Positions 1 to 64,000 of a stretch of 64,000 nucleotides of DNA are shown here, in pieces. The notes beneath the pieces are model-generated. The model was not told where the DNA came from. It was given only the letters and a program-made list of their open reading frames with translations, and made no database searches. Origin of the DNA: an uncultured Eudoraea sp. (lineage in GTDB: Bacteria > Bacteroidota > Bacteroidia > Flavobacteriales > Flavobacteriaceae); contig NZ_CANLGX010000003.1 in the NCBI RefSeq assembly GCF_947490415.1, forward strand, positions 517,821-581,820. The letters run 5' to 3'. The position numbers and the translations under genes are program-made. The first letter of the stretch is position 1; each line of letters starts with the position of its first letter.

Positions 1-32
1 TATTGCAGAATTTAGATGTAAAAGACTACCTA

Positions 33-64
33 TTGGTGTTTGAATTCAACATATCGTATCTTTG
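33..64 (+). promoter_or_regulatory. uvrA promoter, TTG / TAnnTTTG
   Basis: TATCTTTG at 57-64 matches the Bacteroidota -7 element TAnnTTTG, with a TTG -33-like triplet at 33-35 and a 21-bp spacer. It lies 17 bp before the ATG at 82. It also overlaps the upstream in-frame TTG at 40, which argues against that codon as the start. Confidence 0.6.
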
Positions 65-81
65 CGAACCTAACGGAAGAA

Positions 82-2862
82 ATGTCTGCAATAACCGAAG
101 TAAATCCAAAGGAAAACATCATAATCAAAGGGGCTAAACTGCATAATCTTAAAAATATCGATGTAGTTATACCCCGAAATAAATTAGTTGTAATTACCGG
201 GCTTTCGGGTTCAGGTAAATCCAGTCTGGCTTTTGATACCCTCTACGCTGAGGGACAGCGTCGTTATGTAGAAAGCCTTTCCTCATATGCCAGGCAATTC
301 CTTGGCAAATTAGATAAGCCTAAAGTGGATTACATTAGAGGTATTGCTCCGGCAATAGCCATTGAACAAAAGGTAAATTCCACTAATCCACGATCAACAG
401 TGGGTACAACGACGGAAATCTATGACTATTTGAAACTTCTCTATGCCAGAATTGGTAAGACCTATTCGCCAATTTCCGGTAATGAAGTTAAAAAGCATAA
501 CGTATCAGATGTAATTAATCATGTAAAATCTTTTGAAGAAGGCACCAAGCTTTTATTGTTGGCTCCCATTGTTATTTCGAAGGACAGAGATCCGGTAAAA
601 TCTTTACAATTGCTTTCCAAACAAGGTTATGCAAGGATAAAACATAAGGGTAAAGTCATCAGGATTGATGAATCGTTACAGGATATTGGTTATAATTTTG
701 AGTTGGTTGTAGATCGAATTATTAAGAAGGATGATGAGGATTTTCTTAATCGATTGGCCAATGCAGTGGATACTGCTTTTTTTGAAGGTAAAGGATACTG
801 TTTTATAGAAGAAATCGCTAATGGCACGGTGACTCAGTTTAGCAATAAGTTTGAACTGGACGGAATGGTTTTTATGGAACCTAACGCACATCTCTTCAGT
901 TTCAATAATCCTTACGGGGCTTGTCCGCAGTGTGAAGGTTATGGTGATGTTATTGGCATAGATGAAGATCTTGTAATACCTAATTCCGGGTTGTCTGTAT
1001 TTGAAAATGCGATATTTCCGTGGCGAGGCGAGAGCATGAGTTGGTATAAGGATCAATTAGTAAATTCTGCTTATAAGTTTGATTTTCCCATCCATAAGCC
1101 ATGGTATCAACTTAATGAGGAGCAAAAACTATTGGTCTGGCAAGGCAATGAGCATTTTATAGGAATAGATAAATTTTTCCGGCAATTAGAAGAAAAGAGT
1201 TATAAGATCCAAAATAGGGTAATGCTCTCCAGATATAGAGGTAAAACTAGATGCAACTCCTGCAAAGGGAAGCGCCTTAGAATGGAAACCAATTATATTA
1301 AGATTGATAAAAAATCTATTTCAGATCTTGTGGAATTATCAATTGAAAACTTAATCATATTTTTTGATACACTTTCATTAAGCGAACACGACCTTCAAAT
1401 CGCAAAAAGATTATTAGTAGAAATCAAAACCAGGCTAAGTTATTTGGATAAGGTCGGATTGAGCTATTTAACAATCAACAGAAAATCAAATACTCTTTCA
1501 GGTGGGGAAAGTCAGCGAATAAACCTGGCAACATCTCTTGGCAGTAGTTTGGTTGGATCCATGTATATCCTGGATGAACCTAGTATTGGCCTGCATCCGA
1601 AAGATACAGAAAATCTTATAATGGTTTTAAAATCTCTGAGAGATTTAGGTAATACTGTCATTGTTGTTGAGCATGATGAAGATATAATGCTTGCGGCAGA
1701 TGAAGTTATTGACATTGGTCCGGAAGCAGGCACCCATGGAGGCGAAGTAGTTGCGCACGGGCCAATGGAGGCAATCCTGAAATCGTCCTCACTTACGGCA
1801 GCATACCTGAATGGAACCATGGAAATTGAAATTCCCAAAAAACGCCGAACCTCTAATTACTTTATTGAAATTAAAGGAGCCAGGGAAAACAATTTAAAGA
1901 ATATTGATGTTACTTTCCCCCTTAATATGCTCACAGTAATAACTGGTGTTTCAGGAAGTGGGAAAAGCACATTGGTAAAAAAATTACTTTACCCAATTTT
2001 GCTTAAAGAAGTAGGTGGATATGGAGAAAAAGCAGGCCAATATACTGAAATGTCAGGTAAGTTTCAGTCTGTAAAAAACGTGGAATTTGTAGATCAAAAC
2101 CCAATTGGAAGATCCTCTCGCTCTAATCCGGTCACTTATATTAAAGCTTATGATGATATCAGGGCCTTGTTTGCCTCACAAAAATTGAGTAAACTCAGAG
2201 GTTATCAAGCCAAACACTTCTCCTTTAATGTAGATGGTGGCAGGTGTGATAAGTGCAAAGGAGAAGGTGAGATTACTGTAGAAATGCAGTTTATGGCTGA
2301 TGTTCATTTAGAATGCGATACTTGTGGCGGAAAGCGTTTTAAGAAAGAAGTGCTAGAGGTTAAATTCGAAAATGCGAATATTGATGATATATTGAATATG
2401 ACCATAGATGATGCCATTGTATTCTTTGAAACTCATGCACAAACTAAAATAGTTGGTAAATTACGACCATTGCAAGAGGTAGGTCTAGGATATGTTACCT
2501 TAGGCCAGTCTTCTTCTACTCTCTCGGGTGGAGAAGCGCAAAGGATTAAGCTGGCATCATTTCTTGTAAAAGGGACAACAAAAGAAAAGGCTTTGTTTAT
2601 TTTTGACGAACCTACCACCGGGCTTCACTTTCATGATATTAAAAAGCTTTTAAAATCTTTTGACGCTTTAATCGCCAGGGGCCATTCTATTATTGTGATA
2701 GAGCATAATATTGAATTTATCAAATGTGCAGATCACGTTATAGATCTTGGACCCGAAGGAGGGGCTAAAGGCGGTGAACTTATTGCTTCAGGTACCCCTG
2801 AAGAAATTGTATTGAAAACCAAATCTCATACAGGGCGGTACCTCCGTAAAAAATTACAATAG
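82..2862 (+). CDS. uvrA: UvrA, excinuclease ABC subunit A
   Basis: Damage-recognition ATPase of nucleotide excision repair; it loads UvrB on lesions. Two ABC modules are visible: Walker [10 protein letters not shown] near residue 40 and GVSGSGKST near residue 621, each followed later by an LSGGE signature. Zinc-binding CxxC pairs are present (CPQC, CNSC, CDKC and CDTC). The length, about 926 residues, is normal for UvrA. An in-frame TTG at 40 would add 14 residues, but a TAnnTTTG promoter covers that stretch, so I chose the ATG at 82. Bacteroidota often carry more than one UvrA, and I cannot tell from this copy alone whether it is the main one. Confidence 0.95.
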
Positions 2863-3046
2863 TACCAATTAGAAATAGCTTCACTCCCTCTCAAACAAAT
2901 AAGGTATAGTTGAATTCTTTAGCTATAATAATTTTTAATTAACTGATTTACAGTATTATATATCGATATTAATATTTCTGGCACGTTGTTTGGTACTAGT
3001 TGTGTGAATGTAAATAGTTGCATTCGGAAATTTAAAACCTTATATC

Positions 3047-4267
3047 ATGAGAAATTTAATATTCATTTTTACGGCTCTTCTTTTAGGTACTGCGGGTACC
3101 ATGGCAGCCACAGTGGAAGATAAGGTTGCAATACGCAATGCTTATAAATACAACAATTCTTTCATCTTTGTTGAAAATGGCATTACGTTTTCCGTTTATC
3201 CTGATGGAGAATTCGATTTCTATATAGACAACCGTGTTAATGTAGGAGCAAATGTGAATTTCGGAAGTACCAACATTACATTCAATTCGGGTTATGATTA
3301 TAATCCATATGTTCAATATGATGATTATGGTGCAGTTATTCAAGTTCAAAATGTACCCGTCTTTTACGACTACTATGGTCGTGTTAACCAAATTGGTGGT
3401 GTTGATGTATGGTACCGTAATGGACGAGTGAGGAGAGTTGGTGGAATGTATGTGTATTATAATAACAGAGGGTATTATAGTCATTACACAGGATATGTTA
3501 ACGTATATAACCAATATTATACATACAGGCCCTATTATAATTATTTTGTAAGACCTGCAGCTGGTTACTGCCTGGTATACAATAGCCCATACAGAAGATA
3601 TTACAACCCTGTGCGCTATACTTATTACAGACCCTATCAATATAATCATAGGAGAGCCTATGCCAATGTGGGCCATCATTATGATCATGGTAAAAATTAC
3701 AATAGGCGCAGCAAGGTATACAGGAATGATAATCGTGTAGTTGCTAGAGATAATAGTTCGCGAAGAGGCAGATACGGGACTAGCAGTTCAGTAAGAAATA
3801 CGACAGCAGTAGCGCAAAGAGGAAATAATACCAGTACCAAAAGGTCAATAAACAGTACGACTGTAAACAGATCTAATAGAACAGCTGCTAATAGTACAAA
3901 GAGGACTATTGCCAATACTGGTAGAAATACTGAAAGTAATGCTGTTAGAAATGGAACTAAAGGATCTATGCAGTATACATCAGGTAGAACTGTAACAAAA
4001 AAGGAGGTTGGGGTAACTCCAAGAAGTAAAACAGTTCAGCGCAGCAGCAGTAGTAATTATAAAAGACCGGAAAGAGCTGCATCAAAAAGCCAGACTTTTA
4101 GTACTAGGAATTCAACAAAACGCACAGTTGCTTCTAATCCTTCGGGCAGAAGTTCTGGAAGTAAAACAATTAAGAAGACAAGCACTGCTCATAAAACAGT
4201 AAGCAGAAGTCCTTCCAGGAGTTCCGGAAAAAGTAATAGTGCACGAAGCAGAAGTACAAAAATATAG
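3047..4267 (+). CDS. secreted Tyr/Asn-rich protein with basic Ser/Thr/Arg tail
   Basis: Function unknown. A signal peptide is clear (MRNLIFIFTALLLGTAGTMA, cleavage after AMA or TMA). Residues about 30-90 look like a small beta-rich domain. Residues about 90-205 are very rich in Tyr, Asn and Arg (YYNNRGYYSH-like runs). Residues about 205-406 are low-complexity Ser, Thr, Arg, Lys and Asn with many SRS, NRS and TKR motifs, so disordered and strongly positive. I see no known catalytic motif and no type IX sorting domain. The gene stands alone and is followed by a strong terminator. An envelope or matrix protein that binds polyanions is possible, but that is inference from composition only. Confidence 0.8.
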   Translation: MRNLIFIFTALLLGTAGTMAATVEDKVAIRNAYKYNNSFIFVENGITFSVYPDGEFDFYIDNRVNVGANVNFGSTNITFNSGYDYNPYVQYDDYGAVIQVQNVPVFYDYYGRVNQIGGVDVWYRNGRVRRVGGMYVYYNNRGYYSHYTGYVNVYNQYYTYRPYYNYFVRPAAGYCLVYNSPYRRYYNPVRYTYYRPYQYNHRRAYANVGHHYDHGKNYNRRSKVYRNDNRVVARDNSSRRGRYGTSSSVRNTTAVAQRGNNTSTKRSINSTTVNRSNRTAANSTKRTIANTGRNTESNAVRNGTKGSMQYTSGRTVTKKEVGVTPRSKTVQRSSSSNYKRPERAASKSQTFSTRNSTKRTVASNPSGRSSGSKTIKKTSTAHKTVSRSPSRSSGKSNSARSRSTKI

Positions 4268-4299
4268 TAAATATAGTTTTAGGTTGGTTAGTTGTTTAA

Positions 4300-4332
4300 C
4301 CCCGCAGTGGATAAGTCCCTGCGGGGTTTTTT
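4300..4332 (+). terminator. Rho-independent terminator
   Basis: Perfect 8-bp stem CCCCGCAG / CTGCGGGG (4300-4307 and 4319-4326) with an 11-nt loop, followed by six T. It lies 32 bp after the stop of the Tyr-rich secreted protein gene. Confidence 0.9.
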
Positions 4333-4396
4333 GTTGGAAACACATCCGGATCTGTTTAAATACTTAAAATGTAAACTTCCTTTAATAAATAAAAGC

Positions 4397-5860
4397 TTAT
4401 TTTCTGTTCCTGCTTAAAAATCTTGAAAAAACCCCGAAAACATCTTCTGATATTTTAAAGCGGTACAAAAGACCAACATATACAGCTATAATTAGTATAC
4501 TTTTCACAACAATGTTGACTAAAGGATGGAAAGGAAGTTCCACGAAAAAGAAAATAGATACCATCAAAACCAAAAGGCCCGCAATTTTAGCTGTTTCATT
4601 GGTAAAGGGCATTATATTAAATTTTCGTTTAACATATATCAGTTTAATTATATTGTACAAACAGATGGCTATGAATGTTGCAAAAGCCGCCCCGTTCAAT
4701 CCGTATACGGGAATAAGGAGCCAATTGAAAAGTATGGTAAAGACTGCCAGAAGAACACCCATAAACAACAAAGCCCTGTAATAATCTGAATTAAAGAGTA
4801 TAGCATTATTGTTACCAATCAAAGCGTCAAAAAGTTTGGTGAATCCAATTAATAAAACAATAATATATCCTCCGCGATATGCCATTGGCAGCATAGAATA
4901 AAGATCATTAAGATTGAGCAGGATCAGAATAAAAATAAGGCCGGATACAATGAACAGGGTTAAAGAACTTTTTTGATACAGTCTTTTCAGCTCAACTATA
5001 TCTTTCCTGTTCAGTATTTCAGCGGTCATTGGGTAGGTAATCTGGTGCATGGCTCTTGCCGGTACAGCAATCACAGTGGCAATAAAAATAGCTACGGTAT
5101 AATATGCGACATTTTGAATAGCAATAAACTGATTTATCATAAAACGATCTATCTCCAAAAGGATTACTGCGGTAGATCCGCCCAGAATGATCAGAATACT
5201 GTAATTTATGATAGAATTAGTGTTCTTTGGCCAATTAAACTGCAGTTTTGGTCTTCTTAGACTATAAGCATATAGTTTCATTAACAGAGTTCTTAAAAGG
5301 TAAAGACCCACTAATGCTTTTAAAAAAAAAGCTACACTTATAAACTCCATATATAAAAGGATTAGGAGTAAGCTGACCCCTACTCTAACGAACACCTCTT
5401 TCATGAAATTCCCAAAAACCGATTTCATTTGGACTTTGGACCAGGCATAAAATATTTCAAAATATGCCATAGCAATTCCTATTAAGAAAATGTACCAGAC
5501 ATAATCTTTTACAATAACATTCTTCCTAGCCAGGAAATCACCTATTACTTCATTTGCAAAGTAACTTACCCCTAAAAGGGGAATGATAATAAGCAACGGA
5601 AGGAACACCATTAGGGTGAGAAAACCATCAACCGATTTTGAATCACTAAAATTACTGTAATATTTTACGAGAGTATTGGGCACACCAAACGCCATAAATG
5701 GCATTAGAATAGCCGATGAGGAAAGAATTACTCCTACCAGGCCATAATACTCATCTGTGAGAAAACGGGTGTAAAGGAAAAGTGTATTGATGGCTCCTAT
5801 CGCAAATCCAAGATAAGTGATAGTAGTATTCTTTAATGATTGTTTAAAAATTATTCCCAT
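4397..5860 (-). CDS. oligosaccharide flippase-like membrane protein (Wzx/MATE family)
   Basis: A 487-residue polytopic membrane protein with about 12-14 hydrophobic segments and few charged loops, typical of the polysaccharide-biosynthesis / Wzx-like transporters that flip lipid-linked glycans across the inner membrane. The start region (MGIIFKQSLKNTTITYLG) matches the usual N-terminus of these proteins. Its ATG overlaps the stop of the upstream glycosyltransferase by one base (TAATG), so translation is probably coupled. It is the last gene of the DUF4834 - YfhO - glycosyltransferase - flippase operon. The family is clear; the substrate is unknown. Confidence 0.85.
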   Translation of the reverse strand: MGIIFKQSLKNTTITYLGFAIGAINTLFLYTRFLTDEYYGLVGVILSSSAILMPFMAFGVPNTLVKYYSNFSDSKSVDGFLTLMVFLPLLIIIPLLGVSYFANEVIGDFLARKNVIVKDYVWYIFLIGIAMAYFEIFYAWSKVQMKSVFGNFMKEVFVRVGVSLLLILLYMEFISVAFFLKALVGLYLLRTLLMKLYAYSLRRPKLQFNWPKNTNSIINYSILIILGGSTAVILLEIDRFMINQFIAIQNVAYYTVAIFIATVIAVPARAMHQITYPMTAEILNRKDIVELKRLYQKSSLTLFIVSGLIFILILLNLNDLYSMLPMAYRGGYIIVLLIGFTKLFDALIGNNNAILFNSDYYRALLFMGVLLAVFTILFNWLLIPVYGLNGAAFATFIAICLYNIIKLIYVKRKFNIMPFTNETAKIAGLLVLMVSIFFFVELPFHPLVNIVVKSILIIAVYVGLLYRFKISEDVFGVFSRFLSRNRK

Positions 5861-7137
5861 TACAACAGTTCAGCCAGCTTTGCGGTAAGCGTTCTTCTGT
5901 TATATTCTTTAATATTTACTGAAGATACCATTAAATTGCCTTGCTGATAAAGATGAAACCATTTTAAAATTACAGCTTTAAGGTCTGATAAAGAATTGTA
6001 ATTACAAACAAAACCCGAATTTGTGCTTTTTACAATTTCTCCGCCTTCCCAATCTTCAGGCCCTATGGCCAGGATTGGCCTTTTTGCTGCAAGGTATTCA
6101 AAAAGTTTTCCCGGAATAATACCTCGTGTATGTGGTGAATCAATCTCGGCTAAAAGTAATAACTGAGATCTCCTCTGATAATTCACTGCTTCCTCATGGG
6201 TGACATAGTCTTTAAGCATTGTATAAAACTTTAGCCCATTATCATTTATGCAATTTAAAACATCCTGGCCTACCACCCCAATTAGATTTAATTGAAAGGC
6301 ATTCTTAAAAGCCTCATTTTCACTAATGATCTCGGACAGTACTTTCCAAAGGTTTTCAGGATTTCTTCCAGTAAGCAGTGAACCAATGTGCGAAAGTGTA
6401 AACTTTTTATCCAAGGCACTTAAGGGCAGGTCACTTTCTGGAATATCATAACCATTGGTAATTACATAGACTGGCTTCGTAGTAATTGATTCAAATTCAA
6501 CTTTAGTGGTATTACTGGTAACCAAAAGTTTATCGCAACCATTTGCAACTTTCTTTTCCAATTCACGATGTTTCCTTTCTGAAGCTTTTGTAAGCCTTAG
6601 TTTACTGTGGTAGCCTATAGAGGTCCATGGATCCCTAAAGTCCGCGAGCCATTTAACATCCAGATTTTTTTTTAATTCCAAACCAATTAAATGAAGACTA
6701 TGAGGGGGACCGGTTGTAATTATAGTATCTATTTGTTCTTTTTTAATTATATCCGTTAAAAACCGCACTGAAGGCCTAACCCAGTACTTTCGAGCATCCG
6801 GAATGAACATATTGCCCCTTATCCACAGTAAAATGTTTTCTAAAAATGAAGGATTATCATCACTTATAACCCCGGAACTTATTTGCTTGGTTTTGGTTTT
6901 ACTTAAAAATCCGGCATATGAATAAGGTTCGAAGATTTCATTTTTATAAACAGTAACATTTTTAGGAATTTCCTTAATAAGACTGCTATCGGTAATAGGA
7001 TAATTCGGATTTTTAGGAATATAAATGACAGGATGTATGTCAAATTCAGGTAAATACTTTACAAATTTTAACCATCGCTGAACCCCGGGACCCCCGGCAG
7101 GAGGCCAATAATAGCTAATGATAAGGACCTTATGCAT
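5860..7137 (-). CDS. GT4-type glycosyltransferase
   Basis: A 425-residue GT-B fold glycosyltransferase. The N-terminus (SYYWPPAGGPGVQRWLKF) is the glycine-rich first strand-loop common to flavobacterial GT4 enzymes. The C-terminal half has the nucleotide-sugar site (PGKLFEYLAAKRPILAIG, including the conserved acidic position). No signal peptide or membrane span is seen, so it is cytosolic or peripheral. It is coupled by TAATG overlaps to the YfhO gene before it and the flippase gene after it, so the three probably act on one surface glycan. Donor and acceptor cannot be read from the sequence. Confidence 0.88.
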   Translation of the reverse strand: MHKVLIISYYWPPAGGPGVQRWLKFVKYLPEFDIHPVIYIPKNPNYPITDSSLIKEIPKNVTVYKNEIFEPYSYAGFLSKTKTKQISSGVISDDNPSFLENILLWIRGNMFIPDARKYWVRPSVRFLTDIIKKEQIDTIITTGPPHSLHLIGLELKKNLDVKWLADFRDPWTSIGYHSKLRLTKASERKHRELEKKVANGCDKLLVTSNTTKVEFESITTKPVYVITNGYDIPESDLPLSALDKKFTLSHIGSLLTGRNPENLWKVLSEIISENEAFKNAFQLNLIGVVGQDVLNCINDNGLKFYTMLKDYVTHEEAVNYQRRSQLLLLAEIDSPHTRGIIPGKLFEYLAAKRPILAIGPEDWEGGEIVKSTNSGFVCNYNSLSDLKAVILKWFHLYQQGNLMVSSVNIKEYNRRTLTAKLAELL

Positions 7138-9572
7138 TATCCCTCCTTCTTTTTTCGCAAACGAAATATTGAAAATAGGCCTCCCCCTAAAAACATCAGA
7201 ATCATTAAAATGGAACTTGCTAAGGTGATTTTTCCACCAGTTTCAATCACTTTAGGTTCAAACTTGAACTCCACTGTATGATTACCTTTTGGAATATTTA
7301 ATGCTCTTAAAACGTAATTGACCTTAAAATGATCTACCAATTTACCATCAATATAAGCCTTCCAATCCCCGGGATAGTACATTTCTGAAAATACCGCAAG
7401 TCCGTTATTTGAATTGTTAGTGATATAAGTTAAATGATTAGGCTTATATTCCTTTAAGTTAATGTACGCCAAAGAGTCTTTTGGAAAATTAAATTGGTCT
7501 ATTTGAGCAAAATCAGAGGCGTTTACAACAGCTTCATTAAGAACATCCAAACTATCCAGTGCCTTAATTTCTTCATCGGCACTTTGTACCTCAATAAGTC
7601 TGCTAATAAACCAGGCATTACCATTGACTTCAGAATTTGTAATTGCATAACTCCTACCTTCGTCATCTTGCTGAACAATATACTTTACGTTAAGCATATT
7701 TAGGACTCGCAAATTATTTCTATAAATATGGAAATCAAATAAATCCTGCATCCCTGCGGGTTTTGCAGCATGATAGCCTCCAATGGACTGATGAAAATAG
7801 GACGTCCTGGCGCCGTTAAGTCCTTCTGAAGGGTCATAAACCCTGAATACTCCGGTGTCTTCGGCAATTTGCTTGTCCATAGGCAATTGCTGAAATGGTT
7901 GATTCATTCTTTTTTGCCTGTCAAAATCCTTCTTATTCACATATCTAAGATCAACACCTACGAGGTCAAAAACCACTAACACGGAAAGCGTCAAAATCAC
8001 CACATTTTTCTTAAGTCGCTCTTTAAGGTAAAGCCATATCGCGAGACCGGCTAACAGCACATATATTAAAGATCGTATGGTGTCATTAACATAGACAGCC
8101 TCCCTGTCCCGTTTTATCATTGTCATAACCTCATTACCAAAATATTTCTGATAGGTGTTATCATTTAGACCTGTAAAATCAAAAACACTTTTAATTAAAA
8201 ATAAGGTGATACCGAGTCCAATAACAATAAAGAAACTGGTTTTTAAAGCCGTAAGTTTTTTACTCTTTGCTATCGAGGGCTTAAATACTTGAACTAATAC
8301 CATAACCGCCAGAATAGGCACACAGAGTTCTAATAGTACCTGAATGGAAGAAACCGCCCTGAATTTGTTATAAAGTGGAAAATAGTCAATCATAAAATCC
8401 GTAAGCAGACCAAAGTTCTTTCCCCAGGATAAAAAGAGTGAAAGTAACGTTCCCCCTAATAACCACCATTTTAAACGTCCTTTTACCAAAAACAGCCCCA
8501 GGACAAAAAGAAAAATCATAATTGCCCCTATATATGCTGGAGCTGCCACCCCCGGTTGATTTCCCCAATACAATGGAAGAGCACTACTGAATTCCAGGGC
8601 CTTTGTTCTGGGCAATCCTTGTTCTGTAAGATATTCATAAGCCTTTGAATTGGCGCCGAGGTCTTCATTATTGCTGCCTCCAAAAAGTCTCGGGACAAAT
8701 AAGTTTAAGGATTCAACTATTCCATAGCTGTATTGGGTTATGTATTCCTTATCCAGCCCCTCTAAAGTTTCTCTGGAGGTCCCGTCGGGATTTATCGTAA
8801 GTGCTGACTTCCCACGTGTACTCCAATCCGCGTATTCCTTTGTAGCCATAATAGAAGTAGCATTAGCGGCAACGCCCAAAACTACAGCTCCAATAAGCAG
8901 TCCAACAGAAATAAAAAAGTGTTTTAGTTTCTTTTTTTTAACCGTATCAACCAAATATGCAATTCCGAGTACAAGTACAAGCAACATAAAATAATAGGTC
9001 ATCTGGAAATGATTTGCCCCTATTTCCAATGCCATAGCGATTGAGGTAAGAATAAAACCCCAGAGGTACTTTTTTCTAAAAGTAAGGACAATACCACCTA
9101 ATAGCATTGGCAAATACCCTATAGCATGGGCCTTCGCGTTGTGCCCAACCCCCAGAATAATAATAAGGTAGGTAGAAAAACCAAAAGCCAGCGCACCAAA
9201 GATTGCTAATCGATAATCCACTTTTAAGCAGCATAGTAAAATATAAAATCCGACAAAATACAGGAATAAATAATCTGCAGGGCGAGGTAGAAATCGAATA
9301 GTCCTATCAAGTTTTCTAACATAATCATGAGGATAATAAGCTCCTAACTGATATGTTGGCATACCCCCAAAAGCACTATTGGTCCAATAGGGTTCCTCCT
9401 GAGTGTTTTTTCTGAAATCATTTTGCTCCTTAGCCATTCCGGTATATTGGATAATATCGGATTGGATGATAGTTTTGCCCTGAAGTACGGGATAGAAGTA
9501 TGCCAATGAGGCAACAATAAAAAAAACAAGCGCAAAAAAATGTATAAATAAAGCCTTCGTACCTCTATTCAT
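7137..9572 (-). CDS. YfhO family membrane protein (GT-C-like)
   Basis: An 811-residue membrane protein with a signal-anchor start, about 12 membrane spans, a large periplasmic C-terminal region and a final membrane span before a basic tail (RLRKKKEG). The order of segments and the GDWKAYIDGK-type motif near residue 735 are typical of YfhO proteins, which in Gram-positive bacteria take part in glycosylation of surface polymers from lipid-linked sugars. The stop overlaps the start of the glycosyltransferase gene by one base. Linked to a glycosyltransferase and a flippase, it probably transfers a sugar outside the inner membrane; the acceptor is unknown. Confidence 0.85.
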   Translation of the reverse strand: MNRGTKALFIHFFALVFFIVASLAYFYPVLQGKTIIQSDIIQYTGMAKEQNDFRKNTQEEPYWTNSAFGGMPTYQLGAYYPHDYVRKLDRTIRFLPRPADYLFLYFVGFYILLCCLKVDYRLAIFGALAFGFSTYLIIILGVGHNAKAHAIGYLPMLLGGIVLTFRKKYLWGFILTSIAMALEIGANHFQMTYYFMLLVLVLGIAYLVDTVKKKKLKHFFISVGLLIGAVVLGVAANATSIMATKEYADWSTRGKSALTINPDGTSRETLEGLDKEYITQYSYGIVESLNLFVPRLFGGSNNEDLGANSKAYEYLTEQGLPRTKALEFSSALPLYWGNQPGVAAPAYIGAIMIFLFVLGLFLVKGRLKWWLLGGTLLSLFLSWGKNFGLLTDFMIDYFPLYNKFRAVSSIQVLLELCVPILAVMVLVQVFKPSIAKSKKLTALKTSFFIVIGLGITLFLIKSVFDFTGLNDNTYQKYFGNEVMTMIKRDREAVYVNDTIRSLIYVLLAGLAIWLYLKERLKKNVVILTLSVLVVFDLVGVDLRYVNKKDFDRQKRMNQPFQQLPMDKQIAEDTGVFRVYDPSEGLNGARTSYFHQSIGGYHAAKPAGMQDLFDFHIYRNNLRVLNMLNVKYIVQQDDEGRSYAITNSEVNGNAWFISRLIEVQSADEEIKALDSLDVLNEAVVNASDFAQIDQFNFPKDSLAYINLKEYKPNHLTYITNNSNNGLAVFSEMYYPGDWKAYIDGKLVDHFKVNYVLRALNIPKGNHTVEFKFEPKVIETGGKITLASSILMILMFLGGGLFSIFRLRKKKEG

Positions 9573-9593
9573 TGGTTGCTTTAGTGGTAATGG

Positions 9594-9860
9594 TTATTCA
9601 ATTTCTTCAAAATCTATAAACTCGCCTAATTGTTCGGAATTCTTATTCTTTTGAACTGTTTTTTTCTCGATACTAATCTCGCCTTCATTAGTCTTATCCT
9701 CTTGATTTTGATATCCTTGAAATTGATCAAATTTATCTTTAAAGTGCTTCTCTGTCCTTCGTGCAGCATAGCCAACTATTCTCGGCCCAAACCATTTAGC
9801 AAATAATTTGAGCATATAGTATACCAGAAGAATTATTAAAATCGTTCTTAAAAAACCCAT
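9594..9860 (-). CDS. DUF4834 family small membrane protein
   Basis: An 88-residue protein with one N-terminal membrane segment (LRTILIILLVYYMLKLFAKW) and a charged cytosolic tail ending FIDFEEIE. It matches my memory of the DUF4834 family, common in flavobacteria and of unknown function. It lies 21 bp before the YfhO gene and has its own TAnnTTTG promoter, so it is probably the first gene of this envelope operon. Confidence 0.8.
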   Translation of the reverse strand: MGFLRTILIILLVYYMLKLFAKWFGPRIVGYAARRTEKHFKDKFDQFQGYQNQEDKTNEGEISIEKKTVQKNKNSEQLGEFIDFEEIE

Positions 9861-9880
9861 AATGTCTGTATTCTATATAT

Positions 9881-9888
9881 CAAAAATA
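9881..9888 (-). promoter_or_regulatory. -7 element TATTTTTG
   Basis: On the minus strand TATTTTTG matches TAnnTTTG and lies 20 bp before the ATG of the DUF4834 gene. It probably drives the four-gene operon. No clear -33 TTTG is seen at the best spacing. Confidence 0.5.
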
Positions 9889-9946
9889 CAATTCCAACGT
9901 TGTATTAACATTACAAAATTCATAAAATAATAATAAAATATACCTG

Positions 9947-11047
9947 ATGTTTCGAGATATTGAACTTAAAAATCATAAAAATGTCCTTTTTTTATTAGCA
10001 TTATTAATCCCTTTATTAGGTGTCTGCCAATATACAGATGTAATTAATTCTAACCGACCGGGTTTATCTGTAAGCGCCTATGCAGTGGGCAAAGGAGTCC
10101 CTCAAATAGAAATAGGATTTTCTTATGAAAAGCGGGATCACGCAGATCTGAATTATGATTCTAATATTTACGGCATGGATTTTTCTGTTCGCTATGGCCT
10201 ATTATTGGAGAAACTCGAGCTAAATTGGGAAGGCACCTATATAAATCAGAATATTACATACATTTCTCTTGATTTTAATGAATCAAGAACCAATTTTTCA
10301 CGAAACCGACTTGGCGTAAAGTATTTGGTTTTTGATCCATTTAAAAATCCGGAAAGCAACAAACCAAACTTGTATAGTTGGAAGGCCAATAATAAATTTC
10401 AATTTAAAAATTTAATTCCGGCAATCTCGGTATATGCAGGGGCCAATTTTGTTATTGGCGACAATCCATTTTATCCTACAGATCCCACAGTTTCTCCCAG
10501 AGTGATGCTGGCAACACAGAGCAGGCTTACGCCCAGATTTGTTTTGATCTCCAATATTTCCTATGATAGAATTGCCACAGATGATCCGGAATTGGGCTAT
10601 ACACTTTCTCTTTCTCACGCACTTAGGAATCCCAAATGGAGTGTGTTTTTGGAAAACCAGGGCGTTAGCAGTGATCGTTATGCGGACGTATTGTTGAGAG
10701 GTGGTGGAGCGTATTTGGTCAATGAAAATTTTCAGGTTGATGCCAATTTAGGAGGCAGTTTCAAGAATTCTCCAAGCCGCCTTTTTGTTTCAGTTGGAGC
10801 ATCATACAGACTGGACCTTCATAAGGATGTACTCATTCCTATTGAAGATCAGAAGGCTGGTCAAAATGGTGGGCCCATTAAAAAGAACTCTATGCAGAAA
10901 AACAAAAAGACAAAAACAACTAAAGGCCGAAATAAAGTAAAAGGCGCTGAGGATATTGATCTGGGACCATCCAAAAAGGATATAAAAAAACAGAAGAAAA
11001 AAGACAAAAAAAAGAATACTTCTGACAATGGAGTAATTGATTTCTAA
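9947..11047 (+). CDS. outer-membrane barrel protein (transporter / MetA-pathway-like) with Lys-rich tail
   Basis: A signal peptide (LFLLALLIPLLGVCQ) is followed by about 260 residues of alternating amphipathic strands, beginning with the typical NRPGLSVSAYAVGKG motif of the 'transporter' / phenol-MetA-degradation-like barrels of Bacteroidota. From about residue 290 to the end the protein changes abruptly into a low-complexity, strongly basic tail (many KK, KNK and KKDKKK runs) that ends NGVIDF. Such a tail after a beta barrel is unusual. The barrel assignment is from pattern; the substrate is unknown. Confidence 0.75.
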   Translation: MFRDIELKNHKNVLFLLALLIPLLGVCQYTDVINSNRPGLSVSAYAVGKGVPQIEIGFSYEKRDHADLNYDSNIYGMDFSVRYGLLLEKLELNWEGTYINQNITYISLDFNESRTNFSRNRLGVKYLVFDPFKNPESNKPNLYSWKANNKFQFKNLIPAISVYAGANFVIGDNPFYPTDPTVSPRVMLATQSRLTPRFVLISNISYDRIATDDPELGYTLSLSHALRNPKWSVFLENQGVSSDRYADVLLRGGGAYLVNENFQVDANLGGSFKNSPSRLFVSVGASYRLDLHKDVLIPIEDQKAGQNGGPIKKNSMQKNKKTKTTKGRNKVKGAEDIDLGPSKKDIKKQKKKDKKKNTSDNGVIDF

Positions 11048-11152
11048 TATATGTTCTTTGCTAGGCTTTTTGTGTTGTGAATTAGTGAAAATTGTCTTAA
11101 AATTTGATTCCTTCACCAAATATCTCTTATCTTGACCTTACAAATAAATGGT

Positions 11153-12271
11153 ATGGTAAGGCTCGAAGAAGCTACTACAAAATCGGATTTAAAAAAATTT
11201 ATAAAATTCCCTTTCACCCTTTATAAAAAATCTCCTTATTGGGTTCCTCCACTTATTTCAGATGAACTTGAAACATTTGACCAAGAAAAAAATCCCAACT
11301 TTATTAATGCAGAAGCCCGGTTTTTCCTTGCCTATAAAGAAAATAAATTAGTAGGTAGAATAGCGACTATTATTAATTGGATAGAGGTAAATGAACAACA
11401 AAACTCCAAAATGCGCTTCGGCTGGTTTGATTTTATTGATGACCTGGAGGTTTCAAAAGCATTGCTCGACAAGGTTGCGGAAATTGGAAAAAATAACAAG
11501 CTCGATTACATGGAAGGTCCTGTAGGGTTTTCTAATCTCGATAAAGTAGGGGTATTAGTTGAGGGTTTTAACGATGTGGGAACAATGATTACCTGGTATA
11601 ATCATCCTTATTATAAAGATCATTATGAACACCACGGCTTTATAAAGGAAAAGGAATATATGGAAAACAGATTTCCCGCCAGTAATACCAAACCAGAACA
11701 CTTTATTAAAATACAGGCCCTGATAAAAAAGAGGTATGGTTTGAAAGAAATGAATTTTACAAAATCTGCTGATATCATGCCCTGGGCAGACCAGATGTTT
11801 GATCTGTTTAATGAGACTTATTCAAAGTTATCTTCATTTGTTCCTTTAACCGACGAGCAAAAAACTTATTTTAAGAATAAACATATTGGTTTAGTCAATC
11901 CTGAATATATAAAGTTTGTAATTGATAGTAATAACAGACTGGTAGCATTTGCTATAGTAATGCCATCATATGGATCTGCCTTGCAAAAAGCTAACGGCAG
12001 GATTTTTCCATTTGGTTTTCTGTATCTTTTGAATGCAAAAAGAAACAGCAAAGATGTGATTTTTTACCTTATTGGAGTTCATCCGGAATATCAGAATAAG
12101 GGAGTTACCGCAATAATTATGAATGAATATCACAAAGTTTTTCAGGCGAAAAAAATAAGGAATTGTTACAGAACTCCCGAATTGGAGGAAAATGTTGCCA
12201 TTCGTCAAATGTGGAAACACTTTGACCCCGAAATCTATAAGCGCAGGCGAACCTACAGAAAACAGCTATAG
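11153..12271 (+). CDS. GNAT-like (BcerS-like) acetyltransferase family protein
   Basis: About 372 residues. The protein begins with a conserved flavobacterial motif (YKKSPYWVPPL) and carries a GNAT-like N-terminal part (VGRIATIIN) and a second, C-terminal GNAT motif (IGVHPEYQNKGVTAII), the acetyl-CoA pyrophosphate loop. Homologues are often mislabelled as GTP cyclohydrolase; I see no support for that. A TTG at 11132 is in frame, but a near-consensus -7 box (TATCTTGA, 11128-11135) overlaps it, so I prefer the ATG at 11153. Substrate unknown. Confidence 0.75.
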   Translation: MVRLEEATTKSDLKKFIKFPFTLYKKSPYWVPPLISDELETFDQEKNPNFINAEARFFLAYKENKLVGRIATIINWIEVNEQQNSKMRFGWFDFIDDLEVSKALLDKVAEIGKNNKLDYMEGPVGFSNLDKVGVLVEGFNDVGTMITWYNHPYYKDHYEHHGFIKEKEYMENRFPASNTKPEHFIKIQALIKKRYGLKEMNFTKSADIMPWADQMFDLFNETYSKLSSFVPLTDEQKTYFKNKHIGLVNPEYIKFVIDSNNRLVAFAIVMPSYGSALQKANGRIFPFGFLYLLNAKRNSKDVIFYLIGVHPEYQNKGVTAIIMNEYHKVFQAKKIRNCYRTPELEENVAIRQMWKHFDPEIYKRRRTYRKQL

Positions 12272-12324
12272 AGACTTTCCGTTTTAATAACTAAAATATC
12301 TTTAAATTGAAATCGCGCCTTAAC

Positions 12325-13584
12325 TTATTCACCCATAGCCGCAGCCACCGCAGCAGATAATCTCTTATAGGTACCGTTCTCCAATCGATCTCTTATAGCC
12401 GAAAATGCATCCAATGTTACAGCAACATCTTCCAAAGTATGAGTAGATGTTGGTATCATTCTCAATAAGATCATTCCTTTTGGAATTACCGGATACACTA
12501 CTATTGAACAGAATATGCCATAATTCTCTCTTAAATCCCTAACCAAAGCCATAGCTTCAGGGATACTTCCATTAAGATAAACAGGTGTAACACAGCTCGT
12601 GGTTGTCCCTATATCAAAGCCCCTTTCTTTGAGTCCATTTTGCAGGGCATTTACATTTTCCCACAATTTCTCTCTTAACTCAGGCTTTGTGCGCAGCATA
12701 TCAAGCCGTTTCAAAGCACCTTTAACATAGATCATTGGAAGTGATTTTGCAAACATCTGAGACCGCAGGTTATACTTCAAATAATCAATAATTTCCTTGT
12801 CAGCAGCCAAAAAAGCTCCAATTCCTGCCATAGATTTTGCAAATGTTGCAAAATATACATCTATATCGTCCTGAACACCTTGCTCCTCACCTGCTCCAGC
12901 TCCGGTCTTACCCAGCGTTCCAAAACCGTGGGCATCATCTACTAATAACCTGAAATTAAATTCCTTTTTTAGTTCAACGATTTCTTTAAGTTTACCTTGT
13001 TCCCCACGCATTCCAAAAACACCTTCTGAAATAACCAGGATTCCACCACCGGTTTGTTCTGCCATTTTGGTAGCACGTTCCAGGTTCTTTTTTAAGCTTT
13101 CTATATCGTTATGTACAAAAGTAAATCGTTTGCCCATATGCAAACGAACCCCATCTATTATGCATGCGTGGGAATCCACGTCGTAAACAATAATATCATC
13201 TTTAGAAACCAGTGCATCAATTGCAGATAAAATTCCCTGATAACCGAAATTAAGCAGATAAGAAGATTCTTTATGGACAAAATCAGCCAACTCCTCCTCT
13301 AATTGCTCATGAAAATCTGTATGTCCACTCATCATGCGAGCCCCCATAGGATATGCTGCTCCATATTCAGCTGCAGTTTCCCCGTCTACCTTCTTAATTT
13401 CAGGTAAATTAGCCATGCCCAGGTAATCATTGATACTCCAGGTAATCACTTCTTTTCCCTGAAATTTCATTCGGTTTGAAATAGGGCCTTCCAACTTTGG
13501 AAAAACAAAATATCCTTCTGCCTGGGATGCCCATTTACCCAAAGGTCCTTTATTCTCAATGATTCTAGCAAATAAATCTTTCAT
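12325..13584 (-). CDS. alpha-oxoamine synthase (SPT/KBL-like); candidate cysteate acyltransferase
   Basis: A 419-residue fold-type I PLP enzyme of the family with serine palmitoyltransferase, KBL and BioF; these condense an amino acid with an acyl thioester with loss of CO2. Visible sites: the PLP-stacking His139 (DSHAC), the VDDAHGFG motif near 216-223 and the Schiff-base lysine in ATFAKSMAG (Lys250). In Flavobacterium and Chryseobacterium a relative makes 3-ketocapnine from cysteate for sulfonolipids. The next gene upstream is a cysteine-synthase-like enzyme that could make cysteate, which favours this role; an ordinary sphingolipid SPT remains possible. It has its own promoter. The family is sure; the substrate is inferred. 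Confidence 0.85.
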   Translation of the reverse strand: MKDLFARIIENKGPLGKWASQAEGYFVFPKLEGPISNRMKFQGKEVITWSINDYLGMANLPEIKKVDGETAAEYGAAYPMGARMMSGHTDFHEQLEEELADFVHKESSYLLNFGYQGILSAIDALVSKDDIIVYDVDSHACIIDGVRLHMGKRFTFVHNDIESLKKNLERATKMAEQTGGGILVISEGVFGMRGEQGKLKEIVELKKEFNFRLLVDDAHGFGTLGKTGAGAGEEQGVQDDIDVYFATFAKSMAGIGAFLAADKEIIDYLKYNLRSQMFAKSLPMIYVKGALKRLDMLRTKPELREKLWENVNALQNGLKERGFDIGTTTSCVTPVYLNGSIPEAMALVRDLRENYGIFCSIVVYPVIPKGMILLRMIPTSTHTLEDVAVTLDAFSAIRDRLENGTYKRLSAAVAAAMGE

Positions 13585-13606
13585 CTGGCCTCGTTTGGTT
13601 AGTCCA

Positions 13607-13614
13607 CAAAATTA
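13607..13614 (-). promoter_or_regulatory. -7 element TAATTTTG
   Basis: On the minus strand TAATTTTG matches TAnnTTTG, 22 bp before the ATG of the alpha-oxoamine synthase gene. With the terminator just upstream, this makes that gene a separate transcript from the cysteine-synthase-like gene. Confidence 0.5.
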
Positions 13615-13656
13615 TGGAATTTTGATCACGATTCATAAATTATTTTATTTGGTAAC

Positions 13657-13687
13657 AAAAAAGGCAACAGTAGGTTACTGTTGCCTT
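13657..13687 (-). terminator. strong terminator of the cysteine-synthase-like gene
   Basis: A perfect 12-bp stem (13661-13672 with 13676-13687) and a 3-nt loop. On the minus strand it is followed by a run of six T. It lies 21 bp after the stop of the cysteine-synthase-like gene. Confidence 0.9.
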
Positions 13688-13708
13688 CAAAATCTGAATC
13701 TATATTGT

Positions 13709-14749
13709 TTATTTCACATATTGAATCTGCTGCTCTTCTTCAACATTTTTACTGTCAAAAAAGCCCTGGTCACTCATCCACTGATCATTATAAATCTTAC
13801 TCATATACCTGGAGCCATGATCGGGAAATATGACAACCACATTACTGTTTTTAGTAAATTCTCCCTGGGCATTTAGTTGTTTAACCGCTTGCATAACGGC
13901 TCCACTGGTATATCCTACAAAAATACCCTCTGTACAGGAAATTTCCCTTGCGGTATGCGCACTTTCCTCATCTGTAACTTTAATAAATTCGTCAATAACC
14001 TTAAAATCAGTCGCATCGGGAATTAAGTTCTTACCAAGACCTTCTATTCGATAGGGATATATTTCATCATTATCGAATTCTCCGGTTTCGTGAAACTTTT
14101 TCAAAACAGATCCATAGGCGTCAACTCCTATGATCCTAATATTCGGGTTTTGCTCTTTTAAGAATCGGGCAGTACCCGAAATTGTGCCCCCTGTACCACT
14201 ACAGGCTATCAAATGAGTTATATTACCATTTGTTTGTTCCCATATTTCAGGACCGGTAGATTTATAATGCGCTAATATATTCAGTGCATTGAAATATTGA
14301 TTGATGTAGACTGATCCCTTAATTTCTTCATGCAAACGTTTTGCAACCTGATAATAGGATCTGGGATCATCCGCACTTACGTGCGCAGGACACACATATA
14401 CTTTTGCGCCCATAGAACGCAGCATATCAATTTTATCCTTCGAAGACTTTGAGCTTACAGCCAATACACATTCGTAGCCCTTTATAATACTTACCATGGC
14501 AATACTAAAGCCCGTATTCCCGGATGTAGTCTCTATTATTGTATTGCCCGGCTCAAGAACGCCACTCTTTTCAGCTTGATCAATAATATATGTAGCTATT
14601 CTATCTTTAGAGGAATGGCCCGGATTGAAGGCCTCAATTTTTGCATAAAAACTCCCCTTAAGAGGTGCAGAAATCTTATTAAGCCTAACAAGCGGGGTGT
14701 TTCCAATTAAATCAAGGATCGAGTTATGAGCATTTATCTTATTTTTCAT
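13709..14749 (-). CDS. cysteine synthase family PLP enzyme; candidate cysteate synthase
   Basis: A 346-residue fold-type II PLP enzyme. The Schiff-base lysine is in GHSSKDRIA (Lys48), the substrate loop is TTSGNTGFS, and the phosphate-binding loop is SGTGGTISG. This is the cysteine synthase / cystathionine beta-synthase group. It has no CBS domains. The loop around the lysine (NPGHSSKDR) differs from the usual NPGGSIKDR or NPTGSVKDR of CysK. With an alpha-oxoamine synthase next door, a cysteate synthase that adds sulfite to an activated serine is a reasonable guess. Ordinary O-acetylserine or O-phosphoserine sulfhydrylase is the main alternative. Confidence 0.85.
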
Positions 14750-14799
14750 AAAGAAAGGTTAGGTCGATAAATCTTTTTTAATAGATTATAATCTGGCGA

Positions 14800-14807
14800 C
14801 AAAATTA
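14800..14807 (-). promoter_or_regulatory. -7 element TAATTTTG
   Basis: On the minus strand TAATTTTG matches TAnnTTTG, about 50 bp before the ATG of the cysteine-synthase-like gene. Confidence 0.45.
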
Positions 14808-14818
14808 CTATTTTTTTT

Positions 14819-16912
14819 TTATTTACCCGTTTTGCCTTCTAAATCAATTAGAAAACTATATTCTTTAGCCGTTTCTTTCAATGCCTCAAATCTTCCCGAG
14901 GCACCACCATGCCCGGCATCCATGTTGGTATAAAGAAAGAGTTTATTCGTATCTGTTTTATTAGCTCTAAGTTTTGCGACCCACTTCGCTGGTTCCCAAT
15001 ATTGCACCTGAGAATCATGTAAACCGGTGGTCACAAGCATGTTAGGGTACTCTTGTGCGACAACATTATCATATGGGGAGTAAGATTTCATATAATCATA
15101 GTACTCTTTCTTATTTGGATCACCCCATTCATCAAATTCTCCGGTAGTTAGTGGTATAGAACCATCCAGCATCGTTGTAATAACATCTACAAAGGGAACT
15201 GCTGCTATAACCCCGTTATATAGATCAGGGGCCATATTAACTATTACACCCATAAGTAAGCCACCGGCAGAACCACCATAAGCATATAGATGCTCTTTAC
15301 TCGTGTAATTACTTTCAATTAAAAACTTAGAGCAATCGATAAAATCTGTGAAGGTATTTTTCTTGTTTAGGAGTTTTCCATCTTCATACCAGGGTCTGCC
15401 AAGATATTCTCCACCCCGCACATGCGCAATAGCAAAAATAAAACCCCTATCTAAAAGGCTTAGCCTAACAGTAGAAAAATAAGGATCCGAAGTACTGCCG
15501 TATGATCCATATCCATATAGTAAAAGTGGACTATTACCGTCTAATTTAGTGTCTTTGTGATAAATCAAAGAGATAGGTACTTTTGCGCCATCGCGTGCTT
15601 TTGCCCATATTCGTTCGGAACGGTAATTTTCTTTATTAAACTTACCCCCTAAAACTTCCTGTTCTTTTTTTATTTCCTTCACCTTAGTACTCATATTGAA
15701 ATCAATAATGGCATATGGTGAAGTCATTGAATTGAATACGTAACGAAAATTATCCGTGTCAAAATCAGGGTTTGCATAAGGGTATGCTACATAGGTTTCA
15801 CTATCAAACGGGATGTAATAACTGTCAGATTCATCCCATTTTGTAATCTTTAATTTATTAAGGCCATTATCGCGTTCTGTGAGAACATAGTAGTTCTTGA
15901 ATATTTCAATATCCTCAAGCAGAATATTGGGCCTGTGTGTAATAAATTCTACCCAGTTTTCAGAGGATGTATTATTCTCATCAACCTTCATTAATTTAAA
16001 ATTGGTAGCTTTATCTTTATTTGTGAGTATATAAAAATTGTTTTCAAAATGATAAATAGAATACTCCAAGCCCCTTTCTCTTTCTGAGAATAACTTAAAA
16101 TCTCCATTGGGATTATCAGCGTTAAGTATTTGAAATTCAGTTGTTAACGTGCTATATGAACCAATAATTATATATTTTTTGGATTTTGATTTGTAAACAA
16201 ATGTATTGAAGGTATCATCCTGCTCATGAAATATTAATTCATCTTCCTCACTTGGATGGCCCAGAATATGTTTGTATATCTTATCAGATCTCAAAGTAAC
16301 CGGATCTTTCTTTGTATAAAATAAAGTTTTATTGTCATTCGCCCAGACTGCACTGCCTGTAGTATTATCTATCTTATCGGGATAAATTTCACCCGTTTCA
16401 AGGTTTTTTATCTGAATGTGGTATTGTCTTCTGCTTATTGTGTCGGTACCAAACGCCGCGAGTTTGTTATCCGGACTTACAGTAACACCTCTGATATCAA
16501 AATATTCATGCCCTTGTGCAAGTTCATTACAATTGAAAATTATTTCTTCGGCCGATTCAAGGTTGCCCTTTTTTCTGGAATAAATAGGGTATTCCTTCCC
16601 AATCTCATACCGTGTTATGTACCAATATCCATTTAATTTGTACGGCAAGGAAGAATCATCTTCCTTAATACGGCCTTTCATTTCCTCAAACAATTCCTGC
16701 TGGAAAGATTTGGTATGTTCAGTAAGGGCGCTGTAATAATTATTTTCTTCTTCCAAATAAGCCAGTACCTCTTTATTATCCCGCTCGTTTAGCCATAAAT
16801 AGTCATCCACGCGTATATCGTCATGCTTTACTAATTTAACAGGTATTCTTTTAGCCGTGGGGGCATTTATAACTTCCATATTTTGATTTTCATTCTGGCA
16901 TGAAGCAGCCAT
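14819..16912 (-). CDS. S9 family peptidase (oligopeptidase B / prolyl oligopeptidase type), probable lipoprotein
   Basis: An N-terminal beta-propeller region is followed by an alpha/beta-hydrolase domain with the nucleophile in GGSAGG, the acid in GLHDSQVQYWEPAKW and the histidine in DAGHGGASGR, the oligopeptidase B pattern. The first ATG (16912) begins MAASCQN. Translation upstream in frame gives IHFLKRTIILFIILI directly before it, so the full N-terminus would be a textbook lipoprotein signal with lipobox AAS-C. No ATG, GTG or TTG exists between this ATG and the stop at 16967-16969; only ATA (16957, 16963), CTG (16960) and internal ATT or ATC codons are available. The true start is therefore probably non-canonical, at 16957 or 16960. 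Confidence 0.88.
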   Translation of the reverse strand: MAASCQNENQNMEVINAPTAKRIPVKLVKHDDIRVDDYLWLNERDNKEVLAYLEEENNYYSALTEHTKSFQQELFEEMKGRIKEDDSSLPYKLNGYWYITRYEIGKEYPIYSRKKGNLESAEEIIFNCNELAQGHEYFDIRGVTVSPDNKLAAFGTDTISRRQYHIQIKNLETGEIYPDKIDNTTGSAVWANDNKTLFYTKKDPVTLRSDKIYKHILGHPSEEDELIFHEQDDTFNTFVYKSKSKKYIIIGSYSTLTTEFQILNADNPNGDFKLFSERERGLEYSIYHFENNFYILTNKDKATNFKLMKVDENNTSSENWVEFITHRPNILLEDIEIFKNYYVLTERDNGLNKLKITKWDESDSYYIPFDSETYVAYPYANPDFDTDNFRYVFNSMTSPYAIIDFNMSTKVKEIKKEQEVLGGKFNKENYRSERIWAKARDGAKVPISLIYHKDTKLDGNSPLLLYGYGSYGSTSDPYFSTVRLSLLDRGFIFAIAHVRGGEYLGRPWYEDGKLLNKKNTFTDFIDCSKFLIESNYTSKEHLYAYGGSAGGLLMGVIVNMAPDLYNGVIAAVPFVDVITTMLDGSIPLTTGEFDEWGDPNKKEYYDYMKSYSPYDNVVAQEYPNMLVTTGLHDSQVQYWEPAKWVAKLRANKTDTNKLFLYTNMDAGHGGASGRFEALKETAKEYSFLIDLEGKTGK

Positions 16913-16989
16913 GATAAGAATAATAAATAAAATGATTGTTCTTTTAAGAAAGTGTATCAGTATAACTTATTTTTAAGGGCGCAATTTAG

Positions 16990-16997
16990 TAATTTTG
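16990..16997 (+). promoter_or_regulatory. -7 element TAATTTTG
   Basis: TAATTTTG matches TAnnTTTG and lies 26 bp before the ATG of the YbaB/EbfC gene. Confidence 0.5.
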
Positions 16998-17023
16998 ACC
17001 TTAGTAACGCTAAATAGAAAGAT

Positions 17024-17356
17024 ATGTTTGGAGACTTAATGGGAATGATGGGGAAACTAAAAGAAACCCAGGAAAAGGTAAAAGCCACAAAAGAACGATT
17101 AAATTCGGTTCTACTTGAAGAAAAATCTTCTGATGACCTTCTTTCCGTAACCATCACGGCTAATAGAACTTTAAGGGCTATTAATATAGATGATCAATTG
17201 CTGCAAGACAAGGAGCAATTAGAGGATTATCTGGTCCTTACCCTGAATAAGGCCATAGAAAAAGCCACTGAAATAAATGAAGCAGAATTAGCCGCAGTAG
17301 CTAAAGAAGGAATGCCTGATATTCCCGGAATGGATTCTTTTTTAAGTAATAAATAG
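17024..17356 (+). CDS. YbaB/EbfC family nucleoid-associated protein
   Basis: A 110-residue protein with the YbaB pattern: a glycine/methionine-rich start ([19 protein letters not shown]), an amphipathic helix, a short beta region ([15 protein letters not shown]) and a C-terminal helix. Family members are small DNA-binding dimers. In many bacteria the gene is next to dnaX and recR; here it is not, being divergent from the S9 peptidase gene and followed by a YegP-like gene. Confidence 0.85.
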
Positions 17357-17436
17357 TGGAATTAAGCTTATCCTGGTAAGTTAATCAAGTATGAAAGTTG
17401 GTCCATTTTTAATACTTTTAAAAAAAAACTCACTTC

Positions 17437-17760
17437 ATGATAAAGATAAATAAGGATGATAACAACACGTATAATTTCTCTTTAAACACCACTAGTGGTA
17501 ATGCCTTGTTTTATAGTGTAGGGTTTTCAAGTGAAGAAGAGATCAAGAATGTTGTTAGTGGTTTGAACATGACAGATAAACAACAATATATCTTTGAGCG
17601 TAAGACTGATCATGATGGAAACTTTCTTTTTAACCTCAAGGATAAAAAGGGACAGCTCATTGGAAATAGTCAACTTTATGGTTCTGAGGCAGGAATGGAG
17701 AATGGCATAAAAAATCTAAAAAAAAGTATCGCTACCCTAAACAAGTTTGAAGAATTATAG
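17437..17760 (+). CDS. YegP family protein (two DUF1508 repeats)
   Basis: A 107-residue protein made of two similar halves (residues about 3-50 and 55-100). Each has the DUF1508 pattern of a short beta hairpin followed by a helix, with NYNFSL-like and FLFNLKDKKGQLIGNS motifs. Function unknown; relatives are small stress-associated cytosolic proteins. The end overlaps the end of the convergent threonine aldolase gene by 6 bp. Confidence 0.8.
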   Translation: MIKINKDDNNTYNFSLNTTSGNALFYSVGFSSEEEIKNVVSGLNMTDKQQYIFERKTDHDGNFLFNLKDKKGQLIGNSQLYGSEAGMENGIKNLKKSIATLNKFEEL

Positions 17761-18777
17761 ATTTTTTAAGGTTTTTAGTAAAGTTTCGTGCATTTCATCA
17801 GTGTAGTCCATATGTGTTACCACGCGTAATTTGTTATTTCCCATACCAATTATATGAATGTCCTTTTTGTGAAGTTTTTGAATAAAATCCTCTGCACTAA
17901 AATAGTCGTCATTAATTTCAAAGATTATAATATTGGTCTCCAAAGGTTCCACTTTCTTTATAAAGGGCAAACTTTGTAGCAATGTACCAATTTCTCTTGC
18001 TTTTTTATGATCATCTGCAAGACGGTCAATATGGTTATCCAGCGCATAAATGCCGGCTGCAGCCATAAAACCAGCCTGGCGCATACCACCACCCAGTATT
18101 TTTCTAATGCGCAATGCCTTGTCGATCATTTCTTTATCCCCAACCAAAACTGAACCCACGGGGCATCCTAATCCCTTACTAAGGCAAACGCTAATGGTAT
18201 CAAACAATTCCCCATATTGCTTCGCAGTTTCCCCTTTTTCAACTAAGGCATTCCATATCCTGGCGCCATCCAAATGATATGCCAGACCGTGTTTTTGACA
18301 AACTTCTTTAATTCGAACCAGTTCAGAAAAATCCCAGCAGGCTCCTCCTCCTTTATTGGTGGTGTTTTCTATACAAACCAGGGAAGTCAGCGGGCTATGA
18401 TAAAAATCTGGTGGGTTTATGGCCTCCACAACCTGATCTGAGGTCATCATCCCTCGGTGACCATCTACTAATTTACAGGAAACTCCACTATTAAAACTTA
18501 CTCCCCCACCCTCATAATTATAGACATGGGCATATTTATCACAAATCAATTGATCCCCGGGGTTTGTGTGAAGTTTAATTGCAGTTTGATTTGTCATTGT
18601 ACCACTGGGAAAATACAATGCGGCTTCCCTGCTAAACAAATTGGCTACCTTTTCTTCCAGCCTGTTAACTGTAGGGTCGGCCTTAAAAACATCATCACCC
18701 ACATCTGCCGACATCATTGCATCTAACATACCGGGTGATGGTTTGGTAACCGTATCACTAATTAAATTTATTTCCAT
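17755..18777 (-). CDS. ltaE: low-specificity L-threonine aldolase
   Basis: A 340-residue fold-type I PLP enzyme that cleaves L-threonine or L-allo-threonine to glycine and acetaldehyde. The N-terminus (SDTVTKPSPGM) is the family signature. PLP contacts are HLDGAR (168-173) and the Schiff-base lysine in CLSKGLGCP (Lys201). It lies 20 bp after the metalloprotease gene on the same strand, so the two may be cotranscribed. Length and motifs are normal. Confidence 0.93.
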   Translation of the reverse strand: MEINLISDTVTKPSPGMLDAMMSADVGDDVFKADPTVNRLEEKVANLFSREAALYFPSGTMTNQTAIKLHTNPGDQLICDKYAHVYNYEGGGVSFNSGVSCKLVDGHRGMMTSDQVVEAINPPDFYHSPLTSLVCIENTTNKGGGACWDFSELVRIKEVCQKHGLAYHLDGARIWNALVEKGETAKQYGELFDTISVCLSKGLGCPVGSVLVGDKEMIDKALRIRKILGGGMRQAGFMAAAGIYALDNHIDRLADDHKKAREIGTLLQSLPFIKKVEPLETNIIIFEINDDYFSAEDFIQKLHKKDIHIIGMGNNKLRVVTHMDYTDEMHETLLKTLKNL

Positions 18778-18797
18778 AGCCCTTTTAGTGTATCAAT

Positions 18798-21200
18798 CTA
18801 ATTCATACAATCCATACCAATTGGAGATCCGTCTGGTATTTTAGAAACTTCTATAACCTTGAATTTATCTGGTTCGCTGTAAAAGTAATCAACCCTCCTT
18901 ATCATTTCTATGGCATCGACATTATTCTTGCTAGATTGTAAGGCTGTTTTAATTGATTTAAGTTTATGATTTGCAATGGCGTTTACCTGGGGGTGCACAC
19001 CTTTATGGGCTGCCAGGTTCATAATATGAAAAAGTACCCGGTAATTAATTGATTTCTGGACCTCGTTGAAATAAGGATCTTTCAGGGTTTTTTCAATCGT
19101 ATTTTGAACCAGCTGACTAAGAACATATTCCAGCCCAATTTGCTGGGTATCTAAACTTTTTTGCTGTATTAATCTCGACGCTCTTTCAGGATGCAACAAT
19201 AAACCAAGGGTCATATCCGAAGCCGTTTCAGGGGCGGAGAGAGCATCAAAAGAAACTCCAGTCCTGCCTTTAAAAGATTCCCTGCTCCTTGGATATCCGA
19301 TGGCTCTTGGTGGAAATAATGGCAATTTTTCCTTCGGAATGGCTATCACATTTGCATTTAGTGTTTCCAACAGCGCCTTAAGTGCCTGAATCTGGGAGCT
19401 TTTATCAAGAGTTTCAACAGTTTTCTGACCATCGCCTTTAACAGCATAGTTATAATCGAGCCCCCCAATCAATTTAGCCACAGCTTCTGTCTGATATCTA
19501 TGAAAAAAATAAAGTGGTGCAAAAACATCTTCCAAAACAGAATTTGGTTCATTTTCGCGAATGTTGTCTATAGAAAAATTTTCAATGGCAATTTCCCTGA
19601 TCTTTAAAACGTTTTGTAATTCGGCACTGGCGCTCGTTCCATTATCCCACAAATGCCCTAGAGCATGTGCCCCGCCAAAAGGCCGGGCATCCTGATCGGA
19701 TATAAAGCGAAGTCCTTTATTGGAGGCCTCAGACAGTATCTTATTCAGGGCTTGCTTTTCGTTGATTCCCTTTGCAAATTCTGAATAGGAGTAGGCAACA
19801 GTTGTTTTGTCCCATTCCCCAATTCCGGTGTCATAAGCCTGTGAAAAATCTATTTTCCCGTTTACAATTTTAAACTGAGGATGGGGATAATCCATTACCG
19901 ATGCTCGTTGATTGGTACTTGCTGCAAAATTATGTGTAAACCCAAGTGTATGGCCTATTTCGTGAGCAGACAATTGCCTTATTCGCGCCAAAGCCAGTTC
20001 CAGCATCTGATTATAATTATCATTCCTTTCTTCAAAAGGTTTATTTGTTAAGGCCTGTGCTATTAAAAAATCCTGCCTGATCCTTAAACTACCCAAACTT
20101 ACATGCCCCTTAATTATCTCACCTGTTCTGGGGTCTGTAATACTACTACCGTAACTCCAACCTCTTGTAGAACGGTGTACCCATTGAATAACATTATATC
20201 TTACATCCAAAGGATCAGCATCATCCGGCAATATTTTTAACTGAAACGCATCTTTATAACCTATTGCATTAAATGCCTCATTCCACCACCTGCCCCCCTC
20301 TAACAAGGCTGTTCTTACGGGTTCGGGGGTGCCGTTGTCCAGGTAATAAATAATAGGCTCTAAGGCCTCACTCAATTCGGCCTCCGGATTCTTTTTAGAT
20401 AAACGGTGTCTGGTAATAAATTGCTTGAGAATAGGTTCCTGCACAGGTGTGGCATAATCATAATATGAAAACGGGTATGAACCACTTCTGGGATCAAAAA
20501 CCCGTTCTTTATAGTTCGCATCAGGGAGCTCAATAAATGAATGGTGTTGTGCTACTGTTACCAAATCTGGGTTGGGGGAAACTGATCTGATAAAATTACC
20601 CTTGGAATCTCCCTTAAAGGTAAGTGTGACATCAAACTCAACATTTTTTGGAAATGCCTTTGTTCTTTCAAGTGCCATGGCGCTTTTACCCTTATCAAGA
20701 GTGTAAGATCCCTGCTCTTTTTGCTTAAGGCGTTTCGCCACCCCATGAGCATCCTGAATTAAAAAATCGCTGATATCAATAATATATTTACCTGTAGACT
20801 CTTCTACTATTTTAAAACCAAAAAGCACCGATTTGGCGAAGGCCTGATCCACAGATTTTTTTTCCAGTTCATTGTCGGTAATTGCCCGGTATTTTAAGTT
20901 AGGCTGAATAAGAAGTAATTTATTCCCCGCTTTTTTAAAATATACAACTTGCTCATTTCCAAGTTGTCCCCTATCTAAACCTATATCGTTACTTCCAATT
21001 CCGCTGCTTAAGGAATAAACATAAAGAAAAGGCTTTTCAAGTGCATCAATTTCCAGGTAAATCTTATCACTGGCAGCGTCATAATAGAAATCATAAAACC
21101 CTTCATGCTTTTGAAAGGCTTTACTCTTTTCGGTAAATTGTGCATTTATTAAAGAACAATAAAAAAGAGATAGAAAAAAAGTATAAAAATAGTTTTTCAT
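18798..21200 (-). CDS. secreted zinc-dependent metalloprotease (DUF5117/DUF4953 type)
   Basis: About 800 residues with a signal peptide (YFYTFFLSLFYCSLINA). The zinc site HEIGHTLGFTH near residue 412 is the extended HExxHxxGxxH metzincin pattern. The long N-terminal region before it and the C-terminal part match the DUF5117 - DUF4953 proteases common in Bacteroidota. An in-frame ATG at 21251 would add 17 residues (MVVQSILYKFKNSTSNI) before the signal peptide; I chose 21200 because the signal peptide then starts properly (MKNYF). Cell-surface or periplasmic; substrates unknown. Confidence 0.88.
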   Translation of the reverse strand: MKNYFYTFFLSLFYCSLINAQFTEKSKAFQKHEGFYDFYYDAASDKIYLEIDALEKPFLYVYSLSSGIGSNDIGLDRGQLGNEQVVYFKKAGNKLLLIQPNLKYRAITDNELEKKSVDQAFAKSVLFGFKIVEESTGKYIIDISDFLIQDAHGVAKRLKQKEQGSYTLDKGKSAMALERTKAFPKNVEFDVTLTFKGDSKGNFIRSVSPNPDLVTVAQHHSFIELPDANYKERVFDPRSGSYPFSYYDYATPVQEPILKQFITRHRLSKKNPEAELSEALEPIIYYLDNGTPEPVRTALLEGGRWWNEAFNAIGYKDAFQLKILPDDADPLDVRYNVIQWVHRSTRGWSYGSSITDPRTGEIIKGHVSLGSLRIRQDFLIAQALTNKPFEERNDNYNQMLELALARIRQLSAHEIGHTLGFTHNFAASTNQRASVMDYPHPQFKIVNGKIDFSQAYDTGIGEWDKTTVAYSYSEFAKGINEKQALNKILSEASNKGLRFISDQDARPFGGAHALGHLWDNGTSASAELQNVLKIREIAIENFSIDNIRENEPNSVLEDVFAPLYFFHRYQTEAVAKLIGGLDYNYAVKGDGQKTVETLDKSSQIQALKALLETLNANVIAIPKEKLPLFPPRAIGYPRSRESFKGRTGVSFDALSAPETASDMTLGLLLHPERASRLIQQKSLDTQQIGLEYVLSQLVQNTIEKTLKDPYFNEVQKSINYRVLFHIMNLAAHKGVHPQVNAIANHKLKSIKTALQSSKNNVDAIEMIRRVDYFYSEPDKFKVIEVSKIPDGSPIGMDCMN

Positions 21201-21285
21201 TATGTTGCTGGTTGAATTTTTAAATTTATACAAAATTGATTGCACAACCATACTTTAGCTTTATTTTTGATGAAAATTCAATTTA

Positions 21286-22381
21286 ATGACAACATCAGAT
21301 CAGCAGAAAGATCTTATAGAACGCCTTGGCGCGTTGAGGAGGTATCTTTGACATTGATGCCAAACTTATAGAAATAGAAAACGAAGAGGAAAAAACTCTG
21401 GCTCCCGACTTTTGGGATGACCCCCAAAATGCGCAGCTTCAAATGAAACTGGTACAATCCAAAAAAAAATGGGTTAACGATTTCAATGCCGCAGGAGATC
21501 TGATAAATGACCTCGAAGTCTTAATGGAATTTGCTAAGGAAGGTGAAATCTCTGAAGAGGAGGTAACTCATCAATACAATGCTGCACTTGAGGCCATAGA
21601 AAATCTTGAATTCAGAAACATGCTCTCTGAAGAGGGAGATAATATGACTGCAGTTTTACAAATCACCGCAGGTGCAGGGGGAACTGAAAGTTGCGATTGG
21701 GCTGCCATGCTTATGAGAATGTACATGATGTGGAGTGAAAAAAATGGCTACAAGATTAAGGAACTCAATTACCAGGAAGGCGACGTGGCAGGTATTAAAA
21801 CTGTGACTTTAGAAATTGATGGCGAATATGCATTTGGTTGGTTGAAAGGAGAAAATGGTGTTCACCGTCTGGTACGCATCTCTCCATTTGATAGTAATGC
21901 CAAACGACATACTTCTTTTGCATCTGTATATGTCTACCCCTTGGTTGATGATACTATTGAAATAGAAATAAATCCATCGGATATTGAAATTACCACTTCA
22001 AGATCGAGCGGAGCGGGCGGACAAAACGTGAACAAAGTAGAAACAAAAGTACAGTTGGTGCATAAACCTACTGGGATTCAAATTTCATGTTCTGATTCCA
22101 GGTCACAACACGATAATAGAGCTACAGCACTTAAGATGTTAAAATCTCAGCTTTATGAGATTGAATTGCGCAAGAAACAGGAAGCCCGAAGCGAAATAGA
22201 ATCTTCAAAAATGAAGATAGAATGGGGTTCGCAGATCAGGAATTATGTTATGCACCCGTACAAACTGGTCAAGGACGTTAGAACAGGAAGAGAAACAGCT
22301 AATGTGGATGCTGTTATGGATGGGCAAATTGATGAATTTTTAAAAGCCTACCTAATGGCGATGGGGCAAAGCGAAGTTTAG
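21286..22381 (+). CDS. prfB: peptide chain release factor 2, with programmed +1 frameshift
   Basis: RF2 releases peptides at UGA and UAA. The gene is split between frames: 21 codons from ATG 21286, then an in-frame TGA at 21349-21351, with translation continuing in the +1 frame from GAC at 21350 to the stop at 22379-22381 (coding join 21286-21348 and 21350-22381, 364 residues). The tripeptide anticodon SPF ([10 protein letters not shown]) and the catalytic GGQ (GAGGQNVNK, near residue 242) are intact. The frameshift makes RF2 control its own synthesis. It is divergent from the metalloprotease gene. Confidence 0.96.
21337..21352 (+). promoter_or_regulatory. prfB frameshift signal
   Basis: AGGAGG (21337-21342), a 3-nt spacer, then CTT TGA C (21346-21352): an internal Shine-Dalgarno just before a slippery CUU codon and a UGA stop followed by C. 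This is the same arrangement as in E. coli prfB. It is notable here because genes in this phylum rarely use Shine-Dalgarno sequences for initiation. Confidence 0.95.
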
Positions 22382-22429
22382 TATATCCCATATAAATTTA
22401 GAACATAAGAAAGCAATAATTAGTCTGCA

Positions 22430-22777
22430 ATGATAAAAATCTATCATAATCCAAGATGCCGTAAATCCCGGGAGGGTCTTGCAATAGTTGAATCTTCCGG
22501 AAAAGATTTTAAAATTATTAACTATCTCGAGGAAGTTCCTACAAAGGAGGAGTTGCGTAAGGTCTTATCCTATTTGTCTTTAAGTCCTGATCAATTGGTG
22601 CGTAAAAATGAGGCAATCTGGAAAGAAAAGTTTAAAGGAAGTATTCTGTCCGATGAACAGATTATTGATGCCATGATAAAATATCCCAAATTAATTGAAC
22701 GTCCAATAGTAATAAAAGGAGATAAAGCTGTTATTGGCAGACCCTCCGAAACTATAATAGAATTGTTAGGTCAATAG
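22430..22777 (+). CDS. ArsC family arsenate reductase-like (Spx/YffB group)
   Basis: A 115-residue thioredoxin-fold protein. The N-terminal motif YHNPRCRKSRE holds the single active cysteine of glutaredoxin-coupled ArsC. The C-terminal IERPIVIKGDKAVIGRP matches the family's RPI motif. It starts 48 bp after prfB. No other arsenic genes are near, so a general redox or stress role is as likely as arsenate reduction. Confidence 0.82.
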   Translation: MIKIYHNPRCRKSREGLAIVESSGKDFKIINYLEEVPTKEELRKVLSYLSLSPDQLVRKNEAIWKEKFKGSILSDEQIIDAMIKYPKLIERPIVIKGDKAVIGRPSETIIELLGQ

Positions 22778-22918
22778 GGGAAATTCTCAGGACCCATTTC
22801 GACATTATGGTAAGTTTTGATTTATATTGTAATTTTGTTTATGTCCATTGGAGTTTTAACTATCATTTAACCGCTTAAGAATAATCCTTGGTTTAATTTT
22901 ACTGAAAATTGAAAAAGA

Positions 22919-23401
22919 ATGACTATCAACATTAAATATATCGGCTTTATATTTTTATTGGCACTATTTGTAATCCCAGAAGCGAATGCTCAATATGGTT
23001 ATAATAATGGTTATAATAATGGTTATAATAGGAATTCCAGGCGAAATAGTCCAATCCCGCGCATGGAGGAGCCTCAAAGTAAACCTGAAAATCTTACTGC
23101 CGAAGAAATAGTGGAAAGAGAAATGCCAAAAATCATAGAGGCCTTAGAACTAAATGACTTTGAGCAGGCTGTAGTTTCCTCTATCCTTACCAAGTATGTG
23201 CAGCAGAGCATTGAACTGCAACTTTTAAAGTTACCAGCTGATAAAACCAGAGAAGCTGCTGAAAAAATTCGTGAAAATCAAAAAGAGGAATTAAAAGCAG
23301 GGCTTCCCGAAGATAAATTCAACCAACTGGTCGAACTACAAAAGCAGGGGTATAAGAAAATCAAAAAGAAAAAGAAAAAGAAAGATAAATCTGAGGGTTA
23401 A
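22919..23401 (+). CDS. small secreted helical protein with GYNN repeats
   Basis: A 160-residue protein of unknown function. Signal peptide (YIGFIFLLALFVIPEANA), then a GYNNGYNNGYN linker coded by a perfect 12-bp tandem repeat. A helical region (about 55-140) with an EIVEREMPKIIEAL... pattern resembles in layout the small periplasmic Spy/CpxP-like helical proteins, but I see no LTxxQ motif. It ends in a KKIKKKKKKKDK tail. Related proteins are common in flavobacteria as hypothetical proteins. Confidence 0.75.
   Translation: MTINIKYIGFIFLLALFVIPEANAQYGYNNGYNNGYNRNSRRNSPIPRMEEPQSKPENLTAEEIVEREMPKIIEALELNDFEQAVVSSILTKYVQQSIELQLLKLPADKTREAAEKIRENQKEELKAGLPEDKFNQLVELQKQGYKKIKKKKKKKDKSEG
22997..23032 (+). 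repeat. 12-bp tandem repeat, about 3 copies, in frame
   Basis: GGTTATAATAAT is repeated twice exactly and a third time with the last two bases changed. Each unit codes GYNN, so copy-number changes would keep the reading frame. Confidence 0.85.
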
Positions 23402-23832
23402 AGTCTTTAGACATCAGGAAGTAGGATATAAGTACCTTGCGATTCCTACTAAAACCAAAACCAATATAGTTTTGGTAATTACAGGATAGCCCTTGTCAGA
23501 TGAATTAAAAAACAGCACCTATTCAGACATTATAATTTGAAAGAAAAACTCTTGCCAGCCATCTTTTTCAAGCATCTTCTACCCCATGATGCTAATTCTA
23601 TAAGCCTTCACTATTAGGCCCATTCTCCAAATGTCATACGCCAACTACTAAATCATTCCTGTGAACGACATTTGCGCTGATAAAAAACCTAAGCTTGCCG
23701 TTCACTGCAATCCTTATGTCGTTCAAAGAAGATTGTTTCGTGTTTTGTCTTATTAATCACAACTTTGACACAGGAAAATTAAATTCTATTCGGATAATTT
23801 ATTAATATAAATTTTTGAGAATAATAAAAATT
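23402..23832. other. 431-bp gap: inverted repeats, no gene seen
   Basis: No convincing coding region. Inverted repeats seen: AGTAGGA / TCCTACT (23420-23426, 23444-23450), ACCAAAAC / GTTTTGGT (23454-23461, 23469-23476), and GAACGACAT / ATGTCGTTC (23663-23671, 23716-23724). The last competes with GTGAACG / CGTTCAC (23661-23667, 23699-23705). A near-consensus -7 box (CAACTTTG, 23760-23767) lies about 65 bp before the TonB receptor start. Confidence 0.5.
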
Positions 23833-26367
23833 ATGGGAAGAATAATCAAACAAAACATATTTACCTGCCGAATAGGAATACCTATGGCCTTAATATGTTT
23901 ATTTATGCACTTATCATTACATTCCCAAACACCGGATCCAATTCAAATAACCGGAAAAGTTATTGATTCAGAAACCGGTGAATCTCTTGAATATGCTACC
24001 CTAGTTCTTCAGTCAATAAGAAATCCGGAGCGCGTTACCGGTGGATTAACTGATGCTAACGGCCAGTTTAATGTGGAAACTTTTCCAGGACAGTACAATG
24101 TGCGAATAGAATATATTTCCTATAAGACCTATGAGCTGAAAACACAAGACTTTAGGGCATCAACCAATCTGGGAACCATTGAATTGCAAATAGATGCCCA
24201 GCAATTGGAAGAAGTGGAACTAATAGGAGAAAGGACTACAATAGAACTTCGCCTTGATAAGAAAATTTACAATGTTGGCCAGGATCTTACGGTAAGAGGA
24301 GGATCTGTAACAGATGTTTTAGACAATATACCGTCAGTTACTGTAGATGTAGAGGGAAATATTAGTTTAAGAGGCAATGAAAGTGTGCGGATTCTGATTA
24401 ATGGTAAGCCTTCTGCCTTATCAGGCATTAATCCTGAAACCTTACAACAATTACCGGCAGAAACCATTGAAAAAGTAGAGGTTATAACAAACCCATCAGC
24501 ACGCTATGACGCTGAGGGTACCGGTGGGATCATCAATATAATACTAAAACAGGGAAAAAATTCTGGCTTAAACGGATCTGTCAATCTATTTGCAGGTTAC
24601 CCTGATAATTATGGAGGTGCCCTTAGTTTAAATCTAAGGCGGGAGAAATTCAACTTTTTTATCAACACCACTTATAGATACAGAAACGCTCCTGGTAATG
24701 CTCTGTTTGAGCAGGAAAATTTTAATCCCGATGGGACTACCGCAAGTTTTCAAAACGAAATACGGGCTTATCAAAGAGAGCGGAACGGATTCAATAATAA
24801 TTTTGGTTTTGAATTATTTATTAACCCAACAACGAGCATCACGAATTCCTTTGTTTACAGGACCTCAAACGGCGACAACATAGTAGATGTTGATTTCTTT
24901 AATTTTGATGCCAACGGGGATCCAACTGTACAAAGAAATAGGTTTACTACGGAAAGAGAAGATGAAAACGATATACAGTATTCATTCAATTTTGCTAAGA
25001 AATTCAATGACAAAGGCCATGAAATTGCAATTGATTATCAATATTCAACAGGCTCAGAAGTAGAAAATGCAATTATCAATGAAATTGTACTTGGTGAGAA
25101 TGAGAAAATTCCAACAGAGCAGACTATCAACGATGAAACTCAAATAAACCAATTACTGCAAATGGAATATGTACTTCCATTTAGCGAGGACAAGCAGTCA
25201 CAATTTGAATTAGGTTACAGAGGGACTTTTAATACGTTTGATACAGATTTTCAATTCGGATTAGTGGAAGAGGGTAGTTTAATTAGTGATCCCAATTTTA
25301 GCAACCGACTTATTTATACAGAAAATGTAAACGCCGCATACGTTCAATTAGGAAGAAAATTTAAACATTTCAATATTCTTGGTGGCCTGCGAATGGAGGC
25401 TTCTGATATCGGAATTGAATTAGTTACTACAAAGGAAATAAATAACAAAACATACGTAGATTGGTTTCCGTCTATATTTATAGGCTATGATTTTTCAGAA
25501 TTAGATAAGATTAATATTAGTTATAGCAGGAGATTGAGAAGGCCCCGCTCGCGATTTATTAATCCTTTTCCCTCCAGATCCAGTAATACAAATCTGTTTT
25601 TGGGAAATCCGGATCTCAACCCTACTTATACCAATGCCTTTGATTTAGAGTACCTGAAACGATGGGAAAAGGTTACCTTAACTACTTCAGCATATTACAA
25701 CTATTCAACAGGGGTTTTTCAATTTATTACACTGGAAACAGGAGATTTTGTTGAAATTGAAAACCCTGATGATCCTGACAACCCTGTCTTTGTTCCTATA
25801 CAGGTTAGAACTCCCATAAATCTTGCAACAGACACACGTTATGGAATGGAATTTACCGCTATCTACGTACCGATAAGAAATTGGCGTTTTACTGTAAATT
25901 TTAATGTGTTTAATCAACAATTGCGGGGAGACTATACTTATACGAATTCTCAGGAAGAGGAAATAACTCAAGTTTTTGATGCGGACAACCTTGCATGGTT
26001 TACCAGGTTTAGTGCCAAAATCCCCCTTCCTGGAAAAGTTGATTTTCAGGCTAATCTATTTTACAGAGGTCCAACGGAAAATGCACAAAGCCTGAGTAAG
26101 GGTATTTTAAGCACAAATTTAGCTTTTAGCAAGGACGTAATTAAAGACAAGGCTACACTTTCCCTCAACGTAAGTGACCTATTTAACAGTAGAAAAAGAA
26201 GAAGTGAAACCCGCACAGATAATGTATTTACCTACAGTGAATTCCAATGGCGTGAAAGACAAATTACATTGTCCTTTTTATATCGATTCAATCAAAACAA
26301 GAACCAAAGAAATGGAAACAGAAGAGGAAATGGTAATGGAGAGGATTTTGAATTTGAAGGATCTTAA
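23833..26367 (+). CDS. TonB-dependent receptor, outer-membrane beta-barrel family 3 type
   Basis: About 844 residues. Signal peptide (IPMALICLFMHLSLHS), then a carboxypeptidase-regulatory-like domain (about 25-105, ITGKVIDSETGESLEYAT), a plug domain (about 125-225, with VRILINGKPS and EVITNPSARYDAEGTGGI) and a C-terminal barrel rich in alternating strands. A polar tail (Asn, Arg, Gly, Glu) follows the barrel. There is no SusD partner beside it, which fits the PF14905-type receptors rather than SusC. A TTG at 23815 is in frame, but the ATG at 23833 is the better start. The ligand is unknown. Confidence 0.9.
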   Translation: MGRIIKQNIFTCRIGIPMALICLFMHLSLHSQTPDPIQITGKVIDSETGESLEYATLVLQSIRNPERVTGGLTDANGQFNVETFPGQYNVRIEYISYKTYELKTQDFRASTNLGTIELQIDAQQLEEVELIGERTTIELRLDKKIYNVGQDLTVRGGSVTDVLDNIPSVTVDVEGNISLRGNESVRILINGKPSALSGINPETLQQLPAETIEKVEVITNPSARYDAEGTGGIINIILKQGKNSGLNGSVNLFAGYPDNYGGALSLNLRREKFNFFINTTYRYRNAPGNALFEQENFNPDGTTASFQNEIRAYQRERNGFNNNFGFELFINPTTSITNSFVYRTSNGDNIVDVDFFNFDANGDPTVQRNRFTTEREDENDIQYSFNFAKKFNDKGHEIAIDYQYSTGSEVENAIINEIVLGENEKIPTEQTINDETQINQLLQMEYVLPFSEDKQSQFELGYRGTFNTFDTDFQFGLVEEGSLISDPNFSNRLIYTENVNAAYVQLGRKFKHFNILGGLRMEASDIGIELVTTKEINNKTYVDWFPSIFIGYDFSELDKINISYSRRLRRPRSRFINPFPSRSSNTNLFLGNPDLNPTYTNAFDLEYLKRWEKVTLTTSAYYNYSTGVFQFITLETGDFVEIENPDDPDNPVFVPIQVRTPINLATDTRYGMEFTAIYVPIRNWRFTVNFNVFNQQLRGDYTYTNSQEEEITQVFDADNLAWFTRFSAKIPLPGKVDFQANLFYRGPTENAQSLSKGILSTNLAFSKDVIKDKATLSLNVSDLFNSRKRRSETRTDNVFTYSEFQWRERQITLSFLYRFNQNKNQRNGNRRGNGNGEDFEFEGS

Positions 26368-26388
26368 AATCAAATATCTCTAAAATAT

Positions 26389-26415
26389 AAAGAAGCCAGG
26401 CGGCTTCTTTTTTTT
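26389..26415. terminator. bidirectional terminator
   Basis: A perfect 9-bp stem AAAGAAGCC / GGCTTCTTT (26389-26397 and 26402-26410), loop AGGC, with a T run to the right. It lies 22 bp after the TonB receptor stop and also just after the stop of the convergent small membrane protein gene. Confidence 0.85.
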
Positions 26416-26587
26416 ATTCGTTACGCTGGGCTCTTTTGGCTTCCCGCTTTTCTTTCCATAATTCCATAAGATTACCTCCCAGCCAATAGGGAACTACAAA
26501 TAATAATAAAAACATCATTAACCAAAATCCTATGGTAATAACGGTTAAAAAGGCTAAAAATCCCAAATATTGATCAAATTCGAACAT
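26414..26587 (-). CDS. small single-span membrane protein (possibly DUF6341)
   Basis: A 57-residue protein beginning MFEFDQYLGFLAF, with one or two hydrophobic spans (residues about 7-35) and a charged end (EKREAKRAQRNE). I think it is the family now called DUF6341, but from memory only. An in-frame ATG at 26638 exists, but a consensus promoter box (TATCTTTG on the minus strand, plus coordinates 26607-26614) lies inside that extension, so 26587 is the better start. Function unknown. Confidence 0.7.
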   Translation of the reverse strand: MFEFDQYLGFLAFLTVITIGFWLMMFLLLFVVPYWLGGNLMELWKEKREAKRAQRNE

Positions 26588-26606
26588 ACTCTTATTCTTT
26601 GGAACA

Positions 26607-26614
26607 CAAAGATA
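26607..26614 (-). promoter_or_regulatory. -7 element TATCTTTG
   Basis: TATCTTTG on the minus strand matches TAnnTTTG, 19 bp before the ATG at 26587 of the small membrane protein gene. Confidence 0.55.
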
Positions 26615-26709
26615 GTTTGAAAATAGTAATTTCAACAAATCAAAGGCAAAAAAAAAATTGGATCACATGAAATTTCAATTTACAACCATCAAAATAAGCC
26701 TTCGTATCT

Positions 26710-26717
26710 TATCTTTG
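26710..26717 (+). promoter_or_regulatory. fumC -7 element TATCTTTG
   Basis: TATCTTTG matches TAnnTTTG, 22 bp before the fumC ATG. Confidence 0.6.
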
Positions 26718-26739
26718 TAGACATTAAAACTACACTATT

Positions 26740-28137
26740 ATGAGCTTCCGAATTGAAAAAGACACCATGGGTGAGGTAAAAGTCCCATCAGATAAATACT
26801 GGGGTGCACAAACTGAAAGATCACGAAATAATTTTAAAATTGGTTCTCCGGCTTCCATGCCACTAGATGTGATTATGGGATTTGCCTATTTGAAAAAGGC
26901 CGCAGCATACACCAACTGTGAATTAGGGGTATTGGCCGTTGAAAAAAGAGATCTAATTGCCCAGGTTTGTGATGAAATACTCGCCGGAGATCACAATAGC
27001 CAATTTCCTCTTGTTATATGGCAAACCGGTTCCGGCACGCAAAGCAATATGAATGTAAATGAAGTTATTGCTAATAGAGCACATGAATTGGCTGGTAAAG
27101 TCATTGGCGAAGGAGAGAAGACAATTCAACCAAATGATGATGTTAACAAATCTCAGTCGTCAAATGATACTTTTCCGACAGGAATGCATATTGCAATTTA
27201 TAAAAAGATTGTTGAGGTTACTATTCCCGGACTAAGACAATTGCGCAATACCCTCAATGAAAAAGCAACACGATTTAATACTGTGGTTAAAATTGGCCGG
27301 ACGCACTTAATGGATGCAACCCCTTTAACGCTTGGACAGGAATTTTCTGGTTATGTTTCTCAAATAGATCATGGGATAAAGGCACTTGAGAACACTTTAG
27401 ATCATTTAAGTGAATTAGCATTAGGTGGCACTGCAGTAGGTACAGGATTAAATACGCCAAAAGGCTACGACGTTTTAGTAGCTAAATATATTTCTGAATT
27501 TACCGGACTTAAGTTTAAAACGGCTCCAAATAAGTTTGAAGCCCTTGCAGCACATGATGCGTTGGTTGAGAGCCATGGTGCATTAAAACAACTAGCTGTT
27601 TCCCTGAATAAAATTGCTAATGATATTCGAATGATGGCTTCAGGGCCAAGATCCGGAATTGGTGAGATCATAATTCCTGCCAATGAACCCGGAAGTTCAA
27701 TAATGCCTGGCAAGGTCAACCCAACCCAATGCGAAGCACTTACCATGGTTTGCGCACAAGTTATGGGTAATGATGTTGCAGTCACCATAGGAGGTACACA
27801 GGGGCATTATGAGTTAAATGTTTTTAAACCCTTAATGGCCGCCAATGTTTTGCAATCTGCCCAGCTTTTGGGAGATGCTGCCATTAGTTTTGATATAAAT
27901 TGTGCGGTAGGCATTGAACCTAATCGCGACGTCATAAAAGAATTATTGAACAATTCATTAATGCTTGTAACGGCTTTGAATACAAAAATTGGATATTATA
28001 AAGCTGCAGAAATAGCCAATACGGCACATAAAAACGGGACAACCCTAAAGGAAGAAGCTGTTAATCTGGGATATGTTACTGAAGAAGAATACGATGAATG
28101 GGTTAAACCGGAGGAGATGGTTGGTGGTCTGAAATAG
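26740..28137 (+). CDS. fumC: class II fumarate hydratase
   Basis: Converts fumarate to malate in the TCA cycle; an iron-free, heat-stable homotetramer. A 465-residue protein with the superfamily signature [11 protein letters not shown] near residue 318, the substrate motif [10 protein letters not shown] near residue 97 and the [10 protein letters not shown] motif near residue 187. The length is normal. Single-gene unit with its own promoter. Confidence 0.97.
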
Positions 28138-28251
28138 AATTCCCCTCCTTTACAGAACATGTATAATATTATCATTCGAAGACCTGGGGGTAACTCGTTA
28201 GGATTTGCCTTCAACACCAGATAAGTGTATTGAATTCAGAAATATTATAAT

Positions 28252-28287
28252 AAAAAAGGGCCAATCTAACGATTGACCCTTTTTTTA
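28252..28287 (-). terminator. terminator, best fit to the minus strand
   Basis: A 9-bp stem GGGCCAATC / GATTGACCC (28258-28266 and 28271-28279), loop of four. Read as minus-strand RNA all nine pairs form (one G-U); read as plus-strand RNA one pair is lost. A/T runs flank both sides, so it serves the convergent coiled-coil gene and probably fumC too. Confidence 0.8.
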
Positions 28288-28304
28288 TAAATGGATAGTG
28301 TTTA

Positions 28305-29192
28305 TTACTTCAATGCGAACTTAGATGTTCCTAGTAATTTAAGTTTGTCATCATATACATTTACCATATAATTTCCTTTTTGGAAATCACCAGATGGTTT
28401 GTTTATAAAATCACACACATCCAAATCATTGTTTTCGTAGTAGAAATCGGTTTCTTTGCTATAAGATACTGAGGCACCGTCTTCACTAGACTTAGTCATT
28501 CCTCCGCCTAAAACATTACCTTGAGGATCTAAAACCTCAACAAGGAATTGTCTGTCTCCTGCTTCTGCAATTACGTTATCAGCAACAGTAAAACAAATTT
28601 TAAATTTGTCGGTGCTTTTTGCTCTGGAAGTGGATACTAATTTACCATTGCTACGTTCTCTAACAGCATCAACTGTAAAAGAAGATAAATTTAAAGCAGA
28701 ACCTCTTTCAACTGCATCTGCCAACTGAGTATTCTGTACTACCAATGAATCGTTGAATACTGTTTGTTTTTCCAATTCAACAAAAGTACTGTCTCTTTGC
28801 ATTGCAATTAACGTATTGGACTTAGTCAAAGAATCTACCTGGCGTAGTAATTGTTCTCTTTCTTCTTTAAGAACACCAACCTGTCTTCTGTATCTTGAAA
28901 GGGAAGCAATATCAGACTTCATTGTTTTAACAGAGTCAATATACTTTGCAATTCTATCCCTGGCGCTAACCAATTCTTCATTTGTCGCATTACTTTCCAA
29001 TATTGCTTTATCGTATTCAGATTTTAAGCTATTCAAATCCTCTACAACAAGATCTTTTTCCTGAGTAAGAGCCATAGTGGTCTTTTTCTTATCCTGATAG
29101 AGACTAACAGTATAAATAATAGTAGCTAATAGAACAACGCCCAATAAGCCAGCTATTACTTTTAATCCATTGTTGTTTTTTGTTTCAGTCAT
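28305..29192 (-). CDS. membrane-anchored coiled-coil protein
   Basis: A 295-residue protein. One N-terminal membrane span (VIAGLLGVVLLATIIYTVSLY), a long coiled coil (about 38-170, heptads rich in Leu, Lys and Glu) and a C-terminal beta-rich domain (about 190-295; FKICFTVADN, GNYMVNVYDDKLKLLG). Homologues in flavobacteria are often mislabelled as chromosome-partitioning proteins; there is no Walker motif here. The C-terminal domain probably faces the periplasm. Function unknown. Confidence 0.8.
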   Translation of the reverse strand: MTETKNNNGLKVIAGLLGVVLLATIIYTVSLYQDKKKTTMALTQEKDLVVEDLNSLKSEYDKAILESNATNEELVSARDRIAKYIDSVKTMKSDIASLSRYRRQVGVLKEEREQLLRQVDSLTKSNTLIAMQRDSTFVELEKQTVFNDSLVVQNTQLADAVERGSALNLSSFTVDAVRERSNGKLVSTSRAKSTDKFKICFTVADNVIAEAGDRQFLVEVLDPQGNVLGGGMTKSSEDGASVSYSKETDFYYENNDLDVCDFINKPSGDFQKGNYMVNVYDDKLKLLGTSKFALK

Positions 29193-29364
29193 AATGTAAA
29201 TATTAGTTAACCTTTTTGTTACTTTTTAAAAGTGTTTGTTTGTATAAGTCTATATACGGTTTAGATTTACTTTTAGATTTTTTTTACTAAAAAAATAATT
29301 AAATACTTTTAACAAGAATCCCCCTAATATTAACTTTAGTAATCGCAAAATTAGAATCCCAATA

Positions 29365-29826
29365 ATGTCTTTGAAAATTATCCCTTACAGACCGGGCCTT
29401 GCCAAATACTTCAGGGATCTGAATTTATCCTGGTTGGAGAATTACTTCTATATAGAGCCTAAAGATGCTGAGTTACTGGAAAACTGTGAAAGCAGTATCA
29501 TTGATAAGGGTGGCTATATTTTTTTTGCCGAAATGAAGTCTGAAATAGTAGGATGTTTTTCTTTGATAAAATTAAATGAACAAACTTTTGAATTGGGAAA
29601 AATGGCTGTTGACCCGGGTTATCAGGGTCTGAAAATAGGTCAGGAATTGATGGAATATGCCATTTACTTTGCCAAAAGAAACAAATGGAGAACATTACTT
29701 TTATACTCGAATACAAAGCTGGAAGCCGCCATTTATATTTATCGGAAATATGGGTTCCAAGTAATAGATTTAGAAAAAAACACTCCATATAAACGAAGTA
29801 ATATTAAAATGCAGCTCATTTTATAA
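29365..29826 (+). CDS. GNAT family N-acetyltransferase
   Basis: A 153-residue single-domain GNAT. The acetyl-CoA loop is MAVDPGYQGLKIGQEL (about residues 88-103), preceded by the usual strand FELGK and followed by ALYI-type helix and KYGF motifs. Substrate unknown. A near-consensus -7 box (TAACTTTA) lies shortly upstream, and the MBL-fold gene begins 53 bp downstream on the same strand. Confidence 0.85.
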   Translation: MSLKIIPYRPGLAKYFRDLNLSWLENYFYIEPKDAELLENCESSIIDKGGYIFFAEMKSEIVGCFSLIKLNEQTFELGKMAVDPGYQGLKIGQELMEYAIYFAKRNKWRTLLLYSNTKLEAAIYIYRKYGFQVIDLEKNTPYKRSNIKMQLIL

Positions 29827-29879
29827 TTGTCTTTTATTATTTATCTTTAGCTCCTTCTTTTATTACAATAAAAAATACT

Positions 29880-30689
29880 ATGAAAAATTTAATTATTGCT
29901 TTACTTGCTTGTTTTATGGTTTTAATGGGCTGTAAGCAAAAAAACAACCGCGAAACGGGGGTAGATTCACAACCTGAGTATAGTGAACAATTACCGCCAC
30001 CGTCTGCTAACTCTCAATCAGAAATTAAAATAATTCCAATTGAACATGCAACCACAGTACTCGAGTGGGAAGATGTTACTATTTACATAGATCCGGTTGG
30101 TGGTCTAAAATCATTTGAAGGTCAAAAGCTGCCTGATTTGATTTTAATCACAGATATACATGGAGACCATTTTAGTCTTGAAACACTTGAAGAACTAAAT
30201 ACTGAAAAGGCCAAGATCATCGTCCCTCAGGCAGTTGCAGATAAAATCCCTTCTAAATTTACACCACAAATAGATATATTGAATAATGGGGATTCTAAAG
30301 AGCGATTTGGTATTACCGTTGAAGCCATCCCAATGTATAATTTGAGGGAAGAAGCTAAAGCATTTCACGAAAATGGGCGTGGGAATGGCTATGTTCTAAA
30401 TATGGGTAATGAACGTTTTTATTTTTCCGGTGATACCGAAGATATCCCTGAAATGCGCGCATTAAAAAATATTGACAAGGCATTTATTTGTATGAATCAG
30501 CCCTATACAATGACCGAAGAAAGCGCTGCAGATGCCGTACTTAAATTTCAACCCAAGGAAGTTTATCCTTATCATTACCGCGGCAGGCCAAATGTTAGTG
30601 ACGTTGGCAGATTTAAAGAATTGGTGAATCAGGAAAATCCTGACATTATGGTGATACAACTGGACTGGTATCCCAATGATGACTTTTAA
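29880..30689 (+). CDS. MBL-fold hydrolase, UlaG-like, lipoprotein
   Basis: A 269-residue protein with a lipoprotein signal (LLACFMVLMGC, Cys near residue 18). The metallo-beta-lactamase fold is shown by TDIHGDHFS (near residue 96), FSGDTEDIP and YPYHYRG; this matches the UlaG-like / NAPE-PLD-like branch. It is an outer-face or periplasmic metal hydrolase. Substrate unknown. Confidence 0.87.
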   Translation: MKNLIIALLACFMVLMGCKQKNNRETGVDSQPEYSEQLPPPSANSQSEIKIIPIEHATTVLEWEDVTIYIDPVGGLKSFEGQKLPDLILITDIHGDHFSLETLEELNTEKAKIIVPQAVADKIPSKFTPQIDILNNGDSKERFGITVEAIPMYNLREEAKAFHENGRGNGYVLNMGNERFYFSGDTEDIPEMRALKNIDKAFICMNQPYTMTEESAADAVLKFQPKEVYPYHYRGRPNVSDVGRFKELVNQENPDIMVIQLDWYPNDDF

Positions 30690-30713
30690 GAAAGGGCAAA
30701 AAAAAGTAAGGTT

Positions 30714-32405
30714 TTACCGGATTAACTTCTTGTACTTTATTCTTTTAGGCATAATATCCCCACCTAAACGTTTCTTTTTGTTCTCTTCGTACTCTGTGAA
30801 AGAACCTTCAAAGAAATATACCTGTGAATCTCCTTCAAAGGCTAATATATGAGTACAAACTCGATCCAGAAACCAGCGATCGTGAGAAATTACAACGGCG
30901 CAACCGGCGAAATTTTCCAAACCTTCCTCTAACGCCCGTAATGTGTTTACATCCAGATCATTTGTAGGTTCATCCAATAACAAAACATTGCCTTCATCCT
31001 TTAAAGTCATTGCGAGATGTAATCTGTTGCGTTCTCCTCCGGAGAGCATGTTCACCTTCTTGTTCTGCTCACTTCCGGAAAAATTAAATCGGCTTAAATA
31101 TGCTCTGGAATTAACCTGCCTGCCTCCCATCATTATCAATTCCTGACTGTCGCTAAAGTTTTCCCATATAGACTTATCTTTCTGAATATTAGAATGACTT
31201 TGATCTACGTAGGCTATTTTAGCCGTCTCACCCACAATAAATTCGCCCTTGTCCGGAGCTATCTCGCCCATGATCATTTTAAAAATAGTTGTTTTACCAG
31301 CCCCATTAGGTCCTATTACTCCGACTATTCCGGCCTGTGGCAATTTAAAATTTAACTCTTCGTAAAGTAATTTATCGCCAAAAGCTTTACTTACATTTTT
31401 AGCTTCAATAACATTGGTTCCCAACCGAGGGCCATTTGGAATATAGATCTCTAACTTTTCATCAAGTTGTTTTTGATCCTGACTTAATAATTTGTCATAA
31501 TTATTGAGACGGGCTTTCTGTTTAGCCTGCCTGCCCTTAGCACCCTGACGTACCCAATCTAATTCCCGTTCCAGTGTTTTCTGTCTTTTAGAGGCCTGTT
31601 TACTTTCTTGTGCAAGACGTTTGGATTTTTGATCAAGCCAGCTACTGTAATTTCCTTTCCATGGAATACCTTCTCCCCTATCTAACTCCAGTATCCAACC
31701 GGCGACATTATCCAGGAAATAACGGTCATGTGTTACCGCAATAACAGTTCCTTTGTATTGTGCCAGATGGTGTTCTAACCAATGTACAGATTCAGCATCC
31801 AAATGGTTGGTTGGCTCATCAAGCAATAATATTTCCGGTTCCTGAAGAAGCAACCTGCACAATGCCACCCGTCTTCTCTCACCGCCCGAGAGTACAGAAA
31901 TTTTCTTATCTGCTTCAGGAGTCCTCAGCGCATCCATAGCAATCTCCAGTTTGGTGTCGAGTTCCCAGGCATTGGAAGCATCTATTTTATCCTGCAGAGT
32001 TGCCTGTTTGTCCATCAGCTTTTGCATTTTATCTGCATCTTCATATACTTCAGGCAATCCAAACATATCATTTATCTTGTTGTACTCATCGAGAATAGCA
32101 ACGGTCTCAGATACTCCTTCTTTGACAATCTCCAAAACTGTCTTATCTTCATCCAGTAAAGGTTCCTGTTCCAGATACCCCACTTTATAACCCGGCGAAA
32201 AAACTACATCTCCCTGATAGTTCTTATCTACACCAGCTATAATCCTCAATAGCGTAGACTTACCCGAACCATTAAGTCCGAGTATTCCTATTTTGGCCCC
32301 GTAAAAGAAGCTTAAATAAATATTTTTAAGAACGGGAGTATTGGCATTTTTGTAGGTTTTGGTAACCCCGGACATTGAGAAAATTACCTTCTTATCGTCA
32401 GACAT
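30714..32405 (-). CDS. ettA: energy-dependent translational throttle protein EttA (ABC-F)
   Basis: A 563-residue ABC-F protein with two ATPase domains and no membrane spans: Walker A GLNGSGKST and GPNGAGKTT, signatures LSGGERRRVAL and LSGGERNRLHL, joined by a long basic linker rich in Lys and Gln. EttA binds the ribosomal E site and gates the first elongation steps by ATP/ADP ratio. It lies downstream of a small membrane protein gene and a Gfo/Idh gene on the same strand. Confidence 0.94.
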   Translation of the reverse strand: MSDDKKVIFSMSGVTKTYKNANTPVLKNIYLSFFYGAKIGILGLNGSGKSTLLRIIAGVDKNYQGDVVFSPGYKVGYLEQEPLLDEDKTVLEIVKEGVSETVAILDEYNKINDMFGLPEVYEDADKMQKLMDKQATLQDKIDASNAWELDTKLEIAMDALRTPEADKKISVLSGGERRRVALCRLLLQEPEILLLDEPTNHLDAESVHWLEHHLAQYKGTVIAVTHDRYFLDNVAGWILELDRGEGIPWKGNYSSWLDQKSKRLAQESKQASKRQKTLERELDWVRQGAKGRQAKQKARLNNYDKLLSQDQKQLDEKLEIYIPNGPRLGTNVIEAKNVSKAFGDKLLYEELNFKLPQAGIVGVIGPNGAGKTTIFKMIMGEIAPDKGEFIVGETAKIAYVDQSHSNIQKDKSIWENFSDSQELIMMGGRQVNSRAYLSRFNFSGSEQNKKVNMLSGGERNRLHLAMTLKDEGNVLLLDEPTNDLDVNTLRALEEGLENFAGCAVVISHDRWFLDRVCTHILAFEGDSQVYFFEGSFTEYEENKKKRLGGDIMPKRIKYKKLIR

Positions 32406-32490
32406 AAACTTAATATGTTTTTTGAAAAATAAATCAAGAAGTCATAAAACCAGTTGATATTTAAAGAAATATTATGGGATAGAGAAGGGC

Positions 32491-32673
32491 TCAAACTCTC
32501 CCTTTTAATGCATTAAATACCCAGGCTATGGCAAAAAAACCAATACCAACGGAGGCAAACCCCCATCCGGCTACATCGTCGTAACGAAATGCCCCAAGGG
32601 CAATAAGACCTAAGCCCACAAAAATCATAATAAAGGTAGCCCAGGCAAGGACCGTATTCTTGTTCATTCCCAT
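32491..32673 (-). CDS. small two-span membrane protein (CAL67264-like)
   Basis: A 60-residue protein with two hydrophobic segments (AWATFIMIFVGLGLIALGAF and WGFASVGIGFFAIAWVF) joined by a short polar turn (RYDDVAG). It resembles the family I recall as CAL67264, found beside ettA in flavobacteria. Function unknown. Confidence 0.75.
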   Translation of the reverse strand: MGMNKNTVLAWATFIMIFVGLGLIALGAFRYDDVAGWGFASVGIGFFAIAWVFNALKGRV

Positions 32674-32744
32674 GTTAGTTAGTTTAGTTGGACCTCAAAT
32701 ATCGGAAATTTTATAAGAATTTTTCAAAGTAAATGCTTAAACTT

Positions 32745-33728
32745 TTATTGTTCAAAGGGAAAGACTACCCCCGTTTGTTTCCTAATATTGTCCATAATTC
32801 TAATTAAATCATAGGTATTTTTCAAGGACCATAAGTCACTTTCTAACTTACCGTTCCTTAAACATTGATGAACTTCTACAATTTCATACTCATAACCTTT
32901 TCCTCTGGTAGGTAATTGAACTTTTTCTAACTTATCGTTTTTTTCAACAGAATATTCCTGTGCTTCGTGCCATCGGGGGGTTAAAAAGACAGTTCCCTCA
33001 GAACCGGAAATCTCTGCCTTCATTTCGGAATTAGAGGTAAGTCCGCTATACAATATGGCCTGTGCATTTGAATATTCAAAAATCATGGAGGTTTGGATAT
33101 CTACCCCTGTTTTATATATTTTAGAAGAAGCCATAATTTTTTCAGGAAATCCTAAAATAAGATATGCTAAAAAAATAGGATAAATACCTATATCCAAAAG
33201 GGATCCCCCTGCCAATGCAGGATTTAGAAGCCTACCGTTTATATCCTTGTCGAGCGCATAAAAAGCAAAATCTGCATGTAAGTATCCTACTTCACCAATA
33301 ATTCCCTCGTCTATCAAATTTTTTACTTTTCTAATTGAAGGGTTAAACCTGCTCCATAAAGCTTCCATCAAAAAAACGTTATTTTTTCTGGCGGAGGCAA
33401 TCATTCTTTCCACTTCACCTCTATTTATTCCCATAGGTTTTTCGCAAAGTACATTTCGTCCTTCATTCATGGCCATGATACTCAAATCGGCATGAGAAGT
33501 ATGTGGTGTGGCAATGTATACCACATCTACGTCGGTACACGCAAATAATTCCTGATAGCTACCAAATGCATGTTTGGCATTATTTAATTCACCAAATCGT
33601 TTGGCCTTTTGAATATCTCTCGAGGCAACCGCAGTGAGTTCCCCATCAGCGATCAATTTTAAATCATCTGCAAATTTTTGAGCTATATTTCCCAATCCCA
33701 CTATTCCCCAACGAATTTTTTCTTTCAT
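32745..33728 (-). CDS. Gfo/Idh/MocA family oxidoreductase
   Basis: A 327-residue NAD(P)-dependent oxidoreductase. N-terminal Rossmann site GIVGLGNIAQKF, the conserved CEKPMGIN motif (near residue 97; Lys is the catalytic position) and a C-terminal alpha/beta substrate domain. The group acts on sugars and related polyols; trans-dihydrodiol dehydrogenase-like members are close in pattern. A near-consensus promoter (TAACTTTA on the minus strand) lies in the divergent gap shared with the carboxylase gene. Confidence 0.88.
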   Translation of the reverse strand: MKEKIRWGIVGLGNIAQKFADDLKLIADGELTAVASRDIQKAKRFGELNNAKHAFGSYQELFACTDVDVVYIATPHTSHADLSIMAMNEGRNVLCEKPMGINRGEVERMIASARKNNVFLMEALWSRFNPSIRKVKNLIDEGIIGEVGYLHADFAFYALDKDINGRLLNPALAGGSLLDIGIYPIFLAYLILGFPEKIMASSKIYKTGVDIQTSMIFEYSNAQAILYSGLTSNSEMKAEISGSEGTVFLTPRWHEAQEYSVEKNDKLEKVQLPTRGKGYEYEIVEVHQCLRNGKLESDLWSLKNTYDLIRIMDNIRKQTGVVFPFEQ

Positions 33729-33807
33729 ATCTTACTGTTGTATTTTGCTAAAGTTAATCAATATTACTCCTTATCTTTAACCCTATTAAAGAAATTGACT
33801 ATAGAGA

Positions 33808-35436
33808 ATGGATATCAACTTCAATAAGAACGAAGATCAAAATAAATTACTGGTTTCAGAGCTAAAGAAGAGACTTGTAAATGTAAAATTAGGCGGCGGT
33901 AAAATCCGTATCGAAAAGCAGCATGAATTAGGTAAAATGACTGCAAGAGAACGTATAGACTACTTATTGGATGACAAAAGTAATTCTATAGAAATCGGTG
34001 CATTTGCGGGAGATAATATGTATAAGGAACATGGTGGGTGCCCATCTGGAGGAGTTGTGGTAAAAATAGGCTATGTTAAAAGTAAACAATGTATTGTTGT
34101 TGCAAATGATGCTACAGTAAAAGCGGGTGCCTGGTTCCCGATTACGGCCAAAAAGAACCTTAGAGCTCAGGAAATTGCTATAGAAAACCGACTTCCAATT
34201 ATTTATTTGGTAGACAGCGCAGGGGTTTATCTCCCCATGCAGGATGAAATTTTTCCCGACAAAGAGCATTTTGGCCGCATTTTTAGAAACAATGCGATAA
34301 TGAGCAGTATGGGTATCGTACAGATAGCCGCTATTATGGGGAGTTGTGTAGCAGGGGGTGCTTATTTACCTATTATGAGTGATGAAGCCCTGATTGTTGA
34401 TAAAACCGGGAGTATATTTTTAGCTGGCAGCTATTTGGTTAAAGCCGCTATAGGGGAGAATATTGATAATGAAACCCTGGGTGGAGCCACGACACATTGT
34501 GAAATTAGTGGGGTAACCGATTATAAGGCAAAAGATGATAAAGATGCCCTTGATACGATCAAAAACCTGATTGATAAGATAGGGGTTCCCAATACCGCAG
34601 GATTCAATAGAATTAAGACTATAAAACCTGCAGAAAATCCGGAGGACATTTATGGTATTTTACCCGGATCAAGGACAGAGCAATACGATATGCTCGAAAT
34701 AATTAAGCGACTTGTAGACCACTCAGAATTTCAGCAATATAAGGAGGGGTTTGGGAAAACAATCCTGACAGGATATGCACGCATTGATGGCTGGGCCGTA
34801 GGCATTGTCGCTAATCAACGAAAGGTAGTGAAGACCAATAAAGGCGAAATGCGATTTGGAGGTGTTATTTATTCAGATTCTGCAGATAAGGCCACAAGAT
34901 TTATTGCAAATTGCAATCAGAAAAAAATACCTCTCGTTTTCCTTCAGGATGTCACAGGGTTTATGGTGGGTAGCAAAAGTGAACACGGCGGAATAATAAA
35001 GGATGGCGCCAAAATGGTGAATGCAGTAAGCAATTCTGTTGTACCTAAATTTACCGTGATTATTGGCAATAGTTATGGAGCCGGAAATTATGCTATGTGC
35101 GGTAAAGCCTATGACCCAAGACTAATCTTCGCCTGGCCAAGTGCCGAACTTGCTGTAATGAGCGGGAATTCGGCGGCAAAAGTATTACTCCAGATAGAAA
35201 AGGCCTCTTTAAAAAAGAAGGGAGAAAAAATAACTCCTGAAAAAGAAGCCGAACTCTTTGATGAAATTAAGAAAAGATATGATAGACAAATATCCCCATA
35301 TTACGCGGCAGCACATTTATGGACAGACGCTATTATAGATCCGTTAGAAACACGCAAATGGATTTCCATGGGTATAGAGGCAGCAAACCATGCCCCTATT
35401 GAAAAAGCATTTAATATGGGTGTCTTACAGGTTTAA
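33808..35436 (+). CDS. acyl-CoA carboxylase carboxyltransferase (beta) subunit
   Basis: A 542-residue crotonase-fold carboxyltransferase with the two usual halves: N-terminal MTARERIDYLLD and GSCVAGGAYLPIMSDE, C-terminal GNSYGAGNYAMCGKA and FAWPSAELAVMSG. The GGAYLPIMSDE and GGATTHCEISGV motifs are closest to methylcrotonyl-CoA carboxylase beta subunits; propionyl-CoA specificity cannot be excluded. No biotin carboxylase / carrier subunit gene is in the window, so the partner lies elsewhere. A near-consensus -7 box (TATCTTTA) precedes it. The 3' end overlaps the convergent M24 peptidase gene by 4 bp. Confidence 0.9.
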   Translation: MDINFNKNEDQNKLLVSELKKRLVNVKLGGGKIRIEKQHELGKMTARERIDYLLDDKSNSIEIGAFAGDNMYKEHGGCPSGGVVVKIGYVKSKQCIVVANDATVKAGAWFPITAKKNLRAQEIAIENRLPIIYLVDSAGVYLPMQDEIFPDKEHFGRIFRNNAIMSSMGIVQIAAIMGSCVAGGAYLPIMSDEALIVDKTGSIFLAGSYLVKAAIGENIDNETLGGATTHCEISGVTDYKAKDDKDALDTIKNLIDKIGVPNTAGFNRIKTIKPAENPEDIYGILPGSRTEQYDMLEIIKRLVDHSEFQQYKEGFGKTILTGYARIDGWAVGIVANQRKVVKTNKGEMRFGGVIYSDSADKATRFIANCNQKKIPLVFLQDVTGFMVGSKSEHGGIIKDGAKMVNAVSNSVVPKFTVIIGNSYGAGNYAMCGKAYDPRLIFAWPSAELAVMSGNSAAKVLLQIEKASLKKKGEKITPEKEAELFDEIKKRYDRQISPYYAAAHLWTDAIIDPLETRKWISMGIEAANHAPIEKAFNMGVLQV

Positions 35437-36797
35437 TTACCTAAATGTTTGATTTCCCTGGGTATCAGCATTAACTCTGTTTGTCGTCCATTTACATACC
35501 TAAAACCCTCTTCCCCATAGAAGCCTGCTTCTTCCAACATGATTCTAATATCTCTATTCCATTCCGGAATAGTAATTGTTGTATTCAATTCAATAGCATA
35601 AACTGTGTTCGCATTTAGTGGGTAATTCTCGCCGTCGTCTTTCATAACCCCCCCCTGGGAATCCCACATACCAATAGTTGTTCCTGCAGAATGACCATAA
35701 GACCCTAATGGATGAGAATAAATGGCAGGTTTAAATCCGGCCTCTTTGGCTTGATCCAAGGCGATCCTTAATATTTCATTCCCTGTTCGTCCTTTTATCA
35801 TATTCTTTGTGAGATAGTCCTGCACACTGTTCCCAGCTTTCAAACCTTCCCTTAAAAAATCAGGTGCTTCCTTTTCTCCGGGTTTTAAAACATAGGCCAA
35901 TTCCTGACAATCTGTATTTAATCTTAAATAAGTAATCCCAAAATCACAGTGTAACAGATCTCCAGGTAAAATCACCATTTGGTCTGGTCTTCCCGAAAAA
36001 GAGTATAGATGCCCCACCAGTTCCTCATTTGTTCGTTGTACATCTACTGTTGGATGGAACCAGGTCTCCAGACCCAAGTCTGTAACTTTTTGCCTCATCC
36101 ACCACTCCACTTCAGTTGTTGTTGTTATTCCGGGGGTTATCACTTTTTCGGAAAATGCTTCTTCAATAATATCGTGCGTGATGGAGACCAACTGATTGTA
36201 AATTACCATTTCCCGTTCAGTTCTTGTCTCAATCCATCTAACACCAAGTTGTTCAGCAGAAACTACTCTTGAAGCGTATTTCTTTGGTAAGTACTGCAAG
36301 AATTCCTCATAATCTGTCTTATCCAGACCATCCGCTATATTATGATCTTTTGAAAAATTCAGGCCTATTTTTTTTGGATTACGTTCTTCTATCAATTGAA
36401 TTAATCTTTGCCATTGATCAGGTTCTTTTTCTTTGTCCCATGCCGAAGAGATGTTTTTTCCGACATTATATCTGGCTACGGCCAGCTTTTCGATTGTGTT
36501 GTTGGCTTTATCTCTATAAAACAATAGAATGGTTCTCCTTCTGGCATTTAGCCATGTAGCCGGCAGCATGGTCCTCAATATAGGGTCTTCATTGTATTCC
36601 CGGGAAATAAGAATCCACATATCCACATCTGACTGGTCCATAAGTTCAGGCAACAGTACATCAAACCGTTCGTTTAAAATTTCATCAATAACCTGAGCAC
36701 GTTCTTCTTCAGATAAAATTTGCTGGCAGAATAACTGATAACTAAGTGAAAATAAAAGGAGCGTCAGGAAAGTTTTCATAAAATGCGTAGACTTCAT
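35433..36797 (-). CDS. secreted M24 family metallopeptidase (Xaa-Pro aminopeptidase-like)
   Basis: A 454-residue protein with a signal peptide (FLTLLLFSLSYQLFCQ). It has an N-terminal creatinase-like domain and a C-terminal pita-bread domain; metal ligands fit LLHCDFGI, YSHPLGSYGHSAG, ELNTTI and the ENY/AIEL region. An ATG at 36779 six codons downstream is an equally good start. It probably cleaves N-terminal residues before proline, or acts as a prolidase, in the periplasm. Confidence 0.87.
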   Translation of the reverse strand: MKSTHFMKTFLTLLLFSLSYQLFCQQILSEEERAQVIDEILNERFDVLLPELMDQSDVDMWILISREYNEDPILRTMLPATWLNARRRTILLFYRDKANNTIEKLAVARYNVGKNISSAWDKEKEPDQWQRLIQLIEERNPKKIGLNFSKDHNIADGLDKTDYEEFLQYLPKKYASRVVSAEQLGVRWIETRTEREMVIYNQLVSITHDIIEEAFSEKVITPGITTTTEVEWWMRQKVTDLGLETWFHPTVDVQRTNEELVGHLYSFSGRPDQMVILPGDLLHCDFGITYLRLNTDCQELAYVLKPGEKEAPDFLREGLKAGNSVQDYLTKNMIKGRTGNEILRIALDQAKEAGFKPAIYSHPLGSYGHSAGTTIGMWDSQGGVMKDDGENYPLNANTVYAIELNTTITIPEWNRDIRIMLEEAGFYGEEGFRYVNGRQTELMLIPREIKHLGN

Positions 36798-36920
36798 TAA
36801 TTTATAATTTGTTTTATTTTTTAAAATAAGCCATGAATATACTAATCATTTATATTCTATAGTAATACATTCTTACCCTTAGTATTACTAAAATTTGGGT
36901 TCTCAAAATTTTGAATGATA

Positions 36921-37988
36921 TCAGCTTTTTATCAAAGACAAGCTTTTTTCCCTTACAATCTTACCATTTGTTGTGTTTATAAAAGCCGGGACGTAAAATA
37001 TTTCTTTTGGCAACTCAAATTTCTCCAAATCGGCTTTGGAAATTATTTCCTGAAGCCCCTCTATTTTTTCACCTTCAACAACTAAAACTAATTTCTGACC
37101 CAACTTCAAATCGGGCAAAGCACTAACAAAAAATCTTGACGGTATAAGGGACGACAGTTTTTGTTCAATTTGCTCAGGAATTAATTTGATACCCCCCGAA
37201 TTAATAACGTTATCAAATCGTCCCTGCCAAAGAAATTCTTTTTCCGAGATCAATTCTACAATATCATTGGTGATTACAGGGTCATCGGTAATATTTGGAG
37301 CATTTATTACCAGACATTTCCTGTCATCCTGAGAAATAGTTATATCCGGTAATATTTTGAAGGCGCCAAACTTTGACTTGGTATCGTATTGATTCAATGG
37401 TCTGACCGCAACATGAGTAATGGTCTCGGTCATGCCATAAGTCTCAAAAATCTTTGTATTGCTATTAGCAATCAATTTAATTAATTGAGAAGAAACTGAA
37501 GCTCCCCCGACTATGACCGTCTGAATCTGATTTAATTTATTAATAGATGATTCTAATTGAAGAGGTACCATGGCGCAAAATTTATAGGACTTATTTACTC
37601 CATCCAAAGGTCTTGAAGTAGGAGCAACAAAATCGAGCTCTAAACCAAGAACCATTGCTCTAACGAGCATCATCTTTCCCGCAATATATTGGGGAGATAG
37701 GCATAGTAAAACCCTGTCACCGGCCTCTAACTGGAAATATTCGCCGGTAACCTTGGCAGAGTTTACCATATGCTGTTTTTTTAATGCAATCCCCAGAGGA
37801 ATACCTGTAGAGCCGGATGTTCGAACTGTTAACTGTAGGTCTGGAGACAACCAATCTAACAGAAAGTCTCCTATATCCTTTTCATAATCTTCTCCTTCCT
37901 TAATTAAACTATAAGCTACCTCTTTTAACTCTTCATTGGAGTAGCCATGACCATTAAGTTTAAATTGTTCGTGTATTTTAACCGCCAT
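36921..37988 (-). CDS. menE: O-succinylbenzoate-CoA ligase
   Basis: A 355-residue AMP-forming acyl-CoA synthetase: TVRTSGSTGIPLGI (P-loop-like), ETYGMTETITHV, a GRFDN hinge and a C-terminal lysine in TTNGKIVRE. It is shorter than typical ligases, as flavobacterial MenE proteins are. It activates o-succinylbenzoate for menaquinone. It lies 4 bp after the CPBP gene, which overlaps menC, so the three form one operon and the role is well supported by context. Confidence 0.93.
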   Translation of the reverse strand: MAVKIHEQFKLNGHGYSNEELKEVAYSLIKEGEDYEKDIGDFLLDWLSPDLQLTVRTSGSTGIPLGIALKKQHMVNSAKVTGEYFQLEAGDRVLLCLSPQYIAGKMMLVRAMVLGLELDFVAPTSRPLDGVNKSYKFCAMVPLQLESSINKLNQIQTVIVGGASVSSQLIKLIANSNTKIFETYGMTETITHVAVRPLNQYDTKSKFGAFKILPDITISQDDRKCLVINAPNITDDPVITNDIVELISEKEFLWQGRFDNVINSGGIKLIPEQIEQKLSSLIPSRFFVSALPDLKLGQKLVLVVEGEKIEGLQEIISKADLEKFELPKEIFYVPAFINTTNGKIVREKSLSLIKS

Positions 37989-37992
37989 CTAA

Positions 37993-38940
37993 TTAAATTT
38001 TAAGTGTATCATCTATATCTCCGGGGGGTAAAACTTTTCCGGTTAAGCGTTCCTTCCAATTGGACCACCCGTACTTTTTGGATAAAATAAGAAGCATAAC
38101 AGGATATATAATAAAAACTGGTGCAAAAACTTCCCAACCAATTTCAGGTTCAGAAATATCCTTATATATAGAATTCGTCTGGAAAGCCGTCCATTCTGCA
38201 GTAACCAAAAGTGCAGCCGTTAAATTATTTGCTGCATGAAAACCAAGGGCCAATTCCAAACCTTCATCCATTAGGGTAAGAATACCTAAAAACAGGCCGG
38301 TTCCAATATAAAAAATCATTACACCGTATCCGATTTTGGCTACTTCCGGATTAAAGATATGCAGCAGCCCAAAAAATGCAGATGTACCTATAAGCGGAAC
38401 CCATCTGTTCTTTGCGGCAATGCCCAATCCCTGCATTAAATAACCACGCAAAAAATACTCTTCAAAGCTAGTTTGAATAGGAATCAGAATAAGAGCGATA
38501 AGCAGCAATACTAAAAATGGACCTGGCTGAAAGTTATATACGTAGTCTTCAGGTGATAAAAAGATATCCAACCCTATAAATATGCCAGAAATTGCGGCCC
38601 ACAGGAAAAATGTGAAAATCACGCGTTTCCAATCAATACTTTTCCTGGAAGTGCTTAATGATATAAAGCTTTGTCCATGAACATATTTTAAAGTAAGATA
38701 TAGTGCCAAAAACCCTATGACAAATGTCAGCAGCGCAAGAAAGAAAAATAAATTAGATCCCAGTAAATTGGAAATTTCGGCTATGTCTGACGGGTATTCT
38801 CCTGACTCAATTGCTTTTGCAATAAGAACTAAAACCAGGGGACCTGCCCCAATAACTTGCCAGCCAAAGAAAATTATTATTACTCCAACCGCATATCGCC
38901 ATAGTTCATGCAATCCTTTAAAACCTTGTTCTATATACAT
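37993..38940 (-). CDS. CPBP family intramembrane metalloprotease
   Basis: A 315-residue protein with about eight membrane spans. The CPBP (ABI / Rce1) motifs are present: EEYFLRG (EExxxR), FFGLLHI (FxxxH) and FHAANN (HxxxN). Rce1-like proteases cleave inside membranes. The start overlaps the end of menC by 10 bp, and menE follows. The gene is often seen at this place in flavobacterial menaquinone clusters; whether it acts on menaquinone is unknown. Confidence 0.88.
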   Translation of the reverse strand: MYIEQGFKGLHELWRYAVGVIIIFFGWQVIGAGPLVLVLIAKAIESGEYPSDIAEISNLLGSNLFFFLALLTFVIGFLALYLTLKYVHGQSFISLSTSRKSIDWKRVIFTFFLWAAISGIFIGLDIFLSPEDYVYNFQPGPFLVLLLIALILIPIQTSFEEYFLRGYLMQGLGIAAKNRWVPLIGTSAFFGLLHIFNPEVAKIGYGVMIFYIGTGLFLGILTLMDEGLELALGFHAANNLTAALLVTAEWTAFQTNSIYKDISEPEIGWEVFAPVFIIYPVMLLILSKKYGWSNWKERLTGKVLPPGDIDDTLKI

Positions 38941-39983
38941 AATTTATTTATTAAGCTTTGTTCCCAGTTTGAATTTTTATCGTAATGTAATTTCCCATTT
39001 TGTATTTTAAGTGGACTGGTAAAATTATTAGTAAATAAAGTCCCGGTACCTAAACCCTGAGCCATTTTGCTGTTAAGCGTATATGTCCACTGAGCGATGG
39101 CGTTAAGACCAATATTACTTTCCAATGCACTGGTAATCCACCAGCCGATATTTAATTTCGAAGCTATCTCAATCCATTCCTTGCAAGCCATGAATCCCCC
39201 CAAAAGGCTTGGCTTTAAAATAATATAGTGTGGCATAATGGTTTGTAGCAAAGTTTCCTTTTCCGTTACGGTATGATGGCCAATTAGTTCTTCATCAAGA
39301 CCTATTGGCAGTGGTGAGTTTTCACATAGATATTTCATTTCAACAGGAAATCCTTGTTTAATAGGCTGTTCAATAGAATGTATATCGCAGGCTGCTAATT
39401 TAGTGAGTTTATTTAAGGCTTCATCTGCTCTAAATGCCCCATTGGCATCAACCCGAAGTTCAATTTCTTCTTTTTTATACTTCTTTCTCAGGGAAGTCAA
39501 TAACGACAATTCCGTATTAAAATCAATTGCCCCTATTTTAATTTTAATACAACTGAATCCCGACGCTATCTTTTGAGCTATTTGTTCCTGCATATATTCT
39601 ATATCGCCCATCCAAATTAGGCCATTAATATCAATGGCTGCTTGAGATTTGGTAAAGGCCGAAGGGAAAAGCACGAAGGGGTTTTCAGAAGCCAGGGAAG
39701 TGAAAGCCTGTTCCACTCCAAATCTAATGCTTGGATATTCCTTTAAATCTTCTAAAAGTCTTTCTTTACCTAAATGAATATGTGAACAGGTCCAGGAAAG
39801 TTTGGCCTCATATTCTGGTACATCATCAATACTCAGGCCTCTGAACAATCCGCATTCCCCTATTCCAAATTTTCCATTACTGTTCAGGACTAAAAACCAG
39901 GTTTCTTTTTTCCTAAGAATGCCTCGCGACGTGCCACCAGGTCTTTTGAAGTTCAGATCGTATTTCTTGTAAAGGGCGTCCAT
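38931..39983 (-). CDS. menC: o-succinylbenzoate synthase
   Basis: A 350-residue enolase-superfamily enzyme that dehydrates SHCHC to o-succinylbenzoate. Motifs: the KxK pair (IKIKIGA), RVDANGAF, the IEQPI motif, LDEEL and the second lysine in ILKPSLLGGF. First gene of the menC - CPBP - menE operon. A near-consensus box (TAAATTTA on the minus strand) lies upstream. Confidence 0.93.
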   Translation of the reverse strand: MDALYKKYDLNFKRPGGTSRGILRKKETWFLVLNSNGKFGIGECGLFRGLSIDDVPEYEAKLSWTCSHIHLGKERLLEDLKEYPSIRFGVEQAFTSLASENPFVLFPSAFTKSQAAIDINGLIWMGDIEYMQEQIAQKIASGFSCIKIKIGAIDFNTELSLLTSLRKKYKKEEIELRVDANGAFRADEALNKLTKLAACDIHSIEQPIKQGFPVEMKYLCENSPLPIGLDEELIGHHTVTEKETLLQTIMPHYIILKPSLLGGFMACKEWIEIASKLNIGWWITSALESNIGLNAIAQWTYTLNSKMAQGLGTGTLFTNNFTSPLKIQNGKLHYDKNSNWEQSLINKLCI

Positions 39984-40031
39984 ATGAATTGGTGCTAAAT
40001 TTAACTATATTTTCAATCTAAAAATTAGAGA

Positions 40032-40826
40032 ATGGAGGGAAATAATAAAAAAGTAATATGGTTAACCGGTGCTTCTTCCGGTATAGGTGAAGCGCTGGCC
40101 TATGAATTAAGCCTGAAAGGCCATAAACTTATCCTGTCCGCCCGAAATAAAAAACAACTTCAATTGGTTAAAGAGAACTGTAAATTTCCGGATAGCGTGA
40201 CAATTTTACCTCTTGACCTTTCAAAATTCAGAGCTATGGATCAAAGTGTTAACACTGCGATTTCTTTTTATGGGAAGATTGACATGCTAATTAATAATGC
40301 AGGAATAAGTCAGCGTTCTTTAATAATGGATACAGATTTAGAAGTCTATGAAAAATTGATAAATATAAATTATATGGGAACTGTTGCCCTAAGCAAAGAA
40401 GTCTTGCCCCATTTTATCTCAAAAGGGAGCGGGCATTTTGTAACCGTAACCAGTTTAATGGGCAAATTTGGGTCTCCTTATAGGTCCGGTTATTGCGCAG
40501 CTAAACACGCCCTGCACGGTTTCTTTGATGTGCTTAGGATGGAACACGATAAGGACGGTATAGATGTAACCATGGTATGTCCGGGTTTTGTTCAGACTAA
40601 GTTGGCGATAAATGCTTTAATCGGCGATGGTTCTTCTCAAAATAGAAATGATACGGCAACGGAGCAAGGCATGCCCCCTGAGATATTTGCAAGAAAAATG
40701 ATCCGGGCAATAGAGCAAAAGAAATATGAAGTATATATTGGTGGTAAAGAAATTAAAGGTATTTACCTGAAACGATTCTTCCCAAAGCTATTACACAAAA
40801 TAGTTCTGAGAAGTAAGTTTAGATAA
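40032..40826 (+). CDS. short-chain dehydrogenase/reductase
   Basis: A 264-residue classical SDR: cofactor motif TGASSGIGEAL, NNAG near residue 91, catalytic Ser in TVTSLMGKFGSPYRSGYCAAKHAL with YxxxK (Tyr and Lys in YCAAK). The pattern is close to DHRS7-like SDRs. It ends one base before the end of the convergent UPF0173 gene. Substrate unknown; a 3-ketolipid reductase is possible, because the sulfonolipid pathway needs one, but nothing here shows it. Confidence 0.88.
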   Translation: MEGNNKKVIWLTGASSGIGEALAYELSLKGHKLILSARNKKQLQLVKENCKFPDSVTILPLDLSKFRAMDQSVNTAISFYGKIDMLINNAGISQRSLIMDTDLEVYEKLININYMGTVALSKEVLPHFISKGSGHFVTVTSLMGKFGSPYRSGYCAAKHALHGFFDVLRMEHDKDGIDVTMVCPGFVQTKLAINALIGDGSSQNRNDTATEQGMPPEIFARKMIRAIEQKKYEVYIGGKEIKGIYLKRFFPKLLHKIVLRSKFR

Positions 40827-41507
40827 TTAAATGGTAATTGCCTCCCCTATTGGCAACAAGTGCAATTTTTTACCAGCTTTCGTAAATTCTTCCTGAGCCT
40901 TCTTGTGATCTATTTCTATATAACCAAAAGTATCATAATGATAACCCAGCACCGTATCACAAGAAACAAAATCTGCCGCCAGAACAGCATCTTCTATTCC
41001 CATGGTAAAATTGTCCCCAATGGGTAAAATGGCCAGGTCCAATTTATGGGTCAAAGGAATTAATTTCATGTCTGTAGTCAAGGCTGTATCTCCGGCAATA
41101 TAGAGTTGTCTGCCTTCAGAAGAGATAATAAATCCACCTGGCTGTCCGCCATATGAACCATCGGGAAAGGAAGAAGTATGTATGGCATTCGTATATTTTA
41201 CTTTTCCAAAGTCAAAATTCCAGTTGCCGCCGTGATTCATTGGATGTACTTTGAAGCCCTTAGCCTGATAATGCATTGCAATCTCATAATTACTGACAAT
41301 TACTGAATCAGATCTTTTAGCAATGGCTTCTACATCCAAGATATGGTCCTGATGAGCATGTGTAACCAGGATATAATCTGGATTCAAATCTTTTATATCA
41401 ACCTTTCCGGTTGCTTTCTCGTTTGCTGTAATGAACGGGTCAACTAAAACCTTGTATTGACCGACCTCAACCAATAAGGATGCGTGCCCTAAAAAAGTAA
41501 TTTTCAT
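40827..41507 (-). CDS. UPF0173 metal-dependent hydrolase (MBL fold)
   Basis: A 226-residue MBL-fold protein. Metal motif THAHQDHILD (HxHxDH), NHGGNW, HTSSFPDGSYGG and AGDTALTTDM, all typical of UPF0173. Cytosolic. Neighbours in the menaquinone region are common for this family in flavobacteria, but its role is unknown. A consensus promoter overlaps the end of the upstream kinase gene. Confidence 0.88.
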   Translation of the reverse strand: MKITFLGHASLLVEVGQYKVLVDPFITANEKATGKVDIKDLNPDYILVTHAHQDHILDVEAIAKRSDSVIVSNYEIAMHYQAKGFKVHPMNHGGNWNFDFGKVKYTNAIHTSSFPDGSYGGQPGGFIISSEGRQLYIAGDTALTTDMKLIPLTHKLDLAILPIGDNFTMGIEDAVLAADFVSCDTVLGYHYDTFGYIEIDHKKAQEEFTKAGKKLHLLPIGEAITI

Positions 41508-41526
41508 GAGATAACATTTAGAAGTT

Positions 41527-41534
41527 CAAATTTA
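41527..41534 (-). promoter_or_regulatory. -7 element TAAATTTG
   Basis: TAAATTTG on the minus strand matches TAnnTTTG, 19 bp before the ATG of the UPF0173 gene, and overlaps the stop codon of the histidine kinase gene. Confidence 0.5.
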
Positions 41535-43490
41535 TTTAAAATTGAACCAAAAACGTACACCATCCGTAGTTTTATCAATATTTAATGTAGATTGTAATTG
41601 ATTTACCAGACGCTTCATTAACCGAATCCCCATTGATGAATTGGCCCTTTCTTCAGATTCTTCGTCAAGTCCTATACCATTATCGGTATACTCAAAGAAT
41701 CCCTGGTCGCCGTTTTTTCTAAGGTGGATATATATTTTACCATCGGCGTCATCATCGGGAAATGCATATTTAAAAGAATTTGACACCAACTCATTTAATA
41801 TTAATCCAAAAGGGATGGCCCTGTCAATATCCAATTCAACCCCTTCAGCGTCAATTGTTATATTAATACTATGTCCTCCTTTTTTGAATACTGATTGTAC
41901 ACTATTGACCAAACTTTCTATATAACCCTGCATTTCAATAACAGATAAATCATCATTTTGATATAACTTCTGATGTATTAGAGCCATAGCTTTTACCCTG
42001 CTCTTTCCTTCTTCAAGAGCTTCAATAGCCGCTTTACTTCGCGTATTTTTGGTTTGAAGACTCAAAAGGCTCGATACCATTTGCAGGTTGTTTTTTACAC
42101 GATGATGAATTTCTTTAAGTAAAGAATCTTTTTCTACCAGAGAATTTTCAATTATATGCTTCTGCTCGGCAATCAGACGTTGATTCTTTATACTTTTTAA
42201 ATAGGCATAAACTAATCCCGCAAAACCCAATAGAGTAAAAACCAAAGAAATAAAAACCAGGTTTATCTGCTCATCCTTAGCCTGCATTTCATTTCTGGCG
42301 CGTTCCATTTCCAGCTTTTGCGCATCTATCATTCTTTTGGAATTCTCAATTTCATATTTTGCAACTGTGGAAAGTTGTTGTTTTTTAAGTGAGGAGTCAT
42401 TGATATTAATAGAATCGGCAATCCTTACATTTTTCTTTAAGTAAAAACTTGAATTTTTATAGTCCTCAATCTTGTCGTAATATGCAGCCAGCAGTCTGTT
42501 TTTCTTAATAATATGCTCTATTTTAATGGGATTGAGAGCTTCATTTAATATATCCTTTGCTTTTTGAAAATTTTCCAGCTGAAGGTGACAATCTGCAAGT
42601 GCCAGACTATTTTCAATCACATCCTCAGAATACTGCCCAATATTATTTTCCTTTATTAAACCAATACTATTTTCCAAATAAGGTAAGGCCTCCTCAAATT
42701 GTTTTAGCTGCAAATAGGATTTACCAATATTCCCTTCAATAATTCCCTTTAATAATTTGGCATCCTGTAATTCTTTCTCCGTCTTAACCTGGGTCACATC
42801 ATTTAAAAATACATCCACATAACCTTTGGCTTTTTTAAAATTACTTAACGCCACCGAGGAAGACTTGTCCAGAAGTAAATACCGGCCTACATTATTATTG
42901 TATTCTGCAAGACCGTAGAGATCACTATTATCAATGGTCTTTTTCATATCCATGATATAATCTTCCATGGCTTTTCTATGCAAACCCAGATTAGAATAAA
43001 TATCATAAAAGGTAATATTCTCGGAGAAACCTAAATCTCTTTTCTCCTGTCTTATCTCAACTTGCTTTCCATATAGTTGTAACTGTGAATAGTTACTATC
43101 TATCAGATCTAACATAAACCTCTTGGTCTGCAAATCGAGCCCATCTTTCACAGAATACAGGTCATTGGCTATAGCCACACTTTTGTCGTAGTCACCCAAA
43201 TCATAATAAATTTGAGATTGCATGAGCTTATAATTATTTATAGCTGTTGAATCTCCTGACTTCTCTGCAGAATTTAGATAAACATTAACCTCGTCTAACC
43301 AATCATAGGCGGAGTTTTCATTGTACCTGTGTAGTGTATTAAAGAAATAATCAAACCTATCGGCAACACTTTGCTTTTCCTTAAATACATCCAATACATT
43401 TTCATCCAAGGTGTCTAAAACCTGGGCTCCGACACTTTGAACTAAAGAAAGAAAAAATATTACTAAAATTTTACCCAGCGATTTTGCCAT
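41532..43490 (-). CDS. TPR-containing sensor histidine kinase (HisKA_2 family)
   Basis: A 652-residue kinase. Signal peptide (ILVIFFLSLVQSVGA), a periplasmic region of TPR-like helices (about 45-360), a membrane span (about 409-430), a short coiled coil, a HisKA_2 domain with the phosphorylated histidine in EIHHRVKNNLQ (His462) and an HATPase domain (N-box LNELVSNSF, Asn566 and Asn571; G-box DNGIGL). It ends without a receiver domain. The LytTR regulator gene 749 bp upstream is the likely partner. Its leader (about 70 nt) follows promoter module 1, which has the same geometry as two modules in front of the candidate small RNAs. Confidence 0.92.
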   Translation of the reverse strand: MAKSLGKILVIFFLSLVQSVGAQVLDTLDENVLDVFKEKQSVADRFDYFFNTLHRYNENSAYDWLDEVNVYLNSAEKSGDSTAINNYKLMQSQIYYDLGDYDKSVAIANDLYSVKDGLDLQTKRFMLDLIDSNYSQLQLYGKQVEIRQEKRDLGFSENITFYDIYSNLGLHRKAMEDYIMDMKKTIDNSDLYGLAEYNNNVGRYLLLDKSSSVALSNFKKAKGYVDVFLNDVTQVKTEKELQDAKLLKGIIEGNIGKSYLQLKQFEEALPYLENSIGLIKENNIGQYSEDVIENSLALADCHLQLENFQKAKDILNEALNPIKIEHIIKKNRLLAAYYDKIEDYKNSSFYLKKNVRIADSININDSSLKKQQLSTVAKYEIENSKRMIDAQKLEMERARNEMQAKDEQINLVFISLVFTLLGFAGLVYAYLKSIKNQRLIAEQKHIIENSLVEKDSLLKEIHHRVKNNLQMVSSLLSLQTKNTRSKAAIEALEEGKSRVKAMALIHQKLYQNDDLSVIEMQGYIESLVNSVQSVFKKGGHSINITIDAEGVELDIDRAIPFGLILNELVSNSFKYAFPDDDADGKIYIHLRKNGDQGFFEYTDNGIGLDEESEERANSSMGIRLMKRLVNQLQSTLNIDKTTDGVRFWFNFK

Positions 43491-43566
43491 AACAAGCTAA
43501 GGGATATTTGCCTAATTCTATTTTGATCTGATTAAAATTATTAAGTTAAAAACCTTAACAACAATT

Positions 43567-43630
43567 TAAACTTACTATTAATTCGTCTAGCGTTTAAATT
43601 TTTGTTGTAAAGTAGAATGAAACTGTTGTC
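43567..43630 (-). promoter_or_regulatory. promoter module 1 (histidine kinase)
   Basis: Minus strand: GACAAC and TACAAC (plus 43625-43630 and 43604-43609) 21 bp apart, then exactly 29 bp, then TAAGTTTA (43567-43574), one base off TAnnTTTG. The 21-bp period is the two-turn spacing used by LytTR DNA-binding domains. It faces the kinase gene, with its ATG 76 bp beyond the box. Confidence 0.65.
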
Positions 43631-43758
43631 TACCATAGCTCTTAGTAAATATTAAGGCTCATAACAAAATATTTTCATCCATACTTTTAATACCAAAACA
43701 CCTTCAATTTTCCGCTTTTATTTCTTGTAATCATCCCTATAAAATACGTGGGGCAACT

Positions 43759-43835
43759 AAAAAAAGACTATACACAAAGCATAGCCTTTTAAACGGTGAT
43801 ATATTAATGATAAGATTTGGGGTGCTGTATCAGCG
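43759..43835 (-). ncRNA. candidate small RNA A (about 75 nt)
   Basis: Follows promoter module 2 by a few bases and ends in a terminator-like hairpin. As minus-strand RNA the hairpin is a fully paired 12-bp stem (two G-U pairs), loop of 5, and a 7-U tail (plus A run 43759-43765); as plus-strand RNA two pairs are lost. No ATG start occurs in it. The 5' part is unstructured and holds a C-rich stretch (CACCCC). The transcription start is estimated from the -7 box. Confidence 0.55.
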
Positions 43836-43838
43836 CTT

Positions 43839-43902
43839 CAAATTTATTACCTAGAAATTTAGCATTCGGGTTTTTGTTGTGTAAGTGCATAATTATGTTG
43901 TG
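43839..43902 (-). promoter_or_regulatory. promoter module 2 (small RNA A)
   Basis: Minus strand: CACAAC and CACAAC (plus 43897-43902 and 43876-43881) 21 bp apart, then 29 bp, then TAAATTTG (43839-43846), a full match to TAnnTTTG. Upstream of the repeats it shares TAATG and AAA..GCT..T with module 3. Confidence 0.7.
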
Positions 43903-44009
43903 AAACAGCATTTTATAGTCATTATATGCATTTTACCCGATTTTTTTAGCCTTTCATGGAGTATTAATTCAAGTGAGAATAGAAATCCGGTTCAATTCAA
44001 AATGGTATT

Positions 44010-44095
44010 AATCAAAAAGAGTCCTGCCAACTAAGACAAGACTCTTTTACGAGAACACTATATGAAAATGAAAAAAATTTATCTAATTAATTACA
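44010..44095 (-). ncRNA. candidate small RNA B (about 85 nt)
   Basis: Follows promoter module 3 by a few bases. It ends in a hairpin (44015-44048) with 9 perfect pairs, extended as minus-strand RNA by five more pairs (two G-U) to a 6-nt loop, then five U. On the plus strand the inner five pairs break. No ATG start in it. Its distance from the operator repeats to the hairpin (87 bp) is nearly the same as for RNA A (86 bp). Confidence 0.55.
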
Positions 44096-44098
44096 TAG

Positions 44099-44162
44099 CC
44101 AAAGTATTCCTATTCTTCCTCAGGGAAAAATAATTGTTGTGAAGTAGTTCAAATGTGTTGTG
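44099..44162 (-). promoter_or_regulatory. promoter module 3 (small RNA B)
   Basis: Minus strand: CACAAC and CACAAC (plus 44157-44162 and 44136-44141) 21 bp apart, then 29 bp, then TACTTTGG (44099-44106), one base off TAnnTTTG. Between the repeats it shares CTACTT with module 1. Confidence 0.65.
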
Positions 44163-44239
44163 ATTAGCCTTTTGAAGGCCATTAATAATAAATACCAGGT
44201 TTTATTCTGATAAAATAAAACTACTGAAAAAACTCAGCC

Positions 44240-44992
44240 CTATGAGTTCATGGCAGAAATAATGAACTCTTTGAAATCTTTCGAAATCGGGATAAGGGTA
44301 TTATTGATCATAATATCCTTAGAGTTAATAGCGTCTATATGATCTACGTTTACGATATAAGATTTATGTGCCCTGTAGAATTTATTTTTGGGTAATTTCT
44401 CCAAATAATCTTTTAAGGGAGATCTTACCAAAAATTTCTTGTCTATTGTATTCACCTCCAGATAAACATTATCTGCCTTAATAAACTGAATATCTCCAAA
44501 CTGAATGCGATAATAAAGGTGTTGCTTTTTAACAAAAATCGAGTCTTTGAGAACAGAATTAGATACTACCCTTTCCTCATCTTCCGGGTGTTCCTGCCCT
44601 CCCTCTTTGGTTGAGTAATCAAAATTTGAAAGCGCAATTTCGATAGAAGTGTATAAATCCTGCTGTTCAAATGGCTTTACAAGGTAGCCATTAGGTTTTA
44701 CTGTCTTAGCGTTCTCCACAGTAGCCCTATCTGAATTGGAAGTGACAAAAATGAAGGGAATATTGTAGTTCTCTCTAATATGTTTCCCTAAATCTATTCC
44801 AGTTTTGTCGGATGCTAAAATGATATCAATAAGCACCAGGTCTACATGATTGTTTTTTAAAACCTCTTCAGCCTGTTCGTAAACAATTACATTATCTACA
44901 ATTTCATATCCTATTTCCTCCAACATGGATTGCATGTCGTCTGCAATAATCACATTATCTTCTACAATAAGAATCTTAATAGCTTGTTCCAA
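44240..44992 (-). CDS. LytTR family response regulator
   Basis: A 250-residue regulator. Receiver domain (about 5-125): acidic pair Glu11-Asp12, phosphoacceptor Asp56 (LVLIDIIL), Thr84 and Lys106 (VKPFEQ). LytTR DNA-binding domain (about 150-248; FIKADNVYLEVNT, RAHKSYIVN). No ATG begins the gene: the first usable start is TTG at 44992, and the next in-frame ATG would remove the first receiver strand and the acidic pair. Its own promoter box overlaps the menA stop. Partner of the nearby histidine kinase by context; the likely binder of the ACAAC repeats. Confidence 0.92.
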   Translation of the reverse strand: MEQAIKILIVEDNVIIADDMQSMLEEIGYEIVDNVIVYEQAEEVLKNNHVDLVLIDIILASDKTGIDLGKHIRENYNIPFIFVTSNSDRATVENAKTVKPNGYLVKPFEQQDLYTSIEIALSNFDYSTKEGGQEHPEDEERVVSNSVLKDSIFVKKQHLYYRIQFGDIQFIKADNVYLEVNTIDKKFLVRSPLKDYLEKLPKNKFYRAHKSYIVNVDHIDAINSKDIMINNTLIPISKDFKEFIISAMNS

Positions 44993-45024
44993 AGTAAGTA
45001 TGGTATTAGTGGGTTATGTCTTCT

Positions 45025-45032
45025 CAAATTTA
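45025..45032 (-). promoter_or_regulatory. -7 element TAAATTTG
   Basis: TAAATTTG on the minus strand matches TAnnTTTG, 32 bp before the TTG start of the LytTR regulator gene. It has no ACAAC repeat pair at the 29-bp position, so this gene is probably not part of the small-RNA regulon. Confidence 0.5.
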
Positions 45033-45938
45033 CAAAAAATAATTATACCCTATATAAAACAAGAATCCCAGCAGAAAAGTGCTAAGGGCCACTTTTTTTA
45101 ATTCAGGATCAAAATTCCTGGGGTTTTCTATTTTGCTTACCAATCTTAAATGAATAAAAAGAGGTACAAATGCGATCAGACATATTGCACTTTTCCATGA
45201 ATAGTAATGATACCCCACAAAAGTTAGCATGCTAATGAATGCCAAAATAATTAAGGTGTAATGGTAAACTTTCCCTTTAGAAAGCCCTATTTTGACAATT
45301 ACCGTATTCTTATTTGCTTTTTTATCCGATCCTATATCTCTTAAGTTGTTTAAATTAAGTACCGCTGTACTAAGGAATCCAATAGAAACAGCAGGCAGTA
45401 CCGCCATAGATGTTAAAAACTTTGTATACAAAAACATAGAACCAAGAACGCTCAGCAGTCCAAAAAATGAGAAAACAAAAAGGTCACCAAATCCTTTATA
45501 TCCATATGCATTGTTGCCGACTGTATACTTAATTGCCGCCCAAATACTAGCCATTCCAAGCATTACAAATAAAACCACATACAAGAAGTGTTCCTCTTGA
45601 AAAGCAAAGTACAATAACAGGAAGACTAGGAATAAATCAATTACAACAGATATGCGAATACCCGATTTTAACTCATTTTTAGACAGTTGGCCACTTTGAT
45701 AAGCTCGTTTGGGTCCAATTCTATCTTGATTGTCTGTGCCTTTTACTCCATCACCATAATCATTTGCAAAATTCGATGTAATTTGAAAAGCAACTGTTGT
45801 TAACAAAGCAAGAATGAAAACATGCAAATCCCAATAACCGTAAATATTAGCCACAGCAGTACCTACCAATATGCCTGACAATGATAAAGGAAGGGTTCTT
45901 AAGCGGGCTGCACTTAGCCAGGCTCTAAATTTGGTCAC
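45030..45938 (-). CDS. menA: 1,4-dihydroxy-2-naphthoate prenyltransferase
   Basis: A 302-residue UbiA-family membrane enzyme with about nine spans. Mg-prenyl-diphosphate motifs: NFANDYGDG (NDxxD type) and NNLRDIGSDK. It attaches the isoprenoid tail in menaquinone synthesis. The start codon is GTG (45938), overlapping the upstream gene's stop by one base (TAGTG), so translation is probably coupled to the SPOR-like gene. Confidence 0.93.
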   Translation of the reverse strand: MTKFRAWLSAARLRTLPLSLSGILVGTAVANIYGYWDLHVFILALLTTVAFQITSNFANDYGDGVKGTDNQDRIGPKRAYQSGQLSKNELKSGIRISVVIDLFLVFLLLYFAFQEEHFLYVVLFVMLGMASIWAAIKYTVGNNAYGYKGFGDLFVFSFFGLLSVLGSMFLYTKFLTSMAVLPAVSIGFLSTAVLNLNNLRDIGSDKKANKNTVIVKIGLSKGKVYHYTLIILAFISMLTFVGYHYYSWKSAICLIAFVPLFIHLRLVSKIENPRNFDPELKKVALSTFLLGFLFYIGYNYFL

Positions 45939-46534
45939 TAATAAGGATCTTCAATTTTTATTCGCTTTCCATCCTGATAAGAAGCCACGAATGCATCTTC
46001 GAAGCCCATTTTAACCAATTGATATCTGAAGGATCTGGCTTCTTCCAATGTTTCGAAATTACCCAGTGAGTAAGAATAAAAAGGGTTGGTTTTGACGAAC
46101 ATGGTATTTGTCAAAGATTCTGAGGCCAGGGTAAGATTATTATCAACAAAGGATTTTACCTGTACTGAATATATTTTTTCTTTTTCTAAAAACATCTTAG
46201 CCAGATAGAATTCTTTTACTAAACTCAACTCTTCATTCTTTTGTTGAAGATTATCTATTCTGGTTTTTACAGCATCCAAGCTATCAATAGAAACTAATAA
46301 ATTTTGATTGTCATAGGTATTAGACCTACTAAGTCCGGCAGTAAATGAAGTAATCGCAAGTGTTCCGATTAAAAAAAGTGTAGTTACACCAGCAAGAACA
46401 TTTCTTTGGATCTTACTACTTTTTAATTCTTTATTCTTAAATTTTATTTGATCTAACAAGCGCTCATTTATAATCTGTGCCTTGTCAATATCTTTATGTA
46501 ATTCTAATAAATCGCTTTCTTCAATAAATGGCAT
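45938..46534 (-). CDS. SPOR-like membrane protein
   Basis: A 198-residue protein. A cytosolic N-terminal helix, one membrane span (LAGVTTLFLIGTLAITSF, about 48-65), a coiled coil and a C-terminal domain (about 120-190; YSVQVKSF ... SYSLGNFETLEEARSFRYQLVKMG) with the beta-alpha-beta pattern of SPOR domains, which bind denuded peptidoglycan. The match is weak. It is coupled to menA by a one-base overlap and lies where menB might be expected. Confidence 0.72.
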   Translation of the reverse strand: MPFIEESDLLELHKDIDKAQIINERLLDQIKFKNKELKSSKIQRNVLAGVTTLFLIGTLAITSFTAGLSRSNTYDNQNLLVSIDSLDAVKTRIDNLQQKNEELSLVKEFYLAKMFLEKEKIYSVQVKSFVDNNLTLASESLTNTMFVKTNPFYSYSLGNFETLEEARSFRYQLVKMGFEDAFVASYQDGKRIKIEDPY

Positions 46535-46687
46535 GAGGTAATTAATTTAGGGATCCACGGTTAAAATTAAGTAAAAACCTTATTATCAACAAAATAAATA
46601 GGTTTAATCGGACAAAAATAGCAGAATTATGGGAAGAATAATATACGGAATTGGTAATTGTTTAAAACTATTGAAAATTAATTCTGA

Positions 46688-47518
46688 CTATACGGAATAA
46701 ATCCCGTCGTTTTTAATTTCAATTTTTCTATTCCTGTAAAGGGTTCCTATGGCTTTTTTGAAGGTTTTTTTGCTCATCTGAAACATCTCTTGTATTTCCT
46801 CCGGAGCTGATTTATCATGAAGTGAAATATATCCTCCTGCTAATTCTAGCTGCTCAAAAATCTTCTTTGCCGCAGGTTCTAGTCCCAAATAACCAATGGG
46901 CTTTAAAACAACATCAACTTTATTATCCTCACGAATTTTCTTTACATACCCTTTCAAGGTAGCTCCAACTTGCATGGGTTGAAATACTTCACTCTTAAAG
47001 ACCAGTCCCTGGTATTTATTATTTATTATGACGTCCCAACCTAATTCAGATTGCCTGCTTACCAATAGATCTACCTCATCGTTGGGGTTAAGTGATATTT
47101 CTTCATTCTTCGCGAATTTATTCAATCTGGATGAAGCCACTAATCTGAAGCTCTTTTCATCGAGATAACAAAAAACCACGTACGATTCTCCTTCAATCAT
47201 TTTTGTCTGCTGTTCCCTGAAGGGTACCAGCAAATGTTTTTCCAAGCCCCAATCCATAAAAGCCCCAAATTCGTTTACCTCAGCTACCTTAAGCCAACCA
47301 AAAGTATTCCTTTTAATGAGTGGTTTAAGTGTTGTCGCAATAGGCCGTTCTTCATGATCCAGGTAACAAAATACACTTATATCATCCCCTATATTGAATT
47401 CGTCCGGAACATATTTTGATGGAAGTAATAAATCATCCACATCATCGTCACCTAGAAATAATCCTACATCTGTTTCTCTTAAAATTTTTAAAGTGTTATA
47501 ATTTCCTAATTCTATCAT
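46688..47518 (-). CDS. S1-domain RNA-binding protein, CvfB/YitL-like
   Basis: A 276-residue protein with tandem S1-like beta domains (LKVAEVNEFGAFMDWGLEKHLLVP is the clear one, read in two parts) and a C-terminal winged helix (KKTFKKAIGTLYRNRKIEI). This is the CvfB / YitL architecture, which affects RNA turnover and virulence genes in Gram-positive bacteria. Homologues are sometimes called GntR regulators, with no support here. Confidence 0.85.
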   Translation of the reverse strand: MIELGNYNTLKILRETDVGLFLGDDDVDDLLLPSKYVPDEFNIGDDISVFCYLDHEERPIATTLKPLIKRNTFGWLKVAEVNEFGAFMDWGLEKHLLVPFREQQTKMIEGESYVVFCYLDEKSFRLVASSRLNKFAKNEEISLNPNDEVDLLVSRQSELGWDVIINNKYQGLVFKSEVFQPMQVGATLKGYVKKIREDNKVDVVLKPIGYLGLEPAAKKIFEQLELAGGYISLHDKSAPEEIQEMFQMSKKTFKKAIGTLYRNRKIEIKNDGIYSV

Positions 47519-47543
47519 GAAATTGTTCTAAGCAAAAAGGTAT

Positions 47544-47569
47544 AAAAAAAGCCGATCAAAAGAACGGCT
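47544..47569 (-). terminator. terminator of the DUF2853 gene
   Basis: Stem AGCCG / CGGCT (47550-47554 and 47565-47569) followed on the minus strand by a run of seven T. It lies between the DUF2853 stop and the CvfB-like start. Confidence 0.75.
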
Positions 47570-47580
47570 AATTTGATGTT

Positions 47581-47925
47581 CTAGTTATAGACAGATTCTT
47601 TTTTAAAATGCTTTGCCAATATATAATATACCACCGCACGATATTTGTTTCTCTCAGAAACACCGTATGTGTCAATTACACTTTTGATACCTTCCATTAG
47701 CAGAGGGCCATCTGTTAGCCCTAATTTTTTTTGTAAAAAGTTTTTCTTTACAGTTTCAAGTTCAGCACCGTCTGTTCCAGACACTTTGGAAGAATCCATA
47801 TTATAGATTGCTGGCCCCAGACCAATAGTTACTTTTGTCAGTAGATCCATATCGGGGGTTTGACCAAATTTACCCTTGATATCCGCTGCGTACTGCTCAA
47901 TAAGGTGGTCTCGTCTACTGCTCAT
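47581..47925 (-). CDS. DUF2853 family protein
   Basis: A 114-residue all-helical protein whose pattern (LIEQYAADIKGKFGQ ... YRAVVYYILAKHF) matches DUF2853 as I recall it. Function unknown. It follows menD on the same strand by 33 bp and is closed by its own terminator. Confidence 0.82.
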   Translation of the reverse strand: MSSRRDHLIEQYAADIKGKFGQTPDMDLLTKVTIGLGPAIYNMDSSKVSGTDGAELETVKKNFLQKKLGLTDGPLLMEGIKSVIDTYGVSERNKYRAVVYYILAKHFKKESVYN

Positions 47926-47958
47926 ATTGTTAGATTCTTTATAAGAATTAATAAGATC

Positions 47959-49716
47959 CTAAGATATGAAATCAAAATAAGTAAGCAAAATTTTATCATT
48001 CAATAATCGGGGTGTTTTTACCTCTAAAAGCACCGGCGAATTGGAAGGTAAATAAAAAGTAGATAAAGCAGTATTTAAGGTTTTCTTATCTACTGCTTCC
48101 AGATGATTTATATTAAAAAGCGAGCAAAGTTTTTGCAACTCTAAATCTTGTACGGTCTCAAAGTAGGTCTCAAAATTCTGAGAATTTTCCATACCTGGTA
48201 AGATCCTGAAAATTCCGCCACCACCATTATTGATTACTACTATTCTTAAATCATTGCGCTTATATGAATTCCATAGGCCATTGCTGTCATAGAAGAAACT
48301 CAGGTCTCCTGTTATTAGTAAGGTAGGATTTACTGAATGAATTGACGAACCAATTGCGGTAGAAGTACTACCGTCTATGCCACTTGTTCCTCTATTACAA
48401 TATACCTTAAGTGAAGGATCTAAATCAAATAACTGGGCGTATCGCACGGTTGAGCTATTTGCAAGATGTAACTGATAGTTTTTTGGAATGCCGGAACAAA
48501 TAGTTTGAAAAGCCAAAAAATCTGTAAATGGAATTTCACTTATATAAGCTTTCCTTCTACTTTCATATTTTTGTTTTACTTCATTCCATTTGCCAAAATA
48601 ATTACTTTGCACTTCAGACCTCTGCTTAAACAAGTTTTCAAAAAACCAATTTTCATCTGTTTTTATGTGTTTTGAAAGACTAAAAAAAGTATTATAGGCT
48701 TTTTTATTATTTATATGCCAATGATGTTTTGGTTTATATTTTCTTAGAAATGCTTTTATCTTTTTTGAAACTATCATACCTCCCATAGTAATCAATAGTT
48801 CAGGCTGTAATTCTTTAAAAAGTAATTCTTTATTCTTAGATTTTTCAATGGGCGCAATTATACTATCTATACTTGGAAGAAAATTTTTATGATGCACATT
48901 TGAAGTAACTTCTGTAAAAACAATTACTGAATCATCATTCGCAAGGACATTTAAATAATCAACATTAATGCTATCTGGATTATTTACACCAATAATAAGC
49001 ATTTTCTTTTCACACGAATTCCATATTTGGGCAAGATAATCCCAATCGATCTCCTCACTGCTATTCTCCAAAATTTCAGGGACACAAAATGGTGCTATCT
49101 CTAAATTTTCCAAAGCGTCATATAGAGGCTCCTCAAAAGGTATATTTATGTGTACGGGGCTGTTTTGATTAATTGCCTCCTTTAAGGCATTATTTAACTC
49201 TGCATCATTATAGTTTTGTATTTGAGACTGTAAATTTTCTAAGCTATAATCTTTTGGAAATAAGGAGGGATCATACTTTTTTACTATATCAGTAGCATGG
49301 GAAATATCTTGTTTTAAATTGGCTGAATAACCAATATGTTTTTCAAATACTGATTCTTGTCTTATGGTCTGACCATCACCAATATCGACTTTATAACCGG
49401 GTCTATCTGCAGAGATAACAATAAGCGGTATATCGCTGTAAAAAGCTTCTGCTACGGCAGGATAATAATTTAAAAGAGCACTTCCCGAAGTACAAACCGC
49501 TATAACAGGCTTTTGTAAGTGTTGTGCCATGCCTAAGGCAAAGAAAGCTGCACTGCGCTCATCTACAATGCTATAACACGAAAAATACGGATCATTAGAA
49601 AAACCAATGGTCAATGGGGCATTCCTTGAACCCGGGGAGATTACAACGTTCTTAATACCCCTTGATTTACAATGGAAAACAACCGATTGAGCCGAAGGAA
49701 TACTAGAATATTTCAT
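47959..49716 (-). CDS. menD: SEPHCHC synthase
   Basis: About 585-residue ThDP enzyme joining 2-oxoglutarate to isochorismate in menaquinone synthesis. Motifs: ISPGSRNAPLT near the start, TSGSALLNYYPAVAEA and ISADRP in the pyrimidine domain, and RGTSGIDGSTSTAIG with GDLSFFYDSNGL (ThDP/Mg motif) in the PP domain. A TTG at 49722 is in frame, but the ATG at 49716 starts the conserved N-terminus. A consensus -7 box ends only 8 bp upstream, so the mRNA is probably leaderless or nearly so. Confidence 0.94.
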   Translation of the reverse strand: MKYSSIPSAQSVVFHCKSRGIKNVVISPGSRNAPLTIGFSNDPYFSCYSIVDERSAAFFALGMAQHLQKPVIAVCTSGSALLNYYPAVAEAFYSDIPLIVISADRPGYKVDIGDGQTIRQESVFEKHIGYSANLKQDISHATDIVKKYDPSLFPKDYSLENLQSQIQNYNDAELNNALKEAINQNSPVHINIPFEEPLYDALENLEIAPFCVPEILENSSEEIDWDYLAQIWNSCEKKMLIIGVNNPDSINVDYLNVLANDDSVIVFTEVTSNVHHKNFLPSIDSIIAPIEKSKNKELLFKELQPELLITMGGMIVSKKIKAFLRKYKPKHHWHINNKKAYNTFFSLSKHIKTDENWFFENLFKQRSEVQSNYFGKWNEVKQKYESRRKAYISEIPFTDFLAFQTICSGIPKNYQLHLANSSTVRYAQLFDLDPSLKVYCNRGTSGIDGSTSTAIGSSIHSVNPTLLITGDLSFFYDSNGLWNSYKRNDLRIVVINNGGGGIFRILPGMENSQNFETYFETVQDLELQKLCSLFNINHLEAVDKKTLNTALSTFYLPSNSPVLLEVKTPRLLNDKILLTYFDFIS

Positions 49717-49724
49717 AGGCAACG

Positions 49725-49732
49725 CAAAAATA
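49725..49732 (-). promoter_or_regulatory. menD -7 element TATTTTTG
   Basis: TATTTTTG on the minus strand matches TAnnTTTG and ends 8 bp before the menD ATG. Confidence 0.55.
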
Positions 49733-49765
49733 CGACGGAACGCGGTCTAAATCCAATCAATTGAC

Positions 49766-50815
49766 TTAATTAAATATCATATTTAGCATGGTTTCGCTTT
49801 TATGAACTGTTTCTATCCACTCTTGTTCAGCATTGGAACTGCCCGTTATTCCGCCACCAATATAAAGGAAAACCGAATCATCTTTTATTTGCATGCAACG
49901 AAGGTTGACAAAGAGATGTGAAGTTTTGTCATTATCAATATTTAGTTCTCCTAAAAATCCGGTGTAATATTCCCGATCATAATTCTCGTTCCTTTCAATA
50001 AATGCTTCTGCTTCACTTACAGGTAAGCCGCAAATAGCCGGCGTGGGATGTAATGCTTGAATTATACTTTTTAATTTCAAATCCCCAACTGTCCCCCAAA
50101 TTTTAGTCTTAAGGTGCCATAAATTACCTGCCCTAACAGAATTTACCTTTCCAATTGACAAATCCGGGACGTAACCACTGAGTTGTTGAACGATGTGTTG
50201 GGTAACCAAATCCTGCTCCTCTTTTTCTTTTTTACCCCATGAAGGTTTATCAGTGGTTGTACTCTTTTTGGTGCCTGCAAGAGACACAGTAACCAAAGTG
50301 GAATTTTGTTTAAGAAAAAGTAATTCGGGAGTAGCTCCTATCCAAATACCTATTTTTGGATGGTACCAGAAATAACAAAAAGCATTAGGATAACTATCAA
50401 GGACCTTTCTAAATATTTCAATAGGTGAGGAATTATTGGGGACCACTATCTTTCTTGATAGCACTACTTTCTTGAATTTATTATTTACAATTTCTTTAAT
50501 CCCTTTATTTACAATTTCGATATGGTATTTCCTCCCCTCTCCCGGGATTGCTCCAAAGTTGGGAGTATCAAATTTTAAATGCCTGATTTGATATTCATGC
50601 GAATAGATTTTATCCGCTCGGGTTAGAATTCCAGGAGCCCTCCTATCATAGGGAGCGAAAACAAATCCTTTCTCGCTAAAATCATGGACATGGTACAGGT
50701 TCGAATCTTGCTGAAAAATTGAGATTACTTCGTTGGTATTAGGTTTTCTGTAAACAACAAGGGGTAATTCACTTTTCCAGTGATTTTCAATTATGCTAAT
50801 GTGTTCTAAAAACAT
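49766..50815 (-). CDS. menF: isochorismate synthase (chorismate-binding enzyme)
   Basis: About 349 residues. Chorismate-utilising motifs: LFLKQN followed by SLAGTKKS, LHPTPAICGLP near residue 260, and YDREYYTGFLGE with the metal ligands near the C-terminus (EQEWIETVHKSETM). Makes isochorismate for MenD. An in-frame ATG at 50836 would overlap the thioesterase gene by 20 bp; the ATG at 50815, two bases after that stop, fits the family's N-terminus better. Confidence 0.9.
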   Translation of the reverse strand: MFLEHISIIENHWKSELPLVVYRKPNTNEVISIFQQDSNLYHVHDFSEKGFVFAPYDRRAPGILTRADKIYSHEYQIRHLKFDTPNFGAIPGEGRKYHIEIVNKGIKEIVNNKFKKVVLSRKIVVPNNSSPIEIFRKVLDSYPNAFCYFWYHPKIGIWIGATPELLFLKQNSTLVTVSLAGTKKSTTTDKPSWGKKEKEEQDLVTQHIVQQLSGYVPDLSIGKVNSVRAGNLWHLKTKIWGTVGDLKLKSIIQALHPTPAICGLPVSEAEAFIERNENYDREYYTGFLGELNIDNDKTSHLFVNLRCMQIKDDSVFLYIGGGITGSSNAEQEWIETVHKSETMLNMIFN

Positions 50816-50816
50816 A

Positions 50817-51239
50817 CTAGGCTCTTGGTAGGGCAATAGTGGTTAATTTACATATTGAAATGAGGTTGCCTTTTATGTCTGTTATTCTAATATCCCACAA
50901 TTGTGTAGTTCTTCCTTTATGAATAATTGTAGCTCTGGCATATACCTCTCCTTCACTTATACTCTTTACATGATTAGCCGATGTTTCAATACCACGCACA
51001 AAATATTTTTGGGCGTCAAGAAATACATACGAAGCGGCGCTGCCAACACTTTCGGCCAGAGCAACAGTTGCGCCACCATGCAAGACACCATCAGGTTGGT
51101 GAACCTTTGAGGTTACAGGCATTTTAGCCACAAGGTAATTTTCACCTACATCAACAAATTCAATTTCCAAGGTTTCCATTAGGGTATTTTTACAAATATC
51201 ATTGCAAACCTTCAGTATTTTGTCTTTGTATTCGTCCAT
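50817..51239 (-). CDS. hotdog-fold thioesterase, PaaI-like; candidate DHNA-CoA thioesterase
   Basis: A 140-residue hotdog protein with the HQPDGVLHGGATVALAESV motif (substrate-binding His-Gly-Gly and catalytic Glu). It precedes the isochorismate synthase gene with almost no gap. In menaquinone synthesis a thioesterase must release DHNA from CoA, so a MenI-type role is likely but inferred from context. Confidence 0.87.
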   Translation of the reverse strand: MDEYKDKILKVCNDICKNTLMETLEIEFVDVGENYLVAKMPVTSKVHQPDGVLHGGATVALAESVGSAASYVFLDAQKYFVRGIETSANHVKSISEGEVYARATIIHKGRTTQLWDIRITDIKGNLISICKLTTIALPRA

Positions 51240-51244
51240 AGAAA

Positions 51245-51252
51245 TAATTTTG
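51245..51252 (+). promoter_or_regulatory. -7 element TAATTTTG
   Basis: TAATTTTG matches TAnnTTTG, 44 bp before the alpha/beta-hydrolase ATG, in the divergent gap with the thioesterase gene. Confidence 0.45.
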
Positions 51253-51296
51253 CGTAAAATTAAGCATTCAAATGCACAAATAACAATTGAAATAAT

Positions 51297-51947
51297 ATGA
51301 GTAATAAACCATTGGAAAAATCTGTTAGGTATAACAGCACAAACACCTATGAAACATTAAATGGCTTTACTGATAAAACCAAAAATGTATGGATTGTATT
51401 TCATGGAATAGGGTATTTGAGCAAGTATTTTCTAAAATATTTTGATGAACTAAATCCTGTAGATAATTACATTATTGCCCCGCAGGCACCTTCCAAATAT
51501 TATCTGAATAACTCATATAAACACGTTGGCGCCAGTTGGCTGACAAAAGAAAATACTCAGAGAGAAATAAAGAATAATCTCAACTATCTCGATGCCATTT
51601 TAGAAGCGGAAACAATGCTCTCCACGCATAACCTTATAATATTTGGATTCTCTCAAGGAGTTTCGATGGCTGCCAGATGGGTGGCTCAACGTAAAATTAT
51701 ATGTAATCAATTAGTGCTTTATGCGGGTGGTATTCCAAACGAACTAAATGAAAATGATTTTGCACATTTAGATGCTAATACTCAGATAAGTATAATTATC
51801 GGTAATCAAGATGAATATCTTACAAAAGATCGCTTGACTATTGAGAGAGAAAAAAGCCGGACCATATTTAATGGCAGGGCAAAAGAACATATTTTTGATG
51901 GAGGTCATATCGTAAAAAAAGAACTTATTAATAGTTTAATTATATGA
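51297..51947 (+). CDS. alpha/beta hydrolase (phospholipase/carboxylesterase type)
   Basis: A 216-residue alpha/beta hydrolase: nucleophile in GFSQG (Ser near residue 118), GNQDEYL (acid) and a histidine in FDGGHIV. The size and motifs match small carboxylesterases. It overlaps the next gene by 4 bp (ATGA). I see no support for a MenH role. Confidence 0.82.
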   Translation: MSNKPLEKSVRYNSTNTYETLNGFTDKTKNVWIVFHGIGYLSKYFLKYFDELNPVDNYIIAPQAPSKYYLNNSYKHVGASWLTKENTQREIKNNLNYLDAILEAETMLSTHNLIIFGFSQGVSMAARWVAQRKIICNQLVLYAGGIPNELNENDFAHLDANTQISIIIGNQDEYLTKDRLTIEREKSRTIFNGRAKEHIFDGGHIVKKELINSLII

Positions 51948-52510
51948 TAAAATCTATAATTCTGGAAAATGATAGGGTAAGACTCTCGCCTCTCACTCTT
52001 GATAACTACACAAACTTACATTCAGTAGCTGCAGAGCATAAACTTATTCAGTATTCCCCTTCTGATATCGAAACTCCTGCGGCTCTAAGGAGATATGTTG
52101 AAATAGCCCTGGAACAGCAGAAGCAAAGATCCTCGCTGCCCTTTATTATCTATGATAAAAAATCCATGGCATTTGCCGGAAGTACCAGATATATGAATAT
52201 AGATTATAAAAACAAGGTGTTGGAAATTGGCTCTACATGGATAGGTGAAAAGTTTCAGGGCACCGGTCTTAACTCACAAATGAAAAATTTGCTGCTTAAC
52301 CATGCTTTTGACATGCTGGGATTTGAAAAAGTTTCCTTCAGGATAGATGAACGAAACTTGCAATCAAGAAAAGCAGTGGAAAAGCTGGGAGCTGTTCTGG
52401 AAGGAATTCTCAGGGAAAATGTCTATTTATTAGATGGCTATAAAAGAAACACCTGCTGTTATGGTATTCTGAAAAATGAATGGGGAAAATTTCTTCGCCA
52501 GGATAAATGA
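51944..52510 (+). CDS. GNAT family acetyltransferase, RimJ/RimL-like
   Basis: A 188-residue acetyltransferase of the RimJ/RimL type (RLSPLTLDNY start; IGSTWIGEKFQGTGLNSQMK acetyl-CoA loop read in parts; RNLQSRKAVEKLGAV). Substrate unknown. Cotranslated with the esterase gene by ATGA overlap; its own stop overlaps the start of the VOC remnant in the same way. Confidence 0.86.
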   Translation: MIKSIILENDRVRLSPLTLDNYTNLHSVAAEHKLIQYSPSDIETPAALRRYVEIALEQQKQRSSLPFIIYDKKSMAFAGSTRYMNIDYKNKVLEIGSTWIGEKFQGTGLNSQMKNLLLNHAFDMLGFEKVSFRIDERNLQSRKAVEKLGAVLEGILRENVYLLDGYKRNTCCYGILKNEWGKFLRQDK

Positions 52511-52596
52511 GCCAACAAGGGGTTACTTTTGTTCGTCCTCCCGATAAGGATGTCTATGGAAACTTATGGGATTTAATTGAACCGTTTAAAGAGTAA
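52507..52596 (+). pseudogene. 29-codon remnant of a VOC/glyoxalase-family gene
   Basis: A 29-codon frame beginning at the ATGA overlap with the GNAT stop. It reads MSQQGVTFVRPP then DKDVYGNLWDLIEPFKE. Full VOC proteins carry GVxFVxPP, about 12-15 residues, then D.YGNLWDLI at the C-terminus. The two conserved ends are joined here with the middle missing, so I read it as the decayed 3' end of a VOC-family gene once coupled to the GNAT gene. It could instead still be made as a short peptide. Confidence 0.65.
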
Positions 52597-52598
52597 TG

Positions 52599-53546
52599 TT
52601 ATTGTTCTTTAGTTTTAGTTAATTCATCCTGATAATAAGTTATACTTCGAGTAGTAAAAAGGTTTTTTGGTGTAATGATTTTTTTAACCCAATTCCCCTC
52701 TTCTTCTCCATCAAATTGGTATATATAACCTTTTGTATTGACAGATTTTTCAATTTTTTCAACCTCTTTTATAAGCAAGCCCTCTGCATCATAGCTATAG
52801 TTAATATCCTTTATGGTTACAAATGACTTCTTAGCTTCATCATAATCAAATTCCTTTAATGAGGTCAATTTGTCTTCCGAATCATATATCCGCTCTTCCG
52901 CTTTGTTGGGAATTCCATTAAGAAATTCTTTGCTTAAAACTATCTTGTTCTTTATGCCTTTTTTATTCTTCTTAAAAGATGTTCTTACAGATTTGAGAAT
53001 TTCACCATTTAACAAATAGGTTATTGTTGTTTCGCCCTTATAACTGCTATATTCAATATTTGTGTTGTCCAAACCTTGATTATTAGATCTGATAATTTCT
53101 ATGAGATTACCATCCTTATCATAAGAATACTCATAGATATCCAGAACATCACCGGCATAAGAAATAATTTTTTCAGAAACTTTTTTATTATCCGTGGTAT
53201 CAACTTCAAAAAAATGCGCAAGTGAAGTCTGTTTGTCAAATTGGCCTTCGCGATAAATTTCATCGCGCTTTTCCATCAACTGTCCGTTCAAATATTTGTA
53301 ATAAGTAATATCGTAATCGGTTTCATTATAACGGGTTAAATTTTTGGTAAGTAAGCCTTCCTTATCAAATTCAAACTCTTCTTTGCCATAATCAGTAATG
53401 ACCAGGCAGGACTTAACCTTTCCCCTAAGGTCAAAATCCTTTATTGTAAAGATTTGTGGTTCCTGGGTATATGTCTTAAAGGGCAATAAGAAAAGACCTA
53501 TAACCGATATCAGCTTAAAAAGGTAAGTAATGTAGTTTTTTTGCAT
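52599..53546 (-). CDS. secreted YD-repeat-like protein
   Basis: About 315 residues. Signal peptide (YLFKLISVIGLFLLPFKTYT), then repeated short strands with YDKDGNLIE, YDAEGLLIKE and FDKEGLLTKN motifs, like the YD/RHS-type repeats of small flavobacterial secreted proteins. No toxin domain follows. A TTG at 53552 is in frame but the ATG at 53546 is the better start; a consensus -7 box ends 5 bp before it, so the mRNA may be leaderless. Function unknown. Confidence 0.78.
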   Translation of the reverse strand: MQKNYITYLFKLISVIGLFLLPFKTYTQEPQIFTIKDFDLRGKVKSCLVITDYGKEEFEFDKEGLLTKNLTRYNETDYDITYYKYLNGQLMEKRDEIYREGQFDKQTSLAHFFEVDTTDNKKVSEKIISYAGDVLDIYEYSYDKDGNLIEIIRSNNQGLDNTNIEYSSYKGETTITYLLNGEILKSVRTSFKKNKKGIKNKIVLSKEFLNGIPNKAEERIYDSEDKLTSLKEFDYDEAKKSFVTIKDINYSYDAEGLLIKEVEKIEKSVNTKGYIYQFDGEEEGNWVKKIITPKNLFTTRSITYYQDELTKTKEQ

Positions 53547-53551
53547 TGACA

Positions 53552-53559
53552 CAAAATTA
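53552..53559 (-). promoter_or_regulatory. -7 element TAATTTTG
   Basis: TAATTTTG on the minus strand matches TAnnTTTG and ends only 5 bp before the ATG of the YD-repeat-like gene, which would give a leaderless transcript. Confidence 0.5.
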
Positions 53560-53602
53560 CTTCTTTATACCTCAAAATGAAAACAAATAACATACCGAAA
53601 AT

Positions 53603-53628
53603 AAAAAAGGGCGGAATAACCGCCCTTT
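53603..53628 (-). terminator. dnaK terminator
   Basis: A perfect 9-bp stem AAAGGGCGG / CCGCCCTTT (53606-53614 and 53620-53628) with a 5-nt loop and a T run on the minus strand. It lies about 20 bp after the dnaK stop. Confidence 0.88.
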
Positions 53629-53649
53629 AATCCCAACATATTTTTTGTT

Positions 53650-55560
53650 TTACTTTACTTCTTCAAAATCCACATCTTCCACATTATCCCCTTCTTTTGT
53701 ATCTTCTGCAGAAGCAGTCTCTTCGCCATTAGTTGATGCTCCGGCTTGTTGAGCTTCAGCCTGGGCCTTGTACATCTCTTCAGATGCAACCTTCCAAGCC
53801 TCATTTATTTTATCCAGTGCAGATGTTATTATTTCAACATCTTTACCTTCATAAGCTGTTTTAAGCTCTGTTAAAGCATCTTCAATTGGCTTTTTCTTGT
53901 CTTCAGATAATTTATCTCCAAACTCAGTTAATTGTTTCTCAGTCTGGAATATCATGCTATCTGCCTCATTCATTTTATCTGCAGTCTCTTTAGCTTTTTT
54001 ATCAGATTCTGCGTTAGCTTCTGCCTCTGCCTTCATTTTCTTAATTTCCTCCTCGGTAAGTCCGGAAGAAGCTTCAATTCTGATATCCTGAGTTTTGTTA
54101 GTAGCCTTATCTGTTGCCGATACCTTTATAATACCATTAGCATCTATATCAAAAGTAACTTCAATCTGAGGTATCCCTCTTTGTGCAGGTGGAATTCCAT
54201 CCAAGTGGAATCTTCCAATGGTTTTATTATCTGTCGCCATTGGTCTTTCTCCCTGCAAAACATGAATCTCAACAGATGGCTGGTTATCCGCAGCAGTAGA
54301 AAATACTTGTGATTTTTTCGTTGGAATAGTGGTGTTTGACTCAATTAATTTGGTCATTACGCCTCCCATGGTCTCAATTCCAAGAGATAACGGGGTAACA
54401 TCCAATAGCAAGACATCTTTCACGTCTCCTGTAAGAACACCTCCCTGGATAGCAGCTCCAACAGCAACAACTTCATCAGGGTTCACGCCTTTAGATGGTT
54501 TTTTACCAAAGAATTTCTCAACAGCTTCCTGAACCGCAGGAATCCTGGTAGATCCTCCAACCAAAATAATTTCATCAATATCACTTTTTGAAAGTCCGGC
54601 AGCTTTTAAAGCTGTTTCGCAAGGTTTAATGGTTCTCTTCACCAAATCAGCGATTAATTGCTCAAATTTTGAACGAGTCAAGGTAACCACGAGGTGCTTA
54701 GGTCCGGAAGCTGTTGCAGTCACATACGGAAGATTGATTTCAGTTTGTGCAGAAGTAGACAATTCAATTTTGGCTTTTTCTGCTGCCTCACGTAATCTTT
54801 GTAACGCCATTGGGTCTTTTCGCAGATCTATGCTCTCTTGCTTGTTAAATTCATCTGCTAACCAGTCAATAACTTTTTGATCAACATCATCGCCTCCTAA
54901 GTGAGTATCACCATCTGTAGACAATACTTCAAAAACTCCATCTCCCAATTCCAAAATGGAAACGTCATGCGTACCTCCACCGAAATCAAATACTACAATT
55001 TTCTGATCCTTGTGCTTCTTGTCAAGTCCGTAGGCCAAAGAAGCTGCTGTAGGTTCATTGATGATTCTTTCTACCTTAAGACCAGCAATTTCTCCTGCTT
55101 CTTTAGTTGCCTGTCTCTGTGCATCATTAAAATAAGCAGGCACTGTAATAACGGCTGAGGTAACGGCCTGGCCTAAATAATCTTCAGCAGTTTTTTTCAT
55201 TTTTTGTAACACCATTGCTGAAATCTCCTGAGGCGTGTATAAACGTCCATCAATATCTACTCTTGGTGTATTATTGTCTCCTTTTACGACTTTATAAGGT
55301 ACTCTGTCAACTTCTTTTTGACACTCTGAGAATTTATTCCCCATAAAACGTTTAATGGAATATATCGTGTTATGCGGATTAGTAACTGCCTGTCTTTTAG
55401 CAGGATCACCAACCTTTATTTCGCCACCTTCTACAAACGCAACAACAGACGGTGTGGTTCGCTTACCTTCCGCATTGGGTATCACAACCGGCTCATTGCC
55501 CTCCATTACAGAAACACATGAGTTTGTTGTTCCTAAATCTATTCCTATAATCTTGCTCAT
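53650..55560 (-). CDS. dnaK: chaperone DnaK (Hsp70)
   Basis: About 636 residues, normal length. Nucleotide-binding domain with [29 protein letters not shown] and [13 protein letters not shown]; substrate domain with [14 protein letters not shown]; acidic C-terminus ending [13 protein letters not shown] at 55563 is in frame, but the ATG at 55560 ([12 protein letters not shown]) is the usual start. dnaJ and grpE are not beside it, as is common in this phylum. Confidence 0.97.
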
Positions 55561-55741
55561 CAATATTTATTTTATAAGTTAATATTTATCTATATTTCAG
55601 TGATTTATTAAATGACAAACAGCATGCCAACCGGAAAAAACTGACAGGATGTCATTAGTTCCGTTAACTAAATAAGGAGTATTCTAAAAGAAATTGTATT
55701 TAGAGAGGCTTGAAACCGGAAGAATTAGGGTGTTTTTTGGC

Positions 55742-56197
55742 CTAATCGCAGTCTTCACGCCGCCGTGTATCTATAATATAAATGATCTTCCAGGCTCCGT
55801 CTTTCTTATGCAATTGAAATGAATTAACCCCACAATGACTCAGTTTATCATTGATATAGAATTCATAAGGGGTCCAGGCATTTGCCATACTTCCATCGAC
55901 CTGAATTTGATAGGATAGTAATTTTTCCCGAAATTTTGTAGTGTCAGGAATACTAACTATAGATTTTAGGAAAGTATTGAAATCTGAGGTCTTGACTACA
56001 CTTGCACCTTCTTTATCACGACCAATAGTTTGCATAATTATACCAGGACTGGTAGTGCTTTTTATTAGCACAGAATCCTGATTGTGAAATCCATTAAAAA
56101 ACATTTCAACGGCCTTCTTTACTTCTTCTTTTTCATTATTCTGGGCATTTAATAAACCAGAACTAAAAATCAACAGCAAACAAATAAATACTCTCAT
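55742..56197 (-). CDS. secreted NTF2-like protein
   Basis: A 151-residue protein with a signal peptide (VFICLLLIFSSGLLNA) and one cone-shaped NTF2/SnoaL-like domain (VKKAVEMFFNGFHNQD ... NSFQLHKKDGAWKIIYIID). Members bind small hydrophobic ligands or act as small enzymes; nothing here decides. Single gene, divergent from panB. Confidence 0.82.
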   Translation of the reverse strand: MRVFICLLLIFSSGLLNAQNNEKEEVKKAVEMFFNGFHNQDSVLIKSTTSPGIIMQTIGRDKEGASVVKTSDFNTFLKSIVSIPDTTKFREKLLSYQIQVDGSMANAWTPYEFYINDKLSHCGVNSFQLHKKDGAWKIIYIIDTRRREDCD

Positions 56198-56308
56198 TGT
56201 TTAATCGTTTAAACTTCGGTGCCTAAAATAAGGAATAATTTAAACACTTTATCTTGCTCTTAACAATTGAACAAAACTCCTTACATTTAACTCGCCAAAA
56301 AGAAAGCA

Positions 56309-57127
56309 ATGTCTATTTCCAAAAAAGAATACAAGAGGGTTACTGTTAAGTCCTTAATAGAAATGAAGAAGCAGGGAGAAAAAATTTCTATGTTAACAGC
56401 ATATGATTATTCCATGGCAAAGATTGTTGATGATGCCAAAGTTGATGTCATATTGGTAGGTGACTCTGCCAGCAATGTCATGGCAGGACATGAGACTACT
56501 TTACCTATAACACTCGATCAGATGATTTACCATGCCTCTTCCGTTATCCGAGCAGTAAACAGGGCTCTGGTAGTAGTTGATCTTCCTTTTGGAAGTTACC
56601 AGAGTGATCCCAAAGAAGCACTTCGTTCAGCTATCAGAATAATGAAAGAAAGTGGTGCTCATGCAGTAAAGGTCGAAGGTGGTATTGAGATAAAAGAATC
56701 AGTAAAACGAATCCTAAATGCAGGTATTCCGGTTATGGGACATCTGGGATTAACACCACAGGCCATCTATAAATTTGGCACATATACCGTCAGGGCCAAA
56801 GAAAAGGATGAGGCTCAGAAACTAATGGAAGACGCTGAATTACTTGAGAAGCTAGGCTGTTTTGCAATTGTCCTCGAAAAAATACCGGCTTTGTTAACAA
56901 AGAAAGTGTCCGAAAATATTACTATCCCAACAATTGGTATAGGCGGTGGTAAATATGCCGATGGTCAGGTATTGGTAATCCATGATCTTCTTGGAATGAC
57001 TCATGAGTTCAATCCACGGTTTTTACGGAGGTATATGAATCTTTATGAGGATATGGGAAATGCCATTTCGCGCTATGTAAGTGATGTGAAAAGCCAGGAC
57101 TTCCCCAGTGATGATGAGCAATATTAA
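56309..57127 (+). CDS. panB: 3-methyl-2-oxobutanoate hydroxymethyltransferase
   Basis: A 272-residue enzyme making ketopantoate for pantothenate and CoA synthesis. Motifs: [32 protein letters not shown] (Mg-binding), KVEGG and GHLGLTPQ. The RluA-family gene follows 5 bp downstream, probably cotranscribed; panC and panD are not in the window. Confidence 0.95.
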
Positions 57128-57132
57128 AGCTA

Positions 57133-57831
57133 GTGGACAATAGAACTAAGACCAATTCCCAAAATCTTCAGGTATTATATGAGGATAACCATATTATTGC
57201 CGTAAACAAGAGACCAGGCGATATTGTTCAAGGAGACAAAACAGGAGATGAACCATTAAGTGAAATAGTAAAGCAATACATTAAAAAAAAATATAACAAG
57301 CCGGGGAAAGTTTTTTTGGGCGTAGTTCACCGGATAGACAGACCCACCTCTGGAATAGTCATATTTGCACGAACCTCAAAAGCACTTTCCAGATTAAACG
57401 AATTATTTTCAAAAAAATTAGCAAAAAAAACATATTGGGCAATTATAAAAAATCATCCTGATAAAGAGCAGGGCACTTTGGAACACTGGTTGGTGAGAAA
57501 CACGAAACAGAATAAGTCCTATGCCCATATTAAAGAAGTTCCCAATAGTAAAAAGGCCGTTTTAGATTACCAAATTTTAAAAAAGCTCAACAATTATTAT
57601 TTATTGGAAATCGATTTGAAAACGGGGAGGCATCATCAGATTCGGGCGCAACTGGCAGCAATAAAATGCCCAATTAAAGGAGATTTAAAATATGGTTTTG
57701 ACCGTAGCAATAAAAACGGAAGTATCCATTTGCATGCCCGAAGCATAGAATTTTTTCATCCTGTTGGAAAGAAACCTATATCTATAACGGCACCGACCGG
57801 AGAAGATCCAATTTGGGATGCTTGTTTTTGA
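57133..57831 (+). CDS. RluA family pseudouridine synthase
   Basis: A 232-residue RNA pseudouridine synthase with the catalytic motif VHRIDRPTSGIVIFA (Asp in HRID) and the LKTGRHHQIRAQL motif. No S4 domain. The start codon is GTG (57133), 5 bp after panB; no ATG lies near the conserved N-terminus. The target site (23S rRNA or tRNA) cannot be decided. Confidence 0.9.
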   Translation: MDNRTKTNSQNLQVLYEDNHIIAVNKRPGDIVQGDKTGDEPLSEIVKQYIKKKYNKPGKVFLGVVHRIDRPTSGIVIFARTSKALSRLNELFSKKLAKKTYWAIIKNHPDKEQGTLEHWLVRNTKQNKSYAHIKEVPNSKKAVLDYQILKKLNNYYLLEIDLKTGRHHQIRAQLAAIKCPIKGDLKYGFDRSNKNGSIHLHARSIEFFHPVGKKPISITAPTGEDPIWDACF

Positions 57832-57885
57832 ATTTTCGATACATTTAAAAAAAGCCCCATACCATAATGTGGTCATCTGAGGAAA

Positions 57886-59430
57886 TCAACGAATATTTTT
57901 CAAAGCCTTATCTCGGATAATTTGCCCTACAGGTTTGTTTTGCAAATGACTTTCAAGCCAGGAGAGTATATCTAAATAAAGAAATGCGCGCTTTTCATAG
58001 GGATGATCTTCATATTTTTTTAGTTCATCATATAAACTTTGAAATTCCGCTTTTAATTCATGAGGATAAATATCCCCTAACTTCCTTAAGAATTTGATCA
58101 TTTCCTTTTGAACTGCCTGAAGATCATTCATCTTGAGTAAAAACTTATAAGTACTCTTTAACTGAATTTCAAGGTGGTAATCCATGCCTGCTTCATAATG
58201 CGCCACTAAACTTAAAACCCGGGCAAAGCACATTAGATCTTCCCTCATCTTAAGGTTTTTATTATCTATAATCTTCTTTAAATATTTTATGCAGGTTTTA
58301 TTGTCTCCAACTCCAAAATACAGACAGGCAATTTTATAATAAAAGATCATTATATGGTGCTGGTCTATGCGATCACGGTGTTTGGTTATGCCGTATTCAA
58401 TTATTTTAACCAGGTACAATCCTTTATCAAATGTGCCCTCCAGAAAATGAAGGTTTAACTTATTTGAATAAATATATAAAAATGCTAAGGATGATATGTT
58501 GTCATTTTTAGCAAATTCCTTTTCGCCAACAATAGCCTCCATTTTTTCAAGTGTCTCTCTAAATTGAGAACTGTACTTTACAAAGAATAAAGACTCCAAT
58601 AAATAGTGATTCCCTTTCAAAAAGAAAACAGGATTTAAATAAATCATTTTTTCATTCTCATAGAACAGATCTACCCATTTACTTGAATATTTATAACATG
58701 ATAAAAAGTCCTGTATCAAAAAACTATACCATAAATGTGCCTTATACAGCCATAACCTTTCCCTAAAACCAAGATCTTCAATTTTGTATTCAGGTAAATG
58801 CTCTGCAAAATAAAGCCTTACTCGGCCAAGGTCTTCATCATTTCTCACATAGCCTACTTTTAACATCATACCATATAATTGGAGCGATAGATTGGAAAGT
58901 TTGCTGGTCAAAACGTTTTGCTCTGACAATTTCTTGGCTTGCCTAACCAGTTCATCAGCTCTATCCGGAATACTCCTTGTAATATATTGTGTTTCAATAA
59001 TTTTTTCTAATTCCACAATTTCATAGGCAATGTTTTTCTCTTCATTATCTATTGCTATACTTTTTACTTTATCTAATATTTTTAGACTTTGCTTATACAG
59101 CCCCTTTTGATAAAGTATAGTGGCAAAGTCCAATTGTTCCCTTATCTGAACTCTAATATTCTGATTTACTGGATTTAATCTTAAACTAACCAAAATCTGT
59201 TTGTACAAATGCGCTTTTAGGTTAGATAGCTGTGTTTTTTTAACGATCCCGCTCTCTAAAATTACCCTTTCATCATAAGTCTTAAGTTTATCAAGTAAAT
59301 TAAAAAGCGCAAGAAATTTGGCATCTGTATTTACTCCAAGACGACCCACATAAAGCTTAAATTGTCGCTTTTCAGATTTAGAAAGAGATTTAACTAAAAC
59401 AAACAATGCATCTTTATGGGCATTTGTCAT
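57886..59430 (-). CDS. large TPR-like helical protein, unknown function
   Basis: A 514-residue, almost wholly helical protein with repeats about 34-40 residues apart (ATILYQKGLYKQSLKILDKV, ACLYFGVGDNKTCIKYLKKI), suggesting divergent TPR repeats. No signal peptide, so cytosolic. I do not recognise a named family, though similar proteins occur in flavobacteria. Convergent with the RluA-family gene; divergent from leuA. Confidence 0.78.
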   Translation of the reverse strand: MTNAHKDALFVLVKSLSKSEKRQFKLYVGRLGVNTDAKFLALFNLLDKLKTYDERVILESGIVKKTQLSNLKAHLYKQILVSLRLNPVNQNIRVQIREQLDFATILYQKGLYKQSLKILDKVKSIAIDNEEKNIAYEIVELEKIIETQYITRSIPDRADELVRQAKKLSEQNVLTSKLSNLSLQLYGMMLKVGYVRNDEDLGRVRLYFAEHLPEYKIEDLGFRERLWLYKAHLWYSFLIQDFLSCYKYSSKWVDLFYENEKMIYLNPVFFLKGNHYLLESLFFVKYSSQFRETLEKMEAIVGEKEFAKNDNISSLAFLYIYSNKLNLHFLEGTFDKGLYLVKIIEYGITKHRDRIDQHHIMIFYYKIACLYFGVGDNKTCIKYLKKIIDNKNLKMREDLMCFARVLSLVAHYEAGMDYHLEIQLKSTYKFLLKMNDLQAVQKEMIKFLRKLGDIYPHELKAEFQSLYDELKKYEDHPYEKRAFLYLDILSWLESHLQNKPVGQIIRDKALKNIR

Positions 59431-59575
59431 CGTAAAAAATATAATTTATATAGTTGTTTTACAGCACTTTACGAATACTAAAAAGTAAATTAACGTTGTA
59501 AATGAATCATAGGCAATTAAGCTATTCACTTTCCTAACTATATATTCGTATAGTGACTAAAATTATGCAAAAATA

Positions 59576-60748
59576 ATGAGTAAAGATAAGGTAGACATTT
59601 TTGATACGACACTCAGGGATGGTGAACAAGTTCCGGGTTGTAAACTGGATTCCAAACAGAAGCTTGTAATTGCAGAGCGCCTCGACCTATTGGGGGTTGA
59701 TGTTATTGAAGCAGGATTTCCGATTTCGAGCCCGGGTGATTTCAAATCTGTCAATGAAATTGCAAAAATTGTAAAGGAAGCAACGGTTTGTGGATTGACG
59801 AGATCTGTTAAAAAAGATATCGAAGTAGCTGCAGAGGCTCTGAAGTATGCAAGAAAACCTCGAATTCACACTGGAATTGGCACTTCTGATTCACATATAA
59901 AATACAAATTTAATTCTACAAGGGATAAAATACTGGAGAGAGCAGTTGATGCAGTTAAATATGCAAAAACTTTTGTAGAAGATATTGAATTTTACGCAGA
60001 GGATGCAGGCAGAACAGATAATGAATACCTGGCACGTGTATGTGAAGCCGTTATTAAGGCTGGGGCTACCGTACTAAATATTCCGGATACGACAGGATAT
60101 TGTCTTCCCGAGGAATATGGCGCAAAAATGAAATATTTGAAAGAAAATGTAAAAGGAATTGAAAAAGCCAAACTTTCTTGTCACTGTCATAATGATTTGG
60201 GACTGGCTACGGCAAATTCAATAGCAGGGGTAATCAATGGAGCAAGACAGATAGAATGTACAATTAATGGTATTGGCGAGAGGGCGGGAAATACTTCACT
60301 TGAGGAAGTTGTGATGATATTAAGACAACACCCGGATCTCAATTTGGATACGAATATTAACAGTAAATTATTATACAGTACCAGCCAAATGGTTTCAGAT
60401 AAAATGGGGATGGTGGTGCAGCCAAATAAGGCTATTGTTGGATCAAATGCATTTGCGCATAGTTCAGGTATTCATCAGGATGGAGTGATTAAAAAACGAG
60501 AAACATACGAAATTATGGACCCCGAGGATGTTGGTGTTAACGAATCCTCCATTGTGCTTACCGCAAGAAGTGGTAGAGCGGCATTGGCCTATCGGGCTAA
60601 AAAAGTAGGTTATGAACTCACAAAAGTACAATTGGATAGTGTTTATACTGAATTTTTGAAATTTGCTGACCAGAAAAAAGAAATCCTTGATGATGATATC
60701 CACCAAATAATTGAATCAAGCCCAATTAATATTGAAAGTGTCGCTTAA
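59576..60748 (+). CDS. leuA: 2-isopropylmalate synthase, short form
   Basis: A 390-residue HMGL-like TIM barrel: [26 protein letters not shown] (metal motif HxH), NGIGERAGN and [12 protein letters not shown]. It lacks the LeuA dimer/allosteric domain of about 120 residues present in full-length enzymes, as is common in flavobacterial copies, so leucine feedback through that domain is absent. leuB begins directly after the stop. A near-consensus -7 box (TATATTCG, 59541-59548) precedes it. A homocitrate or citramalate synthase is less likely given leuB. Confidence 0.88.
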
Positions 60749-61867
60749 ATGAATCTTACAATTGCTCTTTTACCTGGTGACGGAATTGGACCCGAGGTTA
60801 CTGCTCAAGCTGTTAAGTGCCTTCAGGCTGTTGGGGAGACTTTTGGTCACCAATTTGAGTTTACTGAAGCAATAGTTGGTGCAAAAGCAATAGATAAAAC
60901 CGGAAACCCGCTTCCTGATTCCACTCTTGAATTATGTAAAAATTCAGATGCCGTATTGTTTGGGGCAATAGGTGACCCTAAGTATGACAATGACCCAGAT
61001 GCTAAAATCAGACCTGAACAAGGGCTATTAAAGCTTAGGAAAGAACTGGGACTATTTAGCAATATTCGACCGGTCAAAGTTTTTCCTACGCTTATTGATA
61101 AATCTCCATTAAAGAAAAGAATTATTCGGGGTACTGATTTCGTAATCTACCGAGAACTAATTGGAGGGATTTATTTTGGTGAGAAGAACTTGAACGAAGA
61201 TGGCACTGTGGCTTCAGATTTATGCACCTATTCTGAGGCAGAAATTAGCCGTATTGCGCACATGGCATTCAAAGCAGCTAAAACGAGACGAAAGAAATTA
61301 ACCCTGGTAGACAAGGCAAATGTCCTTGAATCATCAAGGCTGTGGCGAAAAGTGGTCACAAAAATTGCAGAAAGTTATCCTGAGATTACTTTGGAATTTT
61401 TGTTTATTGATAATGCCGCAATGCAACTAATACTTAATCCCAGCCAGTTTGACGTGATTCTTACCGAAAATATGTTTGGTGATATATTATCCGATGAGGG
61501 AAGTGTAATTGGTGGCTCTATAGGCCTGCTACCTTCTGCTTCTGTGGGAGAGCACAATGCACTATTTGAACCAATACATGGATCTTACCCTCAGGCAAAA
61601 GATAAAGATATTGCCAACCCTATTGCATCCATATTATCTGCGGCAATGCTATTAGACCATTTTGGCCTGGATGAAGAGTCCAGAGCTCTTGTAATAGCAG
61701 TCCTGAAATCAATGAAAAATGAAATTGTCACTCCGGATTTGGATAAAAACAGCAAGTACGGTACAAATTCTGTGGGCGATTTTATTTCGAGTAATATCCG
61801 GGAATCAGATGATCATCTTACTATCAACCGGGAAAATATTTGGTTAGGTAAATCTACCATAATTTGA
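60749..61867 (+). CDS. leuB: 3-isopropylmalate dehydrogenase
   Basis: A 372-residue NAD-dependent decarboxylating dehydrogenase of leucine synthesis. Motifs: LLPGDGIGPEV, RPEQGLLKLRKEL, YRELIGGIYFGEK, the catalytic Tyr/Lys/Asp region with DKANVLESSRLWR, and NMFGDILSDEGS. The ATG follows the leuA stop with no gap. leuC and leuD are not in the window. Confidence 0.95.
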   Translation: MNLTIALLPGDGIGPEVTAQAVKCLQAVGETFGHQFEFTEAIVGAKAIDKTGNPLPDSTLELCKNSDAVLFGAIGDPKYDNDPDAKIRPEQGLLKLRKELGLFSNIRPVKVFPTLIDKSPLKKRIIRGTDFVIYRELIGGIYFGEKNLNEDGTVASDLCTYSEAEISRIAHMAFKAAKTRRKKLTLVDKANVLESSRLWRKVVTKIAESYPEITLEFLFIDNAAMQLILNPSQFDVILTENMFGDILSDEGSVIGGSIGLLPSASVGEHNALFEPIHGSYPQAKDKDIANPIASILSAAMLLDHFGLDEESRALVIAVLKSMKNEIVTPDLDKNSKYGTNSVGDFISSNIRESDDHLTINRENIWLGKSTII

Positions 61868-61911
61868 AGGAGCTTTTACTTTGTCTCAGACTTTCAAATT
61901 TGAAGTTTGCA

Positions 61912-63132
61912 TTATTCGCTTAGCAACAATTCAATATATTGATCAAAATCTTCTTTAAAATCAATATACTTTTGGCCTGTGGCCGGCCCGTTGAATCCGG
62001 TATGAATCTTCCTTACCTTTCCCTTCTTGTCAATAAAGATAGTTGTAGGGTATGAAATAATATGATTTAACATGGGTAGTTTTTCATTCGCTTTGGTTTT
62101 GCTGGAACTGGCATATTGAGCCAGAAGAATTGGATAAGTTACCCCTACCCTATTTTTTAGCCTTTCAATTCCCTTAAAAGCCAGTTCTTTGGTCTTGGCA
62201 TACTCGAAAGCCAGGGCAACCACTTCAAAATTGTCCGGTTTTTTGGTTTTTACGTAATCTGATAAAAATCTGGTTTCATCAAGGCAATTCGGGCACCAGG
62301 TACCCATAATTTGTACCACTACAACTTTTTCCTTAAATCTGGAGTCTTCTAGTGAAATTAAGATGTCTTCAGTATTTGGAAACGAAAACTGTAATTTATC
62401 ATAGCCCTCCTTCATAAAGGTTAGCGATTCTTCATCAGCTAATTGAAATCCTTCATTCCTGCGGCCAATAAAAGGCTCTTTAAAATGATTTCCTGAATAA
62501 AAAGTGCCGTTTAAAGTACTGTCTGTCACCTTTGCAGTAAACAAAAAAGCGTGAGCCCCGTCAAAAGTGGAGAGTCTCAAACTATCGCCATCTACTATCC
62601 CTTCTAAATACCTATAATCACCCGTGTTTGTTCTGAAAGTACCACTAACCTTGTTGATTTGTTGTGTAAAAATACCCTTGGCCAAATACTCATCTTCAGA
62701 ATCCGGACTAAATTTGGTTTCCCATATCCCGGAAACATCTACCCTTGCATTTGCTGAACTATGAAATCTAATGCTATCTCCATATACTGCGTAAAATGGC
62801 ACAATTCTATCCAGGCTTTCTTTTATAAATCTGCCCTTAATAACCGAATCATTAAAAGTTCCTGAGATATAGCCCTCAAATGCAGGCATTTTAATTTTTA
62901 TGCTGTCATTACGGATTTCAATCTCATCAACCCGAACAGTTTCCCCAGCATTATAAACGTCCATTATATATCCTGATTCAGATTTTTTTAAATTAAAATT
63001 AAAGGGAAGAAGCTCATTATTCATGGCTTCCAATTGAGCTAACCACATCCCTTCCCTAAGGGACTCACTTTCCTGCTTCTTGCAAGACAATAAAGTTAAA
63101 AACAGCAAGAAAAAACAATAAAATCTTTGCAT
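61912..63132 (-). CDS. TlpA-like thioredoxin-fold lipoprotein
   Basis: A 406-residue protein with a lipoprotein signal (FFLLFLTLLSC). The N-terminal two thirds are beta-rich, a repeated DUF4369-like / lipocalin-like pattern (VDEIEIRNDSIKIKMP, VDGDSLRLSTFDG). The C-terminal third is a thioredoxin fold with MGTWCPNCLDE (CxxC) near residue 288 and TIFIDKKGKVRKIHTG. It is tethered to the membrane and faces the periplasm; a thiol-disulfide role is likely. Confidence 0.87.
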   Translation of the reverse strand: MQRFYCFFLLFLTLLSCKKQESESLREGMWLAQLEAMNNELLPFNFNLKKSESGYIMDVYNAGETVRVDEIEIRNDSIKIKMPAFEGYISGTFNDSVIKGRFIKESLDRIVPFYAVYGDSIRFHSSANARVDVSGIWETKFSPDSEDEYLAKGIFTQQINKVSGTFRTNTGDYRYLEGIVDGDSLRLSTFDGAHAFLFTAKVTDSTLNGTFYSGNHFKEPFIGRRNEGFQLADEESLTFMKEGYDKLQFSFPNTEDILISLEDSRFKEKVVVVQIMGTWCPNCLDETRFLSDYVKTKKPDNFEVVALAFEYAKTKELAFKGIERLKNRVGVTYPILLAQYASSSKTKANEKLPMLNHIISYPTTIFIDKKGKVRKIHTGFNGPATGQKYIDFKEDFDQYIELLLSE

Positions 63133-63211
63133 CTTAAAAGTTATTTAATAAGGTGCGAAATAACGATTAAAATCCTTTAATAAAAAATAAAGCTATTCAG
63201 CCTCTACTATA

Positions 63212-63242
63212 TTGAATGTATAAGACCTTTGTTTTATCTTTG
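63212..63242 (+). promoter_or_regulatory. pheT promoter, TTG / TAnnTTTG
   Basis: TATCTTTG (63235-63242) matches TAnnTTTG, with TTG at 63212-63214 and a 20-bp spacer. It lies 17 bp before the pheT ATG. Confidence 0.6.
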
Positions 63243-63259
63243 AAGGCTAAAACTAGCCA

Positions 63260-64000
63260 ATGAAAATTTCCTATAACTGGTTAAAACAGTTTCTTAAGCT
63301 CGATTGGGAAGCAGAAAAAACAGGGGAACTTCTAACCAATTTAGGGCTTGAAGTAGAAGGCATCTCCCAATTCGAGTCTATTCCCGGTTCTTTAGAGGGT
63401 GTAGTAGTAGGCCATGTCCTAAGTTGTGAAAAGCATCCGAATGCCGATAGGTTAAAGCTGACTACGGTTGATATTGGTTTAGAAAACCCTGTTCAGATAG
63501 TTTGTGGTGCGCCAAATGTCGCCGAGGGACAAATGGTACCTGTGGCCACGATAGGTTCTACGTTATACGCCAATGATGGAAAGACCCTGCTAATTAAGAA
63601 AGGAAAGATAAGAGGCGTTGAGAGTCATGGAATGATTTGCGCAGAAGATGAGTTAGGTTTAGGTGAAAGCCATGAGGGTATAATGGTTTTAAGCGAGACA
63701 CTCATACCGGGAACGGCTTGTTCCGAAATCTTTAAAATAGAAAAAGATGAAATCTTTGAAATCGGCTTAACACCAAACAGAGCGGACGCTATGAGCCATC
63801 ATGGAGTAGCCAGAGATCTAAAAGCAGGGCTTAAGCAGAGAGATATTCATACAGAACTTATTACTCCCTCCGTAAGTAATTTCAATATTGAAAACAGATC
63901 GTTAAAAATAGATGTTGCGGTTGAAAATAACAACCTCGCACCGAGGTATTGCGGAGTAACACTTAGTAATCTTATTGTGCAGCCTTCTCCGGATTGGTTA
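63260..64000 (+). CDS. pheT: phenylalanyl-tRNA synthetase beta subunit, partial
   Basis: The gene runs off the right edge; 247 codons are present. The N-terminus (MKISYNWLKQFL), the tRNA-binding OB domain (SCEKHPNADRLKLTTVDIG, VCGAPNVAEGQ, GVESHGMICAEDELGLG) and the start of the B3/B4 region (LTPNRADAMSHHGVARDL) are clear. Single-gene start with a consensus promoter; pheS is not adjacent on this side. Confidence 0.95.
   Translation, partial: MKISYNWLKQFLKLDWEAEKTGELLTNLGLEVEGISQFESIPGSLEGVVVGHVLSCEKHPNADRLKLTTVDIGLENPVQIVCGAPNVAEGQMVPVATIGSTLYANDGKTLLIKKGKIRGVESHGMICAEDELGLGESHEGIMVLSETLIPGTACSEIFKIEKDEIFEIGLTPNRADAMSHHGVARDLKAGLKQRDIHTELITPSVSNFNIENRSLKIDVAVENNNLAPRYCGVTLSNLIVQPSPDWL

Follow-up and report, generated by a model that had tools for sequence, protein, structure and literature searches.

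It is highly probable that three 64-bp modules in the window, by which we mean the whole 64,000-nucleotide stretch of DNA analysed, are the LytTR promoters of one two-component system of the Flavobacteriaceae, serving the gene of the system's own kinase and two small RNAs, A and B, with longer RNAs, termed C, driven by the same modules elsewhere in the genome. In the mechanism that we propose, the TPR histidine kinase, responding to a signal that is itself only inferred, would phosphorylate the LytTR regulator, which would bind the 21-bp direct repeat of a module and recruit RNA polymerase to the TAnnTTTG box that lies a constant 29 bp away. Module 1 would drive the kinase gene itself, providing feedback, and modules 3 and 2 would drive the short regulatory RNAs A and B, respectively. 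RNA A may pair over the start codon of a CAP-domain lipoprotein mRNA, most likely blocking its translation, and B, together with the C RNAs, may pair with a tandem family of RNAs, S, probably titrating it.

All elements of the locus lie on the minus strand. The LytTR regulator has the highest coordinates and is followed, towards lower ones, first by module 3 with RNA A, then by module 2 with RNA B, and finally by module 1 and the kinase. The regulator gene (44240-44992) has a TTG start and encodes a response regulator of 250 aa with a receiver and a LytTR DNA-binding domain (Pfam Response_reg 1.9e-20, LytTR 2.4e-17). The sensor histidine kinase of 652 aa (41532-43490; Pfam HisKA_2 3.6e-27, TPR_12 5.2e-11, HATPase_c 8.2e-9) comprises a signal peptide, a TPR region, a membrane segment and HisKA_2 plus HATPase, signal peptide and membrane segment being assigned by eye. 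What is expected of a two-component system, i.e. a receiver-LytTR regulator adjoining a histidine kinase, is thus met on the basis of Pfam. Module 3 (44099-44162; ACAAC-N16-ACAAC, 29 bp, box TACTTTGG) is the putative promoter of RNA A (44014-44095; seed 44071-44052, terminator hairpin 44048-44014), module 2 (43839-43902; box TAAATTTG) that of RNA B (43759-43836; complementary to RNA S at 43822-43807, terminator-like site 43790-43759) and module 1 (43567-43630; box TAAGTTTA) that of the kinase gene, autoregulation being an inference, as are the 5' ends of both RNAs.

LytTR domains recognise direct repeats spaced by about 21 bp ahead of the promoters they activate, the AgrA-type consensus being ACAGTT, and the TAnnTTTG box is a usual flavobacterial promoter element. 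The three modules can be read directly as the sequence-only reading had described them, each being 64 bp long with a repeat period of 21 bp and 29 bp to the box, and their repeats, about 21 bp apart upstream of promoters presumed to be controlled, conform to the pattern of LytTR regulons. The window contains three ACAAC-N16-ACAAC dyads, all of them part of complete modules, and dinucleotide shuffles of the window (n=60) yield a mean of 0.083 dyads and no complete module. Genome-wide the bare dyad is frequent, so that the dyad by itself is unspecific and only the dyad plus box is specific; with more matches in the backward control than in the genome (36 vs 24), it was rejected as a genome-wide site marker.

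The fixed spacing is also observed in relatives, i.e. the best 80 of 279 related loci, with regulators 88-99% identical and Eudoraea adriatica as nearest named organism. Within 1 kb downstream of the regulator TAnnTT is found at exactly 29 in 141 of 146 dyads, the runner-up offset accounting for 12, where ACMAC was permitted as first repeat and the 29-bp gap was tested without being assumed; the rest of these loci contains 8 dyads in 1.48 million strand-bases, none with a box at 29. Exact modules (first repeat AC[AC]AC, box at 29) lie within the same 1 kb in 69/80 of the relatives (at least one), 54/80 (at least two) and 18/80 (three). Among 120 thinned modules from relatives the first repeat is ACCAC in 55%, and positions that were not part of the selection are conserved as well (T at position 18 in 95% and A at position 26 in 99%). 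A genome scan, part of the check that the sequence-only reading had proposed, was performed with a 73-bp model, R1, built from 90 relative modules with the own genome excluded, and ranks the window modules 1st, 3rd and 7th in the 3.9 Mb genome: modules 3, 2 and 1 score 43.0 (the genome's top match), 37.4 and 31.1 bits, and the next best match in the window scores 12.0.

What the modules precede had been overlooked in that reading, namely non-coding RNAs with terminators in the case of modules 3 and 2 and the kinase gene in the case of module 1. Its suggestion that modules 2 and 3 stem from a duplication gains support, with the amendment that the small RNA was duplicated along with its promoter; in relatives, some B copies include parts of the A seed. 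Nine complete modules are present in the own genome (among R1 matches with inspected loci, matches without the complete pattern, e.g. C8:37915, being excluded). Five precede units of hairpin and U-run, i.e. A, B, a second copy of A (A2, module at C3:240699) and two tandem C RNAs, C1 and C2 (modules at C1:954648 and C1:955052), and four precede reading frames, i.e. the kinase, a PAS protein (C9:56889), a secreted-like protein (C5:1798) and a 35-aa ORF (C1:928566). The same output classes recur downstream of modules in relatives. As side observations, the 35-aa ORF (MDAQINHRPIEEEIQVYRNEFFSGIVMLTRKLFMF), for which a Pfam search gave no match, has look-alikes at the same place in relatives, as judged by eye, and the gene of the secreted-like protein (..QVKIGENPNxINxASIxELES..) carries CCAAATC shortly 5' of its start, in relatives likewise.

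Complementarity of RNAs B and C to RNA S

In the own genome RNA S forms four short RNA-like units in tandem (C1:512128-512811), to which the core of B is complementary. S has a core of 40 nt, a terminator and a TAnnTTTG-like box, and R1 does not match it. The B core is found in 33/80 relatives at up to 2 mismatches (best 80 of 279). Pairing of B with the four S units gives z values of -2.4 to -5.5 and lies beyond all 100 shuffles in three of the four; the predicted S-B duplex has 16 bp, with both terminators kept. Positions of 7-mers complementary to S number 202 in 33 B RNAs (shuffle mean 12.5) and 243 in 25 C RNAs (shuffle mean 22.4, maximum 47), and 4 in 53 A RNAs (shuffle mean 10.8), and the 25 C RNAs contain 95 exact stretches of at least 7 nt complementary to S. 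In all three counts the RNAs are related and not independent, and the C count comes from 16 loci (2 own and 14 of 20 fetched, six with reading frames having been excluded by eye). As B and C are rich in S-complementary stretches, they may be sponges, titration of S being inferred.

The roles might also be reversed, with S acting as a constitutive sponge that sets a threshold and B and C being the real regulators, a possibility that we rather doubt but do not set aside. Complementarity is symmetric, S has TAnnTTTG-like boxes without a module match, and its sites are not significantly enriched before gene starts, as 88 matches were obtained before 696 starts (864 kb) and 43 of 300 motif shuffles were as high. 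However, the 31-nt core of S (up to 3 mismatches) is present in 46/149 family genomes, comprising 25/25 with the regulator (2-6 copies) and also 21/124 without it (1-3 copies), which lack module matches, too. Being present in the latter, S should act without module-driven B and C. Furthermore, the 31-nt core is identical in most copies listed, which also argues against a mere sponge. B and C as sponges of S remains the reading that we provisionally prefer, although the lack of S targets in the scan of the 696 gene starts counts against it as well.

Two candidate S-target leaders, one of which we take to be GldK-like, were dropped (z -1.4 and -0.8), and pairing of S with the own CAP mRNA was not beyond shuffles (z -0.9 to -1.7). 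S-like 7-mers are found before CAP genes and also before control homologues (48 vs 9.3 and 33 vs 5.2), so that no claim is made for S and CAP. Separately, a short RNA-like unit at C4:179156 contains CCCAAATCTTATCA, CCTACTT and a terminator, with a single ACAAC 29 bp before a CATCTTTG box, and is among the strongest predicted partners of S.

Co-occurrence of modules and regulator

Matches to R1 at E<=1e-6 are found in 25/149 family genomes and the regulator at E<=1e-90 likewise in 25/149, and the two sets are identical, i.e. there is no exception in either direction at these thresholds. In the 24 other regulator-bearing genomes the regulator is 88-93% identical in 20 and 70-79% in 4. This co-occurrence (25/25 vs 0/124) lends strong support to the proposal of the sequence-only reading that all three modules are activated by the adjacent LytTR regulator, although activation and binding are inferences in the absence of binding data. 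As the family genomes are related, the co-occurrence does not amount to 149 independent events, but to few.

One might still argue that the modules are bound by another regulator and that the LytTR pair is a mere neighbour or fellow target. Binding by the LytTR regulator is an inference, the repeat departs from the AgrA-type consensus that the sequence-only reading had quoted, and at 11/80 regulator loci (best 80 of 279) no exact module lies within 1 kb of the regulator, one of the 11 having a module with 1 mismatch. We nevertheless regard control by another regulator as very unlikely, as modules and regulator coincide without a single exception and do so even where kinase and modules are no longer next to the regulator. 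A point against our own reading is that 19/80 loci show neither A nor B within that 1 kb. Four genomes drawn from the 11 loci (three Arenibacter and one Pricia) were searched alongside one module-bearing genome, and all four have module matches elsewhere, 5 to 9 at E<=1e-5; in the three Arenibacter one of these modules is followed by a B-like RNA and by a kinase gene that has changed place and shares 52-55% identity with that of the window. In genomes whose regulator is more divergent, modules are located between regulator and kinase. G077 has five of them, one of which carries 1 mismatch, G096 has four, and G030 has two, one of which carries 2 mismatches; judged by eye, a hairpin and a U-run follow most of these modules. 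Three genomes with regulators of 70-78% identity contain modules and RNA-like units and lack the exact A seed. Finally, the 21-bp repeat spacing fits the repeat residues at -51/-72 of RgaR, as given in the accessible part of the respective report (PMC10602386). Control of the modules by the adjacent LytTR regulator is thus the interpretation on which we rely.

RNA A and the CAP lipoprotein gene

RNA A fulfils what may be asked of a small RNA, i.e. a module precedes 54/54 fetched exact copies, its terminator covaries and no ORF is shared (by eye, from the alignment). In an unselected test, the best match to the 20-nt seed was sought up to 90 nt from a module in the best 80 of 279 relatives. This match is exact in 51 relatives and differs by 1 mismatch in 2 and by 7-10 in 16, the remaining 11 being without a module, so that the matches split into two clean classes. 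The exact 19-nt complement of A occurs at 61 sites in 22/149 genomes, all within the 25 regulator genomes and 0/124 others. These sites are 56 RNA A copies with module (54 fetched and 2 own) and 5 CAP gene starts (one own); 58 were fetched from other genomes, and the module is located upstream (up to 2 mismatches) in 54, the other 4 being the CAP gene starts. At up to 2 mismatches the A pattern matches 58/149 genomes, hence the exact form alone is diagnostic. Six sites with 1-2 mismatches (five in regulator-less genomes and one in G077) were inspected and rejected as A or CAP, none having a module.

The terminator of RNA A is changed on both sides in 11 of 14 pairs in 80 aligned copies, with 94.3% of cells paired and 106 double-changed cells as compared to a shuffle mean of 26.2 (0/500 shuffles as high), and all five measures of covariation are above 500/500 shuffles and all slid controls. 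As these 80 copies were chosen by the exact 19-nt match, the invariance of the seed within the alignment is due to selection. A rival reading takes A and B for mere leader fragments left by premature termination of the kinase transcript, or for side products of promoters whose only relevant output is the kinase. It can invoke their tandem position ahead of the kinase gene, with which they share the strand, and the lack of RNA data. It is hardly credible, as genomes with A carry from 1 to 5 exact copies of this RNA, some distant from the regulator locus and each with its own module, and as the A seed is conserved besides the hairpin and matches a distant mRNA.

This mRNA encodes a CAP-domain lipoprotein, to whose start codon the A seed is antisense. 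In the own genome the 20-nt A complement has three sites at up to 3 mismatches, one in each A copy and one at the start of the CAP gene, which codes for a 158-aa lipoprotein (lipobox by eye; CAP domain, Pfam 2.6e-13). CAP homologues at E<1e-40 exist in 21/149 genomes, all 21 with RNA A; the next homologue, in G077 (1.5e-40), is not accompanied by an exact A, and G057 has RNA A and no CAP match at E<=1e-20. Duplexes with the A seed were computed for the best CAP homologue of 30 genomes, 18 of which are orthologues (at least 55% identity), start codons being guessed for homologues whose match began late. For 18/18 orthologues a duplex with the CAP start is predicted, with z values from -4.2 to -10.9 and energies between -20.1 and -33.4 kcal/mol; every one of these duplexes lies beyond its own 200 shuffles and spans the start codon, and no strong pairing with A is found in 12/12 other CAP homologues (z -1.4 to +1.0). 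Co-folding of A with CAP RNA is predicted to leave the A terminator intact.

Without gaps, the seed has 0-2 mismatches in 11 of the 18 orthologues, 3 in G018, G001 and G080, and 5 to 7 in G037, G050, G056 and G129. In G056 and G129 this ungapped match (7 mismatches) is no better than controls, and in G050 much of the duplex energy is located upstream of the CAP start region; several changes in the CAP target retain a G-U pair, as read from the duplex table. Four of the 22 exact-A genomes are without a complementary CAP gene, G102, G135 and G086 having an unpaired homologue of 47-51% identity, which is counted among the 12 above, and G057 no match. Judged from sequence alone, RNA A appears to be a trans-acting small RNA with the CAP start as target; the complementarity is observed to be conserved, and expression and repression are inferred. 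As an observation apart from this, the 5' leaders of CAP genes frequently contain repeats of AGAACAC, CCCCAT and CCTACTTA on the upstream side of the A site.

Comparison with known systems

In the open-licence literature searched we found neither the regulon nor the CAP target nor any of the RNAs A, B, C and S described, and Rfam at gathering score gave 0 matches in the window and 0 in nine further loci, A2, C, S and CAP among them; three weak window matches (best E 1.0) were judged chance. Among systems with related features, RgaR is of the LytTR type and VirR is a LytTR regulator. According to the accessible part of the source, RgaR of the RgaS-RgaR/SpoZ system of Clostridioides difficile binds direct repeats whose residues G-51 and G-72 are separated by 21 bp, and is the direct activator of a small regulatory RNA (PMC10602386); this system, however, belongs to Firmicutes and involves one RNA and an Agr peptide operon, and multicopy RNA families are not mentioned in that part. 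AgrCA/RNAIII of Staphylococcus and VirSR with VR-RNA, VirT and VirU of Clostridium perfringens, as far as covered by the portions available, similarly combine repeats upstream of the promoter with a regulatory-RNA effector (PMC4227749, PMC10602386), and thus share with the system proposed here a LytTR regulator with regulatory-RNA output, but AgrA answers a peptide signal, whereas the window's system has short multicopy RNAs and a TPR HisKA_2 kinase.

The FopS family of Bacteroides thetaiotaomicron consists of multicopy paralogous small RNAs that pair with translation starts of surface-protein mRNAs, yet, in the accessible part of the report, it has canonical sigma promoters, an unknown regulator, SusC-like targets and the protein RbpB, with no mention of a LytTR module (PMC11697453). 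Rfp18 of Flavobacterium psychrophilum is a conserved Flavobacteriaceae small RNA with a tested phenotype, but, within the parts available, it affects metalloprotease mRNAs with pairing predicted via its third stem-loop, and LytR is unmentioned in the main text (PMC9723704). LytTR-driven regulatory RNAs are therefore known in Firmicutes and multicopy start-site small RNAs in Bacteroides, and their combination, like RNAs A, B, C and S, was not found described.

Regulatory RNA networks of marine Bacteroidota are poorly known, and the finding offers a regulator, a predictive site model and several RNA families, along with one sharply defined mRNA target that is directly testable and gives a handle on CAP-domain lipoproteins; it may moreover reveal a two-component system that acts by RNA titration of small RNAs. 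In the Gac/Rsm system, GacA acts via several sponge RNAs with repeated sites, RsmX, Y and Z, and the titrated partner is the protein RsmA. The window's system could be an RNA-only counterpart, a reading that we put forward tentatively and with slightly less than even confidence: its LytTR output would be mainly RNA, with C as multi-site and B as single-site sponges titrating S and with A silencing the CAP lipoprotein, so that the titrated partner would be an RNA instead of a protein and, if true, the signal would be converted into a shifted balance of small RNAs.
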